Positions 1 to 64,000 of a stretch of DNA of 64,000 nucleotides are shown in pieces. Origin of the DNA: an uncultured Naasia sp. (GTDB taxonomy: Bacteria; Actinomycetota; Actinomycetes; Actinomycetales; Microbacteriaceae); assembly GCA_913778905.1 (NCBI GenBank), contig CAJYYA010000018.1:1-64000 (forward strand), given 5' to 3'. The notes under the pieces are model-generated. The model was not told the origin of the DNA, did no database searches, and was given only the letters and a program-made list of their open reading frames with translations. The first letter of the stretch is position 1, and each line of letters opens with the position of its first letter. Made by a program: the position numbers and the translations under genes.

Positions 1-20
1 CTGACGCACTCCCGGCCGAC

Positions 21-62
21 GCCGGAAGCGGGTGGTATCTTGGGATCCCACCCGCTTCCGGC
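21..62. terminator. Perfect 15-bp inverted repeat, likely terminator
   Basis: Bases 21-35 (GCCGGAAGCGGGTGG) pair perfectly with 48-62 around a 12-base loop. A hairpin this GC-rich outside any gene is best read as a factor-independent terminator. It could end a plus-strand gene lying before the window, or the minus-strand PepSY gene ending at 214. No long T-run is visible, so direction is unclear. Confidence 0.6.
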
Positions 63-91
63 TTCGCGAGACATCTCCCGTCTCCCCCCCC

Positions 92-180
92 CTGCGCTCA
101 GCAGGAACTTCAGCACCTCAGCAGGACTGATTCGTCACTTTTCTCCTGCTGAAGCGCCGTTCTTCCTGCTGAGCGCGAGG
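92..180. repeat. Intergenic palindromic repeat, CAGCAGGA family (copy 1)
   Basis: The outer ends GCGCTCAGCAGGAA and TTCCTGCTGAGCGC are complementary. Inside, a second pair (TCAGCAGGA with TCCTGCTGA) sits around a variable centre. The same outer boundaries (CTGCGCTCAGCAGGAAC at the left, CGCGAGG at the right) recur at 63746-63834, and a shorter version lies at 3637-3682. It would fold as a nested hairpin in RNA. No coding function is apparent. Confidence 0.7.
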
Positions 181-213
181 GCGCGAGCTCGACGGCGGTC
201 GATACGGGTCAGC

Positions 214-1692
214 TCACCGGGCGACGGCCGCACTCCGGCGGGCCCGCCAGCCGATGATCGTGTCGATGACCACGAACGCGACGAGGGGCCAGCCGACCAA
301 GGGGAGCACCAGTCCGATCGCGACACCGACCGCGATCACGAGGGCGACACCCCACCACGGAGCCCGGCGGAGAGCACCGCGCTCCGGCGCTCTGCCCGGA
401 CGGTTCGAGGTCTTCGTGGGACGGCGCTGCCACCACATCACGTAGCCCCACACGGTCATGACGATGATCCCCAGCGCGGTCATGAAGAGCAGCAGCTGGT
501 TGGGCAGGCCGAACATCGTGCCGGAGTGCGTGTCGATGCCCCAGCGGGTCAGCTTCGCCGGGATGCCGAAGTCGGCGAAGTCGACCCGGTCGGTCACCTG
601 CATGGTCGATCCGTTCACCGCGACCGCGTCGACCTCCGTCGGGATGCTGCGCTGGATCTCCTGCACCACCCACGCGCTCTCGGCGTTCTTGGGCGGGCGG
701 ATCTCGACGAGTCCGGTGTTGATGTTGACTTCCTCGCCGACGGCGAGCACGCGGTCGAAGTCGGCGGGGTTGATCGCGACCCCACCGCCTTCGGCGCCTC
801 CCCCGTGACCGTCGTGGCCGCCGGCGACGGCGACGCCGTCACCCAGGGTCGTCGTCAGCGACGGGGTGCCCCAGCTCAGCGCTGACCGGAGGTCACCCAC
901 GTTGGTCCCGCCGAACTGGGACCACGTGATGCCCGTGGCGGAGAGGAACAGAGCTCCGACGAGGAGCCAGATCCCGGTCGCCGCGTGCCAGGAGAGGATG
1001 CGGCGGTACCCGGTGTAGGTGTTGTTGGGGCGCACGAAGTCGCGCTTCTTCCGCGCGGACCGGACGCGCGCCACCCACAGTCCGAGGCCCGCGAGAGTGA
1101 TGATGCCGAGCCACGATGCGGCGAGCTCGCTGTAGTAGCGGCCGATGTCGCCGAGGTGCAGGCTGCGGTGCAGGTCGCTGACCCAGGCTCGGAACGGGAG
1201 CGCACCGCTGGTTCCGTACGCGGTCAGGTCGCCCCGGATCTGCGCCGTGCCCGGGTCGACGAAGACCGCGCGCGTCTCGCTCTCGCCGAGCGACGGGTCG
1301 GCGTACATGACACGTGTCGTGTCGCCGGGGTTCGGCGCGGGGCGGACCGCGACGATCTGCTGATCGGCGCCGACGTACCTGTTCGCCGCCTCGACCTGAT
1401 CCGCGAGCGACAGGGCGGTGGCGGTCACGGGAGCGTGCAGCTCATCCGCGTAGATGACCTGATCGATGGAGGGGCTCAGCGCGTAGAGCGCACCACTGGT
1501 GGCCGCGATGAGGATGAACGGGCCGACGAGGATCGCGGCGTAGAAGTGCAGGCGGAGCAGCAGCTGCCCGAACCAGCCTTTCGAGCCACGGCTGGGCGCG
1601 ACTGCGGGTCTCGCCCTGGGGGCGGGATCGCCGCCGGCAGGTTCGGCGGGCGGCGCGTGCTCGGCCGGGGAGGGAGAGGCGATGGTGGTCAT
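214..1692 (-). CDS. PepSY-associated transmembrane protein
   Basis: A 492-residue integral membrane protein of the PepSY-TM (PiuB/FecR-neighbour) type. After a Pro/Ala-rich cytoplasmic start there is a helix near residues 40-65 (LHFYAAILVGPFILIAATSG). A periplasmic PepSY-like region with ALYALSPSIDQVIYADEL follows, then helices around 190-210 and 240-260, a Gly/His stretch (HDGHGGGAEGGG), a second PepSY-like segment near 305-360, and C-terminal helices. Related proteins are linked to siderophore iron reduction or uptake and sometimes copper handling; the substrate here is unknown. The start is an ATG with AAGGA about 11 bases upstream, which is a weak fit. It is the last gene of a minus-strand cluster with the membrane protein at 1930. 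Confidence 0.8.
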   Translation of the reverse strand: MTTIASPSPAEHAPPAEPAGGDPAPRARPAVAPSRGSKGWFGQLLLRLHFYAAILVGPFILIAATSGALYALSPSIDQVIYADELHAPVTATALSLADQVEAANRYVGADQQIVAVRPAPNPGDTTRVMYADPSLGESETRAVFVDPGTAQIRGDLTAYGTSGALPFRAWVSDLHRSLHLGDIGRYYSELAASWLGIITLAGLGLWVARVRSARKKRDFVRPNNTYTGYRRILSWHAATGIWLLVGALFLSATGITWSQFGGTNVGDLRSALSWGTPSLTTTLGDGVAVAGGHDGHGGGAEGGGVAINPADFDRVLAVGEEVNINTGLVEIRPPKNAESAWVVQEIQRSIPTEVDAVAVNGSTMQVTDRVDFADFGIPAKLTRWGIDTHSGTMFGLPNQLLLFMTALGIIVMTVWGYVMWWQRRPTKTSNRPGRAPERGALRRAPWWGVALVIAVGVAIGLVLPLVGWPLVAFVVIDTIIGWRARRSAAVAR

Positions 1693-1929
1693 GGTGCGAG
1701 GAGTCCTTCGGACGGAGATTCGAGTCGAGAGCGCATCCCGAACGGCGCGGTGCGGTGCACGGTCCGGACGAGCGTGCCGTGGCCGTCGAGCGACCGTCGG
1801 CAGAAGGGCCGGGTCTCACGGAGAGCCGTGCCGAAGCTGCGAGTGGATGCGGTGAAGCCGAGATCGGACGCTGCGGAGCCGCGATCCGATACGGCGGCGC
1901 TCGTCCAGAGCAGGACGGCGCCGGGCTGA

Positions 1930-2559
1930 TCAGACCGGGAGGAGCGGCGGACCGCGACGGGAGAGCGACCCGAGGCCGGCACCGGCGCGCAGGGCACGGG
2001 TGCCGCAGCGCACGACGACACTGCGCAGGGCGAAGACGGGCGGCACCGGACGGGTCAGCGCCTCGACGAGCCGGCCGATCCACGCGTCGACACGGGTCGC
2101 GGTCGACATCAGCGCGAGCAGCATCCGCTCGGCGAAGTAGAGGACCGCGACCGTGACGAGCGCAGCGACGCCGTGCCCGATCCACATACCCGCACCGGTC
2201 CCGTGGCTGTGCATCGAGGAGGACTCTGCATCGAGGATCGACGCCGTCACCGCGGGGTCGAGGTGATGGGAGGACGCCGCGGAATGGGGACTCGATCCGC
2301 TCCCGAGCACGAAGAGCGTGTGGAACAGGAGTTGGGCGACTCCGACGGAGGCGGTGAGACGCACGACCGACAGTCGCCGACCCGCGAGCAGGGTGCACAC
2401 CGTGATCGACAGCAGAAGCGGAACGAGCACGCCGATCAGCGCGGGCATCTCACCACCGGCGACGACGTGCGCGAAGAGGGCGACGAACGTCGCGAGGGTC
2501 GCCGCGACCGCACCGCGCACGAGGCGGGGGATGCGGGAGGAGACCATGTCGCACATCAT
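1930..2559 (-). CDS. Small His/Met-containing membrane protein, unknown function
   Basis: A 209-residue protein with about four or five predicted membrane helices, including residues 12-33, 37-58 and 120-145. Between the helices lies a loop with clustered His and Ser/Met (HSAASSHH, then SSSMHSHGTG), the sort of pattern seen in copper-responsive membrane proteins. No family is recognised with confidence. Three in-frame ATGs (2559, 2556, 2547) compete, none with a clear ribosome site. It lies upstream of, and on the same strand as, the PepSY protein, separated by 237 bases in which nothing clear is seen. A shared metal-related role is an inference. Confidence 0.65.
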   Translation of the reverse strand: MMCDMVSSRIPRLVRGAVAATLATFVALFAHVVAGGEMPALIGVLVPLLLSITVCTLLAGRRLSVVRLTASVGVAQLLFHTLFVLGSGSSPHSAASSHHLDPAVTASILDAESSSMHSHGTGAGMWIGHGVAALVTVAVLYFAERMLLALMSTATRVDAWIGRLVEALTRPVPPVFALRSVVVRCGTRALRAGAGLGSLSRRGPPLLPV

Positions 2560-2622
2560 GGCACCCGGGGAGCCTGCGTGGCTGAGCCGTGGCCGTTCGC
2601 CGCGACTCGCACTCCCCGCCGG

Positions 2623-3126
2623 CTAGCGACTGTGACGCGACAGCACATCGACCTGGCCGGGCGTCATGCGCCCCGCTGAGACCTCGGAGACCAGGAAGCC
2701 GGCCGCCTGCGTGGCGTCCACGTTGTCGCGACACATCAGGAAGATCCTCTGCTGGGTGGCGATCGATCCAGGGTGCTCGATCACGAGCATCCTCCCGTCG
2801 GTCGACAGCCGGTAACCCCACCGGAACCAGGCGGCGAGGACGGCGAATCTCCGGCCACGCCAGGCGAACAGACCCGCGGGCGTGGCACGCGCTGCGGCGA
2901 TGCCGTGGATCGTGCGGGTCCGTCCCTCTTCCGTCGTGAGGGTGCAGTCGAACATCAGTCGCCGCGCGGGTGTGATCGTGAAGCGGGCGCTGCCCGACCG
3001 GATGCCGACCCGCGCCGCGCCGTCGGCCGTCGAGGCGGCGAGCCACCACCATCCTTCGACCTCGGCGGGGTGGGCCGTCACGCGCGTCGTCGGCCCGCCA
3101 CGGCGCGGGGCAATCTCGGTGGTCAC
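2623..3126 (-). CDS. Hypothetical protein, about 167 residues
   Basis: A soluble protein with no signal peptide or clear membrane helix. Trp- and Arg-rich stretches (EGWWWLAAS, FAWRGRRFAVLAAWFRWGYRLS) suggest a beta-rich fold with a hydrophobic core. It starts at an ATG whose upstream region runs into the divergent NUDIX gene. The composition and third-position GC match the neighbours, supporting a real gene. The family is not recognised; only the strand and the reading frame can be stated with confidence. Confidence 0.6.
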   Translation of the reverse strand: MTTEIAPRRGGPTTRVTAHPAEVEGWWWLAASTADGAARVGIRSGSARFTITPARRLMFDCTLTTEEGRTRTIHGIAAARATPAGLFAWRGRRFAVLAAWFRWGYRLSTDGRMLVIEHPGSIATQQRIFLMCRDNVDATQAAGFLVSEVSAGRMTPGQVDVLSRHSR

Positions 3127-3211
3127 ACCTCAGGATCGTCGCAGAGGCTCATGCCGAAAAGCCCCCGAGTAGGGGCTTAGGTTGCAGATGACCTACGAGG
3201 AGGGGGCACGC

Positions 3212-3622
3212 ATGGCCGGGACGACGGGCGAAGGATGTCAGATCGTGCTCGTGAACGCGCAAGACCGGGTCCTCTTGCAATTGCGCGACGAGAAGGACTG
3301 GATTCCGTTCCCCGGCATGTGGGCGCTTCCGGGCGGGATGAGGGAGGGCGGCGAGTCTCCCGAGGAGTGCATCCGACGGGAGGTGTCCGAGGAGATGGGG
3401 ATCGAACTCGCGGCTGACGACGTCACGCACCTGTGGTCCCGGGTGAGGTCGTACGGGACCGAGCACACCTTCACGGCACACGTCGACATCTCCGCCGAGG
3501 ACATCCGCCTGACGGAGGGCCAGGAGGTGCGCTGGTTTGATCTGTCCGAGGCCGTGCGGATGTCACTGGCCTACGAGGACAACGCCGTACTCACCGAGTT
3601 CATGCAGACTCCGCGCCCGTGA
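3212..3622 (+). CDS. NUDIX hydrolase
   Basis: A 136-residue single-domain NUDIX phosphohydrolase, which cleaves nucleoside diphosphates linked to another moiety, using Mg2+. The NUDIX box is intact: G-x5-E-x7-R-E-V-x-E-E-M-G-I, beginning GMREGGE and ending REVSEEMGI. The substrate cannot be told from sequence; mutT-like dNTP cleaning or NDP-sugar cleavage are both possible. The ATG at 3212 is preferred over the in-frame one at 3182 because GAGGAGGGG sits about six bases before it, inside the longer version. It diverges from the hypothetical gene at 2623. Confidence 0.9.
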   Translation: MAGTTGEGCQIVLVNAQDRVLLQLRDEKDWIPFPGMWALPGGMREGGESPEECIRREVSEEMGIELAADDVTHLWSRVRSYGTEHTFTAHVDISAEDIRLTEGQEVRWFDLSEAVRMSLAYEDNAVLTEFMQTPRP

Positions 3623-3636
3623 CCGTGGCCACTGAC

Positions 3637-3682
3637 GCTGCCCCTCAGCAGGAAGAGGATTCTCCTGTTGAGGGAGAGCAGC
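3637..3682. repeat. Short CAGCAGGA-family inverted repeat, possible terminator
   Basis: GCTGCCCCTCAGCAGGA at the left pairs with TCTCCTGTTGAGGG and AGCAGC at the right, with a few mismatches. It sits between the convergent ends of the NUDIX gene (3622) and the PadR gene (3686), where a two-way terminator would be expected. It shares the CTCAGCAGGA core with the longer elements at 92 and 63746. Its last bases lie against the PadR stop region. Confidence 0.6.
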
Positions 3683-3685
3683 GGG

Positions 3686-4294
3686 TCACTCGGCGAGCTT
3701 GCCGTAGAGGGAGCGGCGCAGGGCGTCCATCTCCTCGGCGGCCTGGGTCCTCTGCTCGGGCGTGGCGTCGGAGCTGAACTGCTTCGCCGCCTTCATGAGC
3801 TTGAAGAACGCGGTGTGGAACGCGTCCTCCTCACCGCCGCCGGGAAGCTCGCCCCATGCGGTCTGGATGGCTTCGGCGTTCTGCTCCACGTAGGCGCGGC
3901 CTTCTTCGGTGAGCGCGTAAGCGTCTCCACGCTCGGCGGCCCGGGTCTCGACGAGGCCCTCGTCGACGAGCTGCTGGAGCGTCGGATACACCGAGCCGGG
4001 GCTGGGGCGCCAGCGACCGTCCGTGCGTTCGCCCATCGAGCTGATGAGTCCGTATCCGTTCGATTCCTTCTCCCTCAGCAGGGCGAGGAGGACGAGACGG
4101 ACGTCGCCACGGCGAGCGCGCGAGCGACCACGCGGGCCGAAGCCGCCGCCAATGGGCCCGAAGCCGGGGCCGAAACCAGGACCGAAGCCGGGCCCCGGAC
4201 CGAAACCGCGGCCGGGGAAGCCGTGACCGTGCTGGTCGCGGCGGGGCATGTCTGCGGACGCACGGCGTCCGGGATTGAAGTGCTTGTCGAACAT
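3686..4294 (-). CDS. PadR-family transcriptional regulator with Gly/Phe/Pro-rich N-terminus
   Basis: A 202-residue regulator. Residues about 62-140 form the PadR winged helix (DVRLVLLALLREKESNGYGLISSMGE, then SPGSVYPTLQQLVDEGLV). About 60 residues come after it, including a helical segment that should mediate dimerisation. Unusually, residues 22-56 are a low-complexity run of FGPG units (GFGPGPGFGPGFGPG), probably disordered. The ATG start has AAAGGAG five bases upstream. A perfect 16-bp palindrome lies 42 bases before the start, so autoregulation is likely. No efflux gene is adjacent on the same strand, so its target, apart from itself, is not evident. Confidence 0.9.
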   Translation of the reverse strand: MFDKHFNPGRRASADMPRRDQHGHGFPGRGFGPGPGFGPGFGPGFGPIGGGFGPRGRSRARRGDVRLVLLALLREKESNGYGLISSMGERTDGRWRPSPGSVYPTLQQLVDEGLVETRAAERGDAYALTEEGRAYVEQNAEAIQTAWGELPGGGEEDAFHTAFFKLMKAAKQFSSDATPEQRTQAAEEMDALRRSLYGKLAE

Positions 4295-4335
4295 GTCGAC
4301 TCCTTTCAGATCGACGGGCGATCCGTCGAGATAGC

Positions 4336-4351
4336 TAACGATATATCGTTA
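4336..4351. promoter_or_regulatory. PadR operator candidate, 16-bp perfect palindrome
   Basis: TAACGATATATCGTTA is a perfect palindrome between the PadR start (4294) and purL (4429). AGCT flanks it on both sides (4333-4336 and 4353-4356), slightly offset. PadR proteins commonly bind AT-rich palindromes of this sort next to their own gene. AT-rich DNA is rare in this window, which strengthens the case. It may also overlap the promoter of the regulator. Confidence 0.75.
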
Positions 4352-4428
4352 TAGCTCATTCGGCAAGCAGCGTCGGTCCGTGCGGTTCTCTAGACTCATC
4401 TGGTCGATCCCGCTAGGAGACTTACGCC

Positions 4429-6738
4429 GTGACTCAGCCCGCCACCAGCGCCCCCGCCGTCGACTCCGTGGAGGTCGCTTCGCGGACTCCGGAGAAGGAG
4501 CAGCCGTACGGTGCTCTGGGCCTCAAGCCCGACGAGTACGCGAAGATCCGCGAGATCCTGGGTCGCCGCCCCACGAGCGGCGAGCTCGCCATGTACTCGG
4601 TGATGTGGAGCGAGCACTGCTCGTACAAGAGCAGCAAGGTGTGGCTGCGCCAGTTCGGGCAGAAGGTCAGCCCCGAGATGACGAAGAACCTCATGGTCGG
4701 CATGGGCGAGAACGCCGGCGTCGTCGACGTGGGCGAGGGCTGGGCCGTCACCTTCAAGATCGAGAGCCACAACCATCCGAGCTACATCGAGCCGTTCCAG
4801 GGCGCCGCGACCGGCGTCGGCGGCATCGTCCGCGACATCATCTCGATGGGCGCCCGCCCCGTCGCCGTGATGGATGCGCTGCGCTTCGGCGCGATCGACT
4901 CCGACGACACGGCCCGCGTCGTGCACGGTGTCGTCTCGGGCATCAGCTTCTACGGCAACTGCCTCGGCCTGCCGAACATCGGCGGCGAGACCTATTTCGA
5001 CGCGGTCTACCAGGCCAACCCGCTCGTCAACGCGCTCGCGGTCGGCGTCCTCCGCCATGAGGATCTGCACCTCGCCAATGCCAAGGGCGTCGGCAACAAG
5101 GTCGTGCTCTTCGGCGCCCGCACCGGTGGCGACGGCATCGGCGGAGCCTCGATCCTCGCGTCCGACACGTTCGCCGAAGGCGGCCCCACCAAGCGCCCCG
5201 CCGTGCAGGTGGGCGACCCGTTCGCCGAGAAGGTGCTCATCGAGTGCTGCCTCGAGCTGTTCCGCGGCGAGCTCGTCGAGGGTATCCAGGACCTGGGCGC
5301 CGCGGGCATCAGCTGCGCGACGAGCGAGCTGGCCTCGAACGGCGACGGCGGCATGGAGGTCGACCTCGACTCGGTACTGCTGCGCGATCCCAGCCTGACC
5401 GCCGAGGAGATCCTGATGTCGGAGAGCCAGGAGCGCATGATGGCGATCGTGCACCCCGACAAGCTCGAGGCGTTCCTCGCCGTCACCGACAAGTGGGATG
5501 TCGAGACGAGCGTGCTCGGCGAGGTCACGGACACCGGTCGCCTCATCATCCGCTGGCGCGGCGAGACCATCGTCGACGTCGATCCCCGCACCGTCGCGGT
5601 CGACGGCCCCGTCTACGAGCGCCCCGTCGCCTACCCGACGTGGATCGACGCGCTGCAGGCCGACTCGGCCGCCAGTCTCCCCCGCCCGACCGAAGGCGCC
5701 GAGCTGCGCGACCAGGTGCTGAAGCTCGTCGGCAGCCCCAATCTCGCCGACAAGAGCTGGATCACCGACCAGTACGACCGATACGTACTCGGCAACACCG
5801 CGCTGAGCTTCCCCGACGACGGGGGTATGGTCCGCATCGACGAGGAGAGCGGACTCGGATTCGCCGTCGCCACGGACGCCAACGGCCGCTACTGCCAGCT
5901 CGACCCCCGCCAGGGCGCCCAGCTCGCGCTCGCCGAGGCGTACCGCAACGTCGCCGCCACCGGCGCTTCTCCCGTCGCCGTCTCGGACTGCCTCAACTTC
6001 GGCTCCCCCGAGAACCCCGAGGTCATGTGGCAGTTCTCGCAGGCCGTCGAGGGTCTCGCGGACGGCTGCCTCGAGCTCGGCATCCCGGTCACGGGCGGCA
6101 ACGTGTCGTTCTACAACCAGACCGGCGACCAGCCCATCCACCCGACGCCCGTCGTCGCAGTGCTCGGGATCATCGACGACGTCGCGCGCCGCGTGCCCTC
6201 CGGATGGCAGGACACGGGCCACAACCTCTACCTGCTCGGCGAGACCGCGCTCGAGCTCGACGGCTCTGCGTGGGCAGGAACGGTGCACGGCCACCTCGGC
6301 GGGCGCCCGCCGGCGGTCGACCTCGACCGCGAGAAGCAGCTCGCCTCACTGCTCGCAGCCGCCGCGAAGGAAGGTCTGCTCGGATCCGCGCACGACCTCG
6401 CCGACGGTGGGCTCGCGCAGGCCGTCGTCGAGTCGAGCCTGCGGTTCGGGATCGGTGCCCGCCTCTGGCTGACCGAGATCTGCCAGCGCGACGGCATCGA
6501 TGAGGCGACCGCGCTGTTCAGCGAGTCGACCGGGCGTCTGCTCGTGTCGGTTCCGCGCGAAGACGACGTACGGTTCATGGGCCTGTGCGAGGCGCGCCAC
6601 TACCCCGTGCTGCGGGTGGGCGTGACCGACGCGGGCGACGCGTCTGGCCCGAGCATCGACGTGCAGGGGCTCTTCGACATCTCGCTGTCGGATCTCCGTA
6701 GCACCCATACGGGAGTGCTGCCGAAGCACTTCGCCTGA
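4429..6738 (+). CDS. purL: Phosphoribosylformylglycinamidine synthase subunit PurL
   Basis: A 769-residue small-type PurL, the ATP-dependent synthetase that converts FGAR to FGAM in step four of purine synthesis, working with the separate PurQ glutaminase and PurS (not in this window). Hallmarks: EHCSYKSS near residues 62-69, IESHNHPS near 107-114 (substrate-binding His), the Gly-rich [10 protein letters not shown] in the second half, and a second catalytic-like half with [16 protein letters not shown]. The length is normal for actinobacterial PurL. The start is GTG at 4429 with AGGAGA eight bases upstream. It is monocistronic here and is followed by a strong hairpin at 6750. Confidence 0.97.
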
Positions 6739-6749
6739 GCCGAGAGCTC

Positions 6750-6789
6750 GAAGGGGCGGTCGACCACTGAGGTGGTGGGCCGCCCCTTC
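6750..6789 (+). terminator. purL terminator hairpin
   Basis: GAAGGGGCGG (6750-6759) pairs with CCGCCCCTTC (6780-6789). A second inner stem (ACCAC with GTGGT) continues the structure. It begins 11 bases after the purL stop and is followed by ATTTCG. Its right arm merges into the first TTGAGCGAAGCG-family repeat, so the terminator and the repeat are physically joined. Confidence 0.75.
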
Positions 6790-6925
6790 ATTTCGCTTCG
6801 CTCACTGGGCGGGGCTCACGCGTCTCGACACCCGCCGCCCATTGAGCGAAGCGAAATGCAGGCAAACACCGCCCGCTCGGAACCCGCAGCCCCTCTGCGT
6901 TTCGCTGGGCTCAACGGGCGAGGCT
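6782..6925. repeat. TTGAGCGAAGCG-family repeats between purL and prpC
   Basis: Three copies of a ~28-base unit, CCC(A/G)TTGAGCGAAGCGAAA followed by TG/CGCAGG or TGAAGG. One is at 6782-6812 (reverse), one near 6832-6862 (forward) and one at 6893-6925 (reverse). Facing copies can pair into long hairpins. The last copy overlaps the end of prpC: its GCCCGTTGA gives the final Ala-Arg and the TGA stop of the minus-strand gene. Other loci of this family are at 10665, 48030, 59017 and 60804. Confidence 0.85.
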
Positions 6926-8047
6926 GGCGGGGAGGTGGCGCTCGGCGGGGCCGTTGTACTCCGACAGCGGGCGGATCAGCGCGTTCGAGGCGAGCTGCTC
7001 CATGATGTGCGCCGTCCACCCGACGACGCGCGACGCGACGAAGAGGGGCGTGAACATCTCCACGTCGTATCCGATCAGGTGATAGGCGGGCCCTGACGGA
7101 TAGTCGAGATTCGGCTGAATCGCCTTCCGGGACTGCATGGCGTCGTTCAGTGCGTCGTAGAGGTCGAGCAGATCCCGCCGGTCGTACTCCGCGACGAGGG
7201 TGTCGAGCGACGCCTTCATGGTCGGCACGCGCGAGTCGCCGTTCTTGTAGACCCGGTGCCCGAAGCCCATGATCTTCCTCTTGTTCGCGAGGGCGTCTTC
7301 GAGCCACGCCTCAGCATCGGCCGCCGTGCCGATCTCCTCGAACACATGCATGACCGCCTCGTTGGCACCTCCGTGCAGCGGCCCCTTGAGCGCGCCGATT
7401 CCGGCGACGACCGCCGAATAGAGGTCGGACAGCGTCGATGTCACCACCCGGGCGGTGAAGGTGGACGCGTTGAACGAGTGCTCGGCGTACAGGATCATCG
7501 ACACGTCGAAGGCCTTCACGACCGTCTCGCTCGGCACCTCTCCGAACGTCATGCGGAGGAAGTTCGCGGAGTACCCGAGCGCGGCATCGGGCTCCACGAT
7601 GTCCTGGCCGCGACGACGCCTCTGGTCGTAGGAGATGATCGCGGGCAGCTCGGCCAGCAGCGCGACCGACTTCTCGAGATTGCCCTCGGGTGAGGCGTCC
7701 GCCCATGCCGGGTCGAGCGCCCCGATGACCGACACCGCCGTGCGGACGACGTCCATCGGATGAGCCGTGAGCGGCAGCTCGTCGATGACCCGCTTCACAG
7801 CAGGATCCAGCGCCCGCTTCGATCGCTCGAGCTGCTGGAAGTCGGAGAGTTCCGCATCCGTCGGCAGTTCGCCGTGCCACAGCAGATACGCCACCTGCTC
7901 GAAGCTGCACTGGGCCGCGAGCTCCTGCACGGGGTATCCCCGGTAGAGCAGCGAGTTGGTCTCGGGATTGACCTTCGACACGGCGGTGTAGTCGACCACC
8001 ACACCGGCGAGACCCTTTTTGATGTCGGACTGTTCGGTCATTGTCAC
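6911..8047 (-). CDS. prpC: 2-methylcitrate synthase (citrate synthase family)
   Basis: A 378-residue citrate-synthase-fold enzyme that condenses propionyl-CoA with oxaloacetate. The active-site His motifs are GPLHGGANEAVM and MGFGHRVYK, and the catalytic Asp lies in QPNLDYPSG. The length (about 380) and N-terminus (KKGLAGVVVDYTAVSKV) fit PrpC-type rather than the longer GltA. Its position downstream of prpD-prpB, 57 bases after prpB, decides the call. A few actinobacterial PrpC enzymes also make citrate. The TGA stop lies inside a repeat of the TTGAGCGAAGCG family. Confidence 0.94.
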   Translation of the reverse strand: MTMTEQSDIKKGLAGVVVDYTAVSKVNPETNSLLYRGYPVQELAAQCSFEQVAYLLWHGELPTDAELSDFQQLERSKRALDPAVKRVIDELPLTAHPMDVVRTAVSVIGALDPAWADASPEGNLEKSVALLAELPAIISYDQRRRRGQDIVEPDAALGYSANFLRMTFGEVPSETVVKAFDVSMILYAEHSFNASTFTARVVTSTLSDLYSAVVAGIGALKGPLHGGANEAVMHVFEEIGTAADAEAWLEDALANKRKIMGFGHRVYKNGDSRVPTMKASLDTLVAEYDRRDLLDLYDALNDAMQSRKAIQPNLDYPSGPAYHLIGYDVEMFTPLFVASRVVGWTAHIMEQLASNALIRPLSEYNGPAERHLPASLAR

Positions 8048-8104
8048 TCCTTCGTGCTGACTTCCTGGTCGCTGCGCGCCTACCGGAACGGGCGCCGAGT
8101 GCGA

Positions 8105-9010
8105 CTAGCGCCCGGTGGGCACGTCGAAATTGAAGACCGACGTGTCGAAGCTGTTGTAGGCCTCGTAGTCGAGCAGCTCGTAGAGCCGCGCGCGCGTCTG
8201 CATGGTCGGCACCTCGCTCTTCAGCGACCCCTCCGCGGCGAGAGCATCGAGTCCGCGTTCCGCGGCCCCCATCGCGATGCGCAGCAGCGAGACGGGGTAG
8301 ATGACGAGGTTCATGCCGACGTCGGCCAGCTGCTGGGTGGAGAACAGCTCGCTCTTGCCGAACTCGGTCATGTTGGCGAGCAGCGGCACGTCGGTCGCCG
8401 CGCGGACCGCCTCGAACTCGCCGAGGTCGGCCATCGCCTCGGGGAAGACCGCGTCGGCACCGGCGTCCACGAGCTGCTTGATCCGGTCGAGCGCGGCGGG
8501 CAGACCCTCGGCGCCGCGGATGTCGGTGCGCGCCATGATCAGCAGGTTCGGATCGCGACGCGCATCGACGGCGGCACGGATGCGCTTCACGGCCGTGTCG
8601 GCATCGACCACCGACTTGCCGTCGAGGTGACCGCAGCGCTTGGGGTTGACCTGGTCCTCGATGTGGAGGCCCGAGACTCCGGCGTCCTCGAGGGTCTGCA
8701 CGGTGCGGGCGACGTTCATCGGCTCGCCGAAGCCGGTGTCCGCATCGATGAGCGTCGGGAGGTTCGTCATGCGCGAGATCTGCGCGCCGCGACCCGCGAC
8801 CTCGGTGAGCGTCGTCAGGCCGATGTCGGGGAAGCCGAGGTCGGCGGCGATGACGGCGCCCGAGATGTAGACGCCGTCGAAGCCCTTCTCCTCGATGAGG
8901 CGGGCGCTGAGCGGGTTGAACGCGCCGGGGATCCGCTGCAGTTCGCCCGAGCCGAGCGCGGCGCGGAACTTCGCGCGCTTCTCGTGGGCCGGGACGGTCG
9001 AGTACAGCAT
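8105..9010 (-). CDS. prpB: Methylisocitrate lyase
   Basis: A 301-residue TIM-barrel enzyme of the ICL/PEP-mutase family that splits 2-methylisocitrate to pyruvate and succinate. It carries the active-site sequence PKRCGHLDGK near residue 125 (catalytic Cys), DADTGFGEP for Mg2+ binding and LIMARTD. Its start ATG overlaps the prpD stop codon as ATGA, so translation is coupled. It is the middle gene of prpD-prpB-prpC, the methylcitrate cycle for propionyl-CoA from odd-chain fatty acids or branched amino acids. Confidence 0.95.
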   Translation of the reverse strand: MLYSTVPAHEKRAKFRAALGSGELQRIPGAFNPLSARLIEEKGFDGVYISGAVIAADLGFPDIGLTTLTEVAGRGAQISRMTNLPTLIDADTGFGEPMNVARTVQTLEDAGVSGLHIEDQVNPKRCGHLDGKSVVDADTAVKRIRAAVDARRDPNLLIMARTDIRGAEGLPAALDRIKQLVDAGADAVFPEAMADLGEFEAVRAATDVPLLANMTEFGKSELFSTQQLADVGMNLVIYPVSLLRIAMGAAERGLDALAAEGSLKSEVPTMQTRARLYELLDYEAYNSFDTSVFNFDVPTGR

Positions 9011-10518
9011 CAGAAGAGTCCCTTCGGGGTGGGCAGACCCTCGAGCACACCGGGCGCGGCGACCACGTTGAGGGCGCGTACCTCGTCGACGGTCAGCTCG
9101 GGGAGGCGCTGCACGAGTTCGAGGAAGCGCTCGACCTCCTCAGGGGCGACGACGCCATCGGCGAGCGTGCGGAACTTGTGGACGTAGTCCGCCCGCGCGA
9201 ACGGCCGTGCCCCGAGAGGGTGCGCGTCCGCGACGGCGATCTCGTCGACCACCGTCGATCCGTCCGTCAGGACGATCTCCACGCGTCCGCCGAACGCCTT
9301 CTCGTTGACATCGAGCGAGTGGTAGCGGCGGGTCCACTCGGAGTCCTCGACCGTGGTCACCTTGTTCCAGAGGGCGACGGTGTCGGCGCGGCCGGCCCGC
9401 TCGGGGGCGTAGGAGTCGACGTGGTTCCAGGCACCGTCCTGCAGGGCGACCGTGAAGATGTAGGGGATCGAGTGGTCGAGCGTCTCGCGCGACGCGAGCG
9501 GGTCGTACTTCTGAGGGTCGTTCGCGCCCGACCCGATGACGTAGTGCGTGTGGTGGCTCGTGTGGATGACGACGCTCGCGACGTTGGCGGGATCGATCAG
9601 CTCGGGGTGCTCGCTGTGCAGCTTGCGGGCGAGGTCGATCCAGGCCTGGGCCTGATACTCGGCCGAGTGCTCCTTCGTATAGGTGTCGAGGATGGCCCGC
9701 TTGGGCTCGCCCTCCTCGGGGAGCGGCACCTCGTAGCAGGCGTCGGCACCGTCGAGCAGCCAGGCGATCACGCCGTCTTCGCCCTCGTAGATCGGAGTGG
9801 GCGAGGTCTGCCCGCGCATGGCCCGATCGACGGCCTCGACCGCCATCTTCCCCGCGAACGCAGGAGCATGCGCCTTCCAGGTCGAGATCTCGCCCTTGCG
9901 CGACTGGCGCGTGGCCGTCGTGGTGTGGAGCGCCTGCCCGACGGCCTGGAAGATCGTGGCCGTATCGAGTCCGAGGAGTGTGCCGATGCCGGCCGCCGCG
10001 CTGGGACCGAGATGGGCCACGTGATCGATCTTGTGCTTGTGCAGGCTGATCGCCCTGACGAGATCGACCTGGATCTCGTAGCCGGTCGCGATGCCCCGCA
10101 CCAGATCGGCGCCCGTGCAGCCGACGTGTTGCGCGACGGCGAGGATCGGTGGGATGTTGTCGCCCGGGTGGGAGTAATCCGCGGCGAGGAAGGTGTCGTG
10201 GTAGTCGAGCTCGCGGACGGCGACGCCGTTCGCCCACGCCGCCCACTCAGGGCTGGCCGTGGTGGTCACGCCGAAGACGGACGCGCCCGGGGTCGCCGGG
10301 TGGTCGAGCGCCTGCGCGCGCGCCGCGATGCCCGGGCCTCGCGCGATGCTGGCGACGGCGACCGCGGCGTTGTCGATGACCCGGTTGATGATCATCTCGG
10401 TGACCTCGTCGGCCACGGGAACCGGATCGACGGCGACCGTCGCGATCTTCCAGGCGAGCTGGTCTTCGCGGGGCAGGTTCTCATCGCTCGCGTAGACGCG
10501 GACTTCGTGGAGCTTCAT
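9010..10518 (-). CDS. prpD: 2-methylcitrate dehydratase
   Basis: A 502-residue MmgE/PrpD-family protein. It is iron-sulfur independent and dehydrates 2-methylcitrate towards 2-methyl-cis-aconitate. Conserved stretches include [25 protein letters not shown] near residues 105-127 and [19 protein letters not shown] near 210-228, both typical of the family. It is the first gene of the operon and has no clear GGAGG before the ATG (GGGCGCCCTCCGCACC upstream). No PrpR-type regulator is adjacent, so control of the operon is not visible in this window. Confidence 0.95.
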
Positions 10519-10664
10519 GGTGCGGAGGGCGCCCTATCTGTTCGGTGCGGTCGACGACGACCGCATCCCTATCGTTCCCCCTTTGCCTTGGCGTCACCAG
10601 CGGGGCGCTCTCGTGGGTGCTCTCGGTACGGCCTGGAGGCATGCTCCAGCCTGGGCGCACAGTG

Positions 10665-10805
10665 ACCCTTCATTTCGCTGAAGTTCAGTGGGCGGGGCGG
10701 AACGCAGGGGCCGGGCATCCGCCCGCCCGTTGAGCGGAGCGAAACGCAGGGGCCTTCAGCATCCGCCGGACGCGCCCCTTCGTTTCGCTGCCCTCAATGG
10801 GCGGC
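10665..10805. repeat. TTGAGCGAAGCG-family repeats upstream of prpD, overlapping MFS 3' end
   Basis: Three degenerate units: one reversed at about 10667-10696, one forward at about 10724-10753 and one reversed at about 10775-10805. The last contains the stop codon of the MFS gene: reading minus, GCCGCCCATTGA encodes its terminal Ala-Ala-His-stop. The 275-base gap between the prpD start and the MFS stop holds little else. Confidence 0.8.
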
Positions 10806-12332
10806 CGGAGCCTCCGCTGACTTCTCGCTGGGCACCTCGGCGGGAGCCCACCCGCCGCGCGGGGTCGGCTTCGCGAAGAACGCGACGATGACCGCACCGA
10901 CGAGCGCGACGCCGGCCGGGAGGAGCAGCGCCTGACCCATCGCCGTCGCGAATCCGGCCTGCAGGAAGTCGGGCAGCACACCGCCGCCGATCTCCGCCGC
11001 ACCCGATCCACCCGACTCTCCCGCGGGTAGCTCCGCGGCGAGACGCGACTCGATCAGCACCGCGATCGACGCGCTCCCCAGCACGGCACCGATCTGGCGC
11101 GTCGTGTTGTAGACCCCGGAGCCCGCCCCGGCCGACATGGGCGGCAGGTTACGGGTGGCCGTGTTCGAGATGGGAGCCCAGATTCCGGCATTCGCGAGTC
11201 CGAGAACGGCGCTCGGGAAGAGCAGCATCCACAGCTCGGTGTCGGGCTTGAGCAGCATCGAGTACCAGGTGAGCGCGACTGCGAGCAGCACCATGCCGAC
11301 GACGGCGAGGTTGCGCGGGTTGACCTTGTCGATGATCTTGCCGACCACCGGCGCTAGTCCGGCGGAGATCACAGCCATGGGCACCAGCATGAGCGCCGAC
11401 TGCGTGGGGGTGAGCCCGCGGACGGTCTGGAAGTAGAAGACCAGCGGCAGCGACATGCTCGTGATCGCGAAACCGACCATCGTGATGCCCGCGTTGGCGA
11501 GCGAGAAGTTGCGGTCGCGGAAGAGTCCGAGGGGCAGGAGCGGCTCACCCCTGCCGATCTTCTGCCACACGACGAACGCGGCGAGGACGACGACACCCGC
11601 GATGATGAGGCTCCACACCGAGATGGGACCGACGATCTGACCCCAGTCGTAGGCCTCCCCCTCCTGGATGCCGAAGACCAGGAGGAACATGCCGATCGCG
11701 CTGAGCACGACGCCGAGGATGTCGAAGCGGTGCGATCCGGTGGCGAGCCGGGGGACGTTCCGCATGACGAGGACGAACGCGAGGATGCCGACGGGGACGT
11801 TGATGAAGAAGATCCACTCCCACCCGAATCCGTCGACGAGCAGGCCGCCGAGGATGGGGCCGACGAGCGTCGCGACACCGGCGGTCGCGCCCCACAGGCC
11901 CATGGCCGCGCCCCGGCGATCGGGCGGGAAGATCCGGGTGATGACGGCCATCGTCTGCGGCGTCATCATCGCGGCACCGAGGCCCTGGACGACGCGCGCG
12001 GCGATGAGCACCTCGATACTTCCGGCAAGGCCGCACGCGGCGGAGGCGGCCGTGAAGACGACGAGGCCGATCAGGTAGAGGTTCTTCGGCCCGAAACGGT
12101 CACCGAGGCGGCCCGTCACGAGGAGCGGGACCGCGTAGGCGAGCAGGTATGCGCTCGTGACCCAGATGACCGAATTGATGTCGGTGTCGAGGCCGCGGAG
12201 GATCGCCGGGTTGGCGACCGAGACGATCGTCGTGTCGATCAGGATCATGAAGAAGCCGAGGACGAGCGACCAGAGGGCCGGCCACGGCCGGACTTCCTGG
12301 TTGCGCGCGGGCGCGGCGGTACGGGTTGTCAT
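10794..12332 (-). CDS. MFS drug-efflux transporter, DHA2 (EmrB/QacA) type
   Basis: A 512-residue membrane protein with about 14 helices, a proton-driven multidrug exporter of the DHA2 family. Motif A-like GRLGDRFGPKN follows helix 2, and VVQGLGAAMMTPQTMAVITRIFPPDRRGAAMGLWGAT matches motif C/B regions of QacA-like pumps. The ATG at 12332 is preferred; the frame stays open upstream to 12482 but that stretch overlaps padR. It lies 26 bases downstream of the PadR gene on the same strand and is its probable target. The C-terminus is Ala/Glu-rich and its stop codon falls in a dispersed repeat. Confidence 0.92.
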   Translation of the reverse strand: MTTRTAAPARNQEVRPWPALWSLVLGFFMILIDTTIVSVANPAILRGLDTDINSVIWVTSAYLLAYAVPLLVTGRLGDRFGPKNLYLIGLVVFTAASAACGLAGSIEVLIAARVVQGLGAAMMTPQTMAVITRIFPPDRRGAAMGLWGATAGVATLVGPILGGLLVDGFGWEWIFFINVPVGILAFVLVMRNVPRLATGSHRFDILGVVLSAIGMFLLVFGIQEGEAYDWGQIVGPISVWSLIIAGVVVLAAFVVWQKIGRGEPLLPLGLFRDRNFSLANAGITMVGFAITSMSLPLVFYFQTVRGLTPTQSALMLVPMAVISAGLAPVVGKIIDKVNPRNLAVVGMVLLAVALTWYSMLLKPDTELWMLLFPSAVLGLANAGIWAPISNTATRNLPPMSAGAGSGVYNTTRQIGAVLGSASIAVLIESRLAAELPAGESGGSGAAEIGGGVLPDFLQAGFATAMGQALLLPAGVALVGAVIVAFFAKPTPRGGWAPAEVPSEKSAEAPAAH

Positions 12333-12358
12333 GGCAGGGATTCTTCTTTCGGGCGATG

Positions 12359-12943
12359 TCAGGGAGTGGGGGCGGCCTCGGAGAGCCACGAGATTTCGCC
12401 GGCTTCGAGCCGTGAGACGGTGGTCGCGATCCAGTCGCGTTGAGCGGTGAGGACGGCGCGGCGGTAGGGCAGGTCGATCCAATAGACCTCGGCGAGGTCG
12501 CGTTCGGAGACGATCTCGACGCTGCGGTCGATGAGCAGGATGTCGGCGTCGAGCTCGGCCGTGCGCATCTTGAGCGCTTCGATCGCGCGCGGGCGCGGGA
12601 GGACGTGCAGCTCGCTGAGCGCGAGCGTGAACTCGGGATATTCGACGGCAGGTGTGGCCAGCATGCTCTGCACAGCGAGCGTGAGGGCCTCGCGCCCCGC
12701 CGGGGTGATGCGATAAGTCGTGCGCTCGGGGCGGTTTCCCTCGCGGTCGACGCCGACCTGCTCCGCGAATCCGAGTCCTTCGAGCTTTTCGACGGTGCGG
12801 TAGAGCGAGCCCGCGCTCACTTTGACGACGCGGTCCTCACGACGCTTCAGCACGAGCTGGAACATCTCATAGGGGTGCATCGGGCGCTCGACCAGGAAGG
12901 CGAGTGCGGCGACCGCGAGAGGAGCGAGGGACATGACAGCCAT
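12359..12943 (-). CDS. PadR-family transcriptional regulator (controls the MFS pump)
   Basis: About 194 residues. The winged helix comes first (MSLAPLAVAALAFLVERPMHPYEMFQLVLKRRED, then SAGSLYRTVEKLEGLGFA), followed by the C-terminal PadR helical domain with ALKMRTAELDADILLIDRS. Starts at 12943 (MAVMSL) or 12934 (MSL) are both possible, with GAAAGAA just upstream of the first. The gene is first in an operon with the DHA2 exporter, the usual PadR-efflux arrangement in which the drug releases repression. TATTCC/GGAATA elements lie directly upstream. Confidence 0.9.
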   Translation of the reverse strand: MAVMSLAPLAVAALAFLVERPMHPYEMFQLVLKRREDRVVKVSAGSLYRTVEKLEGLGFAEQVGVDREGNRPERTTYRITPAGREALTLAVQSMLATPAVEYPEFTLALSELHVLPRPRAIEALKMRTAELDADILLIDRSVEIVSERDLAEVYWIDLPYRRAVLTAQRDWIATTVSRLEAGEISWLSEAAPTP

Positions 12944-12954
12944 TTCTTTCGGAC

Positions 12955-12984
12955 TATTCCGGATGGAATATACTCCTCGGAATA
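12955..12984. promoter_or_regulatory. Operator candidate for the PadR-MFS operon
   Basis: TATTCC (12955-12960) and GGAATA (12965-12970) form a perfect inverted repeat with a four-base spacer. A third GGAATA occurs at 12979-12984, giving half-sites 14 bases apart. The site is 12 bases before the padR start and in the gap shared with the divergent permease gene at 13120. Such AT-rich half-sites stand out here and fit PadR binding. Confidence 0.65.
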
Positions 12985-13119
12985 GCGCTCGAGCAATGAT
13001 CCACTTCGGACCCATGCCGATTCGTCCGGCGAGGGGCAACCGTGAGGGGTTCCCTGAGACAATCGACAGGTGAGAATCGCTCCCGGTTGCAATGCCGCAC
13101 CGACCCGGGCGGGTGTCGC

Positions 13120-14169
13120 ATGAGCAGATCGACGCTGCCGACGTCGACCCGCCGCCCCACTCACCACCACCGTCCCTCCCGGGCCCCGATCCCGACCAAG
13201 CGCCTCCTCGTCGCGGCCGGGATCCTCGTCTTCCTCATCGCCCTGCGCTTCGCCACGGCCGACGCCGCTCCCATTCCCATCGCCGCGGCGCGCGACGCGA
13301 TCACCCTCGCGATCAGCGTCATCATCGAGTCGCTGCCGTTCGTCTTCCTCGGCATCGGCCTGTCCATCGCGGTGCAGCTGTGGGTGCCGACGCGGGTGAT
13401 CTTGAGGATCCTGCCGAAGAACGCGTTCGGGCGCCGGGTGGTCCTCTCCTTCCTCGGCGTCCTGCTCCCGGTGTGCGAGTGCGGCAACCTCCCGCTGGCC
13501 CGCGGACTCATGTCGCGCGGCCTCACCGTCTCCGACTCGGTGACGTTCCTTCTGGCGGCGCCGATCCTCAATCCCGTCACGATCATCACGACCTATCAGG
13601 CGTTCGGTTGGAGCGACGGGATCCTCGTCTCCCGTATCGCCGGCGGCTTCGTCATCGCCAACCTGGTCGGCTGGATGATCAGCCGGCACCCGAACCCCAC
13701 CAATCTGCTGACGCCCGACTTCGCCGCCTCCTGCCGCCACGATCAGGCGGCGCTCCACGGGCGTCGCAGTCGCGGGCGCGAAGCCGTCGAGCTGTTCTCG
13801 CGTGAGACGACTTCGATGCTTCCCGCCCTCTTCATCGGCGCGGCCATCGCGGGCACCATCCAGGCCGCAGCGTCCCGCGAGTTCCTCGTCGCCCTCGGCG
13901 GGAACCCGGTGTGGAGCGTCATCGCGCTGATGGCGCTGGCTTTCGTGATCTCGATCTGCTCCAATGTCGACGCCTTCTTCGCGCTGTCGCTGGGCTCGAC
14001 CTTCTCTCCTGGCGCGCTCATCGCATTCCTCGTCTTCGGTCCGATGATCGACATCAAGATGCTCGCGATGATGCGCACGACCTTCACAACCCGGGCCCTC
14101 GTCACGCTCACGAGCGTGGTGGCACTCGGCGCCCTCGTCCTCGGATTGGGAGTGAACTTCTTTGCTTGA
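13120..14169 (+). CDS. Permease of the DUF318 (YraQ/ArsP-like) family
   Basis: A 349-residue polytopic membrane protein with about eight helices. The family signature VCECGNLPLARGL near residues 123-135 holds the conserved Cys-x-Cys-Gly-Asn, and FGPMIDIKMLAMM lies near the end. Relatives move arsenicals, metals or other soft ligands; the substrate here is not known. The ATG at 13120 is chosen over an upstream frame extension because the residues before it are not membrane-like. It overlaps the TTG start of the TIGR03943-type protein, its usual partner, by eight bases. The 64 bases after the first ATG encode His/Arg-rich residues (RRPTHHHRPSR). Confidence 0.88.
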   Translation: MSRSTLPTSTRRPTHHHRPSRAPIPTKRLLVAAGILVFLIALRFATADAAPIPIAAARDAITLAISVIIESLPFVFLGIGLSIAVQLWVPTRVILRILPKNAFGRRVVLSFLGVLLPVCECGNLPLARGLMSRGLTVSDSVTFLLAAPILNPVTIITTYQAFGWSDGILVSRIAGGFVIANLVGWMISRHPNPTNLLTPDFAASCRHDQAALHGRRSRGREAVELFSRETTSMLPALFIGAAIAGTIQAAASREFLVALGGNPVWSVIALMALAFVISICSNVDAFFALSLGSTFSPGALIAFLVFGPMIDIKMLAMMRTTFTTRALVTLTSVVALGALVLGLGVNFFA

Positions 14170-14980
14170 TCGGACCCTCACCCGCTGGCTGGGCATCCTG
14201 CTCAGCGCCTTCGGCGTCGTCGCGACGCTCTGGCTCGCCGCGACCGGGCAGCTCACGCTGTACATCCACCCCCGCTACGTCGTCTTCACCACGGTGATGG
14301 CCGCGATCGGCGGACTGCTGGTCATCGGGGCGGTCGTGCTGACCTTCCGCGGATCGCGGAAGACCGGCCGGGAAGGAGCCACCGCGGCTCTCGACTCCAT
14401 CGACGACCACGTGGGACATGACCTCGCGGGGCACGACCACGATCACAACCCGCGCTCCCCGCTGCGCCGTCGGCTGTCCGCCGCGGGCGGGGTCGTCCTC
14501 GTGGTCGCGGCAGCCATCGCGCTGCTCGCGCTGCCTCCGGCCAGCCTCAGCACCGGCGCACTCACCGCCGGAGAGCTCGACACCACCTCGTCGACCACGC
14601 TCGACGACGCCCCCAACCTGGTCGGCGGCGACTCCGCGAACTTCAACGTCAAGGACTGGGCTGCTCTCCTGCGACAAGGCCTCACCGCGGGCGATCTGGC
14701 CGGTATGAACGCCGACACCATCGGTTTCGTCGCACCGGATCCCGCGGGCGACCCCGACCTCTTCTACCTCGCGCGCTACTCGATCACCTGCTGCGCCGTC
14801 GATGCCCAGCCCATCGCGATCCCCGTCGAGTCGACCCGCTGGGCCGACACCGTGAAGGAAGGGGAATGGGTACGCGTGGCGGGCTCGTTCCGTGACTCCA
14901 CAGCGGCCGGCGCCACGACGGTCCTCGGCGCGACGTCGATCGAGGCCATCGAAGAGCCCACCGAACCCTATGTCTTCTGA
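14162..14980 (+). CDS. TIGR03943-type permease partner subunit
   Basis: A 272-residue protein with two N-terminal helices (LTRWLGILLSAFGVVATLWLAATG and VVFTTVMAAIGGLLVIGAVVLTF). A His/Asp-rich linker follows (DDHVGHDLAGHDHDHN, a likely metal-binding stretch), then a third helix and an extracytoplasmic domain with ARYSITCCAVDAQPIAIP. This matches the DUF1980/TIGR03943 proteins encoded with DUF318 permeases. The start is TTG at 14162, overlapping the permease stop, so expression is coupled. The Cys pair in ITCCAVDA is conserved in the family. Metal handling is a reasonable inference, not shown. Confidence 0.85.
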   Translation: MLDRTLTRWLGILLSAFGVVATLWLAATGQLTLYIHPRYVVFTTVMAAIGGLLVIGAVVLTFRGSRKTGREGATAALDSIDDHVGHDLAGHDHDHNPRSPLRRRLSAAGGVVLVVAAAIALLALPPASLSTGALTAGELDTTSSTTLDDAPNLVGGDSANFNVKDWAALLRQGLTAGDLAGMNADTIGFVAPDPAGDPDLFYLARYSITCCAVDAQPIAIPVESTRWADTVKEGEWVRVAGSFRDSTAAGATTVLGATSIEAIEEPTEPYVF

Positions 14981-16421
14981 GACCCCCGTCGAGAAGACGT
15001 CGAAGCGCGGGCAGCGGCGTGACCTGCGCCGATACAGGAACACCGTCCTGGCCCTCATCCTCGGGCTCTCCCTCACCGCGGCCGCACTGACGACCGTCTC
15101 CGCAATCCGGGGGCCGCACGTCCGTGAGACCATCGGCGACCTGACGTCCCTCGTGCAACGCGACGGCGCCCGTCTCAGCCTTCGCGTCGACCAGCCGTTG
15201 ACCGATGATTCCCTCGAGGGACTAACCATCACCCCGAGCGTGCCATTCGATGCATCGCTCAACGTCAACTCGATCGACCTGCGGTTCACCGCGCTGCTCG
15301 ACTACGGGACCGAATACCGGATCAGTGCACCCCGACTGACCGGCCTGTACACGGGGGCCGACGCACCGCTCGACACGACCGTGACGACGCCGTCGCCCGA
15401 CGTGTACACCCTGGTCCGCGACAGCAGGATCGGCGCCGACGGCCAGGACACGCCCGACAGCGTGCTTCGACATCGGCTCTCGGCCGGCGATGCCCGGAAC
15501 GATGTCGTCATCTCCGCGCCCCGCATTCAGGAGTACGCCATCGCCTCGAAGTTCGTGGCGGCCGTCATCCTCGCCGACTCGGACACGTCGACGACCGTCG
15601 AGCTGGCCGAGCTCGACAGCACGAACACCTACCCCATGAGCCTCCCGGGGGCAGGCTCGGTCCGGCAACTGAGGGGATCGGGCGCAAGCGGATTCTTCGG
15701 CTTCTCCTTCACCGGAGCCTCCGGCAGCCAGGCGTTCACCTCGACGCTCTTCGTCTACGACACCCGGGACGTCTCGGGGGTCGCACGCGAGATCACGGGG
15801 CTCGACGGCAACCCGCTGCAGGTCATCGACTGGCGCTTCATCCCCGGGACGACCACGATCGTCGCGCATTCGTTCGACGGCACCTTCCTGCTCATCGACG
15901 CCGCAGGCGATCGCGCACCCGCACCGCTCGGCCGGCATAGCGAACTCCTCGGCATCATCCCCGGAACCACCACGGTCGCCGCGCTCGATCCCGACGGAGT
16001 CGCAGCGATCGACCTGACCACCGGAGAGACGGCGGCTCTCTCCTTGGGCGAAGCCCCTGCCGACGCCGGCACATACCCGGGACGTCAGGTCATCATCGAC
16101 CCGAGCGGCGCCAACCTCCAGTTGTTCTCCACCCCGCTCACGAGCGATCCGGGTGGACCGGTCGAATCGTCGCTCTGGCGCGTCTCGACGGGAGGCAGTC
16201 AGAAAGTCTTCACCACGGCCGCTCCCGGTTCGCGGATCCGCGATTTCTGCGTCTCACCGAACCGGCAGTACGCCGCGGTCGAGGTGGCCTCCGCCGACGC
16301 GATCATCGACGACTACCCGGCGCTCGGGGGCTACGAGGGGATGACGACGAGCATCGTCGACATCGACTCGGGCGCCGTGCTCACGTCATTCTACGGCTTC
16401 CTGCCCGACTGGTGCCGCTGA
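14970..16421 (+). CDS. Membrane-anchored extracytoplasmic beta-propeller-like protein
   Basis: A 483-residue protein with a basic N-terminus (SKRGQRRDLRRYRN), one helix at about residues 25-45, and a large outer part. Residues about 65-130 resemble a bacterial Ig-like (SbsA-type) domain (SLRVDQPLTDDSLEGLTITPSVP). The rest contains short repeating strands such as LFVYDTRDV, TFLLIDAAG and VAAIDLTTGETAAL, like a beta-propeller. The ATG at 14970 overlaps the stop of the preceding gene by 11 bases, so it belongs to the permease operon and may help in recognising or anchoring at the surface. No precise family is recognised. Confidence 0.75.
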   Translation: MSSETPVEKTSKRGQRRDLRRYRNTVLALILGLSLTAAALTTVSAIRGPHVRETIGDLTSLVQRDGARLSLRVDQPLTDDSLEGLTITPSVPFDASLNVNSIDLRFTALLDYGTEYRISAPRLTGLYTGADAPLDTTVTTPSPDVYTLVRDSRIGADGQDTPDSVLRHRLSAGDARNDVVISAPRIQEYAIASKFVAAVILADSDTSTTVELAELDSTNTYPMSLPGAGSVRQLRGSGASGFFGFSFTGASGSQAFTSTLFVYDTRDVSGVAREITGLDGNPLQVIDWRFIPGTTTIVAHSFDGTFLLIDAAGDRAPAPLGRHSELLGIIPGTTTVAALDPDGVAAIDLTTGETAALSLGEAPADAGTYPGRQVIIDPSGANLQLFSTPLTSDPGGPVESSLWRVSTGGSQKVFTTAAPGSRIRDFCVSPNRQYAAVEVASADAIIDDYPALGGYEGMTTSIVDIDSGAVLTSFYGFLPDWCR

Positions 16422-16433
16422 GCGCTTTCCGAA

Positions 16434-16516
16434 GAGGGGCCTCGGTACGCCGTCGGCTACTCGGCCGGTCTCGGTACGGGACGCTTCGCAGTCCCTACTC
16501 GACCTCCGGGCCGTGA
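16434..16516. repeat. Intergenic repeat, GAGTAG/CTACTCGACCTCC family (copy 1)
   Basis: GAGGGGCCTCGGTACG, then CTACTCGGCC and later CTACTCGACCTCCGG. Copies with the same vocabulary (GGGGCCTCGATACGCTCCGCTACTCGACCTCC) occur at 51339-51448 and 55037-55110. It lies in the gap after the propeller-like gene and upstream of the Zur box of rpmJ. It probably forms imperfect hairpins and may end transcription of the permease operon. Confidence 0.6.
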
Positions 16517-16572
16517 GGATTCCGGAGGTCGCGGAGGCGCCGCGTATCAAGGACCATCCGCGTCATGCATAC

Positions 16573-16593
16573 TATTGATACTCGTTCTCAATA
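16573..16593. promoter_or_regulatory. Probable Zur box upstream of rpmJ
   Basis: A 21-base imperfect palindrome with arms TATTGA (16573-16578) and TCAATA (16588-16593). It resembles the TGATA-N-TATCA type operators bound by the zinc repressor Zur in actinobacteria. It lies 16 bases before the rpmJ start, overlapping where the promoter should be. A zinc-free ribosomal protein immediately downstream is the classic Zur target, so the call rests on both sequence and context. Confidence 0.8.
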
Positions 16594-16609
16594 AAAGCAA
16601 GGTCGTGTC

Positions 16610-16732
16610 ATGAAGGTACGTGCGTCGCTCAAATCGCTCATCGCCCAGCCCGGGTCGCAGGTCGTCCGCCGCAAGGGGCGCATCTACGTGATCAATAAGC
16701 AGAACCCGCGATTCAAGGGCCGTCAGGGCTGA
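16610..16732 (+). CDS. rpmJ: Zinc-independent (type B) 50S ribosomal protein L36
   Basis: A 40-residue protein with [10 protein letters not shown] at the start and [14 protein letters not shown] at the end, the alternative (C-minus) form of L36. It has no cysteine at all, so it cannot bind the zinc ion held by the ordinary Cys-containing L36. Bacteria switch to such paralogues when zinc is scarce, freeing zinc from ribosomes. The probable Zur box just upstream supports this. The CobW-like gene follows five bases later and is likely co-transcribed. Start at ATG 16610; AAGCAAGG lies upstream as a weak ribosome site. Confidence 0.95.
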
Positions 16733-16737
16733 CCCAC

Positions 16738-17751
16738 ATGAAGCCCCGAACGACCTTCGACCTCGTTCTCGGGGTCTGCTCGCCCGAACGTCGCCGCATC
16801 GCGTCGGCTCTCTCCGACACCGCGGCACACCTCGACGACGACCTGACCCCCGGCGAGACCCGCCAGGCCATCGACGGATTCGCCGCGATCGCCCCGTCGG
16901 GCGTCGCGGTCATCGATTGCCCCTCGTCGGCCAGCGCCGCCGATCTCATCGACCAGTTCGACGGCACCGACGGCCTCGCGTCCGGCCCGTTCCCCGTGGC
17001 ACTGCGATCGGTCATCACCGTCGTCGACGCCGCGCACCTCATGACCGACCTGCACCGCGACGACTACTTCGAGGTCGTTCTCGACGGTCACGGCGACGAA
17101 CGTCAGCTCGTCCCATGGGCGCTCATCGCCGTGACGCAGATCGAGTACGCGTCGCTCATCGCCGTGGTCGGGTGGCGCGAGATGGATCGGGCGCAGCTCG
17201 ACGAGGTACTCGCCCTGCTCTGCCACCTGAATCCCCGCGCGCGCATCCGCCTCGAGCGGAGGGACTGGACGCGCCACATCGCCACTCCCCCATCGGTCCG
17301 CATGCGGGGGCACCGACCCGGGTGGGTGCAGATCCTCGACGGGAGGCTCGAGGCCGGATCGGGAGCCCGGAAGGTGGACACGATCCGCTACGACCGGCTG
17401 CGGCCGTTCCACCCGGAGCGCCTGCTGGCGGCGTTCGAGACCGCCCTGCCGGAGGCCGCGGGCGGACGCATCGTCCGATCCGCGGGCGTCTGCCGCTTCG
17501 CGACCCGGCTCGGCTTCCCCGCCCGCTGGGACCAGGTCGGCGACATAGTGTCCTTCGACCCGTTCGAGGACCCGGAATCGGAGAGCCCTCAGGGGCAGGA
17601 GATCGCGATGATCGGCTTCGATCTCGACGAGAAGCGCATCACGGACGTCCTCGACGCGTGCCTGTTGACGGACGATGAGTTCCTCGCCGGACCGCGTACC
17701 TGGGCGGCGCTTCACGATCCGCTGCCCCGATGGCTGCCACGCGGCGTCTGA
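16738..17751 (+). CDS. CobW/COG0523-like protein, probable MRF-type ribosome hibernation recruitment factor
   Basis: A 337-residue protein. The C-terminal third is a CobW C-terminal domain (RPGWVQILDGRLE, then TIRYDRLRPFHPERLLAAFE near residues 215-240). The N-terminal half has the size of a G3E GTPase domain but shows no GxxxxGK(S/T) P-loop: the expected place reads LVLGVCSPERRRIAS. The CxCC zinc motif of metallochaperones is also missing. Its position directly behind a Zur-controlled zinc-free L36 matches mycobacterial Mrf, which recruits the hibernation factor Mpy when zinc is low. That role here is inferred. A two-way terminator follows at 17758. Confidence 0.75.
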   Translation: MKPRTTFDLVLGVCSPERRRIASALSDTAAHLDDDLTPGETRQAIDGFAAIAPSGVAVIDCPSSASAADLIDQFDGTDGLASGPFPVALRSVITVVDAAHLMTDLHRDDYFEVVLDGHGDERQLVPWALIAVTQIEYASLIAVVGWREMDRAQLDEVLALLCHLNPRARIRLERRDWTRHIATPPSVRMRGHRPGWVQILDGRLEAGSGARKVDTIRYDRLRPFHPERLLAAFETALPEAAGGRIVRSAGVCRFATRLGFPARWDQVGDIVSFDPFEDPESESPQGQEIAMIGFDLDEKRITDVLDACLLTDDEFLAGPRTWAALHDPLPRWLPRGV

Positions 17752-17757
17752 CACCGA

Positions 17758-17819
17758 AGAGCCTCGACCCGTTCGACGAGCTGCCGGGACAGGCAGATCG
17801 ATGAACGCGTCGAGGCTCT
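17758..17819. terminator. Bidirectional terminator between MRF-like gene and GH43
   Basis: AGAGCCTCGAC-C-CGTTC (from 17758) pairs with GAACG-C-GTCGAGGCTCT (to 17819), 16 of 17 bases complementary. It lies between two converging genes, seven bases after the stop of one and 21 bases from the stop of the other. The position and stability make a shared terminator very likely. Confidence 0.8.
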
Positions 17820-17840
17820 CCTCAGCGGGTCATTCGCGGC

Positions 17841-20546
17841 TCACTTGCAGCTCACCGCCTTGTAGTCGGCGCTGATCGCTGCGGAACCCGCGGTCTGCAC
17901 CTGCACCGAGCCCTGGGGCGCCGAGGCCGCGCGGGTCGAGATCGACACGCTGGCGCTCTTGCCGGGGGCGATCTCTGCCAGCTTCTGCGAGCCGTAGGAC
18001 GAGGTCACCGTCGCGGCCCGCGCCACCGACGACGTGTTGGTCACCGTCACCGCGATGACGCCCTTACCGGCGACGCATCGGGACGAGGCCGTCGCCGCGA
18101 GTGTCGACTCGGCGGGCTCGACCACCACGTCTGCGACCACGGAGAGGGCGCCCGTGCTGACGAGCTTCCTGTCGCTCGCGTTCCAGGCGGTGGACCCGCC
18201 TGCTCCGACCCAGCTGTCGAGGTTCGCTCCGATCGTCTGCACCGTTCCGTTCACCCGGTAGGTGCCCGGGCGGGAGCGATCGACACCGGAGAGGTTCCAG
18301 GTGACGCCACGCCCCGCCGTGCCGCGATCGTAGGCGAGCCTCACATCGGCCGAGCGCGGCAGAGCGGCGAGGACCTGAGCCTCCGACGCCCCGGCGGTGA
18401 CAGTCGCATCGCCGAGATCGGAGTTCACGACCGCGACCGCATCCGCGGCTCGCACGGTGTCGTACTGGCCACGGGTCAGGGACACGATTCCGCCGTGCTT
18501 CGTGCTCGGCGCCATGAAGAATTGGTCGTCGATCAGTTGAGTGAAGCCCGCGTCGAGGTCGGTGGTCGTCATCGGCCGGTATCCGGTGGTGGGGATGACG
18601 TCGACGTACGAGTACCAGCGATCTTCGCTGTGGCTCTTGAACACCGCGGGCCCTTCGACACCGCCTGCGTTGCCTCCCGCCCACTCGGCACCGATGCGGG
18701 TCTGGATCAGGTTCCACTTCGTGGACGACTCCCACCACCGCGCGGCGGTCGTCGACTCCATGTAGATGCCCTTGCCCTGGCCGTTGTCCTTCGTGATGCG
18801 ATAGGTGGTGCCGTTCTCCTGAGCGAGCGTGGTGTCGATGGTTTCCGCACCGGCGTCGAGGAAGACGCCCCCGTAGGAGTAGGTGCCCTGCGTGAAGTCT
18901 GTCGTCGATCCCCACAGGATGCGCGAATAGCTGTCACCGCTCCGAGTGGCGTCGGGGAAGGTCTTCGAGGCCCAGTAGAGGACGAAGCGGCCCTTGCCGG
19001 TTCCGTCGAAGTCGGGCACCCAGGTCGCCTCGGGCGCCCAGGCCATACCGATGTTCGCCTTCTTGGCCATCGACGCGTCCAGCGTCACGTCGAACTGGCG
19101 GGGCGTGCCCCAGTTGACCAGGTCCTTCGACTCCCAGACGTTCAGCATCGCGCTGCCACGAGTGGACCAGTAGCACCAGTCCGTGCAGCTTCCCGACCCG
19201 CGGTCACCGCCGAAGACCCGCAGGTCGGTCGCGATGATGTAGTAGGTCCCCGTCTCGGGGTTGTAGGTGAGGTACGGATCGCGAACCCCCGTGGTCCCGA
19301 GCTGCGAGGCGAGGATGGGCTTACCGCCGTTCAGCGGATCCCACCGTTCGGGGTTGTCTCCCTGCGACACATCGAGGTAGATCTTCTCGGCATAGCCCTG
19401 GCTGTTCTCGATGAAGTGGACCATCAGATACCCGTAGGGGGTGCTCACACCGGGCCGCGGATTCACGACCGTCGGAATCGACCGCGAAGCAGTCACACCA
19501 CGGATCGTCGAGCTCGCGGTCAGCGCGGTGGTGACCGAAGGCTGTCCCTCGGCGGGCTGAGTCACGCTGACGGTGCGCCCGTCGGCGGCCACGGTGATCC
19601 GCGAGTCGCTGGACGACCAGGTGACGCTTCCGCCCGCGTTCGGCAGGGTTCGAGTGGGATCGGTGAGCACCACGTCCGAGAGGCCCTGGAGGCTGCGAGC
19701 CGCGAACTCCTGGATCTCCTGCTCATGCGCTTTCGCATCGGCGGTCGATACGGCCGCGATCTCCGTCGGCGTCAGCGCGCGGTTGTAAGCACGGAAGGCT
19801 GCGACCTCACCCTTGTAGTTGGGGTCCGGGTAGGGCGCACGGCCGATGGTGTTGACCCCCTGGTTCGCGATCGACCCCGGGGTCAGAGTCGTCGGGGCAC
19901 TGGCGACCTCTGCGCCGTCGACGTAGAACTTGATGGTGTCATTGGCGCCGTCGATGACCGAGGTGAGGCTGTACCACCGGTCGGCGGCTATGCGCGAGCC
20001 GCTGCGCGCGTTGACCTCCCCGCCTCCGCCGCCGGTGGTGATGGCCGTGCGGACCCGATCGCGGACCGAGGCGAACCAGTACTGGGAGGTCGAGTCGCTG
20101 CCGATGTTCCAGAGGAAGTGGAAGGCGGAGAGCATGCTGGCGTCGGCACGGGTCTCGACCGTGACCGTGCCGGACTCCGCCCCGGCGAACAGGTCGTTCG
20201 GAAGGCGCACCCAGTTCGCGGATGCGCTGTCCTTCGCCCCTCCGGCGAGGACGAGAGAATCGCCCGTCCACTGCGCATCAGAGCCGTTGACCACGGTGGC
20301 GGGCCCTGCGGCGGATCCCATGGCGGTGTTCGCAACACTCGATCCGGTGGTCTGCGTGAACAGGTACTCGGCCACGAGCCCATCTCGGGGTGCGGCGGTC
20401 TCGGCAGCCACGGCCGAGAGAGGAACGGACGTCAAGCCACCGCCGAGAAGTGCGACGGAGACCAGACCGACGAGCGCGCTCAGCTTGCGTCGAGACCGGG
20501 TGGGTGGGGCGAGGGTCGCGGACGAGCGACCGGCGTTCTGGGGCAT
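17841..20546 (-). CDS. Secreted multidomain glycoside hydrolase, family 43-like
   Basis: A 901-residue exported enzyme. Residues 1-50 are a long signal peptide (basic SRRK, then LVGLVSVALLGGGL, cleavage near AVAAET). Residues ~54-265 look like a LamG/concanavalin sugar-binding domain; ~275-362 an atrophied bacterial Ig domain; ~368-690 a five-bladed GH43-type domain; ~700-810 a Big_4-like Ig domain; and the end (~813-901) a small beta-domain with Cys824 and Cys900. Probable catalytic acids are Asp423 (VRDPY), Glu506 (WAPEATW) and Glu631 (VEGPAVF). GH43 enzymes usually act on arabinan or xylan. GTGGAG six bases before the ATG at 20546 sets the start; the upstream GTG is inside that ribosome site. 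Confidence 0.88.
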   Translation of the reverse strand: MPQNAGRSSATLAPPTRSRRKLSALVGLVSVALLGGGLTSVPLSAVAAETAAPRDGLVAEYLFTQTTGSSVANTAMGSAAGPATVVNGSDAQWTGDSLVLAGGAKDSASANWVRLPNDLFAGAESGTVTVETRADASMLSAFHFLWNIGSDSTSQYWFASVRDRVRTAITTGGGGGEVNARSGSRIAADRWYSLTSVIDGANDTIKFYVDGAEVASAPTTLTPGSIANQGVNTIGRAPYPDPNYKGEVAAFRAYNRALTPTEIAAVSTADAKAHEQEIQEFAARSLQGLSDVVLTDPTRTLPNAGGSVTWSSSDSRITVAADGRTVSVTQPAEGQPSVTTALTASSTIRGVTASRSIPTVVNPRPGVSTPYGYLMVHFIENSQGYAEKIYLDVSQGDNPERWDPLNGGKPILASQLGTTGVRDPYLTYNPETGTYYIIATDLRVFGGDRGSGSCTDWCYWSTRGSAMLNVWESKDLVNWGTPRQFDVTLDASMAKKANIGMAWAPEATWVPDFDGTGKGRFVLYWASKTFPDATRSGDSYSRILWGSTTDFTQGTYSYGGVFLDAGAETIDTTLAQENGTTYRITKDNGQGKGIYMESTTAARWWESSTKWNLIQTRIGAEWAGGNAGGVEGPAVFKSHSEDRWYSYVDVIPTTGYRPMTTTDLDAGFTQLIDDQFFMAPSTKHGGIVSLTRGQYDTVRAADAVAVVNSDLGDATVTAGASEAQVLAALPRSADVRLAYDRGTAGRGVTWNLSGVDRSRPGTYRVNGTVQTIGANLDSWVGAGGSTAWNASDRKLVSTGALSVVADVVVEPAESTLAATASSRCVAGKGVIAVTVTNTSSVARAATVTSSYGSQKLAEIAPGKSASVSISTRAASAPQGSVQVQTAGSAAISADYKAVSCK

Positions 20547-20708
20547 CGAGATCTCCACGTTGAGACGGACGACCGCCGCGTCATCGCGGCGCAGCCGAGC
20601 CCGGTCAGATCCGGATCGAGCGGAATGTTCCCGGTAACAGGCTGGCTCGATGGTAGCCCATCACCATCGTCCACCGCGAGCGCTGGTCGTGGAACGACCC
20701 GTCAGAGG

Positions 20709-21035
20709 TCATTGCACGGCGTTCGCGATACGGCGGTGGTGCTGGATGACCTCGGCGACGACGAAGTTGAACCACTTCTCCGCGAAGACGGGGTCGAGGT
20801 CGGCTTCGGCGGAGAGCGCCTTGAGGCGCTCGATCTGACGGCGCTCACGCTCGGGATCGGCCGGCGGCAATCCGTGCGCGGCCTTCAGCTCTCCGACCTT
20901 CTGCGTGGCCTTGAACCGCTCGGCCAGGAGGTGGATGAGCGCGGCGTCGATGTTGTCGATGCTCTTGCGCAGCGAGCCGAGCTCGCTCAGAACCGCCTGG
21001 TCGTCGGAGTCGAGGGGCGCGTCGAGAAGGCTCAT
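20709..21035 (-). CDS. Chorismate mutase (AroQ class)
   Basis: A 108-residue all-helical chorismate mutase that turns chorismate into prephenate for Phe and Tyr synthesis. The family pattern is clear: LGSLRKSIDNIDAALIHLLAERFKATQKVGELKAAHGLPPADPERE, with Arg, Lys and Glu residues that line the active site, and a C-terminal helix ending VAEVIQHHR. It is a free-standing domain, slightly longer than the minimal 90 residues, like other secondary AroQ enzymes of actinobacteria. It stands alone between the GH43 gene and ohr. Confidence 0.93.
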   Translation of the reverse strand: MSLLDAPLDSDDQAVLSELGSLRKSIDNIDAALIHLLAERFKATQKVGELKAAHGLPPADPERERRQIERLKALSAEADLDPVFAEKWFNFVVAEVIQHHRRIANAVQ

Positions 21036-21177
21036 GCGACGACCCTATTCCGCGAGCATCGCGATCGACACCCGACGCCCCTTACCCACCCCGGAGCCGT
21101 CCTGCGTCACCATCACCCTGGCGACGGCGCGGATACGGATTTCCCATGCAAAAGAACCCGAGCCCCGCGCCCGGGAC

Positions 21178-21220
21178 GACGACGGCCCGGCCTGCGCGAT
21201 GCGCGAGCCGGGCCGTCGTC
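21178..21220 (-). terminator. ohr terminator hairpin
   Basis: GACGACGGCCCGG (21178-21190) pairs perfectly with CCGGGCCGTCGTC (21208-21220) over a 17-base loop. Reading the minus strand, it begins 18 bases after the ohr stop and is followed shortly by TTCTTTTGC. It isolates ohr from the chorismate mutase gene downstream. Confidence 0.8.
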
Positions 21221-21238
21221 GAGTGAAGTCGTGGGTCG

Positions 21239-21658
<420 letters not shown>

Positions 21659-21784
21659 GAAGGCGACATTAGTAGCGGGAATTCGAGAGGATCCGGGAAA
21701 AGCCCTGAGATCTGCTCAGGGCGAAACAGGGGTTGGCTCGGGAATAGACCTCCGTGCCGGATGCCCCTCGCTAAGGTGATGCGA

Positions 21785-22729
21785 GTGCCACCGGGACCAG
21801 GAGATCGGCGCTTCCTGACGCGACAGGAACTCGCCCTCGTTCTCATCACCCTGGTGTGGGGTTCGACCTTCCTGATCGTGCACATCGCGGTGCAGTTCAG
21901 CGGGCCGTGGTTCTTCGTCGGGGCTCGTTTCGTCGCCGCCGGCCTCATCAGTGCGCTCATCTTCGCGCGCCGCCTCCGCGGCATCACGGGACGAGACCTG
22001 CTTGCCGGTCTCGCGATCGGCTCGACGATCTATCTCGGCTACGGACTGCAGACCGTGGGGCTTCGAACGATCGACAGCAGCACGTCGGCCTTCATCACCG
22101 CGCTTTATGTACCCCTGGTGCCGATCATGCAGTGGATCGTGTTCCGCAAACCTCCGCGTCTGCTCACCTGGATCGGGGTGGCGCTCGCCTTCGTGGGCCT
22201 CATCCTGCTCGCGGATCCGGGGAGGGTCGGCTTCGCGCTCGGCCCCGGCGAGATCGCGACCCTTGTAAGCACTCTGCCGATCGCGGCGGAGATCATCCTC
22301 ATCGGCTGGTTCGCCGGCAAGGTGGATCTGGGCCGAGTCACCGTGGTGCAGCTGCTCGTCGCCGGGCTCCTGGGGTTCGCCACCGTCCCCGTGCTCGGCG
22401 AGCAGATCCCCGCCTTCTCATGGGTGTGGGTCGCGGCCGCGCTCGCCCTCGGGGCGGCGAGCTGCATCATCCAGCTCACGATGAACTGGGCACAGCGTTC
22501 CGTATCGCCCACTCGGGCGACCATCATCTACGCGGGGGAACCGGTGTGGGCGGCCATCATCGGCAGGATCGCCGGCGACCGACTCCCGCCCATCGCGATC
22601 GTCGGGGCCGCCTTCATCGTCGCGGGGGCCCTCGTGAGCGAGCTGCAGCCGCGGAAGCAGAAGTCCGAAGCCGACGCGAAGCCCGATTCCGATGCGTCGC
22701 CCGGCGGGACCCCAGCGGTCAGCGTGTGA
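21785..22729 (+). CDS. DMT-superfamily (EamA) transporter
   Basis: About 314 residues with ten predicted membrane helices, in two EamA repeats. The first begins ELALVLITLVWGSTFLIVHIAVQF, and the second contains YAGEPVWAAIIGRIAGDRL, the typical proline-bearing end of the family. It probably exports amino acids or metabolites; the substrate is unknown. The start is uncertain: GTG at 21785 has AAGGTGA five bases upstream, while ATGs at 21779 and 21761 are also in frame. The charged tail (KQKSEADAKPDSDASPGG) is cytoplasmic. It converges on the aminotransferase gene with only four bases between stops. Confidence 0.85.
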   Translation: MPPGPGDRRFLTRQELALVLITLVWGSTFLIVHIAVQFSGPWFFVGARFVAAGLISALIFARRLRGITGRDLLAGLAIGSTIYLGYGLQTVGLRTIDSSTSAFITALYVPLVPIMQWIVFRKPPRLLTWIGVALAFVGLILLADPGRVGFALGPGEIATLVSTLPIAAEIILIGWFAGKVDLGRVTVVQLLVAGLLGFATVPVLGEQIPAFSWVWVAAALALGAASCIIQLTMNWAQRSVSPTRATIIYAGEPVWAAIIGRIAGDRLPPIAIVGAAFIVAGALVSELQPRKQKSEADAKPDSDASPGGTPAVSV

Positions 22730-22733
22730 GCCT

Positions 22734-23807
22734 TCAGCCGACCAGCGTCAGCACGCGCGCCGGCTTGCGCAGGACGGACAGCACCCGGGCGACATCGCGT
22801 TCGTCGTTCCAGATATGGAACGCCATGCGCAGACGCCCAGCTCGGCCGGAGGCGACCAGGCCGGCCGCCGTGATCGCGGCGAGCTGACGACCGTCGGGAT
22901 CGGGGATCGTGAGGATCGCCTGCCCGGTGCGGCGGATGCCGAGCCCGTCGCTGACCGCGTCTGCGAGCGCCACGTTGTGCATCTGGACCTCGTCGAGGTC
23001 GAGCGATGCGAACAGCTCGATGGCAGACTCCGCCCCGACCCATACCGGCCAGGCGGGCGACACGTCGAACCGGCGCGCGTCGACGGCCAACCGCATGTCG
23101 GGTCCGTAGCAGGAGCCCCAGATGTCCTCCCCCGCATACCAGTTCGCCTGGATCGGCTGGAGGGTCCGCTCGTAGCGGGTCGACAGCGTCATGAACGCGG
23201 CACCTCGGGGAGCGCACAACCACTTGTAGGCGTGGCATACGGTCGCGTCGAAGAGGGACGCGTCGACGGGCATCGCGCCGCCGGCCTGGGTCGTGTCGCA
23301 AGCGGTGAAGGCGCCGTGTCGCTCGGCGGCCGCGGTGATCGCCGCGACATCGGCTACCTCGCCGGTGGCGGACTGGACCAGCGAGAACGCGACGAGGTGG
23401 GTCCGCGAGCTGATCGCCGAGGCCAGCTCATCGAGGGGGACGTGACGAACGCGCACGCCCCGCGACTGCGCGACCAGGAAGGGGAACACCATGGAGCTGA
23501 AGTCCCCCTCGACGCACAGCACCTCCGCGCCCTCGGGGACGCCCGCCGCAAGCACGCTGACCATCGCCGACGTGTGCGAGCCGATGGCGACACGGTCGGC
23601 GGCGACGTTCATGAGGCGGGCGAAGGTCGCGCGCGTGCGGTCGATGATCGCGTCGTATCGTACGGGCGAGCACTGCCCGGTGGCCCAGTCCATCTGATCG
23701 GCGCGCATCGCTTCGAGCGTGGCGAACGTCGGCAGCCCCAGCGAGCAGGCACCCAGGTAGCCCCGGCCGCCCGGGAACTGCGCCTGCGCTTCCGCGAGAG
23801 TGGTCAT
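22734..23807 (-). CDS. Class V aminotransferase / kynureninase-like PLP enzyme
   Basis: A 357-residue fold-type I PLP enzyme. The Schiff-base lysine lies in CHAYKWLCAPRGAAFM, and TACDTTQAGGAMPVDAS gives the Asp that binds the PLP pyridine nitrogen. The ATG at 23807 gives the expected N-terminus (MTTLAEAQAQFPGGRGYLGACSLGLP). Class V enzymes include desulfurases, serine-glyoxylate aminotransferases and kynureninase relatives; the exact substrate is not decided. It is transcribed away from a LysR gene across an 81-base gap holding a palindrome, so it is the probable regulated target. Confidence 0.85.
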   Translation of the reverse strand: MTTLAEAQAQFPGGRGYLGACSLGLPTFATLEAMRADQMDWATGQCSPVRYDAIIDRTRATFARLMNVAADRVAIGSHTSAMVSVLAAGVPEGAEVLCVEGDFSSMVFPFLVAQSRGVRVRHVPLDELASAISSRTHLVAFSLVQSATGEVADVAAITAAAERHGAFTACDTTQAGGAMPVDASLFDATVCHAYKWLCAPRGAAFMTLSTRYERTLQPIQANWYAGEDIWGSCYGPDMRLAVDARRFDVSPAWPVWVGAESAIELFASLDLDEVQMHNVALADAVSDGLGIRRTGQAILTIPDPDGRQLAAITAAGLVASGRAGRLRMAFHIWNDERDVARVLSVLRKPARVLTLVG

Positions 23808-23863
23808 GCGCCCAGAATGGCGACCGCTGTGACATTCGACAACAGCAGGTACTAGGTTTCTCC

Positions 23864-23880
23864 CATAACTTCGCGTTATG
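23864..23880. promoter_or_regulatory. LysR-type operator in the divergent gap
   Basis: CATAAC-TTCGC-GTTATG is a palindrome with six-base arms and a five-base centre. It contains the T-N11-A spacing seen in LysR-type binding sites (T at 23866, A at 23878). It lies eight bases before the LysR start and 57 bases from the aminotransferase start, so one bound regulator could control both. Confidence 0.75.
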
Positions 23881-23888
23881 TTTGCGAG

Positions 23889-24851
23889 GTGACCTCGACG
23901 CAATCGGACCGGCCGATCCAGTCGGCGGAGCTCGACTCCCAGTCGCTCCGCGTGATCCGGGCGGTGGCCGACGGAGGGTCGATCACCGCCGCGGCGAACG
24001 CACTCGGTTACAGCCAACCCGCGATCAGCCAGACCATCGGCCGACTCGAGAAGCGTCTCGGCATGGCCGTCGTCGTCCGCTCTGCGCGCGGGGTGCGCCT
24101 CACCGAGGCAGGGGAGGTGCTGGCCCGTCACGCCGCCACCGTCCTGCGGGCCCTGGACGCCGCTGCGGACGAGCTGAGCGATCTGTCCGGTCTCCGATCC
24201 GGACTGGTGCGCGTCGCCGCGTTCCCCTCGGCATCCTCCACGATCGTTCCCCGCCTGCTGGGCAACATGACGAAGGAGCACCCCGGGGTGCGCTTCAGCT
24301 ATGTCGAAGCCGAGCCACCCGAGGCGGTGCAAGCCGTACGCGACCACGCCGCCGACCTGGCACTCACGTTCAGCTACCCCGGCGACCCGGATGATCCGCA
24401 TCTCGCGAGCACGGCCGGCCTGACGATCACGCCTCTCTGGCGAGAGCAGATGCTCCTCGTCCTGCCAGAGGCCGAGGCGCCGACAACGTCGATCGACTTC
24501 GCCGATCTGGCCGGCGCCGACTGGATCGCCGGCTGCGCCCGCTGCCGCGGACACCTCGTGAAGACATGCAGCGCCCACGGCTTCGAGCCCCGCCTGGGCT
24601 TCGAGACGGACAACGTGCCCGCCGTCATGGCGATGGTCGCAGCCGGACTCGGCATCGCGCTCCTGCCCTCGCTCGCCATGGCCGGCTCGCCGCTTCCCTC
24701 CGGAGTGACCACCAGACCGCCGGCACGCGACGACTACCGGACCATCCACCTCGTCTCGGCCCCCGGCGCGTCCCGGGTGCCGGCGATCGCGGCGACGACC
24801 ACGGCGATCCGGGCACTCAACGTGTCGTCATGGGGACTCGAAACCGGCTAG
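23889..24851 (+). CDS. LysR-family transcriptional regulator
   Basis: A 320-residue regulator. The winged HTH occupies about residues 17-75 (LRVIRAVADGGSITAAANALGYSQPAISQTIGRLEKRLG). An effector-binding domain of the periplasmic-binding fold follows (LVRVAAFPSASSTIVPRLL onwards, then MVAAGLGIALLPSLA). It starts with GTG at 23889. It is divergent to the class V aminotransferase, the usual layout for a LysR activator and its target, so it probably senses an amino acid or related metabolite. Its 3' end faces the LacI gene. Confidence 0.92.
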   Translation: MTSTQSDRPIQSAELDSQSLRVIRAVADGGSITAAANALGYSQPAISQTIGRLEKRLGMAVVVRSARGVRLTEAGEVLARHAATVLRALDAAADELSDLSGLRSGLVRVAAFPSASSTIVPRLLGNMTKEHPGVRFSYVEAEPPEAVQAVRDHAADLALTFSYPGDPDDPHLASTAGLTITPLWREQMLLVLPEAEAPTTSIDFADLAGADWIAGCARCRGHLVKTCSAHGFEPRLGFETDNVPAVMAMVAAGLGIALLPSLAMAGSPLPSGVTTRPPARDDYRTIHLVSAPGASRVPAIAATTTAIRALNVSSWGLETG

Positions 24852-25030
24852 GCCGAGACGTCCCGCCACCCCGCGGTCTCCGCGGTCGACATCAGCATGG
24901 TCGCCTTCGACGGCTCCCGCGCAGGCCATCGTTCCGGGAGGCCTCCCCATCGGAAGAGCGTCGCTGCTCTCCGGCGGGCACACCCCTGGAGGGATCGGCC
25001 CCGGTGACCGGACCGACGAGGCGCGAGCCG

Positions 25031-26062
25031 TCAGCGACGGGAGATGGTCGATCCACGGATCACGAGACGCGTCGGCAGACGGTGCAGGCCGGCATCCAGA
25101 CCTCCGGTGTCGAGCGCCGAGAAAATGGCGCGCGCGGCTTCACGGCCGAGATTCTGCAGGTTCGCGTCGATGCTGGTCAGTTCGGGACGCGAGTTGGTGG
25201 CCAGCACCTCCCAGTTGTCGAAGCCGATGACGGCGATGTCCTCAGGAACCCGCCGTCCGAGGTCGCGCAGCGTGTCGATGGCTCCTCGCGCGATCTGATC
25301 CGACCCGCAGATGATGGCGTCCACCTCGGGATGCCGCGAGAGGAGCAGGCTGGTCGCATCACGTCCCCAGTGCTCAGTCCACGAGGAGAAGAGCGTTTCC
25401 CCCACAGGCTGGAGACCCGCATCGAGCAGAGCGGCGCATGCGCCTCGGACTCGATCCTGGGCGGCTTGGTAGGTGCTGTCTCCCGAGATATGAGCGATCC
25501 GGGTGCGTCCGGTGGCGATCAGATGCTCGGCCGCCAGGCGCCCGGCTCCCTCGTTGTCCGGGGTGAGGGAGTAGTCGCGGAGCGAATCGGAGGGGGCATA
25601 CGCGTAGACCACGGGGACGGGGAGCTTCTGCCCGAGACTCTCGCGCGGGTCGGTCTGACGCCCCACCACGATGATTCCGTCCACCCGACGGCTGAGCAGA
25701 GCGCGGAGATGATGCTGCTCGCGGATGGCGTCGCCGCGGGCATCGCACAGGAAGACGTTGATCTGACCCGCGCCGAGAGCGTCTTCCGCGCCCATCAGGA
25801 TGGGCAGGACGAAGCGACCCTCCAGGTCGCTCGTCAAAAGCCCGACCGTACCCGTCTTCCCGGCAGCGAGATTTCTGGCGACCTCATTGGGTGCGAAGGA
25901 GAGCCGTTCGGCGGCTTCCAGAACCCGCCGCCGAGTCCGTTCGGCGACATCCGGCCGACCGTTGAGGGCCTTGGAGGCCGTCGGGATGGAGACGCCCGCG
26001 GAGGAGGCCACGTCGCTCAGCGTGGCGGGACGAGGCCCGTCGAGCTGTTCGAGACTGGCCAC
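25031..26062 (-). CDS. LacI-family repressor of the arabinoside operon
   Basis: A 343-residue LacI/GalR repressor. The HTH and hinge are at about residues 13-62 (ATLSDVASSAGVSIPTASKALNGRPDVAERTRRRVLEAA), followed by a sugar-binding domain (GTVGLLTSDLEGRFVLPILMGAEDAL, then AIICGSDQIARGAIDTLRDLG). The GTG at 26062 is chosen because GGAGGA lies four bases before it; a longer open frame upstream has no such site. It is divergent from the ABC/GH127 operon, with a perfect operator-like repeat between them, and should release it on binding an arabinose-containing sugar. Confidence 0.93.
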   Translation of the reverse strand: MASLEQLDGPRPATLSDVASSAGVSIPTASKALNGRPDVAERTRRRVLEAAERLSFAPNEVARNLAAGKTGTVGLLTSDLEGRFVLPILMGAEDALGAGQINVFLCDARGDAIREQHHLRALLSRRVDGIIVVGRQTDPRESLGQKLPVPVVYAYAPSDSLRDYSLTPDNEGAGRLAAEHLIATGRTRIAHISGDSTYQAAQDRVRGACAALLDAGLQPVGETLFSSWTEHWGRDATSLLLSRHPEVDAIICGSDQIARGAIDTLRDLGRRVPEDIAVIGFDNWEVLATNSRPELTSIDANLQNLGREAARAIFSALDTGGLDAGLHRLPTRLVIRGSTISRR

Positions 26063-26134
26063 GAAATCCTCCGACAACGGTTGCTGCGTTTCTGCGCTTG
26101 ACTGACGATACTCCCCGCGAGTAACGTCCGAAAC

Positions 26135-26158
26135 GGCTTTCGAAGATTTTCGAAAGCC
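26135..26158. promoter_or_regulatory. LacI operator candidate
   Basis: GGCTTTCGAA (26135-26144) and TTCGAAAGCC (26149-26158) form a perfect 10-base inverted repeat with a four-base spacer. Each arm holds TTTCGAA, typical of LacI-family half-sites. It lies in the 150-base gap between the repressor and the solute-binding protein gene, 54 bases before the latter's start, placed to block its promoter. Confidence 0.82.
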
Positions 26159-26212
26159 CGGGCGCCACAGCGGGTGTCCGCTCAACGAAGAGCACCAAGG
26201 AGAACATTCCTC

Positions 26213-27517
26213 ATGCATTCCTCTCGCGGACGGCGTTCGCCGTTCAGGGTCGTCGCCAGCCTCGTGGCCGTCGGCGCTCTCGTCGGCGGCCTCGCCGCCT
26301 GTTCGTCCTCACCCGCCGCTCCCGAGTCGGGTCTCGCGCAAGCCGGCGCAGAAGGCGTCGACGACGGCAGCACCCTCACCCTGTGGACTCGCGCGCCCCT
26401 GGAGAAGCAGGCCAAGCTCCTCGTCGAGGCCTACAACTCGTCGCACCAGAACAAGGTGGAGCTCACTGTCGTCCCCAACGACGACTACGTCGCGAAGGTG
26501 GGAGCGGCTGCCGGCTCGAATTCGCTGCCCGACCTGTTCGCCGCAGACATCGTCTACGCACCCAACTGGGTTCAGCAGGGACTGTTCCAGGACCTCACGA
26601 CCAACATCGACGGCCTCTCGTTCAAGGACCAGATCAACAAGGGTCACCTCGACGCGGGTACGGCCGACGGCAAGGAGCACGTCCTGCCGTTCGTGCTCGA
26701 CCTGTCGATGCTCTTCTGGAACAAGGATCTGTTCAAGCAGGCCGGTCTCGACCCCGAGGTCGGCCCGAAGAACTATGCCGAGTTCGCCGAATACGCGAAG
26801 AAGATCCAGGCGCTGAATCTTCCCGACACCTACGGCACCGCGACCGGACTCAACTGCGGCGGTTGCACACTCTTCACCTGGTTCCCGAGCATCTGGGCCG
26901 ACGGCAACGAAGTCCTGAGCGACGATGGCACCGAGTCGCTGCTCGCCAGCGATGATGCCAAGGAGATCTACTCGACCTGGAAAGACCTCGTCGACTCCGG
27001 CGCCGTCCTGCCCTCGTCGATCGACGAGGCCGGCCCCACCTGGACCGCCGGCTTCACCGAAGGCAAGGTCGGTCTGCAGTTCTACCCGGCCACCCTGCTG
27101 TCGTCGACCCCGTTCGATGCCGGCGTGTCCGGCATCCCCGGGGTCAACGGCGGCCAGTCGACCTTCGTCGGCGGCGATGGCATCGGCGTCTCGAAGGATT
27201 CCACCAAGGGCGCCCAGGCCTGGAACTTCCTCAACTGGCTCATGTCCGAGGACGCACAGGTCGGCGTGCTCGCGAAGAACGGCGACGCCGTCTCCCGCAG
27301 CGACCTCACCGATAACCAGTACTCGTCGGCCGACCCCCGCGTCGTGACCATCAATGAGGTCGCCGCGAAGGGCAAGACGCCGGTGGCGCTGAACTTCCAG
27401 CAGGCCTTCAACGCTCCGAACAGCCCGTGGCTGACGATGATCCGCAACGAGATCCTCGGCGGTAAGAACACGGTCGACGCGGACAACGATCAGATCTCCG
27501 CAGTCCTCTCGCAGTAA
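26213..27517 (+). CDS. Sugar ABC transporter solute-binding lipoprotein
   Basis: A 434-residue extracellular binding protein (family 1 solute-binding, MalE-like). The N-terminus is a lipoprotein signal with lipobox LAAC (residues near 24-27), so Cys27 is lipidated and holds it to the membrane. SSPAAPESG follows as a linker, and TLTLWTRAPLEKQAKLLVEAYN starts the binding lobe. It supplies sugar to the two permeases downstream. AAGGAGAA nine bases before the ATG sets the start. A stem-loop follows at 27521, a common arrangement for making more binding protein than permease. Confidence 0.93.
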   Translation: MHSSRGRRSPFRVVASLVAVGALVGGLAACSSSPAAPESGLAQAGAEGVDDGSTLTLWTRAPLEKQAKLLVEAYNSSHQNKVELTVVPNDDYVAKVGAAAGSNSLPDLFAADIVYAPNWVQQGLFQDLTTNIDGLSFKDQINKGHLDAGTADGKEHVLPFVLDLSMLFWNKDLFKQAGLDPEVGPKNYAEFAEYAKKIQALNLPDTYGTATGLNCGGCTLFTWFPSIWADGNEVLSDDGTESLLASDDAKEIYSTWKDLVDSGAVLPSSIDEAGPTWTAGFTEGKVGLQFYPATLLSSTPFDAGVSGIPGVNGGQSTFVGGDGIGVSKDSTKGAQAWNFLNWLMSEDAQVGVLAKNGDAVSRSDLTDNQYSSADPRVVTINEVAAKGKTPVALNFQQAFNAPNSPWLTMIRNEILGGKNTVDADNDQISAVLSQ

Positions 27518-27520
27518 CCC

Positions 27521-27565
27521 CGGTGACGGCGGCTCCTCGTCGAAGCGGAGCCGTCGTCATCACCG
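27521..27565 (+). terminator. Stem-loop after the binding-protein gene (partial terminator or RNA stabiliser)
   Basis: CGGTGACGGCGGCTCC pairs with GGAGCCGTCGTCATCACCG, with perfect GGCTCC/GGAGCC at the loop end and one bulge. It is in the 76-base gap before the first permease gene. In sugar ABC operons such hairpins trim or attenuate transcripts so that the binding protein is over-produced. That role is inferred from position. Confidence 0.6.
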
Positions 27566-27593
27566 ACACCGTCGTCAGACCTGGAGTACCGCC

Positions 27594-28532
27594 ATGACCA
27601 CCACGGCCCCGAATCGCACCGACGCCTCGAAGCCGGGCCCACCTCTTCGGGTCGCGGTAGGAAAGCGCAAGCGCCGCCCGGGCGGGCAGCGGGGATGGCT
27701 CTACGCCGCTCCCCTCGCGATCTTCGTGATCGCCCTCTTCATCGTGCCCCTGCTGCTCGTCGGGCAGATGTCACTGTCCGACTGGCCACTGCTCGCAGGC
27801 AACAGGGGAATCAACGCCCCCGAGAACTTCGTCGACGCCTTCCAGAACCGTTTCTTCCTCGACGCACTCGTCTTCACCCTGAAATACACGGTCATCGCGA
27901 CCGTGCTCCTCCTGAGCCTCGGACTCGGTCTCGCTCTGATCGTGCAGGAGTCGTCCCGCTGGAAGAATTTCCTCCGCACGGCCTTCCTCGTCCCCAGCGC
28001 CCTCGGCCTCGCCTCGGCGTCGCTTCTCTTCTACGTCCTCTACTCGCCCATCGCGGGTCCGTTCGCCGACCTGACGCAGGCGCTCGGGTTCACCTTCCTC
28101 GGCACTGCCGACTCGGCGCTCTGGTCGACGGTGTTCCTCATCGTGTGGCGCTTCGCCGGCTTCTACATGCTGCTGATGATGGTCGGGCTACAGGGCATCC
28201 CAGGCGACGTCTACGAAGCCGCCCGGATGGACGGCGCCTCACGCTGGCAGACGTTCCGAAGCATCACGCTCCCCCTGCTCAAGCCGACCATCGGGCTGAC
28301 GACGGTCCTCTGCATCACCGGCTCGATCCTCGCCTTCGAGCAGTTCTACATCCTCACCAAGGGCGGGCCGGACAACAGCACAATCACGCTCGTGCAGCTC
28401 ATCTACTCGATCGCGTTCCAAGGCCAGAACAACCTCGGCGTCGCGGCCGCCCTGTCGATCATCGTCCTGGTCGTCCTGGTGCTCATCAACATCGTGCAGA
28501 TCCGCGTCATCCGCACCGACAAGGAGAACTGA
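27594..28532 (+). CDS. Sugar ABC transporter permease (MalF type)
   Basis: A 312-residue inner-membrane permease with six or more helices. A long basic N-terminus (VGKRKRRPGGQRGW) precedes helix 1. The cytoplasmic EAA loop reads YEAARMDGASRWQTFRSITLPLLKPT near residues 205-230, where the ATPase docks. It pairs with the MalG-type permease one base downstream. No ATP-binding protein is in the operon, so a shared MsmK/UgpC-type ATPase elsewhere must power it. Confidence 0.93.
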   Translation: MTTTAPNRTDASKPGPPLRVAVGKRKRRPGGQRGWLYAAPLAIFVIALFIVPLLLVGQMSLSDWPLLAGNRGINAPENFVDAFQNRFFLDALVFTLKYTVIATVLLLSLGLGLALIVQESSRWKNFLRTAFLVPSALGLASASLLFYVLYSPIAGPFADLTQALGFTFLGTADSALWSTVFLIVWRFAGFYMLLMMVGLQGIPGDVYEAARMDGASRWQTFRSITLPLLKPTIGLTTVLCITGSILAFEQFYILTKGGPDNSTITLVQLIYSIAFQGQNNLGVAAALSIIVLVVLVLINIVQIRVIRTDKEN

Positions 28533-28533
28533 G

Positions 28534-29430
28534 ATGACCAGCACCCTCAACCGTCCCGCCGCGACATCGACCCGTCATCATGGCGGCGGTCGTGCCGAGC
28601 ACAGGAGCTCACTCCTCGCCCCACTCGCCAAGCTCCCCTACTGGGTGGGCACGAGCGCGCTCGCGATCATCTTCCTGTACCCGCTCATCTGGACAGGGGT
28701 CAGTTCGTTCGCTCCCCGGGCGGGCACGAGCCAGACCGACGGATGGGGCTTCGGCAACTACGCCACCCTCGCCAACTACCAGGCCGGGATCGGGCAGTAC
28801 CTCGCCAACTCCGCCTTCGTCAGCCTGCTCACCGTCGCGTTGACGCTCATCATCTCCACCCTCGGCGGCTACGCGTTCGCGCGCTTCAGCTTCCTCGGCA
28901 AGAACGTGCTGTTCCTGCTCACGCTGGGAATTCTGATGGTGCCCTACGCCACGGTGCTCATTCCGCTGTACGTGCTGCTCTCCCGGGTCGGGCTGCAGAA
29001 CTCGCTCGTCGGGGTCGCTCTGGTGCTGACGATGTTCCAGCTGCCGTTCTCGATCTACATGATGCGCATCTCGTTCGAATCCATCCCTCCGGAACTCGAC
29101 GAGGCCGCGAAGGTCGACGGCTGCAACACCTTCACCGCGCTCACCCGAGTGCTGCTCCCGGCCGTCAAGCCGGGGCTCATCACGGTCGGCCTCTTCGCCT
29201 TTCTCACGGCCTGGAACGACTTCTTCGCGCCACTGATCCTCATCAACGACTCGAACCGAATGACCCTTCCGCTCGCGGTGTCCAACCTCCGCGGTCAGGT
29301 GCAGGGCGTCGTCGACTACGGCGCCACCGAAGCGGGCGTGGTCGTCCTGGCCCTGCCCTGCGTCCTCCTCTTCCTCATTCTTCAACGCCACTACGTCACC
29401 GGATTCATGTCAGGAGCATTCAAGGGATGA
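28534..29430 (+). CDS. Sugar ABC transporter permease (MalG type)
   Basis: A 298-residue permease, partner of the preceding one. Helix 1 is at about residues 34-55 (VGTSALAIIFLYPLIWTGVSSF), and the EAA loop is LDEAAKVDGCNTFTALTRVLLPAVKPG near residues 190-215. Its ATG begins one base after the stop of the previous gene, and its own stop overlaps the GH127 start as ATGA, so the three are tightly coupled. It imports the sugar for hydrolysis inside the cell. Confidence 0.93.
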   Translation: MTSTLNRPAATSTRHHGGGRAEHRSSLLAPLAKLPYWVGTSALAIIFLYPLIWTGVSSFAPRAGTSQTDGWGFGNYATLANYQAGIGQYLANSAFVSLLTVALTLIISTLGGYAFARFSFLGKNVLFLLTLGILMVPYATVLIPLYVLLSRVGLQNSLVGVALVLTMFQLPFSIYMMRISFESIPPELDEAAKVDGCNTFTALTRVLLPAVKPGLITVGLFAFLTAWNDFFAPLILINDSNRMTLPLAVSNLRGQVQGVVDYGATEAGVVVLALPCVLLFLILQRHYVTGFMSGAFKG

Positions 29431-31400
29431 CCACCACACACAGCACACCGCGCGACGGATCATCCACCGCATCTCTCGACCCCGTCGTCGCCCCCGTCGC
29501 ACCCACCTCGGGACGGCTGCAGCCCCTCGGCCTGGACGAAGTCGAGATGACCGACGGCTTCTGGGCAGAACGCCAGCGGGCCAACCACGACGGCACCCTC
29601 CCCCATATCGAGCATTGGCTCGAGCGCGAAGGGTGGCTCCGCAACTTCGACCTGGCCGCGACCGGCGACCTCATGGGCAACCGCAGGGGACGCGAGTTCT
29701 CCGACTCGGAGATCTACAAGTACCTCGAGGCGCTGGCGTGGGAGATCGGCCGCTCGGATGACGACGACCTCGAGCAGCGGTTCCGCAGGATCGTCGATCG
29801 GGTCGCGAAGGCTCAGGAGCCGGACGGCTACATCCAGACCAACTTCGGCCGGCCCGGGCAGCAGCCCCGCTGGTCGGATCTCGAGTGGGGTCACGAACTC
29901 TATTGCATGGGCCATCTCTTCCAGGCCGCCGTTGCCCGCGCGCGCACTCGTCCGGGAGCGTCCGACGGTCTGCTCGAGATCGCGACCCGCGCGGCGGACC
30001 TGGTCGTGAACGAGTTCGGCGAGGGTGCTCGTGAGACCGTCTGCGGACACGCCGAGATCGAACCCGCTCTCGCCGAGCTCGGACGCGTGACGGGCGACCA
30101 GCGTTACATCGAGCAGGCTCGACTCTTCGTCGAGCGTCGCGGCCACCATGTCCTGAAGGACATCGAGTGGGGCCGCGCCTACTTCCAGGACGACGTGCCC
30201 ATCCGGGACGCGGCCGCGCTGCGCGGGCATGCCGTGCGCGCCAACTACCTGTCCGCGGGTGCTGTCGACGTGGCGGTGGAGACGGGTGATGAGGGCCTGC
30301 TGGAAGCCCTGGCGGGTCAGTGGTCCCACACTGTCGACCGCCGCACTTACGTCACGGGAGGGCAGGGGTCTCATCATCAGGACGAGGCCTTCGGAGAAGA
30401 TTACGTCCTCCCGGCCGATCGCGCCTATTCGGAGACCTGCGCGGGGATCGGATCGATCATGTTCAGCTGGCGCCTGCTGCTCGCCCGGGGCGACGAGCAG
30501 TACGCCGACCTCATCGAGCGCACTCTGTTCAACGTCGTCGCCACCTCACCATCGGCCGATGGAACCTCCTTCTTCTACACGAACACGCTCCACCGCCGCG
30601 AGCCCGGCACCGAGGCGTCCCTCGACGAGGCGTCCCCACGGGCAGCCTCCTCGCTGCGCGCCCCGTGGTTCGAGGTGTCCTGCTGCCCGCCGAACGTCGC
30701 CCGCACGATGGCGAGCCTGTCGGCGCTGGTCGCCACGCGCGACGAATCGGGGCTCCAGCTGCATCAGTTCGCGAGCAGTCGGATCCGCACCCATCTCCTC
30801 GACGGCGGAGCGGTGGGCCTGGATGTCGAGACCGACTACCCGACCTCCGGCGTGGTCCGAGTCGTCGTGACCGAAGCCCCCGACCGTGTGTGGACCCTCC
30901 GACTGAGGGTGCCTTCGTGGGCGCAAGGGGCGACTCTCCAGGTCATCTCAGGGGGCATCCCGACGGATAGCCCCGAGCGGGTGGAGCCCGGACTGGCGTC
31001 GATCGCTCGTCGATTCGAGGCCGGCGACGTGATCGAGCTGGTCCTGCCCGTGCAGCCCCACGTCACAGCTCCCGATTCGCGGATCGACGCCGTCCGCGGC
31101 ACCGTCGCGGTCGAACGGGGGCCGCAGGTGCTCTGCGTCGAGTCGGTGGACCTTCCCGACGGATTCGACGATCTCAGCGAGGTCCGTGTGATCCGCGGAT
31201 CCGAGCCCTCCGAACGGGACGGTCGAGTCGTCATCGCGGGAACCGTGGTCTCGAACGCCCCAGACGGCTGGCCGTACGGTCGGCAAGGCGCCCAGGTAGG
31301 CGGCAGCTCGGAGTTGGACATCCCGCTCGTCCCCTACAGCACGTGGGGCAACCGCGGCCCGTCGGCGATGAGGGTCTGGATCCCCGTCAGCGACGATTAG
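29427..31400 (+). CDS. GH127 beta-L-arabinofuranosidase (DUF1680)
   Basis: A 657-residue cytoplasmic glycosidase with an (alpha/alpha)6 barrel, then C-terminal beta domains. The active-site pattern of Bifidobacterium HypBA1 is present: Glu336 and Cys338 in SETCAGIG, and Cys419-Cys420 in VSCCPPNVAR. These match zinc ligands Glu338, Cys340, Cys417 and Cys418 of HypBA1, where Cys417 is the nucleophile. No signal peptide is seen, so it acts on imported beta-L-arabinofuranosyl oligosaccharides. It is the last gene of the LacI-controlled operon and is followed by a strong terminator. Confidence 0.95.
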   Translation: MTTTHSTPRDGSSTASLDPVVAPVAPTSGRLQPLGLDEVEMTDGFWAERQRANHDGTLPHIEHWLEREGWLRNFDLAATGDLMGNRRGREFSDSEIYKYLEALAWEIGRSDDDDLEQRFRRIVDRVAKAQEPDGYIQTNFGRPGQQPRWSDLEWGHELYCMGHLFQAAVARARTRPGASDGLLEIATRAADLVVNEFGEGARETVCGHAEIEPALAELGRVTGDQRYIEQARLFVERRGHHVLKDIEWGRAYFQDDVPIRDAAALRGHAVRANYLSAGAVDVAVETGDEGLLEALAGQWSHTVDRRTYVTGGQGSHHQDEAFGEDYVLPADRAYSETCAGIGSIMFSWRLLLARGDEQYADLIERTLFNVVATSPSADGTSFFYTNTLHRREPGTEASLDEASPRAASSLRAPWFEVSCCPPNVARTMASLSALVATRDESGLQLHQFASSRIRTHLLDGGAVGLDVETDYPTSGVVRVVVTEAPDRVWTLRLRVPSWAQGATLQVISGGIPTDSPERVEPGLASIARRFEAGDVIELVLPVQPHVTAPDSRIDAVRGTVAVERGPQVLCVESVDLPDGFDDLSEVRVIRGSEPSERDGRVVIAGTVVSNAPDGWPYGRQGAQVGGSSELDIPLVPYSTWGNRGPSAMRVWIPVSDD

Positions 31401-31406
31401 GTGCCG

Positions 31407-31449
31407 GGAAGCAGGAGCCGTCGGATGGCTGACGGCGGCTCCTGCTTCC
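31407..31449 (+). terminator. Terminator of the arabinoside operon
   Basis: GGAAGCAGGAGCC (31407-31419) pairs perfectly with GGCTCCTGCTTCC (31437-31449), with GTC/GAC extending the stem. It begins six bases after the GH127 stop. Note the GCAGGA core, shared with the intergenic elements at 92 and 47846. Confidence 0.85.
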
Positions 31450-31821
31450 TCCCCGACTCCTGGACGCCCAGCCCACTCTTCGAGCCCGCCGCCGCACCCA
31501 CCCAGCCACACGCGGGCCACGTCTCGTTGTGAGGTGAGGGCCGACGCCGTCCGCCAGAGAACAGGCCAGCCGACGTCATCAAGCGGCTCAGCACTTGGTC
31601 GCGCCACCGTGAGATCCAACTGTTCCCATCCACCCACGTCGAGGCGGCCACCTCTTTTCCTCGGGATGGGGTCGGCATTCGAGGGGTCCGACACATGAAG
31701 CTCGGAGAAATGTTCGTCTCTCGCTCAGAGGAGTCCGGTTTCGTCGACGGGTCGATGCGAGGGTTGTTCGGGTTCTCGACAGAGCGGTACTGTGCGGAGG
31801 CAACGCTCCCTGGAGGAAACG
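31450..31821. other. Gene-free stretch before the LysE gene
   Basis: About 370 bases with no convincing coding region. It has the first copy of a 50-base direct repeat (31664-31713) and, at the end, TGGAGGAAA, the ribosome site of the LysE gene. No -10/-35 pair is clear. The open frames over it on both strands lack ribosome sites and family similarity. Confidence 0.5.
31664..31713 (+). repeat. Direct repeat flanking the LysE gene (copy A)
   Basis: Starts GGATGGGGTCGGCATTC and ends with the core GAAGCTCGGAGAAATGTT. The last 22 bases (31692-31713) are identical to 32521-32542, and the earlier part matches with scattered changes. Same orientation as copy B. It begins 158 bases before the LysE start. 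Confidence 0.75.
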
Positions 31822-32433
31822 ATGAGCCTTGCATTCCTGCTGACCACCCTCGTCGTGGTCGCCACCCCCGGCACCGGAGCGGTGTTCTCCATCGCCGCCG
31901 GCCTCTCCCGCGGAGCGAAAGCGGGCGTCATCGCCGCGCTCGGCTGCACCCTCGGAGTCCTTCCCCACATGATCGCCGCCATCACCGGTCTCGCCGCGAT
32001 CCTCAACGCCTCCGCGATCGCGTTCCAGACCATCAAATGGCTGGGCGTGGCCTACCTGCTCTACCTCGCCTGGCAGACCTTCCGCGACAAGTCCCTCATC
32101 GAAGTCGAGGCCGATGCCGCCCCTGTTTCGGCTTGGCGGGTCATCCGCACCGCAGTGCTCATCAATCTGCTCAACCCCAAGCTGACCATCTTCTTCTTCG
32201 CCTTCCTTCCGCAGTTCGTCCCCGCGGGAGAAGCAGACGGGACGCTGCACATGGTCGGTCTCAGCCTGGTGTTCATGGCGCTGACGTTCCTGGTCTTCGC
32301 GCTCTACGGCGTCTTCGCCGCCACCATGCGCACCCAGGTCATCAGCCGCCCCAAGGTCATGGCCTGGCTTCGCCGAACCTTCGCGGCGACCTACATCCTC
32401 CTCGCCGGCCGCCTCGCGCTCGAGACCCGCTAG
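31822..32433 (+). CDS. LysE-family amino-acid exporter
   Basis: A 203-residue membrane protein with six helices, of the LysE/RhtB family (exports amino acids, homoserine lactones or similar). It starts MSLAFLLTTLVVVATPGTGAVFSIAAGLSRG, with the family's conserved PGP-like ATPGTGA, and has LINLLNPKLTIFFFAFLPQF in the centre, a hallmark of the family. TGGAGGAAA six bases before the ATG sets the start. It stands alone between two copies of a direct repeat. Substrate not known. Confidence 0.92.
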   Translation: MSLAFLLTTLVVVATPGTGAVFSIAAGLSRGAKAGVIAALGCTLGVLPHMIAAITGLAAILNASAIAFQTIKWLGVAYLLYLAWQTFRDKSLIEVEADAAPVSAWRVIRTAVLINLLNPKLTIFFFAFLPQFVPAGEADGTLHMVGLSLVFMALTFLVFALYGVFAATMRTQVISRPKVMAWLRRTFAATYILLAGRLALETR

Positions 32434-32490
32434 CAGTCACCCGTCGGCCGGTGTCTCGGTCGGCGCATGATCGGCGAGCGCCTGCTGGAC

Positions 32491-32542
32491 GGAAGGGGCC
32501 GGGCACCCCAGGTGTCCGAGACATGAAGCTCGGAGAAATGTT
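32491..32542 (+). repeat. Direct repeat flanking the LysE gene (copy B)
   Basis: Starts GGAAGGGGCCGGGCACC and ends with the same 22-base core, identical over 32521-32542. It lies 57 bases after the LysE stop. With copy A it brackets the gene within an 880-base segment, resembling an insertion or duplication footprint, although no recombinase is nearby. Confidence 0.75.
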
Positions 32543-32637
32543 TCGTCGCACGGTCCCGCTTCCCCCGACAGACACCGTCCGACCGATACGGTGAGCCCCT
32601 CTCGCCAACTGCGGCTTCGGCCGGATAGGACGCACTC

Positions 32638-32928
32638 ATGACCTCCTCTGCACCCCAGTCGCGCGCGCCCCAGGCCGCTCCCGCCGGCCAGGACTTCCCC
32701 GGGAAGACCCTCGGCATCGTCGGCCTCATCGTCGCGATCTTCTTCAACCTGATCGGCCTGATCATCTCGATCATCGCCTTCAACCAGTCCAAGAAGGCCG
32801 GCTACAAGAACACCCCCGCCCTCGCCGGCATCATCGTGGGTGCCGTGTTCCTCGGCATCGGCCTTCTCGTCGTCATCCTGTCCATCGTCGCGGGCGTATC
32901 CGCGGGGACGGCCGGCTACTCGAACTGA
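32638..32928 (+). CDS. Small DUF4190-like membrane protein
   Basis: A 96-residue protein. An Ala/Pro/Gln-rich cytoplasmic head (SAPQSRAPQAAPAGQD) is followed by two hydrophobic helices: residues 24-47 (LGIVGLIVAIFFNLIGLIISIIAF) and 62-86 (ALAGIIVGAVFLGIGLLVVILSIVAG), with NQSKKAGYKN between. The layout matches small actinobacterial DUF4190 proteins, some near cell-envelope genes. Function unknown. A 16-base perfect terminator follows. Confidence 0.8.
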   Translation: MTSSAPQSRAPQAAPAGQDFPGKTLGIVGLIVAIFFNLIGLIISIIAFNQSKKAGYKNTPALAGIIVGAVFLGIGLLVVILSIVAGVSAGTAGYSN

Positions 32929-32940
32929 TCCGCCGCGGCC

Positions 32941-32989
32941 GGAGCCACTCCCGTCGGACGCCATAGCGCGATTCGACGGGAGTGGCTCC
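32941..32989 (+). terminator. Strong terminator, 16-bp perfect stem
   Basis: GGAGCCACTCCCGTCG (32941-32956) pairs perfectly with CGACGGGAGTGGCTCC (32974-32989) around a 17-base loop, 12 bases after the stop of the small membrane protein. Confidence 0.85.
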
Positions 32990-33018
32990 CGGCGGCGCGG
33001 AACTGACAGAATGCGGGC

Positions 33019-33381
33019 ATGGCGCGACCCAAGGATGCGGACCTCCTGCGCGAGGCGGAAGAACTGCAACGCCTCCTCCTCGTCATGGCGAGCACGCATC
33101 CCGTCGCGGCTCAGCGCCTCGCCATCGACTTCCAGGACAGCCAACTCGAATACCGAGCCGGCCGTCTCGTGATGAGCGACTACTGCGCCGAGCTCGCAGA
33201 AATCCGTCGGCGGCTCGCTCAACACTTCTCGAGCCTCCCCGGCGACGCCTACTCGATCCCGCTGCCTCCGAAGAGCGAGAAGCCCGCGACACAGTTCACG
33301 CGCGAGGTCCCGCCCGCACCGACCGGAGCGAAGCGCGCCCCGGCCGCATCACCGTCGAGGAAACCGAGCCTCTACACCTGA
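33019..33381 (+). CDS. Hypothetical protein, 120 residues
   Basis: The first 75 residues look like a helical bundle (DADLLREAEELQRLLLVMASTH, then YCAELAEIRRRLAQHFSSL). The tail is Pro/Lys-rich and probably disordered (PPKSEKPATQFTREVPPAPTGAKRAPAASP). No signal peptide or membrane segment. The frame shows normal GC-biased third positions, so it is probably real. Family not recognised. It converges on the DapA-like gene with a 13-base gap. Confidence 0.65.
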   Translation: MARPKDADLLREAEELQRLLLVMASTHPVAAQRLAIDFQDSQLEYRAGRLVMSDYCAELAEIRRRLAQHFSSLPGDAYSIPLPPKSEKPATQFTREVPPAPTGAKRAPAASPSRKPSLYT

Positions 33382-33394
33382 GAGCCGGAGGCCG

Positions 33395-34291
33395 TCAGTC
33401 GACGGTCAACGACGCCAACGCATGCTCGACCGCATCCCGGTCCGCTCCGGCGAGCGCCCGGACCGGGGCGTAGACGGCGTCCTCCGACGTGCGGCCGGTC
33501 ATCGTCGCGAGAGCCGCGGCGACCCGGAAGCTGCCACGCTTCAGATTGAGCGCCCACACCGCCGCGAGCTCCTCCGACAGCGCCGACGCGCGCTCGACGT
33601 CGCCCGCCAGTGCGGCGGCCGCCATCTCCGAGAATCGCGCGGGGAAAAGACCCGCGAGCACCGAGTACCAGACATCGCACCCGGCGAGGAGGCCTCGAAC
33701 CGCCTGGCCGTCCCCGCTGATTCCGATCGAGACGTCCGGGCGGATCCGAGCGCGCAACGCAGAGATGTCGGCTCGGGCCTCCCCGGAATCCGCGGACAGT
33801 GAGCCCAGCTTGATGGATGCCACCGACCGGAGCTCCGCGATCTTCACGAGCAGATCCGTCGTGAAGGTGAATCCGGTGGTGGCGGGGTTGTCGTAGACGA
33901 CGACGGGCGTATCGGGGAAGCGCTCCGCGACGTCGGCGAAGAGCCCGAACACCTCGTCGTCGCGCAGCGGCTGATATGAGACGGGAGCGAGGAGGACGCC
34001 CGCAGCCCCCGCCGTAGCGGCGTCCTCCACGTTCCGGAGCACAGCGGCCGTGCTGATCGCCCCGACCCCCACCACGACGGGAACATCACCGGCCTCAGCG
34101 ACGGCCCGCTCGGCGACGGCGATCCGATCCGGGCGCTCGAGGTAGGCATAGCCGCCCGTCGAGCCGAGAGCTCCGATCGAGTCGACACCCGCGTTCACGG
34201 CGTCCGTCACGAGGGCACCGAAGGCGTCGAGATCGATCGCGCCCCCACGATGCGGAGTGAGAGGAAAAGCACTCAACCCGGTGAACAGCAT
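33395..34291 (-). CDS. DapA-like aldolase (dihydrodipicolinate synthase / N-acetylneuraminate lyase family)
   Basis: A 298-residue TIM-barrel class I aldolase. Lys161 (VASIKLGSL) is the Schiff-base residue and Tyr133 (VVVYDNPATTG) the proton relay, at the numbers of E. coli DapA. The substrate loop reads GSTGGYAYL where DapA has GTTGE, so the pyruvate-loop Glu is missing. This hints at another aldehyde partner than aspartate semialdehyde, perhaps a sugar acid. The ATG at 34291 follows GGAG five bases earlier; a longer open frame upstream lacks the domain start. Confidence 0.88.
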   Translation of the reverse strand: MLFTGLSAFPLTPHRGGAIDLDAFGALVTDAVNAGVDSIGALGSTGGYAYLERPDRIAVAERAVAEAGDVPVVVGVGAISTAAVLRNVEDAATAGAAGVLLAPVSYQPLRDDEVFGLFADVAERFPDTPVVVYDNPATTGFTFTTDLLVKIAELRSVASIKLGSLSADSGEARADISALRARIRPDVSIGISGDGQAVRGLLAGCDVWYSVLAGLFPARFSEMAAAALAGDVERASALSEELAAVWALNLKRGSFRVAAALATMTGRTSEDAVYAPVRALAGADRDAVEHALASLTVD

Positions 34292-34569
34292 GATGACTCC
34301 AACTCTGATGAGGGTCGCGGGGAACCAGTGGTGCGCGGCACGCGCCTCCGGTCCCACAATGGACCCGCGCACGCCTCCCGAGCATGCGTCGCGGGCATGC
34401 ACGAAAGGCCGACGATGACGTCCACCGATACAACCACGCACGGGTCGACCATCGTGGCGAAGACATCCCGCCTCGCCGGCTTCGACGTGTTCGCGCGTCG
34501 GCGAGGCATCGACGGCGGGGGACGGCGACGAACCACCGTCCGTGAACCGTTCGGATCCAGGGAGTCGTG

Positions 34570-35064
34570 ATGGGCGAGAAGTCGATCGACCCGCGTTACA
34601 GCGCCGCCTTCCAGCGGCACACCGGGGCGAAGGCCCGTCCCACGACCGCGGCTGGCGCCCCGGTCGCGGCGCGCCCGTTCACTCCCGAGCCCCTGGCCGA
34701 TTCGGCCGCCCGAGCGGAGGCCCTCGAGCGAGCCGCTCATCCCGACGAGCGAGAGCGGACGCCGCGCGGGCGGCTGCTCTGGACGATCGCTCTGTTCCTC
34801 ATCGGGGCCGGCCTGTGCGCGGCATCCTTCGCCCTCTACAGCGAGTTCAACTTCCTTCGCTGGACCAATGCGACCCCGATCTCCGGAACCGACCAATGGG
34901 TCATCAGCGACGGGACGGGTTACGGGACGCGGACGGTCGATCAGTTCGACGTCGTCTTCCCCCGCTACATGTCGCAGATGTCGATCTGGATCGGTGGCAT
35001 CGGCATCGCGACCATCGTGATGAACTTCTTCCGCCTGGCGGCGGGTCGCTCTCAACGGCGCTGA
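34570..35064 (+). CDS. Membrane protein, first of a tandem paralogous pair
   Basis: A 164-residue protein. The head has the motif DPRYSAAFQR at residues 8-17, then a disordered Ala/Pro linker, a helix at about 69-90 (RLLWTIALFLIGAGLCAASFALYS), an outer loop with WVISDGTGYGTRTVDQFD, and a second helix ending MNFFRLAAGR. It shares the head motif, both helices and the loop pattern with the gene at 35189, so the two arose by duplication. No known family. AGGGAG precedes the start; GTG at 34567 is also possible. Confidence 0.75.
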   Translation: MGEKSIDPRYSAAFQRHTGAKARPTTAAGAPVAARPFTPEPLADSAARAEALERAAHPDERERTPRGRLLWTIALFLIGAGLCAASFALYSEFNFLRWTNATPISGTDQWVISDGTGYGTRTVDQFDVVFPRYMSQMSIWIGGIGIATIVMNFFRLAAGRSQRR

Positions 35065-35188
35065 GCGCGCATCCAGCCGGTACCGGGAGGATCTCCCCCA
35101 CCGTTCACGAGCAAGGGAGGGCGGATGCAGACGGACCATCGCGGAGTCGCCGAAGAACAGCTGGCGGCAATCGCCCCCCGGTCGCGTC

Positions 35189-35671
35189 ATGACGGGTGAG
35201 CGGGTCGATCCCCGCCATAGCGAAGCCTTCCAGCGCGGGTTCTCCGGGAAGGAGACTCGAGCACGGGCGGGATCCGATCGGGTCGATACTTCGAAGAATG
35301 CGCCTGTCACTGGTGCCTCGACTAATGAGACGGGCCCCGACCCCTCCACGGAGGACCGCCGCGAGAACGCCGACGGCAGGCCCTTCATGATCTGGACCGT
35401 CGCGCTCTTCGTCGTCGGAATCGGACTCTGCATCCTGTCGTTCGCTCTCTTCAGCGACTTCAACGGCGGTCGCTGGGGAAGCATCGAAGCAACCAGGGGC
35501 GGTGACTGGGTCGTCACCGACACCAGTGGATCGGAACAGCGGACCGTCTCGGGATTCGAGTACCTGCTCTTCCGCTACTTCTCGCAGAGCGCCGTGTGGA
35601 TCGGCGTCATCGGGCTCGCCGTGGTGGTCGCCAACCTCTTCCGGATCGCACCTCGCCGGCCGCGGCCCTAG
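35189..35671 (+). CDS. Membrane protein, second of a tandem paralogous pair
   Basis: A 160-residue paralogue of the preceding gene. It has DPRHSEAFQRGF at residues 7-18, a Ser/Thr/Asp linker, helix 1 (FMIWTVALFVVGIGLCILSFALFSDF), an outer loop with WVVTDTSGSEQRTVSGFEYLLFRYFSQS, and helix 2 (VWIGVIGLAVVVANLFRIAP). The W-V-x-x-D-x-(S/G)-G, RTV and YxSQ positions match its neighbour. Function unknown. It converges on the GNAT gene with three bases between stops. Confidence 0.75.
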   Translation: MTGERVDPRHSEAFQRGFSGKETRARAGSDRVDTSKNAPVTGASTNETGPDPSTEDRRENADGRPFMIWTVALFVVGIGLCILSFALFSDFNGGRWGSIEATRGGDWVVTDTSGSEQRTVSGFEYLLFRYFSQSAVWIGVIGLAVVVANLFRIAPRRPRP

Positions 35672-35674
35672 AAA

Positions 35675-36295
35675 TCAGACGCGGGGCGCCGCTTCGATCC
35701 GCTCGCGCAGGCGTTCCCGCAACCCGGGCCACTCGTCGGCCAGGATCGAGAACTGCGCGGTGTTGCGCCAGCTGCCGTCTGCGCGGCGCATGTCGCGACG
35801 GACGATCCCCTCGAAGGTCGCACCCAGCTTGAGGATCGCGGCACGGGAGCGATCGTTGAGCTCATCCGCCTGCAACTTGACCCGCCCGAAGCCGTGGGCG
35901 AAGAGATGGTCGATCATCAGCAGCTTCGCCTCGGGGTTGACCGCCGTGGCCCACACCGTCGGCGACCAGGCCGTCCAACCGAGATGAGCACTCTCACGCT
36001 TGACGTCGAAATCGGCGAGCGTCGACGTTCCGACGACCTCTCCCGCGCGCGCACCGCCCAGGATGCGAGCGACGAAAGTCTTGTCCTGCTCGTCCCATGC
36101 GTAATAACGGAGGGCGAACTCCTCGAACCCCTCGTAGGTGTCGCGGTAGCCCGCCGGTCCGCCGCCGTATCCGCCCGCGAACACCTCCGGGCGGCCGATG
36201 GCGGCGAATAGCGCGGGCAGGTCCGACTTCCCGATCGGGTCGAGTCGGATCACCGAGCCGACCAGAGCGGTCGGCTCGGGAATCGTCGCGGGCAT
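35675..36295 (-). CDS. GNAT-family N-acetyltransferase (RimJ/RimL-like)
   Basis: A 206-residue acyltransferase. VIRLDPIGKSDLPALFAAIG forms the first strand and helix, STLADFDVKRESAHLGWTAWSPTVWATAVNPEAKLLMIDHLF the core of the acetyl-CoA site, and RVKLQADELNDRSRAAILKLGATFEGIVRRD the C-terminal motif typical of RimL-type enzymes. The acceptor is unknown. It starts eight bases downstream of purA on the same strand and may be read from the purA transcript. Confidence 0.9.
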   Translation of the reverse strand: MPATIPEPTALVGSVIRLDPIGKSDLPALFAAIGRPEVFAGGYGGGPAGYRDTYEGFEEFALRYYAWDEQDKTFVARILGGARAGEVVGTSTLADFDVKRESAHLGWTAWSPTVWATAVNPEAKLLMIDHLFAHGFGRVKLQADELNDRSRAAILKLGATFEGIVRRDMRRADGSWRNTAQFSILADEWPGLRERLRERIEAAPRV

Positions 36296-36303
36296 CGTCC
36301 TGA

Positions 36304-37590
36304 TCAGTCGGTGAGGCTGTGCCGGACGACGACCTCGTCGCGCCCCGGGCCGACGCCGATGACGGAGATGCGCGCGCCGCTCATCTTCTCGATGGCGAGG
36401 ACGTAATCCTGCGCCGCCTTCGGGAGATCGTCGAAGGTGCGCGCGCCCGTGATGTCCTCATCCCACCCCGGAAGCTCCTCGTAGATCGGAGTGGCGTGGT
36501 GGAAGTCGGACTGCGACACCGGCACCTCGTCGACCCGCTCACCGTCGACGTCATAGGCCACGCAGACGGGGATCGTCTCGAGACCGGTCAGGACGTCGAG
36601 CTTCGTCAGCACGAAATCGGTGACGCCGTTGATACGCGCGGTGTAGCGGGCGATCGGGGCGTCGTACCAGCCGGTGCGGCGCGGACGACCGGTCGTGGTA
36701 CCGAACTCGAAGCCACGAGCACGGAGCCACTCGCCGGAGGCGTCGTTCAACTCCGTCGGGAACGGACCGGCGCCGACGCGCGTCGTATAGGCCTTGACCA
36801 CCGCGATGACTCGGTCGATGCGGTTCGGAGCAACGCCTGATCCGGTCGAGGCCCCGCCGCTCGTCGCGTTGGACGAGGTGACGAAGGGGTAGGTGCCGTG
36901 GTCGATGTCGAGCATGGTCGCCTGACCGCCCTCGAAGAGCACGGTGTCGCCGGCGTCGAGCGCCTGGTTCAGCACCAGCGACGTGTCGGCGACCATGGGA
37001 CGCAGACGATCGGCGTAGGAGAGCAGCTCGTCGACGATCTCGTCGACCAGGATCGCGCGACGGTTGTAGATCTTGACCAGCAGATGGTTCTTCTGGTCGA
37101 GCGCACCCTCCACCTTCTGACGCAGGATGCCCTCGTCGAAGATGTCCTGGATGCGGATGCCGACCCGATTGATCTTGTCGGCGTAGGCCGGGCCGATACC
37201 GCGGCCGGTGGTACCGATCTGACGCTTGCCGAGGAAACGCTCGGTCACCTTGTCGACGGTCCGGTGATAGTGCGTGATGACGTGCGCGTTGGCGCTCACC
37301 TTGAGGCGCGAGACGTCGACGCCGCGCGCGATGAGCGCGTCGAGCTCCTGGAACAGCACCTCGATGTCGACCACGACACCGTTGGCGATGACCGGGGTCA
37401 CCCCGGGGCTGAGGATGCCCGAGGGGAGGAGGTGCAGCGCGTACTTCTTGTCACCGATGACGACGGTGTGACCGGCGTTGTTACCGCCGTTGAACTTGAC
37501 GACGTAGTCGACGCGATCCCCGAGGAGGTCGGTCGCCTTGCCCTTTCCTTCGTCGCCCCACTGGGCGCCGATGAGAACGATGGCCGGCAT
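36304..37590 (-). CDS. purA: Adenylosuccinate synthetase
   Basis: A 428-residue enzyme that joins IMP and aspartate using GTP, the first step of AMP synthesis. It begins [21 protein letters not shown], containing the P-loop-like GDEGKGK, and carries [11 protein letters not shown] (residues 35-45, substrate binding), [14 protein letters not shown] and GAGPFPTE. Full length and every signature present. The GNAT gene lies eight bases downstream. Confidence 0.98.
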
Positions 37591-37678
37591 GGCCTCCCCT
37601 TCGCTGCTGTTGACACGAGCCCACCGATCCTACCGAGGGGTGCCCGCAGCGCACAGGCGGAGAGGAGGCCGGGTGCGC

Positions 37679-38143
37679 TCAGCTCGTCTGCGCGGCGCGG
37701 ACGTCGATGACCCAGGTGACGCCGAAGCGATCGGTCAGCATGCCGAATCCCGGGCTCCAGGCCGAGGCGGCGAAGGGCTCGATGATCTCGGCTCCGTCGG
37801 CGAGCGCCTCCCACTGCGCAGCGACCTCGTCGTAGGTGTCACCCTGAAGCGATAGGAAGAAGCTGCGGTCGGTGAACGTCATGCCGTTCTCGCGGCGGGT
37901 GCCGTCGACCTCGGGCTGAGCGTCGGCTGTTCGGCCGGGGACGTCGTAGGCCATCAGAGCGACGCCTGACGGGCTGCCGAGGCGTCCGAAGACGACCTTC
38001 TCCGATCCCGGGGCGTCGGCCGGCATCCCGACATCGCCGTAGGTCGCGATCTGCAGCTCGCCGCCGAAGACGGACTGGTAGAAGCCGAGCGCCTCTCGGG
38101 CGGTTCCGGGAAGGTTGAGGTGGGTGGTGGTCGTGACGGACAT
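37679..38143 (-). CDS. VOC (PhnB-like glyoxalase-fold) protein
   Basis: A 154-residue protein of the vicinal-oxygen-chelate superfamily, PhnB branch: LNLPGTAREALGFYQSVFGGELQIATYGD at the front, then MAYDVPGRTADAQP, FFLSLQGDTYDEVAAQWEALADGAEIIEP and GFGMLTDRFGVTWVID. The ATG at 38143 has AGGAGAAA eight bases earlier. These proteins bind small molecules or give resistance; the ligand is unknown. Transcribed away from a WYL regulator 104 bases off, its probable controller. Confidence 0.9.
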   Translation of the reverse strand: MSVTTTTHLNLPGTAREALGFYQSVFGGELQIATYGDVGMPADAPGSEKVVFGRLGSPSGVALMAYDVPGRTADAQPEVDGTRRENGMTFTDRSFFLSLQGDTYDEVAAQWEALADGAEIIEPFAASAWSPGFGMLTDRFGVTWVIDVRAAQTS

Positions 38144-38247
38144 GACTGCGCTTTCTCCTGGGTGGATGCCGGTGAAGCCACCGACGCAGATCATGCTGTC
38201 GATGGATCAGGACAGATCGAGTCCGCTTCTTTCGGCATGATCGACGG

Positions 38248-39207
38248 ATGCCGGACACGTCATCGCGGATGCTCGCCCTCCTCTCCCTGCTGCAGACGCG
38301 GCGGGATTGGGGCGGCGCATCCCTCGCGGAACGCCTGGGGGTGACGCCGCGCACCGTTCGCCGCGATGTGGACCGGCTACGCCTGCTGGGTTACACGATC
38401 ACCGCGGTCCGCGGACCGGACGGGGGTTACCGTCTCGCGGCGGGAACCGAGCTGCCCCCGCTCCTCTTCGACGACGACCAGGCGGTGGCCATCGCGGTGG
38501 CGCTGCAGACCGCGGCCTCGACGGGGGTGGATCTCGGCGACGCTGCGGAACAGGCACTGGCAACGGTTCGCCAGCTCATGCCGTCGCGGCTGCGGCACCG
38601 CGTGGACGGAGTGCAGTTCGACTCGCCCATCGCGCCCGAGCAGGTCGACCCGGCTGCGCTTCAAGCCGTGAGCTCCTCGATCCGCCGCGAACGTGTGCTG
38701 AGGTTCGATTACAGCGTCGAGTCGGAAGGGTACGGCCTTCCTCGCAAGGTGGAGCCTCACGGGCTCGTGTCGCGCGCCGGTCGGTGGTACCTGGTCGCCT
38801 GGGACCTCGAGAAGACGGACTGGCGCCTGTTCCGACTCGACCGTCTGACGCCGAAGTCCCCGGAAGGGGCCCCGTTCGCTCCGCGCGAGATCCCGGGCGG
38901 GAATGCACTGGCCTTCGTCGACTCGATGATGAAAGGGTCCGTCGGGGTTGATCGGTGGCCCGTCTACGGCGATTTCCTCCTCGAGGCGCCGACGTTCCGA
39001 GTCGCTCCCTGGCTCGGTGACGGCGAGATGGAGGCGGTGTCCCCATCGGTGACGCGGGTCCGCGTGGGGTCATGGTCGCCCGCTGGTCTCCTCGCGTGGG
39101 TGATGCGCTTCGATGCGCCCTTCACCGCTCTCGGTCCGGAGGAACTGATCCGGTCCTTGCCGACCATCGCGAACCGTCTTCGCGAGGCGGTTCCGAACGG
39201 GAACTAG
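38248..39207 (+). CDS. WYL-domain helix-turn-helix regulator
   Basis: A 319-residue regulator. The HTH is at residues ~8-60 (RMLALLSLLQTRRDWGGASLAERLGVTPRTVRRDVDRLRLLGY). The WYL domain lies near 145-215 (RWYLVAWDLEKTDWRLFRLDRL, with the W-Y-L core), and a C-terminal extension follows. Such YafY-type factors bind nucleic acid or small ligands. It is divergent to the VOC gene. Its stop overlaps that of the converging histidine phosphatase gene by four bases. Confidence 0.93.
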   Translation: MPDTSSRMLALLSLLQTRRDWGGASLAERLGVTPRTVRRDVDRLRLLGYTITAVRGPDGGYRLAAGTELPPLLFDDDQAVAIAVALQTAASTGVDLGDAAEQALATVRQLMPSRLRHRVDGVQFDSPIAPEQVDPAALQAVSSSIRRERVLRFDYSVESEGYGLPRKVEPHGLVSRAGRWYLVAWDLEKTDWRLFRLDRLTPKSPEGAPFAPREIPGGNALAFVDSMMKGSVGVDRWPVYGDFLLEAPTFRVAPWLGDGEMEAVSPSVTRVRVGSWSPAGLLAWVMRFDAPFTALGPEELIRSLPTIANRLREAVPNGN

Positions 39208-39875
39208 TCGGCGATCTCCTCGAGCGTCTCACCCGTGGGGTCCTCGCCGTGACGGGAGTCGAGGTGCGCGCCTCCCAGCGGCCCGTCGACCCAGGCGATG
39301 AAGCGCCAGCCCGACTCGGGATCGCCCTCCACCTCGATGAGCCCGGTGTTGGACAGAGGGGTCTCGGCGATCAGCTCACGGTCGGCATCGGCGGCCCGGC
39401 CGGCGACCCAGACGCGGATCGCGGCGCCGTGCGACACGATCGCGGCCGTCTCCCAGCCCTTTGCCGCGATCTCCGCCACGGCACCGTCGAAGCGCGCGAA
39501 GAACTCATTGCCGTCTTCCGAGCCGGGCATGCGCTTCTCGAGGTCGCCCGCTCCCCAGGCCAGGGCGGTCGACATGTAGATGAGGTGCGAATCGCGATCG
39601 GACGCCATCTCCAGTTCACCCGAGCGCACCTCGCGAAGGCCGTCCAGCTCGATCGGCGTCATCCCCAGCTCGCGTGCCAGCGGCGCCGCCGTGAGATGCG
39701 TTCGGACGAGGGTCGACACGGCGATGCCGTCGATCGGCTGCCCCATCAGCGCCTCGGGGATCGCTGCGGCCTGCCGCAGGCCGAGATCGGTGAGGCCGGG
39801 ACCGGGCGCATCCGAGTCGAGGAGGCCCTTCACATTGGAGGGGGTCTGACCGTGACGGATGAGGAGGAGGCGCAC
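39204..39875 (-). CDS. Histidine phosphatase (phosphoglycerate mutase-like) protein
   Basis: A 223-residue phosphatase of the histidine phosphatase superfamily. The catalytic motif is LLIRHGQTPSN right at the start (His of RHG), and AAIVSHGAAIRVW contains the second His near the end. Substrate unknown; members act on sugar phosphates or small phosphoesters. The GTG at 39875 follows AAAGGGG five bases earlier; upstream in-frame sequence is not homologous. It is divergent to the TetR gene at 40012. Confidence 0.9.
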   Translation of the reverse strand: MRLLLIRHGQTPSNVKGLLDSDAPGPGLTDLGLRQAAAIPEALMGQPIDGIAVSTLVRTHLTAAPLARELGMTPIELDGLREVRSGELEMASDRDSHLIYMSTALAWGAGDLEKRMPGSEDGNEFFARFDGAVAEIAAKGWETAAIVSHGAAIRVWVAGRAADADRELIAETPLSNTGLIEVEGDPESGWRFIAWVDGPLGGAHLDSRHGEDPTGETLEEIAD

Positions 39876-39970
39876 AAGGCCCCTTTCCGAAGGATCGGGG
39901 GCGCGCGGCGATCGGTCCCGCGCGCCTGACGGATGCCACCATCGTTGCGCACCGGACTGGGTGTTCCAAT

Positions 39971-39994
39971 AAGTTGCACACTTGTGTGCAACTT
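39971..39994. promoter_or_regulatory. TetR operator: perfect 24-bp palindrome
   Basis: The half-site AAGTTGCACAC is followed by TT and its exact reverse complement, giving a two-fold symmetric 24-base site. It ends 17 bases before the TetR start, so it should overlap the transcription start of the TetR-ATPase-YhgE operon. This is one of the clearest operator sites in the window. Confidence 0.9.
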
Positions 39995-40011
39995 CGACTA
40001 TCCTGACACGT

Positions 40012-40641
40012 ATGACCGCTGCCACACCTCGCGCCCCTCGCCGGGACGCTGCGGCGAACCGCGAGGCGATCCTCTCGGCGGCGCAGCGCCTGCTGGCTCG
40101 CGATCCGGAGACGCCGCTCGACGACATCGTCCGTGAGGCCGGACTGACCCGCCGCGCGTTCTACGGACACTTCCCCACCCGCGACGCGATGAGAGTGGAG
40201 CTGGCCCGATCCGGTGCGGCCCGCGTCGCATCCGCTCTCGTCGACTGCGTTCGAAACGACGCGCGCCTCACCCTCGCGCTCATCTCCGCTCGCCTGTGGA
40301 GCGAGGTCGCCGACGTACTCGCCCTGATCCCGACCACGGTCCGGGGACCACTCAGCGCCGAGATCGCCGAACCCCTCGCCCCGCTTCGCGCCCTGCTGGT
40401 CGAGACTGCCTCGAGAGGAGCGGACGCGGGCGAGATCCGCTCCGACATCGAGGCAGGCGTGCTGGCCCGACTGCTCGAGCAGTCCGCCGTGTCGGCCCTC
40501 GACGAGGCCGGATCCCGCTCGCTCGACTCTCTGCAGGGCCGCCTGCTCGTCATCCGCTCCGTCCTCTCCACCGCCGGGCTCTCCTGGCGCGAGACGGCCG
40601 AATTCATCGCGGCTCACTCCGAGCTGCTCGAGGAGAACTGA
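40012..40641 (+). CDS. TetR-family regulator of the YhgE operon
   Basis: A 209-residue repressor. The HTH is in the first 55 residues (NREAILSAAQRLLARDPETPLDDIVREAGLTRRAFYGHFPTRDAMR), with AFYGHFPTRDAM the typical recognition-helix end. A helical ligand-binding domain follows. The ATG at 40012 fits the family start. Its TGA overlaps the next gene's ATG (TGATG), so it is translationally linked to the exporter genes and likely senses their substrate. Confidence 0.92.
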   Translation: MTAATPRAPRRDAAANREAILSAAQRLLARDPETPLDDIVREAGLTRRAFYGHFPTRDAMRVELARSGAARVASALVDCVRNDARLTLALISARLWSEVADVLALIPTTVRGPLSAEIAEPLAPLRALLVETASRGADAGEIRSDIEAGVLARLLEQSAVSALDEAGSRSLDSLQGRLLVIRSVLSTAGLSWRETAEFIAAHSELLEEN

Positions 40642-41243
40642 TGCGCATCGCCGCCGCCGACATCCGGATCGGCACCGGCCCCGGCGCCGCCCTGCCCGCA
40701 CTCACGGTCGGATTCGCCGCGGGCGACCCCGCGGTCGTTCCCGTCGAGGGCACCCAACGGGCCACCGTCACCGCCCTGGCTCTCGCCGGACGGATGCGCC
40801 TCGACCACGGCACCGTCTTTGTGGACGGGCGCGCCGACGCCGACCTCCTCCGTCGGACGATCGCGGTCGTCGACGCACCGACCGTCTCGGATCCGGCGGA
40901 CGACGTCGCCACCCGTCAGGTCGTCCGCGAGGAGCTCGTGCTCGCGGGGCACAAGGGAGATCGGGCGACGATCACGCGTTCCATCGCCGCCGCACATGCA
41001 GAGGAGTGGACGGACGCCCCGTTCGGCGCCCTTCCCCCCGCGAGTCGCACCCGCCTGCTCGCGAACATCGCGGTCTCCCGCGCCGGCGTGCGCGGGGTCG
41101 TCCTCACCCTTCCCGACCGGCACGGCGGCGACCCGCGCGACCTCCTCCGCCTCATCCACGACCTGAGCGACCGCGGCTTCGCGGTGCTCGCCCTCACCTC
41201 GGCCGCCACGCTCGCGGCGCTCGAAGGACTGGAATCCAAGTGA
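40641..41243 (+). CDS. Degenerate ABC-ATPase-like protein (partner of YhgE)
   Basis: A 200-residue protein with the outline of an ABC ATP-binding subunit but lacking its core motifs. Where Walker A (GxxGxGK[ST]) should be, there is VPVEGTQRATVTALALAG. MRLDHGTVFVDGRADADLLRRTIAVVDAP resembles the region after Walker A in true ATPases. The signature LSGGQ reads GALPPASRTRLLANIAVS, and Walker B with its catalytic Glu is VRGVVLTLPDRHGG. FAVLALTSAATLAAL stands for the H-loop. It probably does not hydrolyse ATP. It overlaps TetR upstream and the YhgE gene (GTGA) downstream. Confidence 0.75.
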   Translation: MRIAAADIRIGTGPGAALPALTVGFAAGDPAVVPVEGTQRATVTALALAGRMRLDHGTVFVDGRADADLLRRTIAVVDAPTVSDPADDVATRQVVREELVLAGHKGDRATITRSIAAAHAEEWTDAPFGALPPASRTRLLANIAVSRAGVRGVVLTLPDRHGGDPRDLLRLIHDLSDRGFAVLALTSAATLAALEGLESK

Positions 41244-43135
41244 CTGTCCCCACGCTCGTCTTCGGTGAGATCCGTCGCCTCGTCGCGACCCCGCTCGCCC
41301 GCCTGGCGTTCGCGGCGCTCATGCTCGTGCCGCTGATCTACGGCGGGCTCTACCTGTGGGCGAACCGCGATCCGTACGGGGCGCTCAACCGCGTGCCCGC
41401 CGCGCTCGTCGTCGCCGACACGGGCGCCACGACCGACGGCAGCACCGTGAACTACGGCGATCAGATCGCCGACAAGGTCCTCGACGGCGCCGACTTCGAC
41501 TGGACGCGGACGAGCGCGGAGGACGCCGCGACCGGGGTCCGTAACGGCGACTACGACTTCAGCATCACGCTGCCCGCCGACTTCTCGGCGGACCTGGTCT
41601 CGGCCTCCACCGACTCGCCGAAGCAGGCACGGATCACACTCACGACCAACGACACCAACAGCTACCTGGCGAGCACCATCGCGGGGCAGGCGGCCGAACG
41701 CATCCGAACGAGCATCGCCGAGCAGGTCGGCCAGGAAGCGGCGGACAAGTTCCTCGTCGGAATCGCCACGATCCGCACCGACCTCGCCAATGCGGCCGAC
41801 GGAGCGACCCGGGTCGCCTCGGGTGTCGACCAGGCCAAGAGCGGCTCGTCGCAACTGAGGACCGGGGCGTCGCAGCTCGCCGACGGTGCGTCGTCCCTGT
41901 CGTCCGGACTCGACCAGCTGCAGTCGGCGACCTCCACACTGCCGGACGACACCGCGCGCCTCGCCGCCGGTGCGCGCCAGGTCGCCGACGGGAACGCCAA
42001 GCTCGCGCAGGGCGGAGCGGAAGCCGTCAAGATCTCAGGACAGGCCGCCGCGGCGGTGCCCACGGTCCGTGCCGACATCATCGCCGCGCTGCAGCAGGCC
42101 CAGGTGCCGCAGGCCGACATCGATGCCGTGCTCGCGAAGCTCGATCCGCTCGGTCAGGCCGTCACCGACGCCGACGCGAAAGTCCAGGCGGTCGACGGAC
42201 AGCTGAACCAGCTCGCGGCCGGCAGCGCCCAGGTCGCCGATGGCGCGGGCGCTCTCTCCTCGGCGAGCGGATCGCTGACCGCGGGGATCGCGTCGGCCGC
42301 GTCGGGCGCCAGCCAACTGTCGGAGGGCGCCGCGACCGCCTCGAACGGGGCCGCACAGCTCGACGACGGTCTCGGCACCCTGTCGACCGGTGCGGGCCAG
42401 CTCCGCGACGGACTGAACTCGGGCGTCGCCGCCATCCCGAATCCGTCCGATCAGTTGCAGAGCGAGCAGGCGGCGACCATCGGATCGCCCGTGGACCTCG
42501 CGACGACCGACGACGCTCAGGCGACGAACTACGGAGCCGGACTCGCACCGTTCTTCCTCAGCCTCGCGGCCTGGATCGGTCTCTACGCACTCTTCCTCAT
42601 CGTCAAGCCGTTGTCCCGCCGGGCGATCACAGCGCTCGCCTCACCGGCGAAGGTGACACTGGCGGCCTGGCTGACCCCGGGGCTGCTGGGGGTCGTGCAG
42701 TCGATCATGCTCGTGACCCTCGCGGGGACCGTGCTGGGGTTCGGGATCGCGAACCCTGCGGGGATGTTCGTCTTCGGAGCTCTGATCTCACTCACCTTCG
42801 CGGCGATTCTGCTCGCACTCAACGCACTGCTGGGCTCGGTGGGACAGTTCCTCGGGCTCGTGCTCATGGTGATCCAGCTGGTCACCGCGGGTGGGACGTT
42901 CCCGTGGCAGACCCTGCCAGAGCCCCTGGCGGCGCTCCACCGCTTCCTGCCGATGAGCTACGCGGTGGACGGATATCGGCACCTCATGTACGGCGGCAAC
43001 CCCTCCGCGGTGCTGATCGACGCGGCGGTCCTCGGCGGCTGGTTGCTGGCGGGCGTACTGGCCACCTATCTGACCACGACCCGGATGACCCGCTTCCGCA
43101 CGCTCCGCGACCTGCGCCCCTCCCTCATCGGCTGA
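41240..43135 (+). CDS. YhgE/Pip-type membrane protein (putative exporter)
   Basis: A 631-residue protein of the YhgE/Pip (phage-infection-protein-like) family, related to ABC-2 permeases. Helix 1 is at residues ~17-38 (LARLAFAALMLVPLIYGGLYLW). A long outer region of about 440 residues follows, with repeated Ala/Gly/Ser/Gln heptads such as GASQLADGASSLSSGLDQLQSA, then five C-terminal helices from FFLSLAAWIGLYALFLIVKPL to LIDAAVLGGWLLAGVLATYL. Start GTG at 41240, overlapping the previous stop. Related proteins export peptides or lipids; the cargo is unknown. A terminator follows. Confidence 0.88.
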   Translation: MTVPTLVFGEIRRLVATPLARLAFAALMLVPLIYGGLYLWANRDPYGALNRVPAALVVADTGATTDGSTVNYGDQIADKVLDGADFDWTRTSAEDAATGVRNGDYDFSITLPADFSADLVSASTDSPKQARITLTTNDTNSYLASTIAGQAAERIRTSIAEQVGQEAADKFLVGIATIRTDLANAADGATRVASGVDQAKSGSSQLRTGASQLADGASSLSSGLDQLQSATSTLPDDTARLAAGARQVADGNAKLAQGGAEAVKISGQAAAAVPTVRADIIAALQQAQVPQADIDAVLAKLDPLGQAVTDADAKVQAVDGQLNQLAAGSAQVADGAGALSSASGSLTAGIASAASGASQLSEGAATASNGAAQLDDGLGTLSTGAGQLRDGLNSGVAAIPNPSDQLQSEQAATIGSPVDLATTDDAQATNYGAGLAPFFLSLAAWIGLYALFLIVKPLSRRAITALASPAKVTLAAWLTPGLLGVVQSIMLVTLAGTVLGFGIANPAGMFVFGALISLTFAAILLALNALLGSVGQFLGLVLMVIQLVTAGGTFPWQTLPEPLAALHRFLPMSYAVDGYRHLMYGGNPSAVLIDAAVLGGWLLAGVLATYLTTTRMTRFRTLRDLRPSLIG

Positions 43136-43153
43136 GACGACCGGGAAACAGCA

Positions 43154-43198
43154 GAGGAGCCCCGGACCACCGCCGGCAGGCGGGGTTCGGGGCTCCTC
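43154..43198. terminator. Bidirectional terminator after the YhgE gene
   Basis: GAGGAGCCCCG (43154-43164) pairs perfectly with CGGGGCTCCTC (43188-43198), with near-matches towards the loop. It lies between the YhgE stop (43135) and the stop of the converging surface-protein gene (43219). Confidence 0.85.
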
Positions 43199-43218
43199 GT
43201 CGTTCAGACGGTAGCCGG

Positions 43219-44688
43219 TCAGCCGATCTGTGCGCGGCGCTTGCGCGCGAGCACCAGGGCGGCGCCACCGAGCAGCATCAGCGCACCGAATCCGATGACA
43301 CCCGCGGTCTCGACACCGGTCGACGCGAGCGACGATCCGGTTCCGTTGTTACCAGCGGGCGTGATCGCGCCGGCGGCGACGAGCGAGAAGCTGACGGGCT
43401 CCGACGGGGCGGAGATCTGATCCAGGTCGGTGGGGTTCGCCACCGTGCTCTGGATCGCGATGGCCGTGTAGTTCTCCGGGACGAGGGCGAGCGTGACACT
43501 CCAACGCCCGTCGGCGCCGACGATGATGTCAGCGGCCGGGTCGGCGGGGGTGGGCTCGGCGGCGGCCGACATGCTGTCGCTGCTCTGGGCCGCCTCGAAC
43601 GCCGCGGTGTTCACGACCACGAGTCCGATGTAGGCGCCGGGGATGCCCGTGCCCTCGAAAGTGACCTGGCTTCCTACGACCTGCTGCCCCTCGGTCGGGC
43701 TCGTGATCACGGGAGCGGGGAGCAGAGTCGAGGCGGGGAGCTTGAAGTTCACGGTCTCTTCGCCGCGACCGGCTCCACCGGTGACCTGGTTGATGCTCAC
43801 GGTCTGGTCGATCGCAGCGTCGTCGGCGTAGGTCGCGGTGACGCTCCACGTGCCGTTCGACACGACGGCGGCAGCGGTGCCGGGCAGGCGGTTGCCGTCG
43901 GTGTCGAGGACGTTGACCGTCGAGCCGTTCGTGCCGGTGCCGGTGAAGGTCACGGTGCGGCTGGCGACCGTCTCACCCTCCTCGGGGCTGGTGACGGTGA
44001 AGTTGCCGACCGGCGCGACCGCGGGCAGCGAGAAGCTGACCGTCTGCGAGCCGCGGCCGGCGCCGCCGGTGGTCTGGTTGGCGGTCACGGTCTGCGAGAC
44101 GGCTGCGTCATCGGAGTAGGTGCCGGTGGTCGTCCAGGTCCCGTTCGAGACGACGGCGGCCGACGTTCCGGGAACACGGTTGCCGTCTGCGCCGAGGACG
44201 TTGACGGTCGACCCGTTCGTTCCGGTACCGGTGAAGGTCACGGTGCGGGAATCGCGCACCTCGCCCTGCACGGGAGAGGTGACCGTGAAGTTGTATGCGA
44301 CGGGCAGGTTGAAGTCGACGGAGATCTGGGGGATCCCGCTCCCGCCGTAGAGGCCGCCGACACGGATGGACTGCTGCACTGCGGCGTCCTCCGCGTAGAC
44401 GGGAAGCGTCAGCGAGTAGTTGGTCGGCTGCCCGAAGGTGCCGCCCGGGTTCGTGCGCGCCAAGACGTCACCATCGAGGTCGTAGGCGATGACGGTGGAT
44501 CCGCCGAAGACCGACCCGGTGACGGTCACGGTTCGGGAGTCGACGGTGGAACCCTGTTCGGGCGCGGTGACCGTGAGGCCGGCCGGCGCTGCGGAGGCGG
44601 GAGCGGCTGTGAGCACCGCGCCTCCCAGAACGAGAGCGAGAGCGGCGGGCACGGCGAGTGCCTTCCGCCACGAGGAAGTGCGTGACAA
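43219..44688 (-). CDS. Sortase-anchored cell-wall protein with Ig-like repeats
   Basis: A 489-residue surface protein. Residues 1-34 are a signal peptide (RKALAVPAALALVLGGAVLTAAPASA). Ig-like repeats follow: a divergent one at ~37-130, then two nearly identical ~94-residue copies at ~132-225 and ~228-320 (both with SRTVTFTGTGTNGSTVNVL and TGGAGRG), then one near 322-440. The C-terminus is LASTG at 454-458, a hydrophobic helix and RKRRAQIG, a sortase sorting signal of the LAxTG type used by class E enzymes. The TTG at 44688 has AAGGGG six bases earlier, so it is the likely start. No sortase gene is in the window. Confidence 0.9.
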   Translation of the reverse strand: MSRTSSWRKALAVPAALALVLGGAVLTAAPASAAPAGLTVTAPEQGSTVDSRTVTVTGSVFGGSTVIAYDLDGDVLARTNPGGTFGQPTNYSLTLPVYAEDAAVQQSIRVGGLYGGSGIPQISVDFNLPVAYNFTVTSPVQGEVRDSRTVTFTGTGTNGSTVNVLGADGNRVPGTSAAVVSNGTWTTTGTYSDDAAVSQTVTANQTTGGAGRGSQTVSFSLPAVAPVGNFTVTSPEEGETVASRTVTFTGTGTNGSTVNVLDTDGNRLPGTAAAVVSNGTWSVTATYADDAAIDQTVSINQVTGGAGRGEETVNFKLPASTLLPAPVITSPTEGQQVVGSQVTFEGTGIPGAYIGLVVVNTAAFEAAQSSDSMSAAAEPTPADPAADIIVGADGRWSVTLALVPENYTAIAIQSTVANPTDLDQISAPSEPVSFSLVAAGAITPAGNNGTGSSLASTGVETAGVIGFGALMLLGGAALVLARKRRAQIG

Positions 44689-44937
44689 GTGAGTCCCCTT
44701 GGGTACGTGATGCACAGAAGACGACCACTCCACGACCGACGCCCAGACCGGCGACGCAGAGCGAACGCAGTCGCCAGATCCGACAAGTGTCGGCCTCGGA
44801 GAAGGGTAACGGACACATGTCGTATTGCTATGGGCGTCAGGCGCCTTCCCAGGTTCCATTCGCGCCGATTCGAAATCGTGCCCCGGAAGCCCCCGGATTG
44901 CATTGCATATGTGAAACTCATTTGCATGAAAGAAACA
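44689..44937. other. Divergent intergenic region between the surface protein and the SAH-hydrolase-like gene
   Basis: About 250 bases holding both promoters. It has a small AT-rich patch from about 44898 with TTGCAT repeated (CATTGCATATG, then CATTTGCATG) directly before the SAH-hydrolase-like start. This could be a regulator site for the IclR protein encoded downstream, but no clean palindrome is visible. Confidence 0.4.
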
Positions 44938-46098
44938 ATGAGTGGCGCCGGACGCATCGAGTGGACGCGGTCACGGATGCGGATGCTCGCCTCGATCCGG
45001 GAACGGTTCACCGTCGAGCGGCCGTTCGATGGCGCGACCATCGGCATGAGCCTGCATCTCGAGCCCAAGACAGCGGTGCTCCTCGAGACGGTCGTCGCCG
45101 GCGGCGCCCGCATCGTGGCCACCGGCAACCACGGCTCGACTCAGGACGACATCGTCGCCTTCCTCCGGGGTTCCGGCATGACCGTGTACGGCGCCCGTGA
45201 CGACACCGAGGATCAGCACGCCGGCCACATCGAGCGCATCCTCGACGCCGAGCCCGACATCCTGCTCGACAACGGGGGCGACCTCGCCGCCCGCGCAGCC
45301 GATCGCGGACAGGCGGACGGCATCCGCGGCGGCACGGAGGAGACGACATCCGGCGGCTTCCGACTGCGCGAGTCCTATGCGGACCGGATCCCGTTTCCCG
45401 TCATCGTCATCAACGACAGCCCCCTCAAGGCGATCGCCGAGAACCGTCACGCGGTCGGTCAGAGCGCGGTCGAGAGCTTCCAGCGCATCACGAACCTGCA
45501 GGTCGTCGGGCGCCGTTTCGTCGTCGTCGGGTACGGCTGGTGCGGACGAGGTGTCGCGCAGTACCTCCGCGCACTCGGTGCCCGGGTCGGGATCGTCGAA
45601 GTCGACGAGTTGAAGGCGTTCGAGGCCGCTTTCGACGGCTTCCGCGTCGGCGGCCTCGACACCCTGCTCCCCTGGGCCGATGCCGTCATCACGGCGACCG
45701 GGCGCCCCGGCATCCTCACCGGCGGCTCCTTCGACCTGCTTCGCGACGGCGCCGTGCTGGCCAACATCGGCCACTTCCCCTTCGAGATCGACGTCCCGGC
45801 GCTGGCCGCCGCGGCCTCCACGACGACGCATGTCGCTCCGGGCATCGACGAGTACGAGCTCAGCGGGTCGCGCCGCATCGCCCTACTCACCGAGGGGCGG
45901 ATGTACAACCTCGGCGGCACCGGACCGAAGGGCAACTCGATCGAGTCGATGGACCTCGGCTTCGCTCTGCAAGCACTGTCCCTCGAACGCGTGGCGACGG
46001 GGTCGGCATCCCTGGCCGCCGGACCGCAGCGTGTCCCGGACGACATCGAGCGTCACCTTGCCCGCCGCACGGTCGAGCTCCTCGGCAGCGCCGACTGA
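44938..46098 (+). CDS. Divergent S-adenosylhomocysteine hydrolase-like NAD protein
   Basis: About 386 residues with the SAH-hydrolase (AHCY) fold: His40 (SLHLEPKTAV), Glu134 (GTEETTSGG), Lys164 (NDSPLKAIAEN), the NAD site VVGYGWCGRG near 196-205 and IGHFPFEID near 277-285. But several active-site residues differ from true AHCY: DDGGD is DNGGD (Asp to Asn112), KSKFDN is KAIAEN (Asp to Glu168), the Cys after it is Val, and the NLGCATGHPS His is gone (NLGGTGPKGNS). It is shorter than the usual 430-490. So it probably cleaves or oxidises a different thioether or nucleoside. Followed by an IclR gene. Start at 44938 or 44926. Confidence 0.8.
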   Translation: MSGAGRIEWTRSRMRMLASIRERFTVERPFDGATIGMSLHLEPKTAVLLETVVAGGARIVATGNHGSTQDDIVAFLRGSGMTVYGARDDTEDQHAGHIERILDAEPDILLDNGGDLAARAADRGQADGIRGGTEETTSGGFRLRESYADRIPFPVIVINDSPLKAIAENRHAVGQSAVESFQRITNLQVVGRRFVVVGYGWCGRGVAQYLRALGARVGIVEVDELKAFEAAFDGFRVGGLDTLLPWADAVITATGRPGILTGGSFDLLRDGAVLANIGHFPFEIDVPALAAAASTTTHVAPGIDEYELSGSRRIALLTEGRMYNLGGTGPKGNSIESMDLGFALQALSLERVATGSASLAAGPQRVPDDIERHLARRTVELLGSAD

Positions 46099-46156
46099 CG
46101 CCCGCCCCTCCCTCAGCGGAACGACGAGGCGGGGATCCCGTAGCCTCGCTGACGAG

Positions 46157-46957
46157 ATGAGCGACATCGAGACCGACGCCGACGCCGACGCCCCAGGCGG
46201 ATCCCCCGTCTACGCGGCGCCGGCCGTCGACAAGGCCCTCGACGTCCTCGAGATCTTGGCCGACGCCCCCGGACCGATGTCGCAGAACCAGATCGCGGCC
46301 GCTACGGGCCGCAGCGTCGCGCAGATCTTCCGAGTCCTCAGCGTGCTCGAACGTCGCGGCTACCTGGCCCGCGAGAGCGGATCCGGGCACTACGTGCTCA
46401 CTCTGCGTCTCTTCGACCTCGCACACCGCTCCGATCCGATCGCCACTCTGCTCGCTCTGGCGGACGCCCCCCTGCGCGAACTCGCGGCCGACATCGGGCA
46501 GAGCTGCAATCTCGGTGTGCGCGACGGCGACGAGATCCTCGTCATCGCAGAGGCCGACAGCCGTTCCGACTTCGGGTTCCGCGTCCGAGTCGGCGCCCGC
46601 TTCCCTCTCATCGGGCCACCCTCGGGTGAGCTGCTGCTGGCCCTCGATCACGACCGCGCTGTTCCCGGAGCCGACGACGATCTCACCGAGCGACTCGACG
46701 AGTTCCGGCGGCTCGGCTACGCCGAGAAACGAGACCATCTGCACCTCGGTGTCGTGGATCTCGCCTTCCCGATCCGCGGCGGGGAGGAGCGAGTCGTCGC
46801 CGCGTTGACCGTGCCCTACGTCGCGACCTCGTGGAGCGAGCATCCTCTCGAAACGGTCCGTGATCGCGCATCCGACACGGCCCGCGCGATCAGCGCGCTC
46901 CTCGGCGGCGCTCCCTTGTTGGGCGTCGGGACGACTACGGGGCCGGCCGCCGAGTGA
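46157..46957 (+). CDS. IclR-family transcriptional regulator
   Basis: A 266-residue regulator. The N-terminal winged helix is at about 20-80 (AVDKALDVLEILADAPGPMSQNQIAAATGRSVAQIFRVLSVLERRGYL). The ligand-binding IclR domain follows (IGQSCNLGVRDGDEILVIAEADS, then GARFPLIGPPSGELLLA). IclR factors sense small metabolites. It lies 58 bases after the SAH-hydrolase-like gene and is likely its regulator. Its stop overlaps the glycosylase start as GTGA. Confidence 0.92.
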   Translation: MSDIETDADADAPGGSPVYAAPAVDKALDVLEILADAPGPMSQNQIAAATGRSVAQIFRVLSVLERRGYLARESGSGHYVLTLRLFDLAHRSDPIATLLALADAPLRELAADIGQSCNLGVRDGDEILVIAEADSRSDFGFRVRVGARFPLIGPPSGELLLALDHDRAVPGADDDLTERLDEFRRLGYAEKRDHLHLGVVDLAFPIRGGEERVVAALTVPYVATSWSEHPLETVRDRASDTARAISALLGGAPLLGVGTTTGPAAE

Positions 46958-47808
46958 CCCGAATCCTGGAGTTCCAGGCCGACCCCGCATCGATCGAGGC
47001 GCTCCGGCAGTTCCTCGTCGGCCATCTGGTGACGGGTCTCGACTCGGTCTCACCGGATGGGCACCGCATCTCTCGCAGCGTCGACGCGGGCGGACGTACC
47101 CACGAGGCGCTGGTCGAGTTCCGTCCCGGCGGACAGGTCGCAGTCGAGTCCGACGCACCCTCGGACTCGGTGGCCGAGGTGCGCGCCTCACTCTCGCGCT
47201 GGCTCGACTCGGACGGGCCGTCCGACGAGGAGCTGCGCGTTCTGAGGAGCGAGGCTCGACTCTCCGCACTGGTCGATGCCCGTCCAGGTATGCGTATCCC
47301 CGGTGCCGTCGCCGGGCTCGAGACGGCGCTGTTCGCCGTGCTCGGGCAGCAGGTGTCGCTGATCGCGGCTCGGACGTTCGCGGGCCGGCTCGTCCGCTTC
47401 GCCGGCGAGGATCGGGGCGATGGCCGTTACTCCACTCCATCCGCGGAACGGATCGCCGATGCCGAGCCGGAGGAGTTCCGCGCCGCGCTCGGCGTGACAG
47501 GGGCGAGGGCTCGGACACTTCAGAACGTGGCCGCCGCCGTCGCGGGCGGACTCGAGCTGCGTCCGGGAGTCGACCTCGCCGAGACCCGGCGAGCGCTCCT
47601 CGCACTTCCCGGTATCGGCACCTGGACCACGGAGTACATCGCGCTGCGCTGTCTCGGCGATCGCGACGCCTTCCTCGGGGGCGATCTTGTGCTGCGTCGT
47701 CAGTTGGGAGTGAAGACGGAGCGAGAGGCCCTGGCCATCGCCGAACGCTGGCGCCCTGCCCGCAGCCTCGCCCTCCTCCACCTGTGGACCGACGCCGTCT
47801 TCGTCTGA
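46954..47808 (+). CDS. AlkA-like DNA-3-methyladenine glycosylase
   Basis: A 284-residue HhH-GPD base-excision glycosylase. An N-terminal AlkA-type domain (residues 1-85) is followed by the HhH-GPD core: GLETALFAVLGQQVSLIAARTFAGRL, the helix-hairpin-helix LLALPGIGTWTTEYIALRCLGDRDAF and the catalytic Asp in GGDLVLRRQLG. It removes alkylated bases such as 3-methyladenine. The GTG overlaps the IclR stop by four bases, so the two are translated together, although the functions do not obviously relate. No methyl-Cys Ada domain is present. Confidence 0.93.
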   Translation: MTRILEFQADPASIEALRQFLVGHLVTGLDSVSPDGHRISRSVDAGGRTHEALVEFRPGGQVAVESDAPSDSVAEVRASLSRWLDSDGPSDEELRVLRSEARLSALVDARPGMRIPGAVAGLETALFAVLGQQVSLIAARTFAGRLVRFAGEDRGDGRYSTPSAERIADAEPEEFRAALGVTGARARTLQNVAAAVAGGLELRPGVDLAETRRALLALPGIGTWTTEYIALRCLGDRDAFLGGDLVLRRQLGVKTEREALAIAERWRPARSLALLHLWTDAVFV

Positions 47809-47845
47809 GGACCCGCCGCCTTCCGCAGCGCCCTGCATGGCTTAA

Positions 47846-47984
47846 CAAATGCAGGAGTCCGATTCTCGAATGCAGGATCCGGATGACCGAAGGCAGGAGT
47901 CAGCTCACCGGAGACCCCGGAATGATGCGGCTCCGGGCGCGCCGGGTAGCGGCGGCTCCTGCATTTGAGAGCGAAGTCCTGCAT
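47846..47984. repeat. Structured intergenic region with inverted GCAGGA repeats
   Basis: CAAATGCAGGAG (47846-47857) is the exact reverse complement of CTCCTGCATTTG (47956-47967). ATGCAGGA (from about 47869) and GGCAGGAG on the left face GTCCTGCAT (to 47984) on the right. The centre has its own hairpin around CTCCGGGCGCGCCGG. The GCAGGA vocabulary links it to the elements at 92 and 63746. It is followed by TTGAGCGAAGCG repeats at 48030. No gene is present in 47809-48106. Confidence 0.65.
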
Positions 47985-48029
47985 GTGGTCAGCCGGTCGG
48001 CGGCCTCAGGGCGAAACCGAGCGCCGGGG

Positions 48030-48106
48030 CCCTCTTCATTTCGCTGCGCTCAATGGGCGAGGGGTCCGCGCCCGCCCCGCCCGTTGAGCGGAGCGAAATG
48101 AAGGGG
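48030..48106. repeat. TTGAGCGAAGCG-family repeats abutting the TetR 3' end
   Basis: A reversed unit (CTTCATTTCGCTGCGCTCAATGGGCG) and a forward unit (CGCCCGTTGAGCGGAGCGAAATGAAGGGG) face each other, able to form a long hairpin. The forward unit ends at the stop codon of the minus-strand TetR gene (CTA at 48107). Confidence 0.8.
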
Positions 48107-48685
48107 CTATGAAGGGGCGTCGCCCAGGATGCTGCGGACAAGGCGCCCGGGAAGGTCGGGACCGGTCGGCTCGCGGGTCAGCACCCGCAACACCACGGCT
48201 CCGATGAGCAGCTCACCGACGTCCTGCCCGAGAAGTCCGGAGCGGATCTCTCCCGTCGCCGCGGCGTCGTCGATGCGCCGAGTCAGCGCCGACCCCGCAC
48301 CCAGCTGCTCGTGCAGGCGGGCGCCGATCTCACGGCTCACCGTCGCGGCCGACACCAGCGATCGCAGCATCAGCTCGTTATCCGGGGACTCGACGAAGAC
48401 GAAGATCTCGCGCAGCCATGCGGCGAGATCCGCGCGCAGGTCGCCGGTGTTCGGTGGCTCCTCGCCGCCCGGCATGAGGAATCCGTCGAGCATGCTCTCG
48501 GCGACGAGCTCGCTCTTCGACCCCCACCAGCGGTAGATCGTCTGCTTGCCCACGTGCGCGGCCGCGGCGACACCCTCCATCGAGAGCTGCTCGTAGCCGC
48601 GTTCGCGCACCAGGCGCGCGGTCGCTTCGAGAATCGCGATGCGCGCCGCCTCGCTGCGGGGCGCGCCTCGGCGCTGCTCACTCAT
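48107..48685 (-). CDS. TetR-family regulator (controls MMPL transporter)
   Basis: A 192-residue regulator. The HTH is in residues ~13-58 (IAILEATARLVRERGYEQLSMEGVAAAAHVGKQTIYRWWGSKSELVAESM), with QTIYRWWGSKSEL the classic recognition helix. A helical C-terminal domain follows. The ATG at 48685 has GAGGTGAGC just before it; an upstream in-frame ATG is unlikely. It is divergent from the MMPL gene across 119 bases with a small palindrome, so it probably represses that exporter. Confidence 0.92.
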   Translation of the reverse strand: MSEQRRGAPRSEAARIAILEATARLVRERGYEQLSMEGVAAAAHVGKQTIYRWWGSKSELVAESMLDGFLMPGGEEPPNTGDLRADLAAWLREIFVFVESPDNELMLRSLVSAATVSREIGARLHEQLGAGSALTRRIDDAAATGEIRSGLLGQDVGELLIGAVVLRVLTREPTGPDLPGRLVRSILGDAPS

Positions 48686-48720
48686 CGAGCTCACCTCTCG
48701 TCTCCAGCGACAATTCATCT

Positions 48721-48733
48721 AGACGCAACGTCT
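48721..48733. promoter_or_regulatory. TetR operator candidate
   Basis: AGACG-CAA-CGTCT is a palindrome with five-base arms, 36 bases upstream of the TetR start and 72 before the MMPL start, in the divergent gap. TCTCGTATTGTAGA next to it is AT-rich and may be a promoter -10 region. Confidence 0.6.
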
Positions 48734-48804
48734 CGTATTGTAGATTGCTCGCGGTCGCCTCTGCGATCGTCCCACCCCTGCTTTCGAAGGATCCCCTCAG
48801 ACAC

Positions 48805-51315
48805 ATGGCTGAACTCCTCTACCGTCTCGGCAAGTTCGCCGCCCGTCGCGGGTGGGTCGTCATCGTCGCGTGGGTCCTGATCCTCGGTGTCGCGGGAGGC
48901 GGATTCGCGATCGGCTTCAAGGGCCTCGCCTCCAGCTTCGACATCCCGGGCACCGCATCCGGCAAGGTCGTCGAGGAGCTCGGCGAGAAGCTGCCCGACT
49001 TCGGCGGCGCATCCGGCACGGTCGTCTTCTCGACGGACGACGGGTCGGCCTTCACCGACACCCAGAAGTCCGAGATCAGCGCCCTCGTATCCAGCGCGAC
49101 GGATGTCGACGGTGTCTCATCCGCCAACGACCCGTTCGCTTCGCAGCAGCAGCTCGCCGACCAGGAGAAGCAGATCGAGGACGGTCGCACCCAGATCGAA
49201 CAGGGGCGCCAGCAGATCGAGCAGAACCAGGCGCAGATCGATTCGGGTAAGCCGCAGCTCGAAGCAGGGATCCAGCAGGCACAGCAGGGTCGCGACCAGG
49301 CTGCCGCCGCCGGGGCGCCCGCCGCTCAGCTCGCGACGATCGACGCGCAGATCGCCGGACTGCAGCAGCAGCTCGACCAGCTGAACGCCGGTCAGGCTCA
49401 GCTCGATGCCTCGCGGACCGAGCTCGACACCCGGTCCGCCGAGCTCGAACAGGGCGCGGAGTTGCTCTCGTTCGCCCAGAACATCCGCCTGGTAGCCGAG
49501 GACGGCTCTGCTGCCGTGGCCAACGTGTCGTTCACCGAGCCCCGCCTCGACCTTCCCCAGAAGACCAAGACGGCGACTATCGATCACTTCGAGGACACGC
49601 CCATCGACGGCGTGAAGGTCTCGATCTCGACGGAGATCGCGCAGGCGGTTCCGCAGATCCTCGGCCCGGGCGAGGCCGTCGGCGTCATCATCGCGGCCGT
49701 CGTGCTGCTCGTCATGCTGGGATCGATCATCGCCGCGGCCCTTCCCATCGTCACCGCGCTCGTCGGCGTCGCGGTCGGCGTCGTCGGATCCCTGTCGTTC
49801 TCCGGTCTCGTGCAGATGGCGTCCGTCACGCCCGTACTCGGCGTGATGCTGGGCCTGGCTGTCGGAATCGACTACTCGCTCTTCATCGTCAACCGGCACC
49901 GCCGTCAGCTCCTCGAGGGCGCGGAGGTGCGAGAGTCCATCGGCCTCGCGAACGGCACCGCCGGCAACGCAGTCGTCTTCGCGGGAACGACGGTCGTCGT
50001 GGCCCTGCTCGCGCTGAACGTCACGGGGATCCCGTTCCTCGGCCTCATGGGAACCGTCGGCGCCGTCTGCGTCGCCATCGCCGTCCTGGTCGCGACCACG
50101 CTCACGCCCGCCATCCTGGGCCTCGTCGGGTCCCGGGTCCTCTCCAAGCGCGCACGGGCCCGGGCAGTCGACGCGGCGTCCCCCGAGGCGCACTCGCATC
50201 GCGCCGTGAAGAAGCCGGTCACGCCGATGTCGACCGTCCGCGCCGTCGTCACGGTCATCGGCGGTGCCGCGGTGCTGCTCGCGATCGCGGCTCCGGCCCT
50301 CTCGATGCGTCTCGGACTACCCGACGGATCGCAGGAGCCGGCGGATTCGTCGCAGTACGCCGCCTACACGATCGCGGCGGACAAGTTCGGCGAAGGTGTC
50401 AACGGGCCGTTGCTCGTCACCGCCGACCTGCCCACCGGGATCACCGAGGACGAGCAGCGCGGCGACCAGCTCACGGTCGCCCGTGCCATCTCCGATCAGG
50501 ACGGCGTCGTCGCCGTCGCCCCTATCGCGATCTCGGATGACGGCAGCCTCGCCGCCTTCCAGGTCATTCCGACCGGTGGTCCCAACAGCGTCACGACCGA
50601 GACCCTCGTGCGCGGCCTGCGCGGACTCACCCCCCTCGACGGGCAGCCCGCCCTCGGTGTCGCGGGGCAGGCGGCGAGCAATATCGACATCTCCGAGAAT
50701 CTCGCCGCGGTGCTTCCCCTCTACCTCTCGATCGTGGTCGGCCTGTCGCTGCTGATCCTGATCGCGGTCTTCCGGTCGCTCGTCGTGCCGCTCATCGCGA
50801 CCGGTGGTTTCATGCTGTCGCTCTTCGCGACCTTCGGAGCCCTGACGGCGGTGTTCCAATTCGGCTGGGGCGCGTCGCTCATCGGACTCGACGGGTCGGG
50901 CCCCATCCTGAGCTTCCTACCCGTGATCCTGGTCGGCATCCTGTTCGGCCTGGCGATGGACTATCAGCTGTTCCTGACCTCGGGGATGCGCGAGGCCTTC
51001 GTCCATGGGGCGCCGGCACGGCAGGCCGTCGCGGAAGGCTTCCGAGCGGGACGGGCGGTCGTCACGGCGGCGGCGCTCATCATGATCGCGGTCTTCGGCG
51101 GGTTCATCTTCGCCGACGACACCATCATCCGCGGGTTCGGATTCGGTCTCGCCGTCGGTGTGCTGCTCGACGCGTTCGTCGTGAGGATGCTGATCATGCC
51201 GGCGCTCATGCACCTCGTCGGTCGTGGGGCGTGGTGGCTGCCGAGGTGGCTCGACAAGATCATCCCGAACGTCGACGTCGAGGGAGCCGCGCTGGAGCGC
51301 CGCCACCACGTGTGA
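48805..51315 (+). CDS. MMPL/RND-type transporter
   Basis: An 836-residue membrane protein of the MMPL family, relatives of which export lipids or drugs in actinobacteria. Helix 1 is at residues ~16-37 (GWVVIVAWVLILGVAGGGFAIG). A Gln-rich coiled coil spans ~130-225 (QIEDGRTQIEQGRQQIEQNQAQ), longer than in many members. Core helices follow with GLAVGIDYSLFIVNRHRRQL and GLAMDYQLFLTSGMREA, the two conserved GxxxDY motifs that carry the proton-relay Asp. The ATG at 48805 gives MAELLYRLGKFAARRGW, the typical start. Control by the divergent TetR is likely. Confidence 0.92.
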   Translation: MAELLYRLGKFAARRGWVVIVAWVLILGVAGGGFAIGFKGLASSFDIPGTASGKVVEELGEKLPDFGGASGTVVFSTDDGSAFTDTQKSEISALVSSATDVDGVSSANDPFASQQQLADQEKQIEDGRTQIEQGRQQIEQNQAQIDSGKPQLEAGIQQAQQGRDQAAAAGAPAAQLATIDAQIAGLQQQLDQLNAGQAQLDASRTELDTRSAELEQGAELLSFAQNIRLVAEDGSAAVANVSFTEPRLDLPQKTKTATIDHFEDTPIDGVKVSISTEIAQAVPQILGPGEAVGVIIAAVVLLVMLGSIIAAALPIVTALVGVAVGVVGSLSFSGLVQMASVTPVLGVMLGLAVGIDYSLFIVNRHRRQLLEGAEVRESIGLANGTAGNAVVFAGTTVVVALLALNVTGIPFLGLMGTVGAVCVAIAVLVATTLTPAILGLVGSRVLSKRARARAVDAASPEAHSHRAVKKPVTPMSTVRAVVTVIGGAAVLLAIAAPALSMRLGLPDGSQEPADSSQYAAYTIAADKFGEGVNGPLLVTADLPTGITEDEQRGDQLTVARAISDQDGVVAVAPIAISDDGSLAAFQVIPTGGPNSVTTETLVRGLRGLTPLDGQPALGVAGQAASNIDISENLAAVLPLYLSIVVGLSLLILIAVFRSLVVPLIATGGFMLSLFATFGALTAVFQFGWGASLIGLDGSGPILSFLPVILVGILFGLAMDYQLFLTSGMREAFVHGAPARQAVAEGFRAGRAVVTAAALIMIAVFGGFIFADDTIIRGFGFGLAVGVLLDAFVVRMLIMPALMHLVGRGAWWLPRWLDKIIPNVDVEGAALERRHHV

Positions 51316-51338
51316 CACGAAGGGAGGGCGGTCCTGGG

Positions 51339-51448
51339 GAGGGGCCTCGATACGCTCCGCTACTCGACCTCCGGAGACCCGGACGTCGAGCAGGCCGCCA
51401 GGCCGTATCGAGACGGCTCGAATAGGAGCGCAGCGACGTACCGAGAGC
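51339..51448. repeat. GAGTAG/CTACTCGACCTCC-family intergenic repeat (copy 2)
   Basis: GGGGCCTCGATACG, CTCCGCTACTCGACCTCC and, further on, CCGTATCGAGACGGCTCG with GGAGCGCAGCGACG: the two halves face each other and can pair in part. It lies between the converging ends of the MMPL gene and the SpoU methylase. Related copies: 16434 and 55037. Confidence 0.65.
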
Positions 51449-51488
51449 GCACCAGAGCAGCATCAGCACCGGCCGGAATCGCCTCCGC

Positions 51489-52115
51489 TCAGCCCTCCGG
51501 CAGCTCCGCGTGCTGCACCACCCACGTGTGCATCACGATGGCGGCGGCGGCCGACGCGTTGATCGAGCGCGTCGACCCGAACTGCGCGATCTCGACGACC
51601 ACGTCCGACGCGGCGATCGCCTCCTGACTGAGTCCCGGTCCTTCCTGACCGAACAGCAACACGCAGCGTTCGGGCAGTCGCGTGCGCTCGATGCCGACCG
51701 ATCCGGGAACGTTGTCGACGCCGACGATCGGGATCCCCTCCGCCCGAGCCCACTCCACGAGCGCACTCACGTCCTCGTGATGCACGACGTGCTGATATCG
51801 ATCGGTGACCATCGCTCCGCGTTTGTTCCAGCGGCGGCGCCCGACGATGTGCACGGTGTCGGCGAGGAACGCGTTGGCGCTCCGCACGATCGAACCGATG
51901 TTCATGTCGTGCTGCCAGTTCTCGATGGCGACATGGAACGGATGCCGGCGCGCATCGAGGTCGGCGACGATCGCCTCCATCGTCCAGTAGCGATACCGGT
52001 CGAGCACGTTCCGGGTGTCACCGCGCTCGAGCAAGTCCCGGTCGTAGTGCGGATCGACCGGCCATTCCCCTGGCCACGGGCCGACGCCATGCGTGCTCTG
52101 CTCGACCGAATCCAT
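51489..52115 (-). CDS. SpoU/TrmH-family RNA 2'-O-ribose methyltransferase
   Basis: A 208-residue SPOUT methylase. The three family motifs are present: NIGSIVRSANAF (motif 1), CVLLFGQEGPGLSQEA (motif 2) and GSTRSINASAAAAIVMHTWV (motif 3), which build the knotted SAM site. A 45-residue N-terminal extension (ERGDTRNVLDRYRYWTMEAI) is unlike the short TrmL. The RNA target, tRNA or rRNA, is not clear. It converges with MMPL and is divergent from the GntR operon. Confidence 0.92.
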   Translation of the reverse strand: MDSVEQSTHGVGPWPGEWPVDPHYDRDLLERGDTRNVLDRYRYWTMEAIVADLDARRHPFHVAIENWQHDMNIGSIVRSANAFLADTVHIVGRRRWNKRGAMVTDRYQHVVHHEDVSALVEWARAEGIPIVGVDNVPGSVGIERTRLPERCVLLFGQEGPGLSQEAIAASDVVVEIAQFGSTRSINASAAAAIVMHTWVVQHAELPEG

Positions 52116-52134
52116 GCCGTCAGCTAATCAGCTA

Positions 52135-52163
52135 TTGACAGCGAAGGACGCACCTCCTAGGTT
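52135..52163 (+). promoter_or_regulatory. Promoter of the GntR-ABC operon
   Basis: TTGACA at 52135-52140 is a perfect -35 box. TAGGTT at 52158-52163 is a fair -10 after a 17-base spacer. The GntR start is 31 bases beyond it. The -10 box overlaps the operator palindrome. Confidence 0.75.
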
Positions 52164-52182
52164 CATTACTCAAGTAACTAAC
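52161..52182. promoter_or_regulatory. YtrA-type GntR operator
   Basis: A 22-base near-palindrome built around TTACT-CA-AGTAA, with GTT and AAC at the outer ends. It covers the end of the promoter -10 region and lies 12 bases before the GntR start, matching autorepression by small YtrA-like GntR proteins that control ABC operons. Confidence 0.75.
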
Positions 52183-52194
52183 CAAGGAGGTGAC

Positions 52195-52557
52195 GTGCTC
52201 GACGACGGAAAACCCATCTTCCAGCAGATCGCCGACAGCATCGCCGACGGGATTCTCGCCGGGTCGTTCCCCGAGGGCACGCAGGTGCCGTCGACCAACG
52301 AACTGGCCGCGTTCCATCGGATCAATCCCGCCACGGTCGGCAAGGGTCTCGGACTCCTCGTCGACCGCGACATCCTCCACAAGCGCCGCGGCCTGGGGAT
52401 GTTCGTCAGCGAGGGCGCTCGAATGCGCCTCCAGAACGAACGCACCGCCTCGTTCCGTGCCGCCTTCGTCGCGCCTCTGCTCACGGAAGCCGCGTCCCTC
52501 GGACTCGATCTCGAGACCGTCCACCGCATCATCGATCAGGAAGGAACGAACTCGTGA
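52195..52557 (+). CDS. YtrA-type GntR-family regulator
   Basis: A 120-residue regulator of the short YtrA subfamily: a GntR winged helix (PIFQQIADSIADGILAGSFPEGTQVPSTNELAAFHRINPATVGKGLGLLVDRDILHKRRGLGMFV) and a short dimerisation tail. The GTG at 52195 has AAGGAGGT, a perfect ribosome site, five bases earlier, which overrides the longer open frame from 52093. It heads a three-gene operon with an ABC ATPase (GTGA overlap) and permease, as is usual for YtrA controllers of cell-envelope-stress or drug transporters. Confidence 0.93.
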   Translation: MLDDGKPIFQQIADSIADGILAGSFPEGTQVPSTNELAAFHRINPATVGKGLGLLVDRDILHKRRGLGMFVSEGARMRLQNERTASFRAAFVAPLLTEAASLGLDLETVHRIIDQEGTNS

Positions 52558-53465
52558 CCGACGACTCCGCCGCTCCCGCAGTCCGCCTCCACGGAGTCAC
52601 GCGATCCTTCCGACGCGTGAACGCTCTCGACAACGTCACCCTCGACATCCAGGCCGGAGCGATAACCGGCCTTCTCGGCCGCAACGGCGCAGGCAAGACG
52701 ACACTCATGTCGATCATCGCCGGACACGACCGAGCCACCTCCGGCTCCGTCGAGGTCCACGGCCACGACCCGTTCGAGAACGCCCCCACCATGGCGGCGG
52801 TCAGCCTGGTGCGCGACAACCAGCGCTACCCGGACAGCTTCACGCTCGCGAACGTGCTCACCGCCGCCCCCCTGTTCCACAAGCGGTGGGATCGAGCGCT
52901 CGCCGACGAACTCGTCGCCGCCTTCCGCCTCCCCGCCAAGACGGCCGTCAAGAAGTACTCCCGCGGCCAGATGTCGTCGCTCGGCATCGTCCTGGGGCTG
53001 GCATCACGCGCCCCGTTGACGATCTTCGACGAGCCCTACCTGGGTCTCGACGCGACGGCACGACGGTTCTTCTACGACGTCCTCATGCGCGACTACCTCG
53101 AACACCCCCGCACGATCCTCTTGTCCACGCACCTCATCGACGAGATGGAGCCGTTGCTCGAGCATGTCGTGATCCTCGAGGCGGGGCGGATCGTCCGCGC
53201 CGCCGCGGCCGATGACCTCCGCGGCAGTGCGATGAACGTCAGCGGTCTCACCACCGCCGTGGACGCCCTGGTGGGCGACCGTCGTGTGCTGCAGTCCCGC
53301 CGTATCGGCGCCCTCAGCTCCCTCGTCGTCGACGGCCCGGCCGACGACCGCCTGCGCTCCGACGCCGCCCGAGCGGGCGTCGAGATCACGCCGGCCTCCC
53401 TGCAAGACCTCGTCGCCGCCTACGGGGTCGACGAGTCCGCCGCTCTCGAAGGAGCACGTTCATGA
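52554..53465 (+). CDS. ABC transporter ATP-binding protein
   Basis: A 303-residue ATPase. Walker A is GRNGAGKTT (~42-50), the signature KKYSRGQMSSLGI (~133-145), Walker B LTIFDEPYLGLDA, and the H-loop LSTHLIDEM. About 95 residues follow the nucleotide-binding domain (a C-terminal domain with GRIVRAAAADDLRGSAM) whose role is not clear. The start overlaps GntR (GTGA) and its own stop overlaps the permease ATG. It powers the ABC-2 permease next door; the substrate, possibly an antibiotic or lipid, is unknown. Confidence 0.93.
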   Translation: MTDDSAAPAVRLHGVTRSFRRVNALDNVTLDIQAGAITGLLGRNGAGKTTLMSIIAGHDRATSGSVEVHGHDPFENAPTMAAVSLVRDNQRYPDSFTLANVLTAAPLFHKRWDRALADELVAAFRLPAKTAVKKYSRGQMSSLGIVLGLASRAPLTIFDEPYLGLDATARRFFYDVLMRDYLEHPRTILLSTHLIDEMEPLLEHVVILEAGRIVRAAAADDLRGSAMNVSGLTTAVDALVGDRRVLQSRRIGALSSLVVDGPADDRLRSDAARAGVEITPASLQDLVAAYGVDESAALEGARS

Positions 53466-54187
53466 CCACCGCCACCCTCGACCGCTCCGACGCCGTCACC
53501 CCGCTCAACGTCACGCGCCTGCATTTCATCGAAAGCAGCCCCCTGCGGGCCCCGCTCGGCATCATGGCCGTCGTATTCGCCCTGACGGCGATCATCGCGC
53601 TCGTGTTCTGGCGCCTCGGATCCGTGCCCGGCAGCACCGTCTGGGTCGAGAGCAGCATGAGCAACCCCGCCGTCCTGTGGGCGCTGCCCGGCTTCTTCGG
53701 ATGGCTCGGAGTGCAGACGGTCGCGTTGACGTTCCCGCTGGCCCTGTCGCTCGGTAGCACCCGGCGCACCTTCGTCCTCGGGACCGTGTTCATGCACGTG
53801 ACGCTCGCCGTCTACGTGACCGTTCTGCTGCTCGTGCTCCTCGCTCTCGAGAAAGCGACGAACCAGTGGTTCGTCGGCCTGTACGTGACGAACGTCTTCA
53901 TCCTCGGATCGGGCGACCCCGTGCAGCTCGCCGCGACGGCCTTCTTCGGGGTACTCCTGGTGCTCTCGGTCGGAGGCGCGTTCGCCGCTGCCTGGGTGCG
54001 CTTCGGATCGATAGGCCCCACCGTGCTCGCGGTCACCACCGTCCTCGCACTCGGCGCCCTCGCCGTACTGCTCGTCCCCGTCTTCAGCAGCTTTCAGCCG
54101 TGGTGGCTGGTGGTCGCGGCGGCCACGATGATCGCCCTCTCGGTGCTCGCCCAATACCTCTTCCTCCTCCGCGCCACCGCCCGCTGA
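53462..54187 (+). CDS. ABC-2-type permease
   Basis: A 241-residue membrane protein with six helices: IMAVVFALTAIIALVFWRLG, VQTVALTFPLALSLG, TFVLGTVFMHVTLAVYVTVLLLVLLALE, GVLLVLSVGGAFAAAWVRFG, AVTTVLALGALAVLLVPVFS and the last near the C-terminus. No large outer domain. The ATG overlaps the ATPase stop as ATGA. Forms a two-component exporter with it under the YtrA regulator. Confidence 0.88.
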   Translation: MTTATLDRSDAVTPLNVTRLHFIESSPLRAPLGIMAVVFALTAIIALVFWRLGSVPGSTVWVESSMSNPAVLWALPGFFGWLGVQTVALTFPLALSLGSTRRTFVLGTVFMHVTLAVYVTVLLLVLLALEKATNQWFVGLYVTNVFILGSGDPVQLAATAFFGVLLVLSVGGAFAAAWVRFGSIGPTVLAVTTVLALGALAVLLVPVFSSFQPWWLVVAAATMIALSVLAQYLFLLRATAR

Positions 54188-54227
54188 CCCGACGGCATCC
54201 GCTCGCGCACGCGGAAAACGGCAGCGA

Positions 54228-54315
54228 CTGACCGAATGAAGGAGAACCCGCCGCAAACCGCCCCCGATCCGCATGACTGTGTGACTCAGGGGCGGTTTCT
54301 CCTTCATTCGGTCAG
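54228..54315. repeat. Large perfect inverted repeat (19-bp outer stem)
   Basis: The first 19 bases from 54228 (CTGACCGAATGAAGGAGAA) are exactly complementary to 54297-54315. Inside, AACCGCCCC (54256-54264) pairs with GGGGCGGTT (54289-54297), leaving a ~24-base apex loop. The whole can fold into a long, nearly continuous hairpin. It lies between the ABC-2 permease and the beta-helix gene, both on the plus strand. It may be a terminator, a transposon-derived palindrome or an RNA structure. Confidence 0.75.
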
Positions 54316-54350
54316 TGGAGCATGCGGGGCCGGGCGGATAGCGTGGCGGG

Positions 54351-55031
54351 ATGGCTCGTCCTCGTGCGCTCGCCGCCCCTCGTATCGTGAACATCGCTCT
54401 CCCCCCGCTGGAGGACGGTGATCCGGATGCGCCGCACTACGACGATCGACACGACGGCGAGCGTCTCTCGTTCACAGGACGATCCCGCGCGTGTCTCGTC
54501 GATCGCACGGTCACCGAAGTCGAATTGGTCGACCTGCACCTCGAGTCGCTCGCGAGTCGCGGTGCCCGTTTCACGGATGTGCTCGCCGACGACCTCGACG
54601 TCGTGACGTGGGAGAGCCACGACGCGGCGTGGCGGGACGTCCGGCTGAGCGGCGGACGTATCGGGTCGCTCGATCTGTCGGATTCCGAACTCAACTCGGT
54701 GCATCTCCGCGACCTGCGGATCGGCTACCTCGACCTCCGCGCTGCGACGCTTCAGGACGTGCTCATCGAGAACTGCGTGATCGAAACGCTGGACCTGCCG
54801 TCCGCGAAGCTCACGCGGGTCGCATTCCGCGAAACGCGGGTCGGCGAGCTCGACCTGCGGATGACGGAGTGCGCCGCGCTCGATCTGCGCGGCGTCGAGG
54901 TGACGGACCGTCTGGAGATCGCGGGACGTAACGGGCGTGCGCCGCTCGAGGGCGTGCACGCGTCGGAGGCCCAGCTCGCGGCGTTGGCGCCGGTGCTGGC
55001 CCGGCATGCAGGGCTGACGCTCGAAGGGTGA
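54351..55031 (+). CDS. Pentapeptide-like beta-helix protein, unknown function
   Basis: A 226-residue protein. Residues ~55-190 are a run of short strands with a Leu/Asp/Leu period, for example RIGYLDLRAATLQDVLIENCVIETLDL, which resembles the right-handed quadrilateral beta-helix of pentapeptide-repeat proteins, but with less regular turns. No signal peptide or membrane helix. Some such proteins protect gyrase or act as scaffolds; here the role is unknown. A hairpin (54228) precedes and a repeat (55037) follows it. Confidence 0.75.
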   Translation: MARPRALAAPRIVNIALPPLEDGDPDAPHYDDRHDGERLSFTGRSRACLVDRTVTEVELVDLHLESLASRGARFTDVLADDLDVVTWESHDAAWRDVRLSGGRIGSLDLSDSELNSVHLRDLRIGYLDLRAATLQDVLIENCVIETLDLPSAKLTRVAFRETRVGELDLRMTECAALDLRGVEVTDRLEIAGRNGRAPLEGVHASEAQLAALAPVLARHAGLTLEG

Positions 55032-55036
55032 AGTCG

Positions 55037-55110
55037 GGTGGGCGTCGCCTCGCTCCTACTCGACGTCAGACAGCACGGAGGTCGAGTAGCGAAGCGCACC
55101 GAGGCCCACC
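55037..55110. repeat. GAGTAG/CTACTCGACCTCC-family inverted repeat (copy 3), likely terminator
   Basis: GGTGGGC, CGC and CTACTCGAC on the left face GTCGAGTAG, GCG and GCCCACC on the right. The arms are complementary with a few mismatches. Position between two converging genes (stops at 55031 and 55114) makes it a probable two-way terminator. Confidence 0.7.
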
Positions 55111-55113
55111 GCC

Positions 55114-55713
55114 TTAGAAGCTGTCCGCCCGGGCGAAGACCGGGATCGCGCTGCGCGTGATCAGCGGAAGCGCCCGCTCGACCGTGCTGTCGATCCGCTC
55201 GCGGAGGTCGATCGAGCTCACCTTGTAATCGGTGAAATCCCTCTCGCTCGCGAAGATCCCCAGGGGCAACGTGTGCGCCTGGAAGAACCCGAACAGCGGC
55301 CGCATCTGGTGCTCCACGAGGAGCGCGTGTCGGTCGGATCCGCCGGTCGCGGTCAGGATCACCTCGGTGTCGGTCAGCGCGTACTGTCCGATGTGGTCGA
55401 AGAACAGCTTGAAGAGCCCCGTGTAGCTGGCCCGGTAGGCGGGCGACCCGACGATGAGCACGTCGGCGGACTCGACCGCGGCGAGCGCCGCGAGCGCGTT
55501 CTCGCCCAGATCCTCGCGGTACGGACCGCGCGCGAACTCCCCGAGCAGCGGGGCCAGCTCGACGACCTCGGCCAGCCCGTCGACGCGGTCGGCGAGGGTC
55601 TGCACGACGTCGGTGACGAGCGCCGTCGTGCGCGAGGGGGCCGTCGGGCTCCCGCTCACACCGACGATGTGCAGCGGACCGCGCTCGGCTCGCTCAGTCG
55701 TTCCGCCGCCCAT
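55114..55713 (-). CDS. NADPH-dependent FMN reductase (MsuE/SsuE type)
   Basis: A 199-residue flavodoxin-fold reductase. IVGVSGSPTAPSRTTALV near residues 15-32 is the FMN phosphate loop, and DVLIVGSPAYRASYTGLFKLFFDHIG near 88-113 is the flavin-ring loop. It supplies reduced FMN to the monooxygenase whose gene ends at its start: the ATG overlaps the previous TGA as ATGA. The two form a two-component flavin monooxygenase, used for sulfur scavenging or xenobiotic attack. Confidence 0.92.
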   Translation of the reverse strand: MGGGTTERAERGPLHIVGVSGSPTAPSRTTALVTDVVQTLADRVDGLAEVVELAPLLGEFARGPYREDLGENALAALAAVESADVLIVGSPAYRASYTGLFKLFFDHIGQYALTDTEVILTATGGSDRHALLVEHQMRPLFGFFQAHTLPLGIFASERDFTDYKVSSIDLRERIDSTVERALPLITRSAIPVFARADSF

Positions 55714-57167
55714 CAGGCCACCTCCTCTTCCGACGCCGCGCCCGGGCCGCCTGCTCCCCGACCGACTCGGTACCGGGCTCCCCGGTGCTCCTCGGGCAGC
55801 CGGGCACCCCGCCCGTGCAGCTTCTCCCGCAGAGTCCCGACGTCGTACTCCGTCGGGTACACCCCGCGCGCCTGCAATTCGGGGATCACGAACTCGACGA
55901 CATCCTCGAACGTTCCGGGCGTGATCGCGTAGGCGAGGTTGAACCCGTCCACATCCGTGTCGCGCACCCATTCCTGCAGGGTGTCCGCGATCTGCTCTCC
56001 CGATCCGACGACGAACGGACCGAGGCCGCCGATCGCCCCGTGCCGGGCGATGTCGCGCACCGTGAACTCACGACCGTGCTCCGCCGACTCCGCGAAGTTC
56101 GCGACCACCGATCGAATGGCGTTCGAGGGGACGTTGCCGACCGGCTCGTCGAGGTCGAACGTCGAGAGGTCGACGCCCATCCACCCCGACATGAAGACCA
56201 GCGCCCCCTCCTCGCTGGCATAGGACAGGTAGTCCTCGTACTTGGCCTGCGCCTTCTCGGGGGTCGCGTCGGTGATGACCGTGAGGAGGGTGTAGATCGT
56301 GGCCGAGTAGCGGTCACGTCCCGCGGCCTCCATTGCATCGCGGATGCGCCGAACGGTCGAGGCGAGCACCTCCTTGGTGGGAGCCGCCACGAAGATGGCC
56401 TCCGCGTTCTCGGCTGCGAACGCGACCCCGCGCGGCGAGGCGCCGGCCTGGTAGATGACGGGCGAGCGCTGCGGCGACGGCTCGGCGATGTGGATTCCGG
56501 GCACCGTGAAGTGCTTCCCCCTGTGCCCGATCTCGTGCACCTTCGACGGGTCGGCGAAGACCCCGGTCTCGCGATCGCGGATGATCGCGTCGTCCTCCCA
56601 CGACCCCTCCCACAGCTTGTAGAGCACTTCGAGGTACTCGTCGGCGTGGTCGTAGCGGTCGTCGTGCTCGAGCTGGTCGTCGTGACCCATGTTGCGGGCG
56701 GCGCTCGGCAGGTAGCCCGTGACGACGTTCCAGCCGACGCGCCCCTTCGTCAGGTGGTCGAGCGTCGAGATCCGGCGGGCGAACGGATACGGGTGCTCGT
56801 ATGCGGTGCCGGCCGTGATGCCGAACCCGAGATTCTCGGTCACCGACGCCATGGCGGAGACGAGGAGCAGGGGGTCGCCCACCGGGACCTGGGCGCCGTG
56901 ACGGATGGCCGCCTCGTTGCTTCCGCCGTACACGTCGTAGGTGCCGAGCACGTCGGCGATGAAGATCCCGTCGAAGAGCCCGCGCTCGAGCAGCTGTGCG
57001 AGTCCGGTCCAGTAGGCGATGTCGGTGTAGCGCTGCGATTGGTCCTGCGGATGCCGCCAGAGTCCTGAGGACTGGTGGGCGACGCAGTTCATGTCGAAGG
57101 CGTTGAACCGGATGCGTCGCGGAGAGGCCGTGCCGGGCCCCGGCGTGGTGCTGTCGAGGGACGTCAT
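55713..57167 (-). CDS. FMN-dependent monooxygenase (NtaA/SnaA/DszA family)
   Basis: A 484-residue flavin-dependent monooxygenase with the luciferase-like TIM barrel. FNAFDMNCVAHQSSGLWRHP near the start and LDHLTKGRVGWNVVTGYLPSAARNMG near 155-180 are typical of the NtaA/DszA group, which use reduced FMN to oxidise chelates, sulfones or dibenzothiophene derivatives. The substrate cannot be deduced. The ATG at 57167 lacks a strong ribosome site. The partner reductase is translationally coupled downstream. No transporter or regulator is attached to the pair. Confidence 0.9.
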   Translation of the reverse strand: MTSLDSTTPGPGTASPRRIRFNAFDMNCVAHQSSGLWRHPQDQSQRYTDIAYWTGLAQLLERGLFDGIFIADVLGTYDVYGGSNEAAIRHGAQVPVGDPLLLVSAMASVTENLGFGITAGTAYEHPYPFARRISTLDHLTKGRVGWNVVTGYLPSAARNMGHDDQLEHDDRYDHADEYLEVLYKLWEGSWEDDAIIRDRETGVFADPSKVHEIGHRGKHFTVPGIHIAEPSPQRSPVIYQAGASPRGVAFAAENAEAIFVAAPTKEVLASTVRRIRDAMEAAGRDRYSATIYTLLTVITDATPEKAQAKYEDYLSYASEEGALVFMSGWMGVDLSTFDLDEPVGNVPSNAIRSVVANFAESAEHGREFTVRDIARHGAIGGLGPFVVGSGEQIADTLQEWVRDTDVDGFNLAYAITPGTFEDVVEFVIPELQARGVYPTEYDVGTLREKLHGRGARLPEEHRGARYRVGRGAGGPGAASEEEVA

Positions 57168-57346
57168 GTCCGCTATGGTGCGCCGCGGCGCGCGATCCGT
57201 CGATCTGCGGCCGACACACGACGACACACTTGTAATGGTGACTCGAACTCACCTCACAGCGAGATCCCGTCCACGCAGGCCATGATGAGTGAAAGGTAAG
57301 ACCCCTCACGGGGGCGTCTCGACTCGTGCCCGCCAGGAGGAAGTCC

Positions 57347-57760
57347 GTGATCTCGATCGTCTACGTCAGCGACGCGCTGGCACCCCTCTCGCAACCCGAA
57401 CTGACCGACCTGCTCGACGTCAGCCGCCGCAACAACGACGCGCGGGGGCTCACCGGGGTGCTGCTCTACAAAGACGGCCAGTTCATGCAGGCCCTCGAAG
57501 GCGAACCGGACGCCGTCCGAGAACGACTCGATATCATCGCCGCGGATCCCCGCCACACCGGTGTCCGCGAACTCCTCACGGAGGACATCGAGCAGCGACG
57601 CTTCCCGAATTGGTCCATGGGCTTCCGCACGGCCGCCGACCTCGACGGGCTCGAAGGTTTCAACGACTTCTTCGGCGCCAGGCGCGATGTCGCCGATCGT
57701 GCCGAAAGCGGATCCCGCGCGCGACTCCTGCTCGAATGGTTCCGGTTCCGCAACGTGTGA
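57347..57760 (+). CDS. BLUF-domain blue-light photoreceptor
   Basis: A 137-residue stand-alone BLUF (FAD-binding blue-light sensor) protein. All key residues are at the AppA spacings: Tyr6 (IVYVS), Asn30 (RRNNDARGLTG), Gln48 (GQFMQALEG), Trp89 and Met91 (NWSMGF). The flavin would sit between the two helices, with the Tyr-Gln switch. No output domain is attached; the 40-residue tail (DFFGARRDVADRAESGS) is helical. The GTG at 57347 has AGGAGGAAG five bases earlier. It probably signals by protein contact; the partner is not evident from the neighbours. Confidence 0.93.
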   Translation: MISIVYVSDALAPLSQPELTDLLDVSRRNNDARGLTGVLLYKDGQFMQALEGEPDAVRERLDIIAADPRHTGVRELLTEDIEQRRFPNWSMGFRTAADLDGLEGFNDFFGARRDVADRAESGSRARLLLEWFRFRNV

Positions 57761-57821
57761 ACCGGTGAAGCGCCGCCGCCGATAGCCTGGCATCAGCGCC
57801 GCCGATCACGAACGAGACGAG

Positions 57822-58625
57822 ATGCGACACATGGACAGAAGCGAGATCGACTGCTGGCTGACCGACATGGACGGAGTTCTCGTCCACGAGAACCGCGCCA
57901 TTCCGGGTGCGGCCGAGCTGCTTCAGCAATGGCAGGACCAGGGCGCCCCCTTCCTGGTGCTGACCAACAACTCGATCTTCACTCCCCGCGATCTCAGCGC
58001 CCGGCTTCGAGCTTCGGGCCTGCACGTGCCGGAGGAGTCCATCTGGACGTCTGCGCTCGCAACGGCGGACTTCTGCCGCTCGCAGATTCCGGAGGGAAGC
58101 GCCTTCATCATCGGCGAGGCGGGCCTCACGACCGCCATGCACGAGGCCGGCTTCATCATCACCGAGTCGGATCCCGACTACGTCATCGTCGGCGAGACCC
58201 GCAACTACTCGTTCGAGGCGATCACGAAGGCGATCCGACTCATCGGCAACGGGGCACGGTTCATCGCGACCAATCCCGACGCGACCGGGCCGAGCCAGGA
58301 CGGGCCGCTGCCGGCGACCGGTGCGATCGCCGCCCTGATCGAGAAGGCGACCGGCAAGAGCCCGTACGTCGTCGGCAAGCCCAACCCCATGATGTTCCGC
58401 TCGGCCATGAACCGGATCGGTGCCCACTCGGAGAACACGGCCATGATCGGCGACCGGATGGACACCGACATCGTTGCGGGTATCGAGGCGGGACTGCACA
58501 CCGTCCTCGTCTTGACCGGCATCAGCGATCAGGCGGAGATCGATCGTTACCCCTTCCGCCCCGACGAGATCCTCGGTTCGGTGGCCGAGCTCGTCAACCC
58601 GGAGCCCCTCGAGACGGAACTCTGA
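57822..58625 (+). CDS. HAD-superfamily IIA phosphatase (NagD-like)
   Basis: A 267-residue HAD hydrolase of subfamily IIA. Motif I is WLTDMDGVLVHE (catalytic Asp pair), motif II FLVLTNNSIFTP, motif III around VVGKPNPMMF and motif IV MIGDRMDTDIVAG. NagD-type phosphatases act on nucleotides, UMP or pyridoxal phosphate; here the substrate is open. Starts at 57822 or 57831 (both ATG, in frame) are possible. It is followed 4 bases later by the CsoR operator. Confidence 0.92.
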   Translation: MRHMDRSEIDCWLTDMDGVLVHENRAIPGAAELLQQWQDQGAPFLVLTNNSIFTPRDLSARLRASGLHVPEESIWTSALATADFCRSQIPEGSAFIIGEAGLTTAMHEAGFIITESDPDYVIVGETRNYSFEAITKAIRLIGNGARFIATNPDATGPSQDGPLPATGAIAALIEKATGKSPYVVGKPNPMMFRSAMNRIGAHSENTAMIGDRMDTDIVAGIEAGLHTVLVLTGISDQAEIDRYPFRPDEILGSVAELVNPEPLETEL

Positions 58626-58629
58626 GCCG

Positions 58630-58646
58630 GTACCCTGAGGGGGTAC
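58630..58646. promoter_or_regulatory. CsoR-type operator
   Basis: GTACCC-TGAGG-GGGTAC, a palindrome with a G/C-tract core as in known CsoR/RcnR-type operators (TACCC...GGGTA). It lies 22 bases before the CsoR start, fitting autoregulation. Confidence 0.85.
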
Positions 58647-58667
58647 TCACTGACATGGGGAGGCGCG

Positions 58668-58997
58668 ATGAGCGACCAGCCTGCGGCTGAGACCTCGGTC
58701 GACGCCCACGAGGCCCACCACGGCTACATCTCCAACAAGGCCGCCTATCTCGCGCGTCTCAAGCGCATCGAGGGTCAGGCGCGTGGGCTGCAGAAGATGG
58801 TCGACGAGGACAAGTACTGCATCGACATCCTCACGCAGGTCTCCGCCATGACGAGCGCTCTCGAGAAGGTCGCCCTCGGGCTCCTCGATGATCACCTGTC
58901 GCACTGCGTTCGCGAAGCCGTCGCGGTGGGCGGCGCGGAAGCCGACGCGAAGATCGCCGAGGCGTCGGCGGCCATCGCCCGCCTCGTCCGTAGCTGA
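58668..58997 (+). CDS. csoR: CsoR-family metal-sensing repressor
   Basis: A 109-residue all-helical repressor. The copper-site residues have the exact spacing of the founding member: Cys51, His76 and Cys80 (C-x24-H-x3-C). RLKRIEGQARGLQKMVDEDKYC is the family signature. Copper(I) binding should release it from DNA. An N-terminal tail with three His (HEAHH) may hold extra metal. No copper exporter (CopA) or chaperone follows; only repeats and then the EamA gene, so its copper targets lie elsewhere. Confidence 0.93.
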   Translation: MSDQPAAETSVDAHEAHHGYISNKAAYLARLKRIEGQARGLQKMVDEDKYCIDILTQVSAMTSALEKVALGLLDDHLSHCVREAVAVGGAEADAKIAEASAAIARLVRS

Positions 58998-59016
58998 CCT
59001 CGACCCGCCCGCCCGC

Positions 59017-59158
59017 CCGCCCGTTGAGCGAAGCGAAACGCAGGGCCGCCGCGCCACCCGTCGCCGTCCCACCCGCCCGTTGAGCGAAGCGAAACGCAGG
59101 GCCGCCGCGCCACCCGTCGCCGTCCCACCCGCCCGTTGAGCGAAGCGAAACGCAGGGC
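59017..59158. repeat. Tandem 56-bp repeat with TTGAGCGAAGCG units
   Basis: CCGTTGAGCGAAGCGAAACG begins at about 59021, 59077 and 59133, so the period is exactly 56 bases; the spacers between (GCCGCCGCGCCACCCGTCGC and so on) are also identical. About two and a half copies in all. This is a local amplification of the dispersed repeat found at four other loci. It lies between CsoR and the converging EamA gene. Confidence 0.9.
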
Positions 59159-59169
59159 TCCCGCTTCAC

Positions 59170-60156
59170 CTAGACCGGCAGCACTCCCGCCGGCTCCGTC
59201 CGCGTCTGACTCGATTCCGCCTCGTCCACCTCACCCGAGTCGACAGCCGGCCCTGTGTTCTCGTCCCCGTCGCGCAGGACGAGCACGATCCCGGACAGCA
59301 GAACCACAGCTCCGACGACCTGGATGAACGAGGGCATCTGACCGAGCAGCAGGGCTGCCGCGATGACGGCCGCCAGCACCTCGCTCAGCGAGAGGAACGA
59401 CGCGCGCCGACCGCCGAGCATCCGCGCCGCCGCGATTCCGGTGAGGTACGCCACGACCGTGGCACTCACGACGATGAGCGCGAGCGGCACCAGCGGGGAG
59501 AGCTCCGTTCCGCCCATGACGACGGCCCCGGACCCGACGCTCATGGGGATGAGACCGAGCAGCGCGAAGGTGCCCGTCGACGCGCTCGCACCGATCATGC
59601 CGAGGCCGGCTAGGCCGACGGGAGGGAGTTCGATCGACGCCGACAGCGCGAAGTAGCTGGCACAGAGGACGGCGGCGGCGAGCGCGAAGAGCACTCCGAT
59701 CACGTCGACCGACATATGCCCTGTGAGGTCCAGCACCAGCGCGAGTCCACCGATCGCCAGCGCGGATCCCACGAGGACCGACGGCGCGGGCAGTCGACGC
59801 CGCTGCACCGCGACGAAGGCGACGAGGAGCACGGGAGCGAGGTACTCGATCATGAGCGCCGTGCCGACGGGGATGCGTCCGAGCGCTTGGTAGTACGCGA
59901 ACTGCGTGCCCGCGATGGCCAGCGCACCGTATGCGGCGACCCGCCACCCCTGTCGCCTGACGTCGCCCCACCGGTCGCGCAGCGCGATCAGCGTCGGGAC
60001 GAGAAGGAGGGCCGCGGCGGCGGCGGTGCGCACGAAGCTGATCGCACCGGCCGACCATCCCGTCTCGAGAAGCGGCGGCACGAAGGCGCCGCCGGATCCG
60101 AAGACGCTCGCGGAGATGAGGGCGAGGGCGATGCCGCCGAAAGTCCGCTTGGTCAT
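59170..60156 (-). CDS. EamA-family (RhtA-like) transporter
   Basis: A 328-residue membrane protein with ten helices in two EamA repeats: FGGIALALISASVFGSGGAFVPPLLETGW starts the first, and ASFLSLSEVLAAVIAAALLLGQMPSFIQVVGAVVLLSGIVLVL closes the second. Probably exports amino acids or other metabolites. The ATG at 60156 is preferred to an in-frame TTG at 60180. A charged tail (DGDENTGPAVDSGEVDEAESSQ) is cytoplasmic. It is divergent from a CGNR regulator that probably controls it. Confidence 0.88.
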   Translation of the reverse strand: MTKRTFGGIALALISASVFGSGGAFVPPLLETGWSAGAISFVRTAAAAALLLVPTLIALRDRWGDVRRQGWRVAAYGALAIAGTQFAYYQALGRIPVGTALMIEYLAPVLLVAFVAVQRRRLPAPSVLVGSALAIGGLALVLDLTGHMSVDVIGVLFALAAAVLCASYFALSASIELPPVGLAGLGMIGASASTGTFALLGLIPMSVGSGAVVMGGTELSPLVPLALIVVSATVVAYLTGIAAARMLGGRRASFLSLSEVLAAVIAAALLLGQMPSFIQVVGAVVLLSGIVLVLRDGDENTGPAVDSGEVDEAESSQTRTEPAGVLPV

Positions 60157-60167
60157 CGCACCGGTCC

Positions 60168-60229
60168 TGTCAGGAGTCAAAAGGATTATGATGATGACAC
60201 TAGGACTGGATCACGTAAGGAGTCAAATG
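60168..60229. promoter_or_regulatory. Divergent promoter region with AGGAGTCAAA direct repeats
   Basis: CAGGAGTCAAAAGG near 60170 and AAGGAGTCAAATG at 60218-60230 share the 10-base AGGAGTCAAA. The second contains the ribosome site and ATG of the CGNR gene. The first lies next to the EamA start. A regulator binding both could control the two genes. Confidence 0.5.
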
Positions 60230-60784
60230 CTTTTCGCTCCTGACACCGAGATGTCACTGCGGGCGGCGGCCGCTCTGGTGAACACGCAGCCCGGCGCATC
60301 GGACTCGGGAAGCGACGAGCTCGCGACAGTCGACGACCTCCGCTCGTTCTTCGAGGAGTGGGAGTACACGGGCGACCGCCTCGGGACCGCCGAGGAGCTC
60401 GCTGCCGTGCGCGATGTCCGCCCCGTGTTGCGAGAGCTGATGACCGCGGATGCGGAGGGGATGCCGGTTCGCGTGAATCGGATCCTCGCCGAGGATCACG
60501 CCGTGCCGCAGTTGGTCACGCATGACGATCTGGGGTGGCACCTGCATGCAACCCCGGCGAGCGCGCCCCTCGCCGTGCGCATCCGCGTGGAGACGGCGAT
60601 GGCGCTGGTCGACCTCGTGCGCAACGGCGAGGTGAACAGGGTCAAGGTGTGCGCGGCGGACGATTGCGACGCGCTACTGGTCGATCTGTCGAAGAACCGC
60701 TCCAAGCGATTCTGCGACGTCGGCAACTGCGGGAACCGCGCGAACGTGAACGCGTATCGCGCACGCAAGGCCGCGTCGGCGTAG
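60227..60784 (+). CDS. CGNR zinc-finger regulator
   Basis: A 185-residue protein of the CGNR (ABATE-domain) family. Residues ~1-135 are the helical ABATE-like part (MSLRAAAALVNTQP, then VETAMALVDLVR). The C-terminus is the zinc finger: VCAADDCDALLVDLSKNRSKRFCDVGNCGNRANVNAYRAR, with four Cys and the CGNR sequence. These act as stress-response regulators or DNA-binding proteins. The ATG at 60227 has TAAGGAG six bases earlier. It is divergent to the EamA transporter, its likely target. Confidence 0.92.
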   Translation: MLFAPDTEMSLRAAAALVNTQPGASDSGSDELATVDDLRSFFEEWEYTGDRLGTAEELAAVRDVRPVLRELMTADAEGMPVRVNRILAEDHAVPQLVTHDDLGWHLHATPASAPLAVRIRVETAMALVDLVRNGEVNRVKVCAADDCDALLVDLSKNRSKRFCDVGNCGNRANVNAYRARKAASA

Positions 60785-60803
60785 GACGCCCGCACGCCCA
60801 CGA

Positions 60804-60961
60804 GGCCCTTCATTTCGCTTCGCTCAATGGGCGGGCTTGCACCCCTCCGTCGTCCCCGCCCATTGAGCGAAGCGAAATGAAGGGGCCCGCTCCCGCCCAT
60901 CGAGCGAAGCGAAATGAAGGGGCCCGCTCCCGCCCATTGAGCGAAGCGAAATGCAGGGGCC
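60804..60961. repeat. TTGAGCGAAGCG-family repeat cluster (four units)
   Basis: One reversed unit (CCCTTCATTTCGCTTCGCTCAATGGGCGGG) and three forward units (each CCCAT[T/C]GAGCGAAGCGAAATG[A/C]AGGGGCC). The forward units repeat every ~36 bases (about 60868, 60896 and 60931), separated by CGCTCCCG. It lies between the converging ends of the CGNR gene and the septum-formation gene. Confidence 0.85.
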
Positions 60962-60965
60962 AAGG

Positions 60966-61637
60966 TCAGCTCGGACGCAGACTCTCCGTCAGCGGCTCGC
61001 CACCCGAACGACTCACGAAACAGAAGTAGCTGCGATCTCCCGCCGCCCACTGTCCTTCGTCCGCAGGATAGGTCGGCTGCAGCTGCACGTCCGAGAACGC
61101 CCCGGCCCTGCCGAAGTCGATGACGGACGACTCCGAACACAGCAGTCCGAGCCGATTCGTCAGAGCCTCCTCACCGGGCCAGGGCGCCGAAGCGTCTCCC
61201 TCGACCGCGCCTCGCACCAGCACCTGCCCGTGGTGGGGTTGGGCGCAGTCGACCACCGTGAACTGCTCGGCCCAGGGCGTCGTATACGGCTCGAGGCATT
61301 CACCGCCGCCGAGCTCATTCCATGCGTGGACCCCGGGTGCGACCGGACCGGTGGGTGCCGACGCAGGATCAGCTACAGCCCGAGTTCCGGTCGGCGTCGG
61401 CTGTGGTGCCGCCCGCGGGGTGGACGTCGACACGGGGTCGGGCACCGCGGCGCCCGAGAAGGCGAAGCTGACGAGGAAGACGGCGGCGACCACGACGAGC
61501 CCCAGAAGCACGATCAGGGTGATCTTCTGCGTCCGCTTGTCGATGCCCTGCCCGAACCCGTCGTCGTCACGCGGCGCGGGTGTCGCCCCCTCGCCGTCCG
61601 GGACGGAGGGGTCGCTCGGCTGTCCGTCAGCGGACAC
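60966..61637 (-). CDS. Septum-formation-domain membrane protein
   Basis: A 223-residue protein. After a disordered acidic head, one helix is at ~38-60 (ITLIVLLGLVVVAAVFLVSFAFSG). A Pro/Thr linker follows, then an extracytoplasmic domain with four Cys in the pattern GGGECLEPY, VVDCAQPHHGQVLVRG, GLLCSESS and YFCFVSRS, as in the actinobacterial septum-formation family (PF13845). Such proteins are poorly characterised; a role in cell division is suggested by name only. It ends three bases before pyrE's stop and is on the same strand. Confidence 0.8.
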   Translation of the reverse strand: MSADGQPSDPSVPDGEGATPAPRDDDGFGQGIDKRTQKITLIVLLGLVVVAAVFLVSFAFSGAAVPDPVSTSTPRAAPQPTPTGTRAVADPASAPTGPVAPGVHAWNELGGGECLEPYTTPWAEQFTVVDCAQPHHGQVLVRGAVEGDASAPWPGEEALTNRLGLLCSESSVIDFGRAGAFSDVQLQPTYPADEGQWAAGDRSYFCFVSRSGGEPLTESLRPS

Positions 61638-61640
61638 GGA

Positions 61641-62189
61641 TTACTGCAGGCCGAGGTCGGCGAGCCCGATCGCGGCGAAGTAGGGGTAGCCGGCGGCCTC
61701 GATGATCTCTTTCGCGCCCGTCGCCCGGTCGACGACGACGGCCACGCCTGCGATCTCGGCGCCGACCTTCTCGAGCGCTTCGATCGCCTTGAGCGGGGAT
61801 CCGCCGGTGGTGGAGGTGTCCTCGACGACGATGACTCGCTTGCCCGCGAGGTCGGGGCCTTCGACCTGACGGCCGCGGCCGTGATCCTTGGGCTCCTTGC
61901 GAACGACGAAGGCGTCGTAGGTGGCACCGCGCGCGGCTCCCTGGTGCATGATCGCCGAGGCGATGGGATCGGCACCCATGGTGAGTCCCCCCACCGCGGC
62001 GACGTCGGGCACGTCGGCGATGAGGTCGAGCATGACCTGTCCGATGAGCGGAGCGACCCGGTGGTCGAGGCTGACGCGGCGCATGTCGACGTAATACGTC
62101 GCTTTCTTGCCACTCGTCAGCGTGAAATCGCCGTGGAACACGGCATCGGAGGAGATGTACTCGATCAGCTTCTGGCGCGCATCCGTCAC
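61641..62189 (-). CDS. pyrE: Orotate phosphoribosyltransferase
   Basis: A 182-residue enzyme that joins orotate and PRPP to give OMP. The PRPP loop is VIVVEDTSTTGGSPLKAIEAL (Asp pair near residue 117), FTLTSGKKATYYVDMR is the orotate-side motif near residue 22 and FVVRKEPKDHGRGRQVEG holds the flexible loop. Full length. The GTG at 62189 has AGGGTGG five bases earlier; the longer open frame upstream is not homologous. Likely co-transcribed with the septum-formation gene downstream. Confidence 0.96.
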   Translation of the reverse strand: MTDARQKLIEYISSDAVFHGDFTLTSGKKATYYVDMRRVSLDHRVAPLIGQVMLDLIADVPDVAAVGGLTMGADPIASAIMHQGAARGATYDAFVVRKEPKDHGRGRQVEGPDLAGKRVIVVEDTSTTGGSPLKAIEALEKVGAEIAGVAVVVDRATGAKEIIEAAGYPYFAAIGLADLGLQ

Positions 62190-62292
62190 GCCGTCCACCC
62201 TACTTTCGTACGGGTGTTCCGGCCCAATGAGACCGTTCCGGCGTACCAACTGAGCCGGAATACCCTCACAAGCGGTCGGTATCGTGGTCGTC

Positions 62293-63129
62293 ATGCGTGT
62301 CGCCACCTGGAACGTCAATTCGATCCGAGCCCGAGTGGGACGCGTCACCGACTGGCTGGTCAAAGCGGACGTCGACGTGCTGGCGATGCAGGAGATCAAG
62401 TGCAAGCCGGAGCAGTTCCCGGTCGACGCGTTCGAAGCCGCCGGGTACGAGCTCGAGATCCACGGAGCGAACCAGTGGAACGGCGTCGCCTTCGCGAGCC
62501 GACTCCCGATGGAGGATGCGCGGCGGGAGTTCACGGAGATCCCTCGCTTCGGTAAGCCGGGAGCCGACGGCCTGTCGCCGGTCGAATGCCGAGCCCTCGC
62601 GGTGACCATCGAGGGTGTGCGGCTCTGGAGCCTCTACGTTCCGAACGGGCGCGCCCTGGACGACCCGCACTACACATACAAGCTGGAGTGGCTCGACCGT
62701 CTCGCCGCCGACACCCGCGCGTGGATCGCCGCGAACCCCGAGACTCCGCTCGCGCTGATGGGCGACTGGAACATCGCCCCCTTCGACTACGACGTCTGGG
62801 ATATCGACGTGTTCGAGGGATCGACTCACGTTTCGGAGCCCGAACGCGAGCGATTCCGCGCCTTCGAGGCGCTGGGGCTGTCGGATGTTGCGCGCGAGCG
62901 GGTGCCGGACGGGTACACCTATTGGGACTACAAACAGCTGCGCTTCCCGCGTAACGAGGGCATGCGCATCGATTTCATCATGGGCACGCGGTCGTTCGAC
63001 GACCTCATCGTCGACGCCCGCATCGAGCGCAACGAGCGCAAGGGCGAGACCCCGAGCGACCACGTCCCCGTCGTCGTGGACCTCGACCTCGAGACCGCCC
63101 TCGACGACGACCGCCCGATGATCTTCTGA
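62293..63129 (+). CDS. xth: Exodeoxyribonuclease III
   Basis: A 278-residue AP endonuclease/3'-5' exonuclease of the EEP fold. Catalytic motifs: ATWNVNSIRAR (Asn near 7), MQEIKCKPEQFP (Glu34), LYVPNGR (Tyr of motif), GDWNIAPFDYDVWD (Asp/Asn pair) and TPSDHVPVVVDL (final Asp-His). It repairs abasic sites. The ATG at 62293 starts directly with MRVATWNVNS; an in-frame GTG at 62284 is also possible. Divergent from pyrE. Confidence 0.96.
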   Translation: MRVATWNVNSIRARVGRVTDWLVKADVDVLAMQEIKCKPEQFPVDAFEAAGYELEIHGANQWNGVAFASRLPMEDARREFTEIPRFGKPGADGLSPVECRALAVTIEGVRLWSLYVPNGRALDDPHYTYKLEWLDRLAADTRAWIAANPETPLALMGDWNIAPFDYDVWDIDVFEGSTHVSEPERERFRAFEALGLSDVARERVPDGYTYWDYKQLRFPRNEGMRIDFIMGTRSFDDLIVDARIERNERKGETPSDHVPVVVDLDLETALDDDRPMIF

Positions 63130-63151
63130 TCGCTCTCGCGACGGCGGCCGA

Positions 63152-63640
63152 TCATCGATCGAGCTGGCGGAGGAACCGGTCCGGGTCGGCGAGGAATGAG
63201 CGCCACTGCCTCACCATCTCGAGATCGGCCCATTCGGAGCACCGAACGCCCCACGCCCCGACCTCGTAAATGGTCGCGCCGGGCAGCGCCGCGAGGATCG
63301 GCGAGTGGGTCGACAGGAGGCCTGGGCACCGGGCTCCGCGGCCAGCTCGCTCACCCTGCTGACGAGCGCGAGGCAGCCGGTGACCGACAAAGCCGACTCA
63401 GGCTCGTCGAGTACCCACAGCCCCGCGCCTCGGAACCGATCATTGACGAGTTCGATGAAGGATTAGCCGTGCGACATCTCATGGAGGACCGGCTCAGGCC
63501 GTAGCCCGGGATTGCGTTCCAGGTAGGTGTAGAGCCCGTGCATGGCCTCGGCTCTGAGGAAGTAGCCGCGGCGCGAGGCGCCGGGGCCGCGCTCGAACGC
63601 AACGACTCATGGACGGGTGATTCGGAGTCGCGCGTGCGGG
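63152..63640 (-). pseudogene. Decayed AAA-family ATPase (3' part)
   Basis: In pieces, three frames give a familiar predicted ATPase: SESPVHESL (about 63600-63640), then GASRRGYFLRAEAMHGLYTYLERNPG...EPVLHEMSHG, a TAA stop (63463-63465), FIELVNDRFRGAGLWVLDEPESALS (Walker B), a one-base deletion near 63322, then LLSTHSPILAALPGATIYEVGAWG to a normal end at 63152. Thus at least one nonsense mutation and two frameshifts. The Walker A half is missing altogether. No active product is possible. Confidence 0.88.
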
Positions 63641-63745
63641 CCAGAGCCGCCGATCCATTTCGTTGTCTCCATCTTCTCGAACCCGCCGGACGGGCAGCCG
63701 CGACATGGCTTCCACACCGCCAGTCCGCCGGACCACATCCGCTAC
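63641..63745. other. Remnant upstream of the pseudogene, no gene recognised
   Basis: About 100 bases between the recognisable part of the AAA pseudogene and the CAGCAGGA repeat. In minus frames it reads WKPCRGCPSGGFEKMETT and similar, which I cannot assign. The N-terminal P-loop part expected for the pseudogene is not here. It is probably scrambled or deleted DNA. Confidence 0.4.
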
Positions 63746-63834
63746 CTGCGCTCAGCAGGAACAACAACGCCCCAGCAGGAACGAATCGCGGGATTCGTCC
63801 TGCTGGGGCGTCGAAGTTACTGCTGAACGCGAGG
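63746..63834. repeat. CAGCAGGA-family palindromic repeat (copy 2)
   Basis: CTGCGCTCAGCAGGAAC at the left and ACTGCTGAACGCGAGG at the right are nearly the same ends as at 92-180, but the centre differs: here it is a perfect hairpin (see 63767). The element is 89 bases, as at 92-180 (89). Its right end touches the nrdF stop. Confidence 0.75.
63767..63811 (-). terminator. nrdF terminator hairpin
   Basis: ACGCCCCAGCAGG (63767-63779) pairs with CCTGCTGGGGCGT (63799-63811), and ACGAATC/GATTCGT extends it, with a single A bulge. It is 25 bases after the nrdF stop on the minus strand and forms the centre of the CAGCAGGA-family element. Confidence 0.75.
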
Positions 63835-63835
63835 G

Positions 63836-64000
<165 letters not shown>

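Follow-up and report, generated by a model that had tools for sequence, protein, structure and literature searches.

What does an ABC ATPase-like protein do beside an exporter when the residues that handle ATP are missing from it? YhgE/Pip proteins are widespread membrane proteins that phages of lactic acid bacteria use as receptors and that are related to EsaA of type VII secretion. To our knowledge, the source of energy for these proteins is not settled. In a 64,000-nucleotide stretch of DNA from an uncultured Naasia sp. (hereafter the window), a YhgE/Pip gene follows directly on a gene whose product resembles ABC ATPases in outline, and both stand behind a gene for a TetR-family repressor. 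The initial annotation took the middle protein for a retained, non-hydrolysing subunit of the exporter, or else for the sign of a system that had changed its energy source. Here, we describe an analysis of the kinship, the conservation and the genomic setting of this protein.

Gene arrangement and candidate operator

The three genes lie on the forward strand and overlap one another. The first (40012-40641) encodes a TetR-family protein of 209 residues, in which TetR_N (PF00440) scores above its cut-off at 5.9e-8, the second (40641-41243) a protein of 200 residues, and the third (41240-43135) a YhgE/Pip protein of 631 residues. A single nucleotide (40641) is common to the tetR stop codon and the ATG of the middle gene, and four nucleotides (GTGA, 41240-41243) are common to the stop codon of the middle gene and the GTG start of yhgE. 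These overlaps, together with an operator located just upstream of tetR, confirm the tight and coupled frame that had been noted at this locus.

The candidate operator, AAGTTGCACAC-TT-GTGTGCAACTT (39971-39994, unstranded), has 11-bp arms that match perfectly around a TT centre, and 22 of its 24 positions are self-complementary. The initial annotation had called it a perfect palindrome of 24 bp; the palindromic site stands, and is conserved in relatives, but it is not perfect. Shuffling gave no match in 100 trials even with three mismatches allowed. Among 73 loci, near-duplicates included, with 250 bp or more of sequence ahead of a similar (P0002-like) TetR, the element TTGCAC-N6-GTGCAA was found upstream of TetR in every case, exactly in 57, with one mismatch in 13 and with two in 3, whereas control stretches showed three to five mismatches. 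The window operator is the only exact copy in its own genome. The TetR_N domain and the nearby palindrome identify, at the level of sequence, a TetR-family repressor with its probable operator. A putative -10 element, TATCCT (39999-40004, forward strand), lies 7 nt before the tetR ATG and suggests a leaderless tetR transcript; it was read by eye because a sigma-70 scan returned no promoter-like site.

Kinship and lost motifs of the middle protein

Scanned by itself against Pfam and NCBIfam, the 200-residue protein gave nothing above cut-off and no ABC match. The absence of an ABC relation that these scans, with their sub-threshold matches only, might imply is overturned by the family profile and by the fold. 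The family profile aligns with ABC ATPases over 183 columns (hhalign 95.5%, E 1.4e-8) and matches ABC ATPases of the PDB from E 8.6e-5, and 4 of 61 family members match ABC_tran when E values as high as 1 are allowed (best 7.3e-4). The AF2 model (pLDDT 93.3) is that of a complete ABC nucleotide-binding domain (NBD), and its comparison with LptB gives a Z of 16.6 with 197 of 200 residues covered. The HMM-HMM comparison that had been proposed as a check thus found the relation, and profile and confident model together place the protein, by descent, in the ABC ATPase (NBD) superfamily. A Resolvase identity, indicated by a sub-threshold match (0.041) and by matches in 16 of 61 family members under the same limit on E (best 8.9e-4), was rejected: in the window protein only residues 145-187 match, and the full-length fold is that of an ABC protein.

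The protein shares this fold and profile relation with LptB, EcfA, CcmA and other ABC NBDs, but differs from them at each catalytic motif. At the Walker A position (residues 35-42, VEGTQRAT; 40743-40766, forward strand as for the following motifs), the Gly-rich loop and the Lys are absent; the commonest family sequence there is ETEQRPT, and the Lys position, in a region where the hhalign alignment is offset by one residue, is occupied by Ala in the window protein and mostly by Pro in its family. The presumed Q-loop position (residues 78-80, DAP; 40872-40880) retains D78 and A79, and the signature position (residues 129-136, GALPPASR; 41025-41048) retains R136, in all of 61 sequences. The place of the Walker B Glu and D-loop (residues 158-165; 41112-41135) is taken by PDRHGGDP, which all 61 aligned sequences share, such that the window protein reads LTLPDRHGG, without Asp-Glu. 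In a wider set of 100 distinct sequences, D159 is kept in 94%, D164 in 95% and P165 in 98%, and P[DESH]R occurs at this place in 155 of 155 domain sequences, as PDRHGG in 126. Not one of the 155 distinct family sequences, the window included, contains a Walker A motif (G-x4-GK[ST]), LSGGQ at the signature place or Asp-Glu at the Walker B place; LSGG is present in two and hhhDE in five, always elsewhere in the domain. The loss of Walker A, signature and Walker B Glu that had been reported for the window protein, which has none of the three marks of a functional ABC ATPase, therefore extends through the whole family. The missing residues suggest that the protein neither binds nor hydrolyses ATP, although the missing Walker A does not prove that nucleotide binding is absent.

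Conservation and the YhgE partner

The family is nonetheless maintained. Twenty-three columns, the start Met counted, are invariant in 61 aligned sequences, eight of them forming the contiguous PDRHGGDP, and dN/dS ranged from 0.037 to 0.314 in 20 pairs chosen by hand, showing purifying selection at the level of sequence and leading us to reject neutral decay of the gene. Of 175 loci (near-duplicates and repeated copies of the window included, with 155 distinct domain sequences), 173 have a YhgE gene downstream in the same orientation, and both misses fall at contig ends. This survey shows that the pairing is conserved. A relative of the window TetR occurs no more than 2.5 kb from the NBD-like gene in 114 of the 175 loci. 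Members are spread over several families within the order and occur in Kribbella and Demequina too. The graded loss of motifs across lineages would suit a decaying relic of an ABC ATPase, but low dN/dS, invariant columns, synteny and this distribution make such an explanation scarcely credible, and the retention originally proposed holds for the family at large. In the same dN/dS table, two YhgE pairs gave 1.03 (L066-L082) and 0.93 (L062-L092); with 31-33% identity, these pairs evidently set different YhgE copies against each other.

The window YhgE exceeds the cut-offs of both family profiles, TIGR03061 (1.3e-53, 181 bits against 96.15) and TIGR03062 (1.2e-58, 198.1 bits against 102.2). Its modelled membrane part matches ABCG2 with a Z of 17.2 and an rmsd of 2.6 over 190 residues, in a model whose overall pTM is only 0.57. 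Most Foldseek rows and the PDB profile search gave coiled-coil matches, which were set aside, and the membrane-part match alone was used. In the model, the loop that follows presumed TM helix 2 (residues 457-469, PLSRRAITALASP; 42608-42646, forward strand) forms a short helix (460-466) at the place of the coupling helix, and the predicted structure shows an ABCG-type (type V) fold for the membrane part. YhgE is in these respects like the type V exporters (ABCG/PDR/ABCH, for example ABCG2), but differs from them in that its NBD-like part is a separate gene without catalytic motifs and in that almost 400 inserted residues, helical for the most part in the model, separate presumed TM helices 1 and 2. 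Among the frames of the window, no second NBD-like frame lies between TetR and YhgE, so that the catalytic NBD of a type V exporter is lacking there. The window YhgE also departs from the YhgE/Pip family as described in having a dedicated pseudo-NBD partner, and no such partner was found described among the literature matches listed.

The coupling loop itself is conserved, with P457, S459, R461, A462, A465 and P469 invariant in 45 sequences. Of 60 YhgEs that have a stand-alone NBD-like gene as neighbour, 59 retain R461, whereas 17 do so of 45 for which none was detected, a comparison counted from a listing and confounded by phylogeny; in the MmpL class the residue is present in only 20 of 28. 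P457 and R461 occur together in 42/60, 6/45 and 8/28 of these three groups, respectively.

Proposed role and source of energy

We consider it rather probable, from sequence and models, that the locus specifies an ABCG-like (type V/ABC-2) half-transporter, repressed by TetR and divided between two polypeptides, in which a pseudo-ATPase NBD subunit serves as a scaffold or coupling part. A regulatory or assembly subunit of a YhgE/Pip exporter is the most economical role for the pseudo-NBD. YhgE would be the membrane half with its long helical insert, and the 200-residue protein its NBD subunit turned pseudo-ATPase, which may dock as a dimer on the coupling helix and govern how the YhgE dimer is assembled or gated. 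It would supply no energy through ATP hydrolysis, and export, if active, would be driven by a gradient or by another partner. An inducer, probably a substrate, would release TetR from its operator, and all three genes would therefore rise together. The earlier interpretation is supported in part: the ABC relation, the motif loss, the pairing with YhgE and the TetR/operator module all stand, a change of energy source is conjectural, and the perfection of the palindrome does not hold.

Two other readings leave the remodelled site or a foreign ATPase in charge. The pseudo-NBD might be a ligand sensor: its altered site (D78, R136, PDRHGG) would bind, but not hydrolyse, a nucleotide or another small molecule and gate YhgE allosterically. 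The old catalytic places are uniformly occupied by invariant polar residues and thus do not look merely decayed, since a decayed site would be less uniform, but the Gly-rich loop is gone and Ala or mostly Pro stands at the Lys position, and we regard a sensor as unlikely. An NBD with lost catalytic residues is likewise found in heterodimeric ABC exporters of which one nucleotide-binding site is degenerate, but these retain one working site, whereas beside YhgE there is no gene for a working NBD, and Walker A has gone as well. That a canonical ABC ATPase from elsewhere powers YhgE, with the pseudo-NBD filling one of two NBD places, has its precedent in such exporters (PMC7756269, PMC12038006). 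The pseudo-NBD, however, also lacks the signature needed to complete a partner's site, and the locus has a gene for a single membrane half, so that a homodimer is simpler; we hold this arrangement to be very improbable.

A partner of another kind is suggested by other actinobacterial YhgEs, which pair with NBD-like proteins of graded catalytic-motif loss. At some of these loci, the degenerate NBD is the C-terminal tail of an MmpL/RND pump, and the system may have moved to a different energy source, which is testable through such pumps. In 25 of 40 Microbacteriaceae loci, a non-random sample chosen by hand with long frames and second copies preferred, the gene immediately before YhgE encodes an MmpL, but MmpL is near YhgE in only 1 of 52 frames of a phylum sample. 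The NBD-like profile matches 31 of 32 MmpL tails, scored in a 33-sequence database and with L229, whose tail helped build the profile, left out; the L292 tail gave no match, the L278 tail reached 36 bits alone and did not match in the combined database, and the L229 tail keeps an intact P-loop. The second YhgE of this genome, on another contig, follows an MmpL/RND pump with a degenerate NBD tail, and four Leifsonia loci (L041, L055, L077 and L078) have an MmpL-YhgE pair just upstream of TetR, pseudo-NBD and YhgE, in a survey whose loci mostly reach 4 kb to each side and would miss an MmpL farther away. In S. hirsuta, the YhgE/Pip gene F1721_04135 and the MMPL gene F1721_04140 are both listed as raised by cholesterol (PMC9782250, Table 3). 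The NBD-like part could, then, be a mechanical adaptor from a proton-driven MmpL to YhgE, with MmpL acting in trans for the window operon. Among the frames of the window, however, no MmpL is adjacent or fused, either between or upstream of the genes, and we think this no likelier than the ligand sensor.

In a broader and still doubtful version, somewhat less improbable than either, the actinobacterial YhgEs would be ABCG-type exporters that have given up ATP, and the lineage of their NBDs would have become a mechanical adaptor, often grafted on an MmpL/RND tail. The signature and catalytic Glu would have been lost first and the P-loop later, the RND motor would drive an ABC-type membrane gate, and the adaptor in its window form would act alone or with MmpL in trans. 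These proteins provide a natural series of an ABC transporter losing its ATPase motifs yet keeping its architecture, and a dead NBD travelling with YhgE, the living forms between an intact and a lost P-loop and the MmpL fusions make it directly testable whether ATP drives export by YhgE.

YhgE frames without a detected NBD-like neighbour make up 39 of 52 in the phylum sample, a count that leaves out L230, L231 and L255 as members of the family, and 6 of 41 in the family sample; the YhgE family as a whole therefore needs none nearby. One of these six, L297, does have an MmpL. A protein-similarity search of 199 family genomes with the MmpL tail of this genome found only itself, and because the tails diverge so fast they were located through YhgE. 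Apparent MmpL-NBD-YhgE triple fusions, in long open frames of 1469-1832 aa, were discarded, MmpL and YhgE lying in different frames. The accompanying tree comprised 94 hand-picked rows, built by a quick method and rooted at the midpoint. Annotation can label proteins of this kind 'ABC transporter ATP-binding protein', as in one of two Arthrobacter matches, a name that hides their nature as dead NBDs.

A degenerate ABC domain between TetR and YhgE

Three forward-strand genes encode a TetR regulator (40012-40641), a 200-residue middle protein (40641-41243) and a 631-residue YhgE/Pip protein (41240-43135) that reaches the cut-offs of both TIGR03061 and TIGR03062. Overlaps of 1 nt (TetR and the middle protein) and 4 nt (the middle protein and YhgE) join the reading frames, in agreement with the tight, coupled arrangement described in the initial annotation, and a single transcript with translational coupling is therefore likely. 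Features named by eye flank the operon. A WYL-like regulator (38248-39207, +) and a histidine-phosphatase-like gene (39204 to about 39880, -) show transcription away from the operator, and a convergent frame (43219-44859, -) encodes a 546-residue surface-like protein that contains similar repeats and ends in a sortase-anchor-like C-terminus (LASTG, a hydrophobic stretch and KRR).

Scanned alone against Pfam and NCBIfam, the middle protein had no match over cut-off. A profile of 61 aligned relatives (alignment A1) matched ABC ATPases in the PDB (best E 8.6e-5) and, in hhalign, an alignment of four ABC ATPases (95.5%, E 1.4e-8, 183 columns). AlphaFold2 predicts its structure with confidence (mean pLDDT 93.3, pTM 0.89); Foldseek matched the model to ABC ATPases from E 2.9e-11, and VIA-align superposed it on the ABC ATPase LptB, with which it has its fold in common over 197 residues (Z 16.6, rmsd 4.2). 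Judged by profile comparison and predicted structure, the protein is an ABC nucleotide-binding domain (NBD) by fold and descent, and the relation originally proposed is upheld by both approaches.

Unlike canonical ABC ATPases, the window protein has VEGTQRAT at the Walker A place (most commonly ETEQRPT in relatives), GALPPASR at the signature place and LTLPDRHGGDP at the Walker B/D-loop place, so that Walker A, LSGGQ and the Walker B Glu are absent, as had been noticed at the outset. Among 155 distinct domain sequences scoring at least 60 bits, the window included, G-x4-GK[ST] is absent, and LSGG (2 of 155) and hhhDE (5 of 155) occur only off the motif places. The replacements are themselves conserved. 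Twenty-three columns, counting the start Met, are invariant in the 61 aligned sequences, PDRHGGDP among them; when the comparison is widened to 100 distinct sequences, P158, R160, H161, G162 and G163 are kept in 100% and D159 in 94%. The dN/dS of the middle protein is 0.037-0.314 in 20 hand-picked pairs. TetR gave 0.039-0.283 and YhgE 0.026-0.358, setting aside two YhgE comparisons with values near 1 that were evidently between different copies of the gene. The conserved replacements and low dN/dS together argue that the middle protein is a maintained pseudo-NBD.

Distribution and operator

At E of at most 1e-3, a single-sequence search found a match in 5 of the 9 genus genomes and, within the family, in 199 of 398; the own genome is included in each count, and other ABC proteins may account for some of the weak matches (about 1e-5 to 1e-3). 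A profile search of the order gave matches at 1e-5 in 114 of 396 genomes; those listed separate into a group of 74 scoring at least 68 bits and a remainder at no more than 40 bits. Members also occur in Kribbella and Demequina, and relatives of about 30% identity lie on two Arthrobacter plasmids, one annotated 'ABC transporter ATP-binding protein'. A protein 100% identical to that of the window is encoded on a public contig labelled 'uncultured Curtobacterium sp.' (locus L035), and the closest named relatives of the host genome place it in Microbacteriaceae. The survey of loci bears out the pairing: of 175 loci scoring at least 60 bits, 173 have a same-strand YhgE behind the NBD-like gene, and both misses (L014, L067) lie at contig ends. 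A relative of the window TetR is present within 2.5 kb in 114 of the 175. Six Cryobacterium loci (L062, L071, L072, L086, L092, L098) and Microterricola L038 carry a second YhgE on the opposite strand near the NBD-YhgE pair and have no such TetR.

The operator, initially read as a perfect 24-bp palindrome, retains its 11-bp arms, but these flank a TT centre and the palindrome is not perfect; no chance match arose in 100 shuffles. An exact TTGCAC-N6-GTGCAA precedes TetR in 57 of 73 loci, a version with one mismatch in 13 and one with two in 3, versus 3-5 mismatches in control stretches. No exact copy occurs elsewhere in 456,653 bp of these loci, nor does the operator occur within 1.5 kb upstream in any of 37 loci lacking a window-type TetR (best 3-5 mismatches). 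The own genome (3.2 Mb, 23 contigs) contains the exact sequence once, and one more place at one mismatch, from which the predicted regulon is most likely the operon alone.

Graded motif loss and the MmpL link

Nine lower-scoring matches from the order search were fetched (L176-L184), and YhgE adjoins eight. A P-loop such as GRAGSGKT remains in seven of these (L176-L178, L180-L182, L184), which lack LSGGQ and have Asp in place of the Walker B Glu; L183 is an MmpL tail without a P-loop beside YhgE, and the ninth match, the ABC ATPase L179, has no YhgE. Seven YhgE partners from large genomes of family f21 have GPSGSGRT or GPSGTGRT, a change of Lys to Arg, nearer relatives of the window family have GHGHT, GPGHV or QDQRT, and Kribbella has GYPGAGHV or GYPGPGHV. 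At the position of the P-loop Lys, 94 aligned rows show K (14), R (39), P (22), H (13), Q (4) and A (2). A quick, midpoint-rooted tree of these rows has a branch (SH-aLRT 99) that separates the 55 rows of the window family and the intermediates from the rest, and Lys occurs in none of the 55. No LSGGQ stands at the motif place in any of the 33 MmpL tails or in any of the 29 members of the other YhgE-linked clade, 14 of which have GK[ST] (L229 being counted in both sets). From this graded series we infer that the signature and Glu were probably lost first and the Lys later.

The second YhgE of the own genome (G000:C3:50500-59500; locus L231, 3308-8244, -) is preceded by an overlapping MmpL-type frame whose 238-residue C-terminal tail is a degenerate NBD; frame lengths at these loci run from stop to stop and are not gene lengths. 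MmpL directly precedes YhgE in 25 of 40 hand-picked family loci. By a stricter count of the 41 YhgE frames in these loci, 22 are preceded by MmpL in which an NBD-like tail was detected, 2 by MmpL in which none was (L278, L292), 11 by a stand-alone NBD-like gene and 6 by nothing detected, including L297, where the 40-locus count has MmpL; the 52 frames of the phylum sample divide into 1, 0, 12 and 39. The NBD-like profile matches 32 of 33 tails: L229 at 234 bits, a tail that helped to build the profile, and 31 others at 21-112 bits, with no match for L292. GK[ST] is kept in L229, L264 (2479-5496, +; GPHRSGKS) and L265 (1714-5283, +; GEHRTGKS), and in the last two the middle of the NBD, its helical and signature region, is missing. 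In Leifsonia L041, L055, L077 and L078 an MmpL-YhgE pair lies directly upstream of TetR-pseudoNBD-YhgE (about 1-6.5 kb), placing two YhgE systems side by side. In Saccharopolyspora hirsuta, YhgE/Pip F1721_04135 and MMPL F1721_04140 are both among cholesterol-raised genes (PMC9782250, Table 3).

The YhgE fold and a putative docking site

The AlphaFold2 model of the window YhgE (pLDDT 81.9, pTM 0.57) starts with a short helix and a presumed TM1. A long insert follows, helical over 144-415, and after a presumed TM2 come a short helix at 460-466 and more presumed TM helices. The membrane part of the model shares the fold of ABCG2 (Z 17.2, rmsd 2.6, 190 residues), and the 50 structure matches listed are ABCG, Pdr5/Cdr1 or ABCH proteins, although three of them carry just the title 'ABC transporter'. 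Homologues of the Pip family are stated to include ABC-2 superfamily proteins (PMC3924187). Very probably the middle protein is a conserved partner of YhgE that has the NBD fold and lacks the catalytic motifs; no such partner is described in the titles and abstract openings of the open-licence papers listed, an absence there that falls short of proof. On balance we lean towards an ABCG-like exporter in which this pseudo-ATPase subunit would dock on the coupling helix of YhgE and might act in assembly or gating.

Among YhgEs behind a stand-alone NBD-like gene, 59 of 60 retain R461 in the loop that follows TM2, compared with 20 of 28 behind MmpL and 17 of 45 without a detected partner, and P457 and R461 occur jointly in 42, 8 and 6 of these, respectively. 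Phylogeny confounds this comparison, because most no-partner YhgEs are tandem pairs from other families. Tandem YhgE pairs, possibly heterodimers, occur at L232, L234-L245, L247 and L248 (phylum families f35, f42 and f56) and at L270 in the own family; no NBD-like gene was detected directly beside them, and their loop after TM2 is mostly different.
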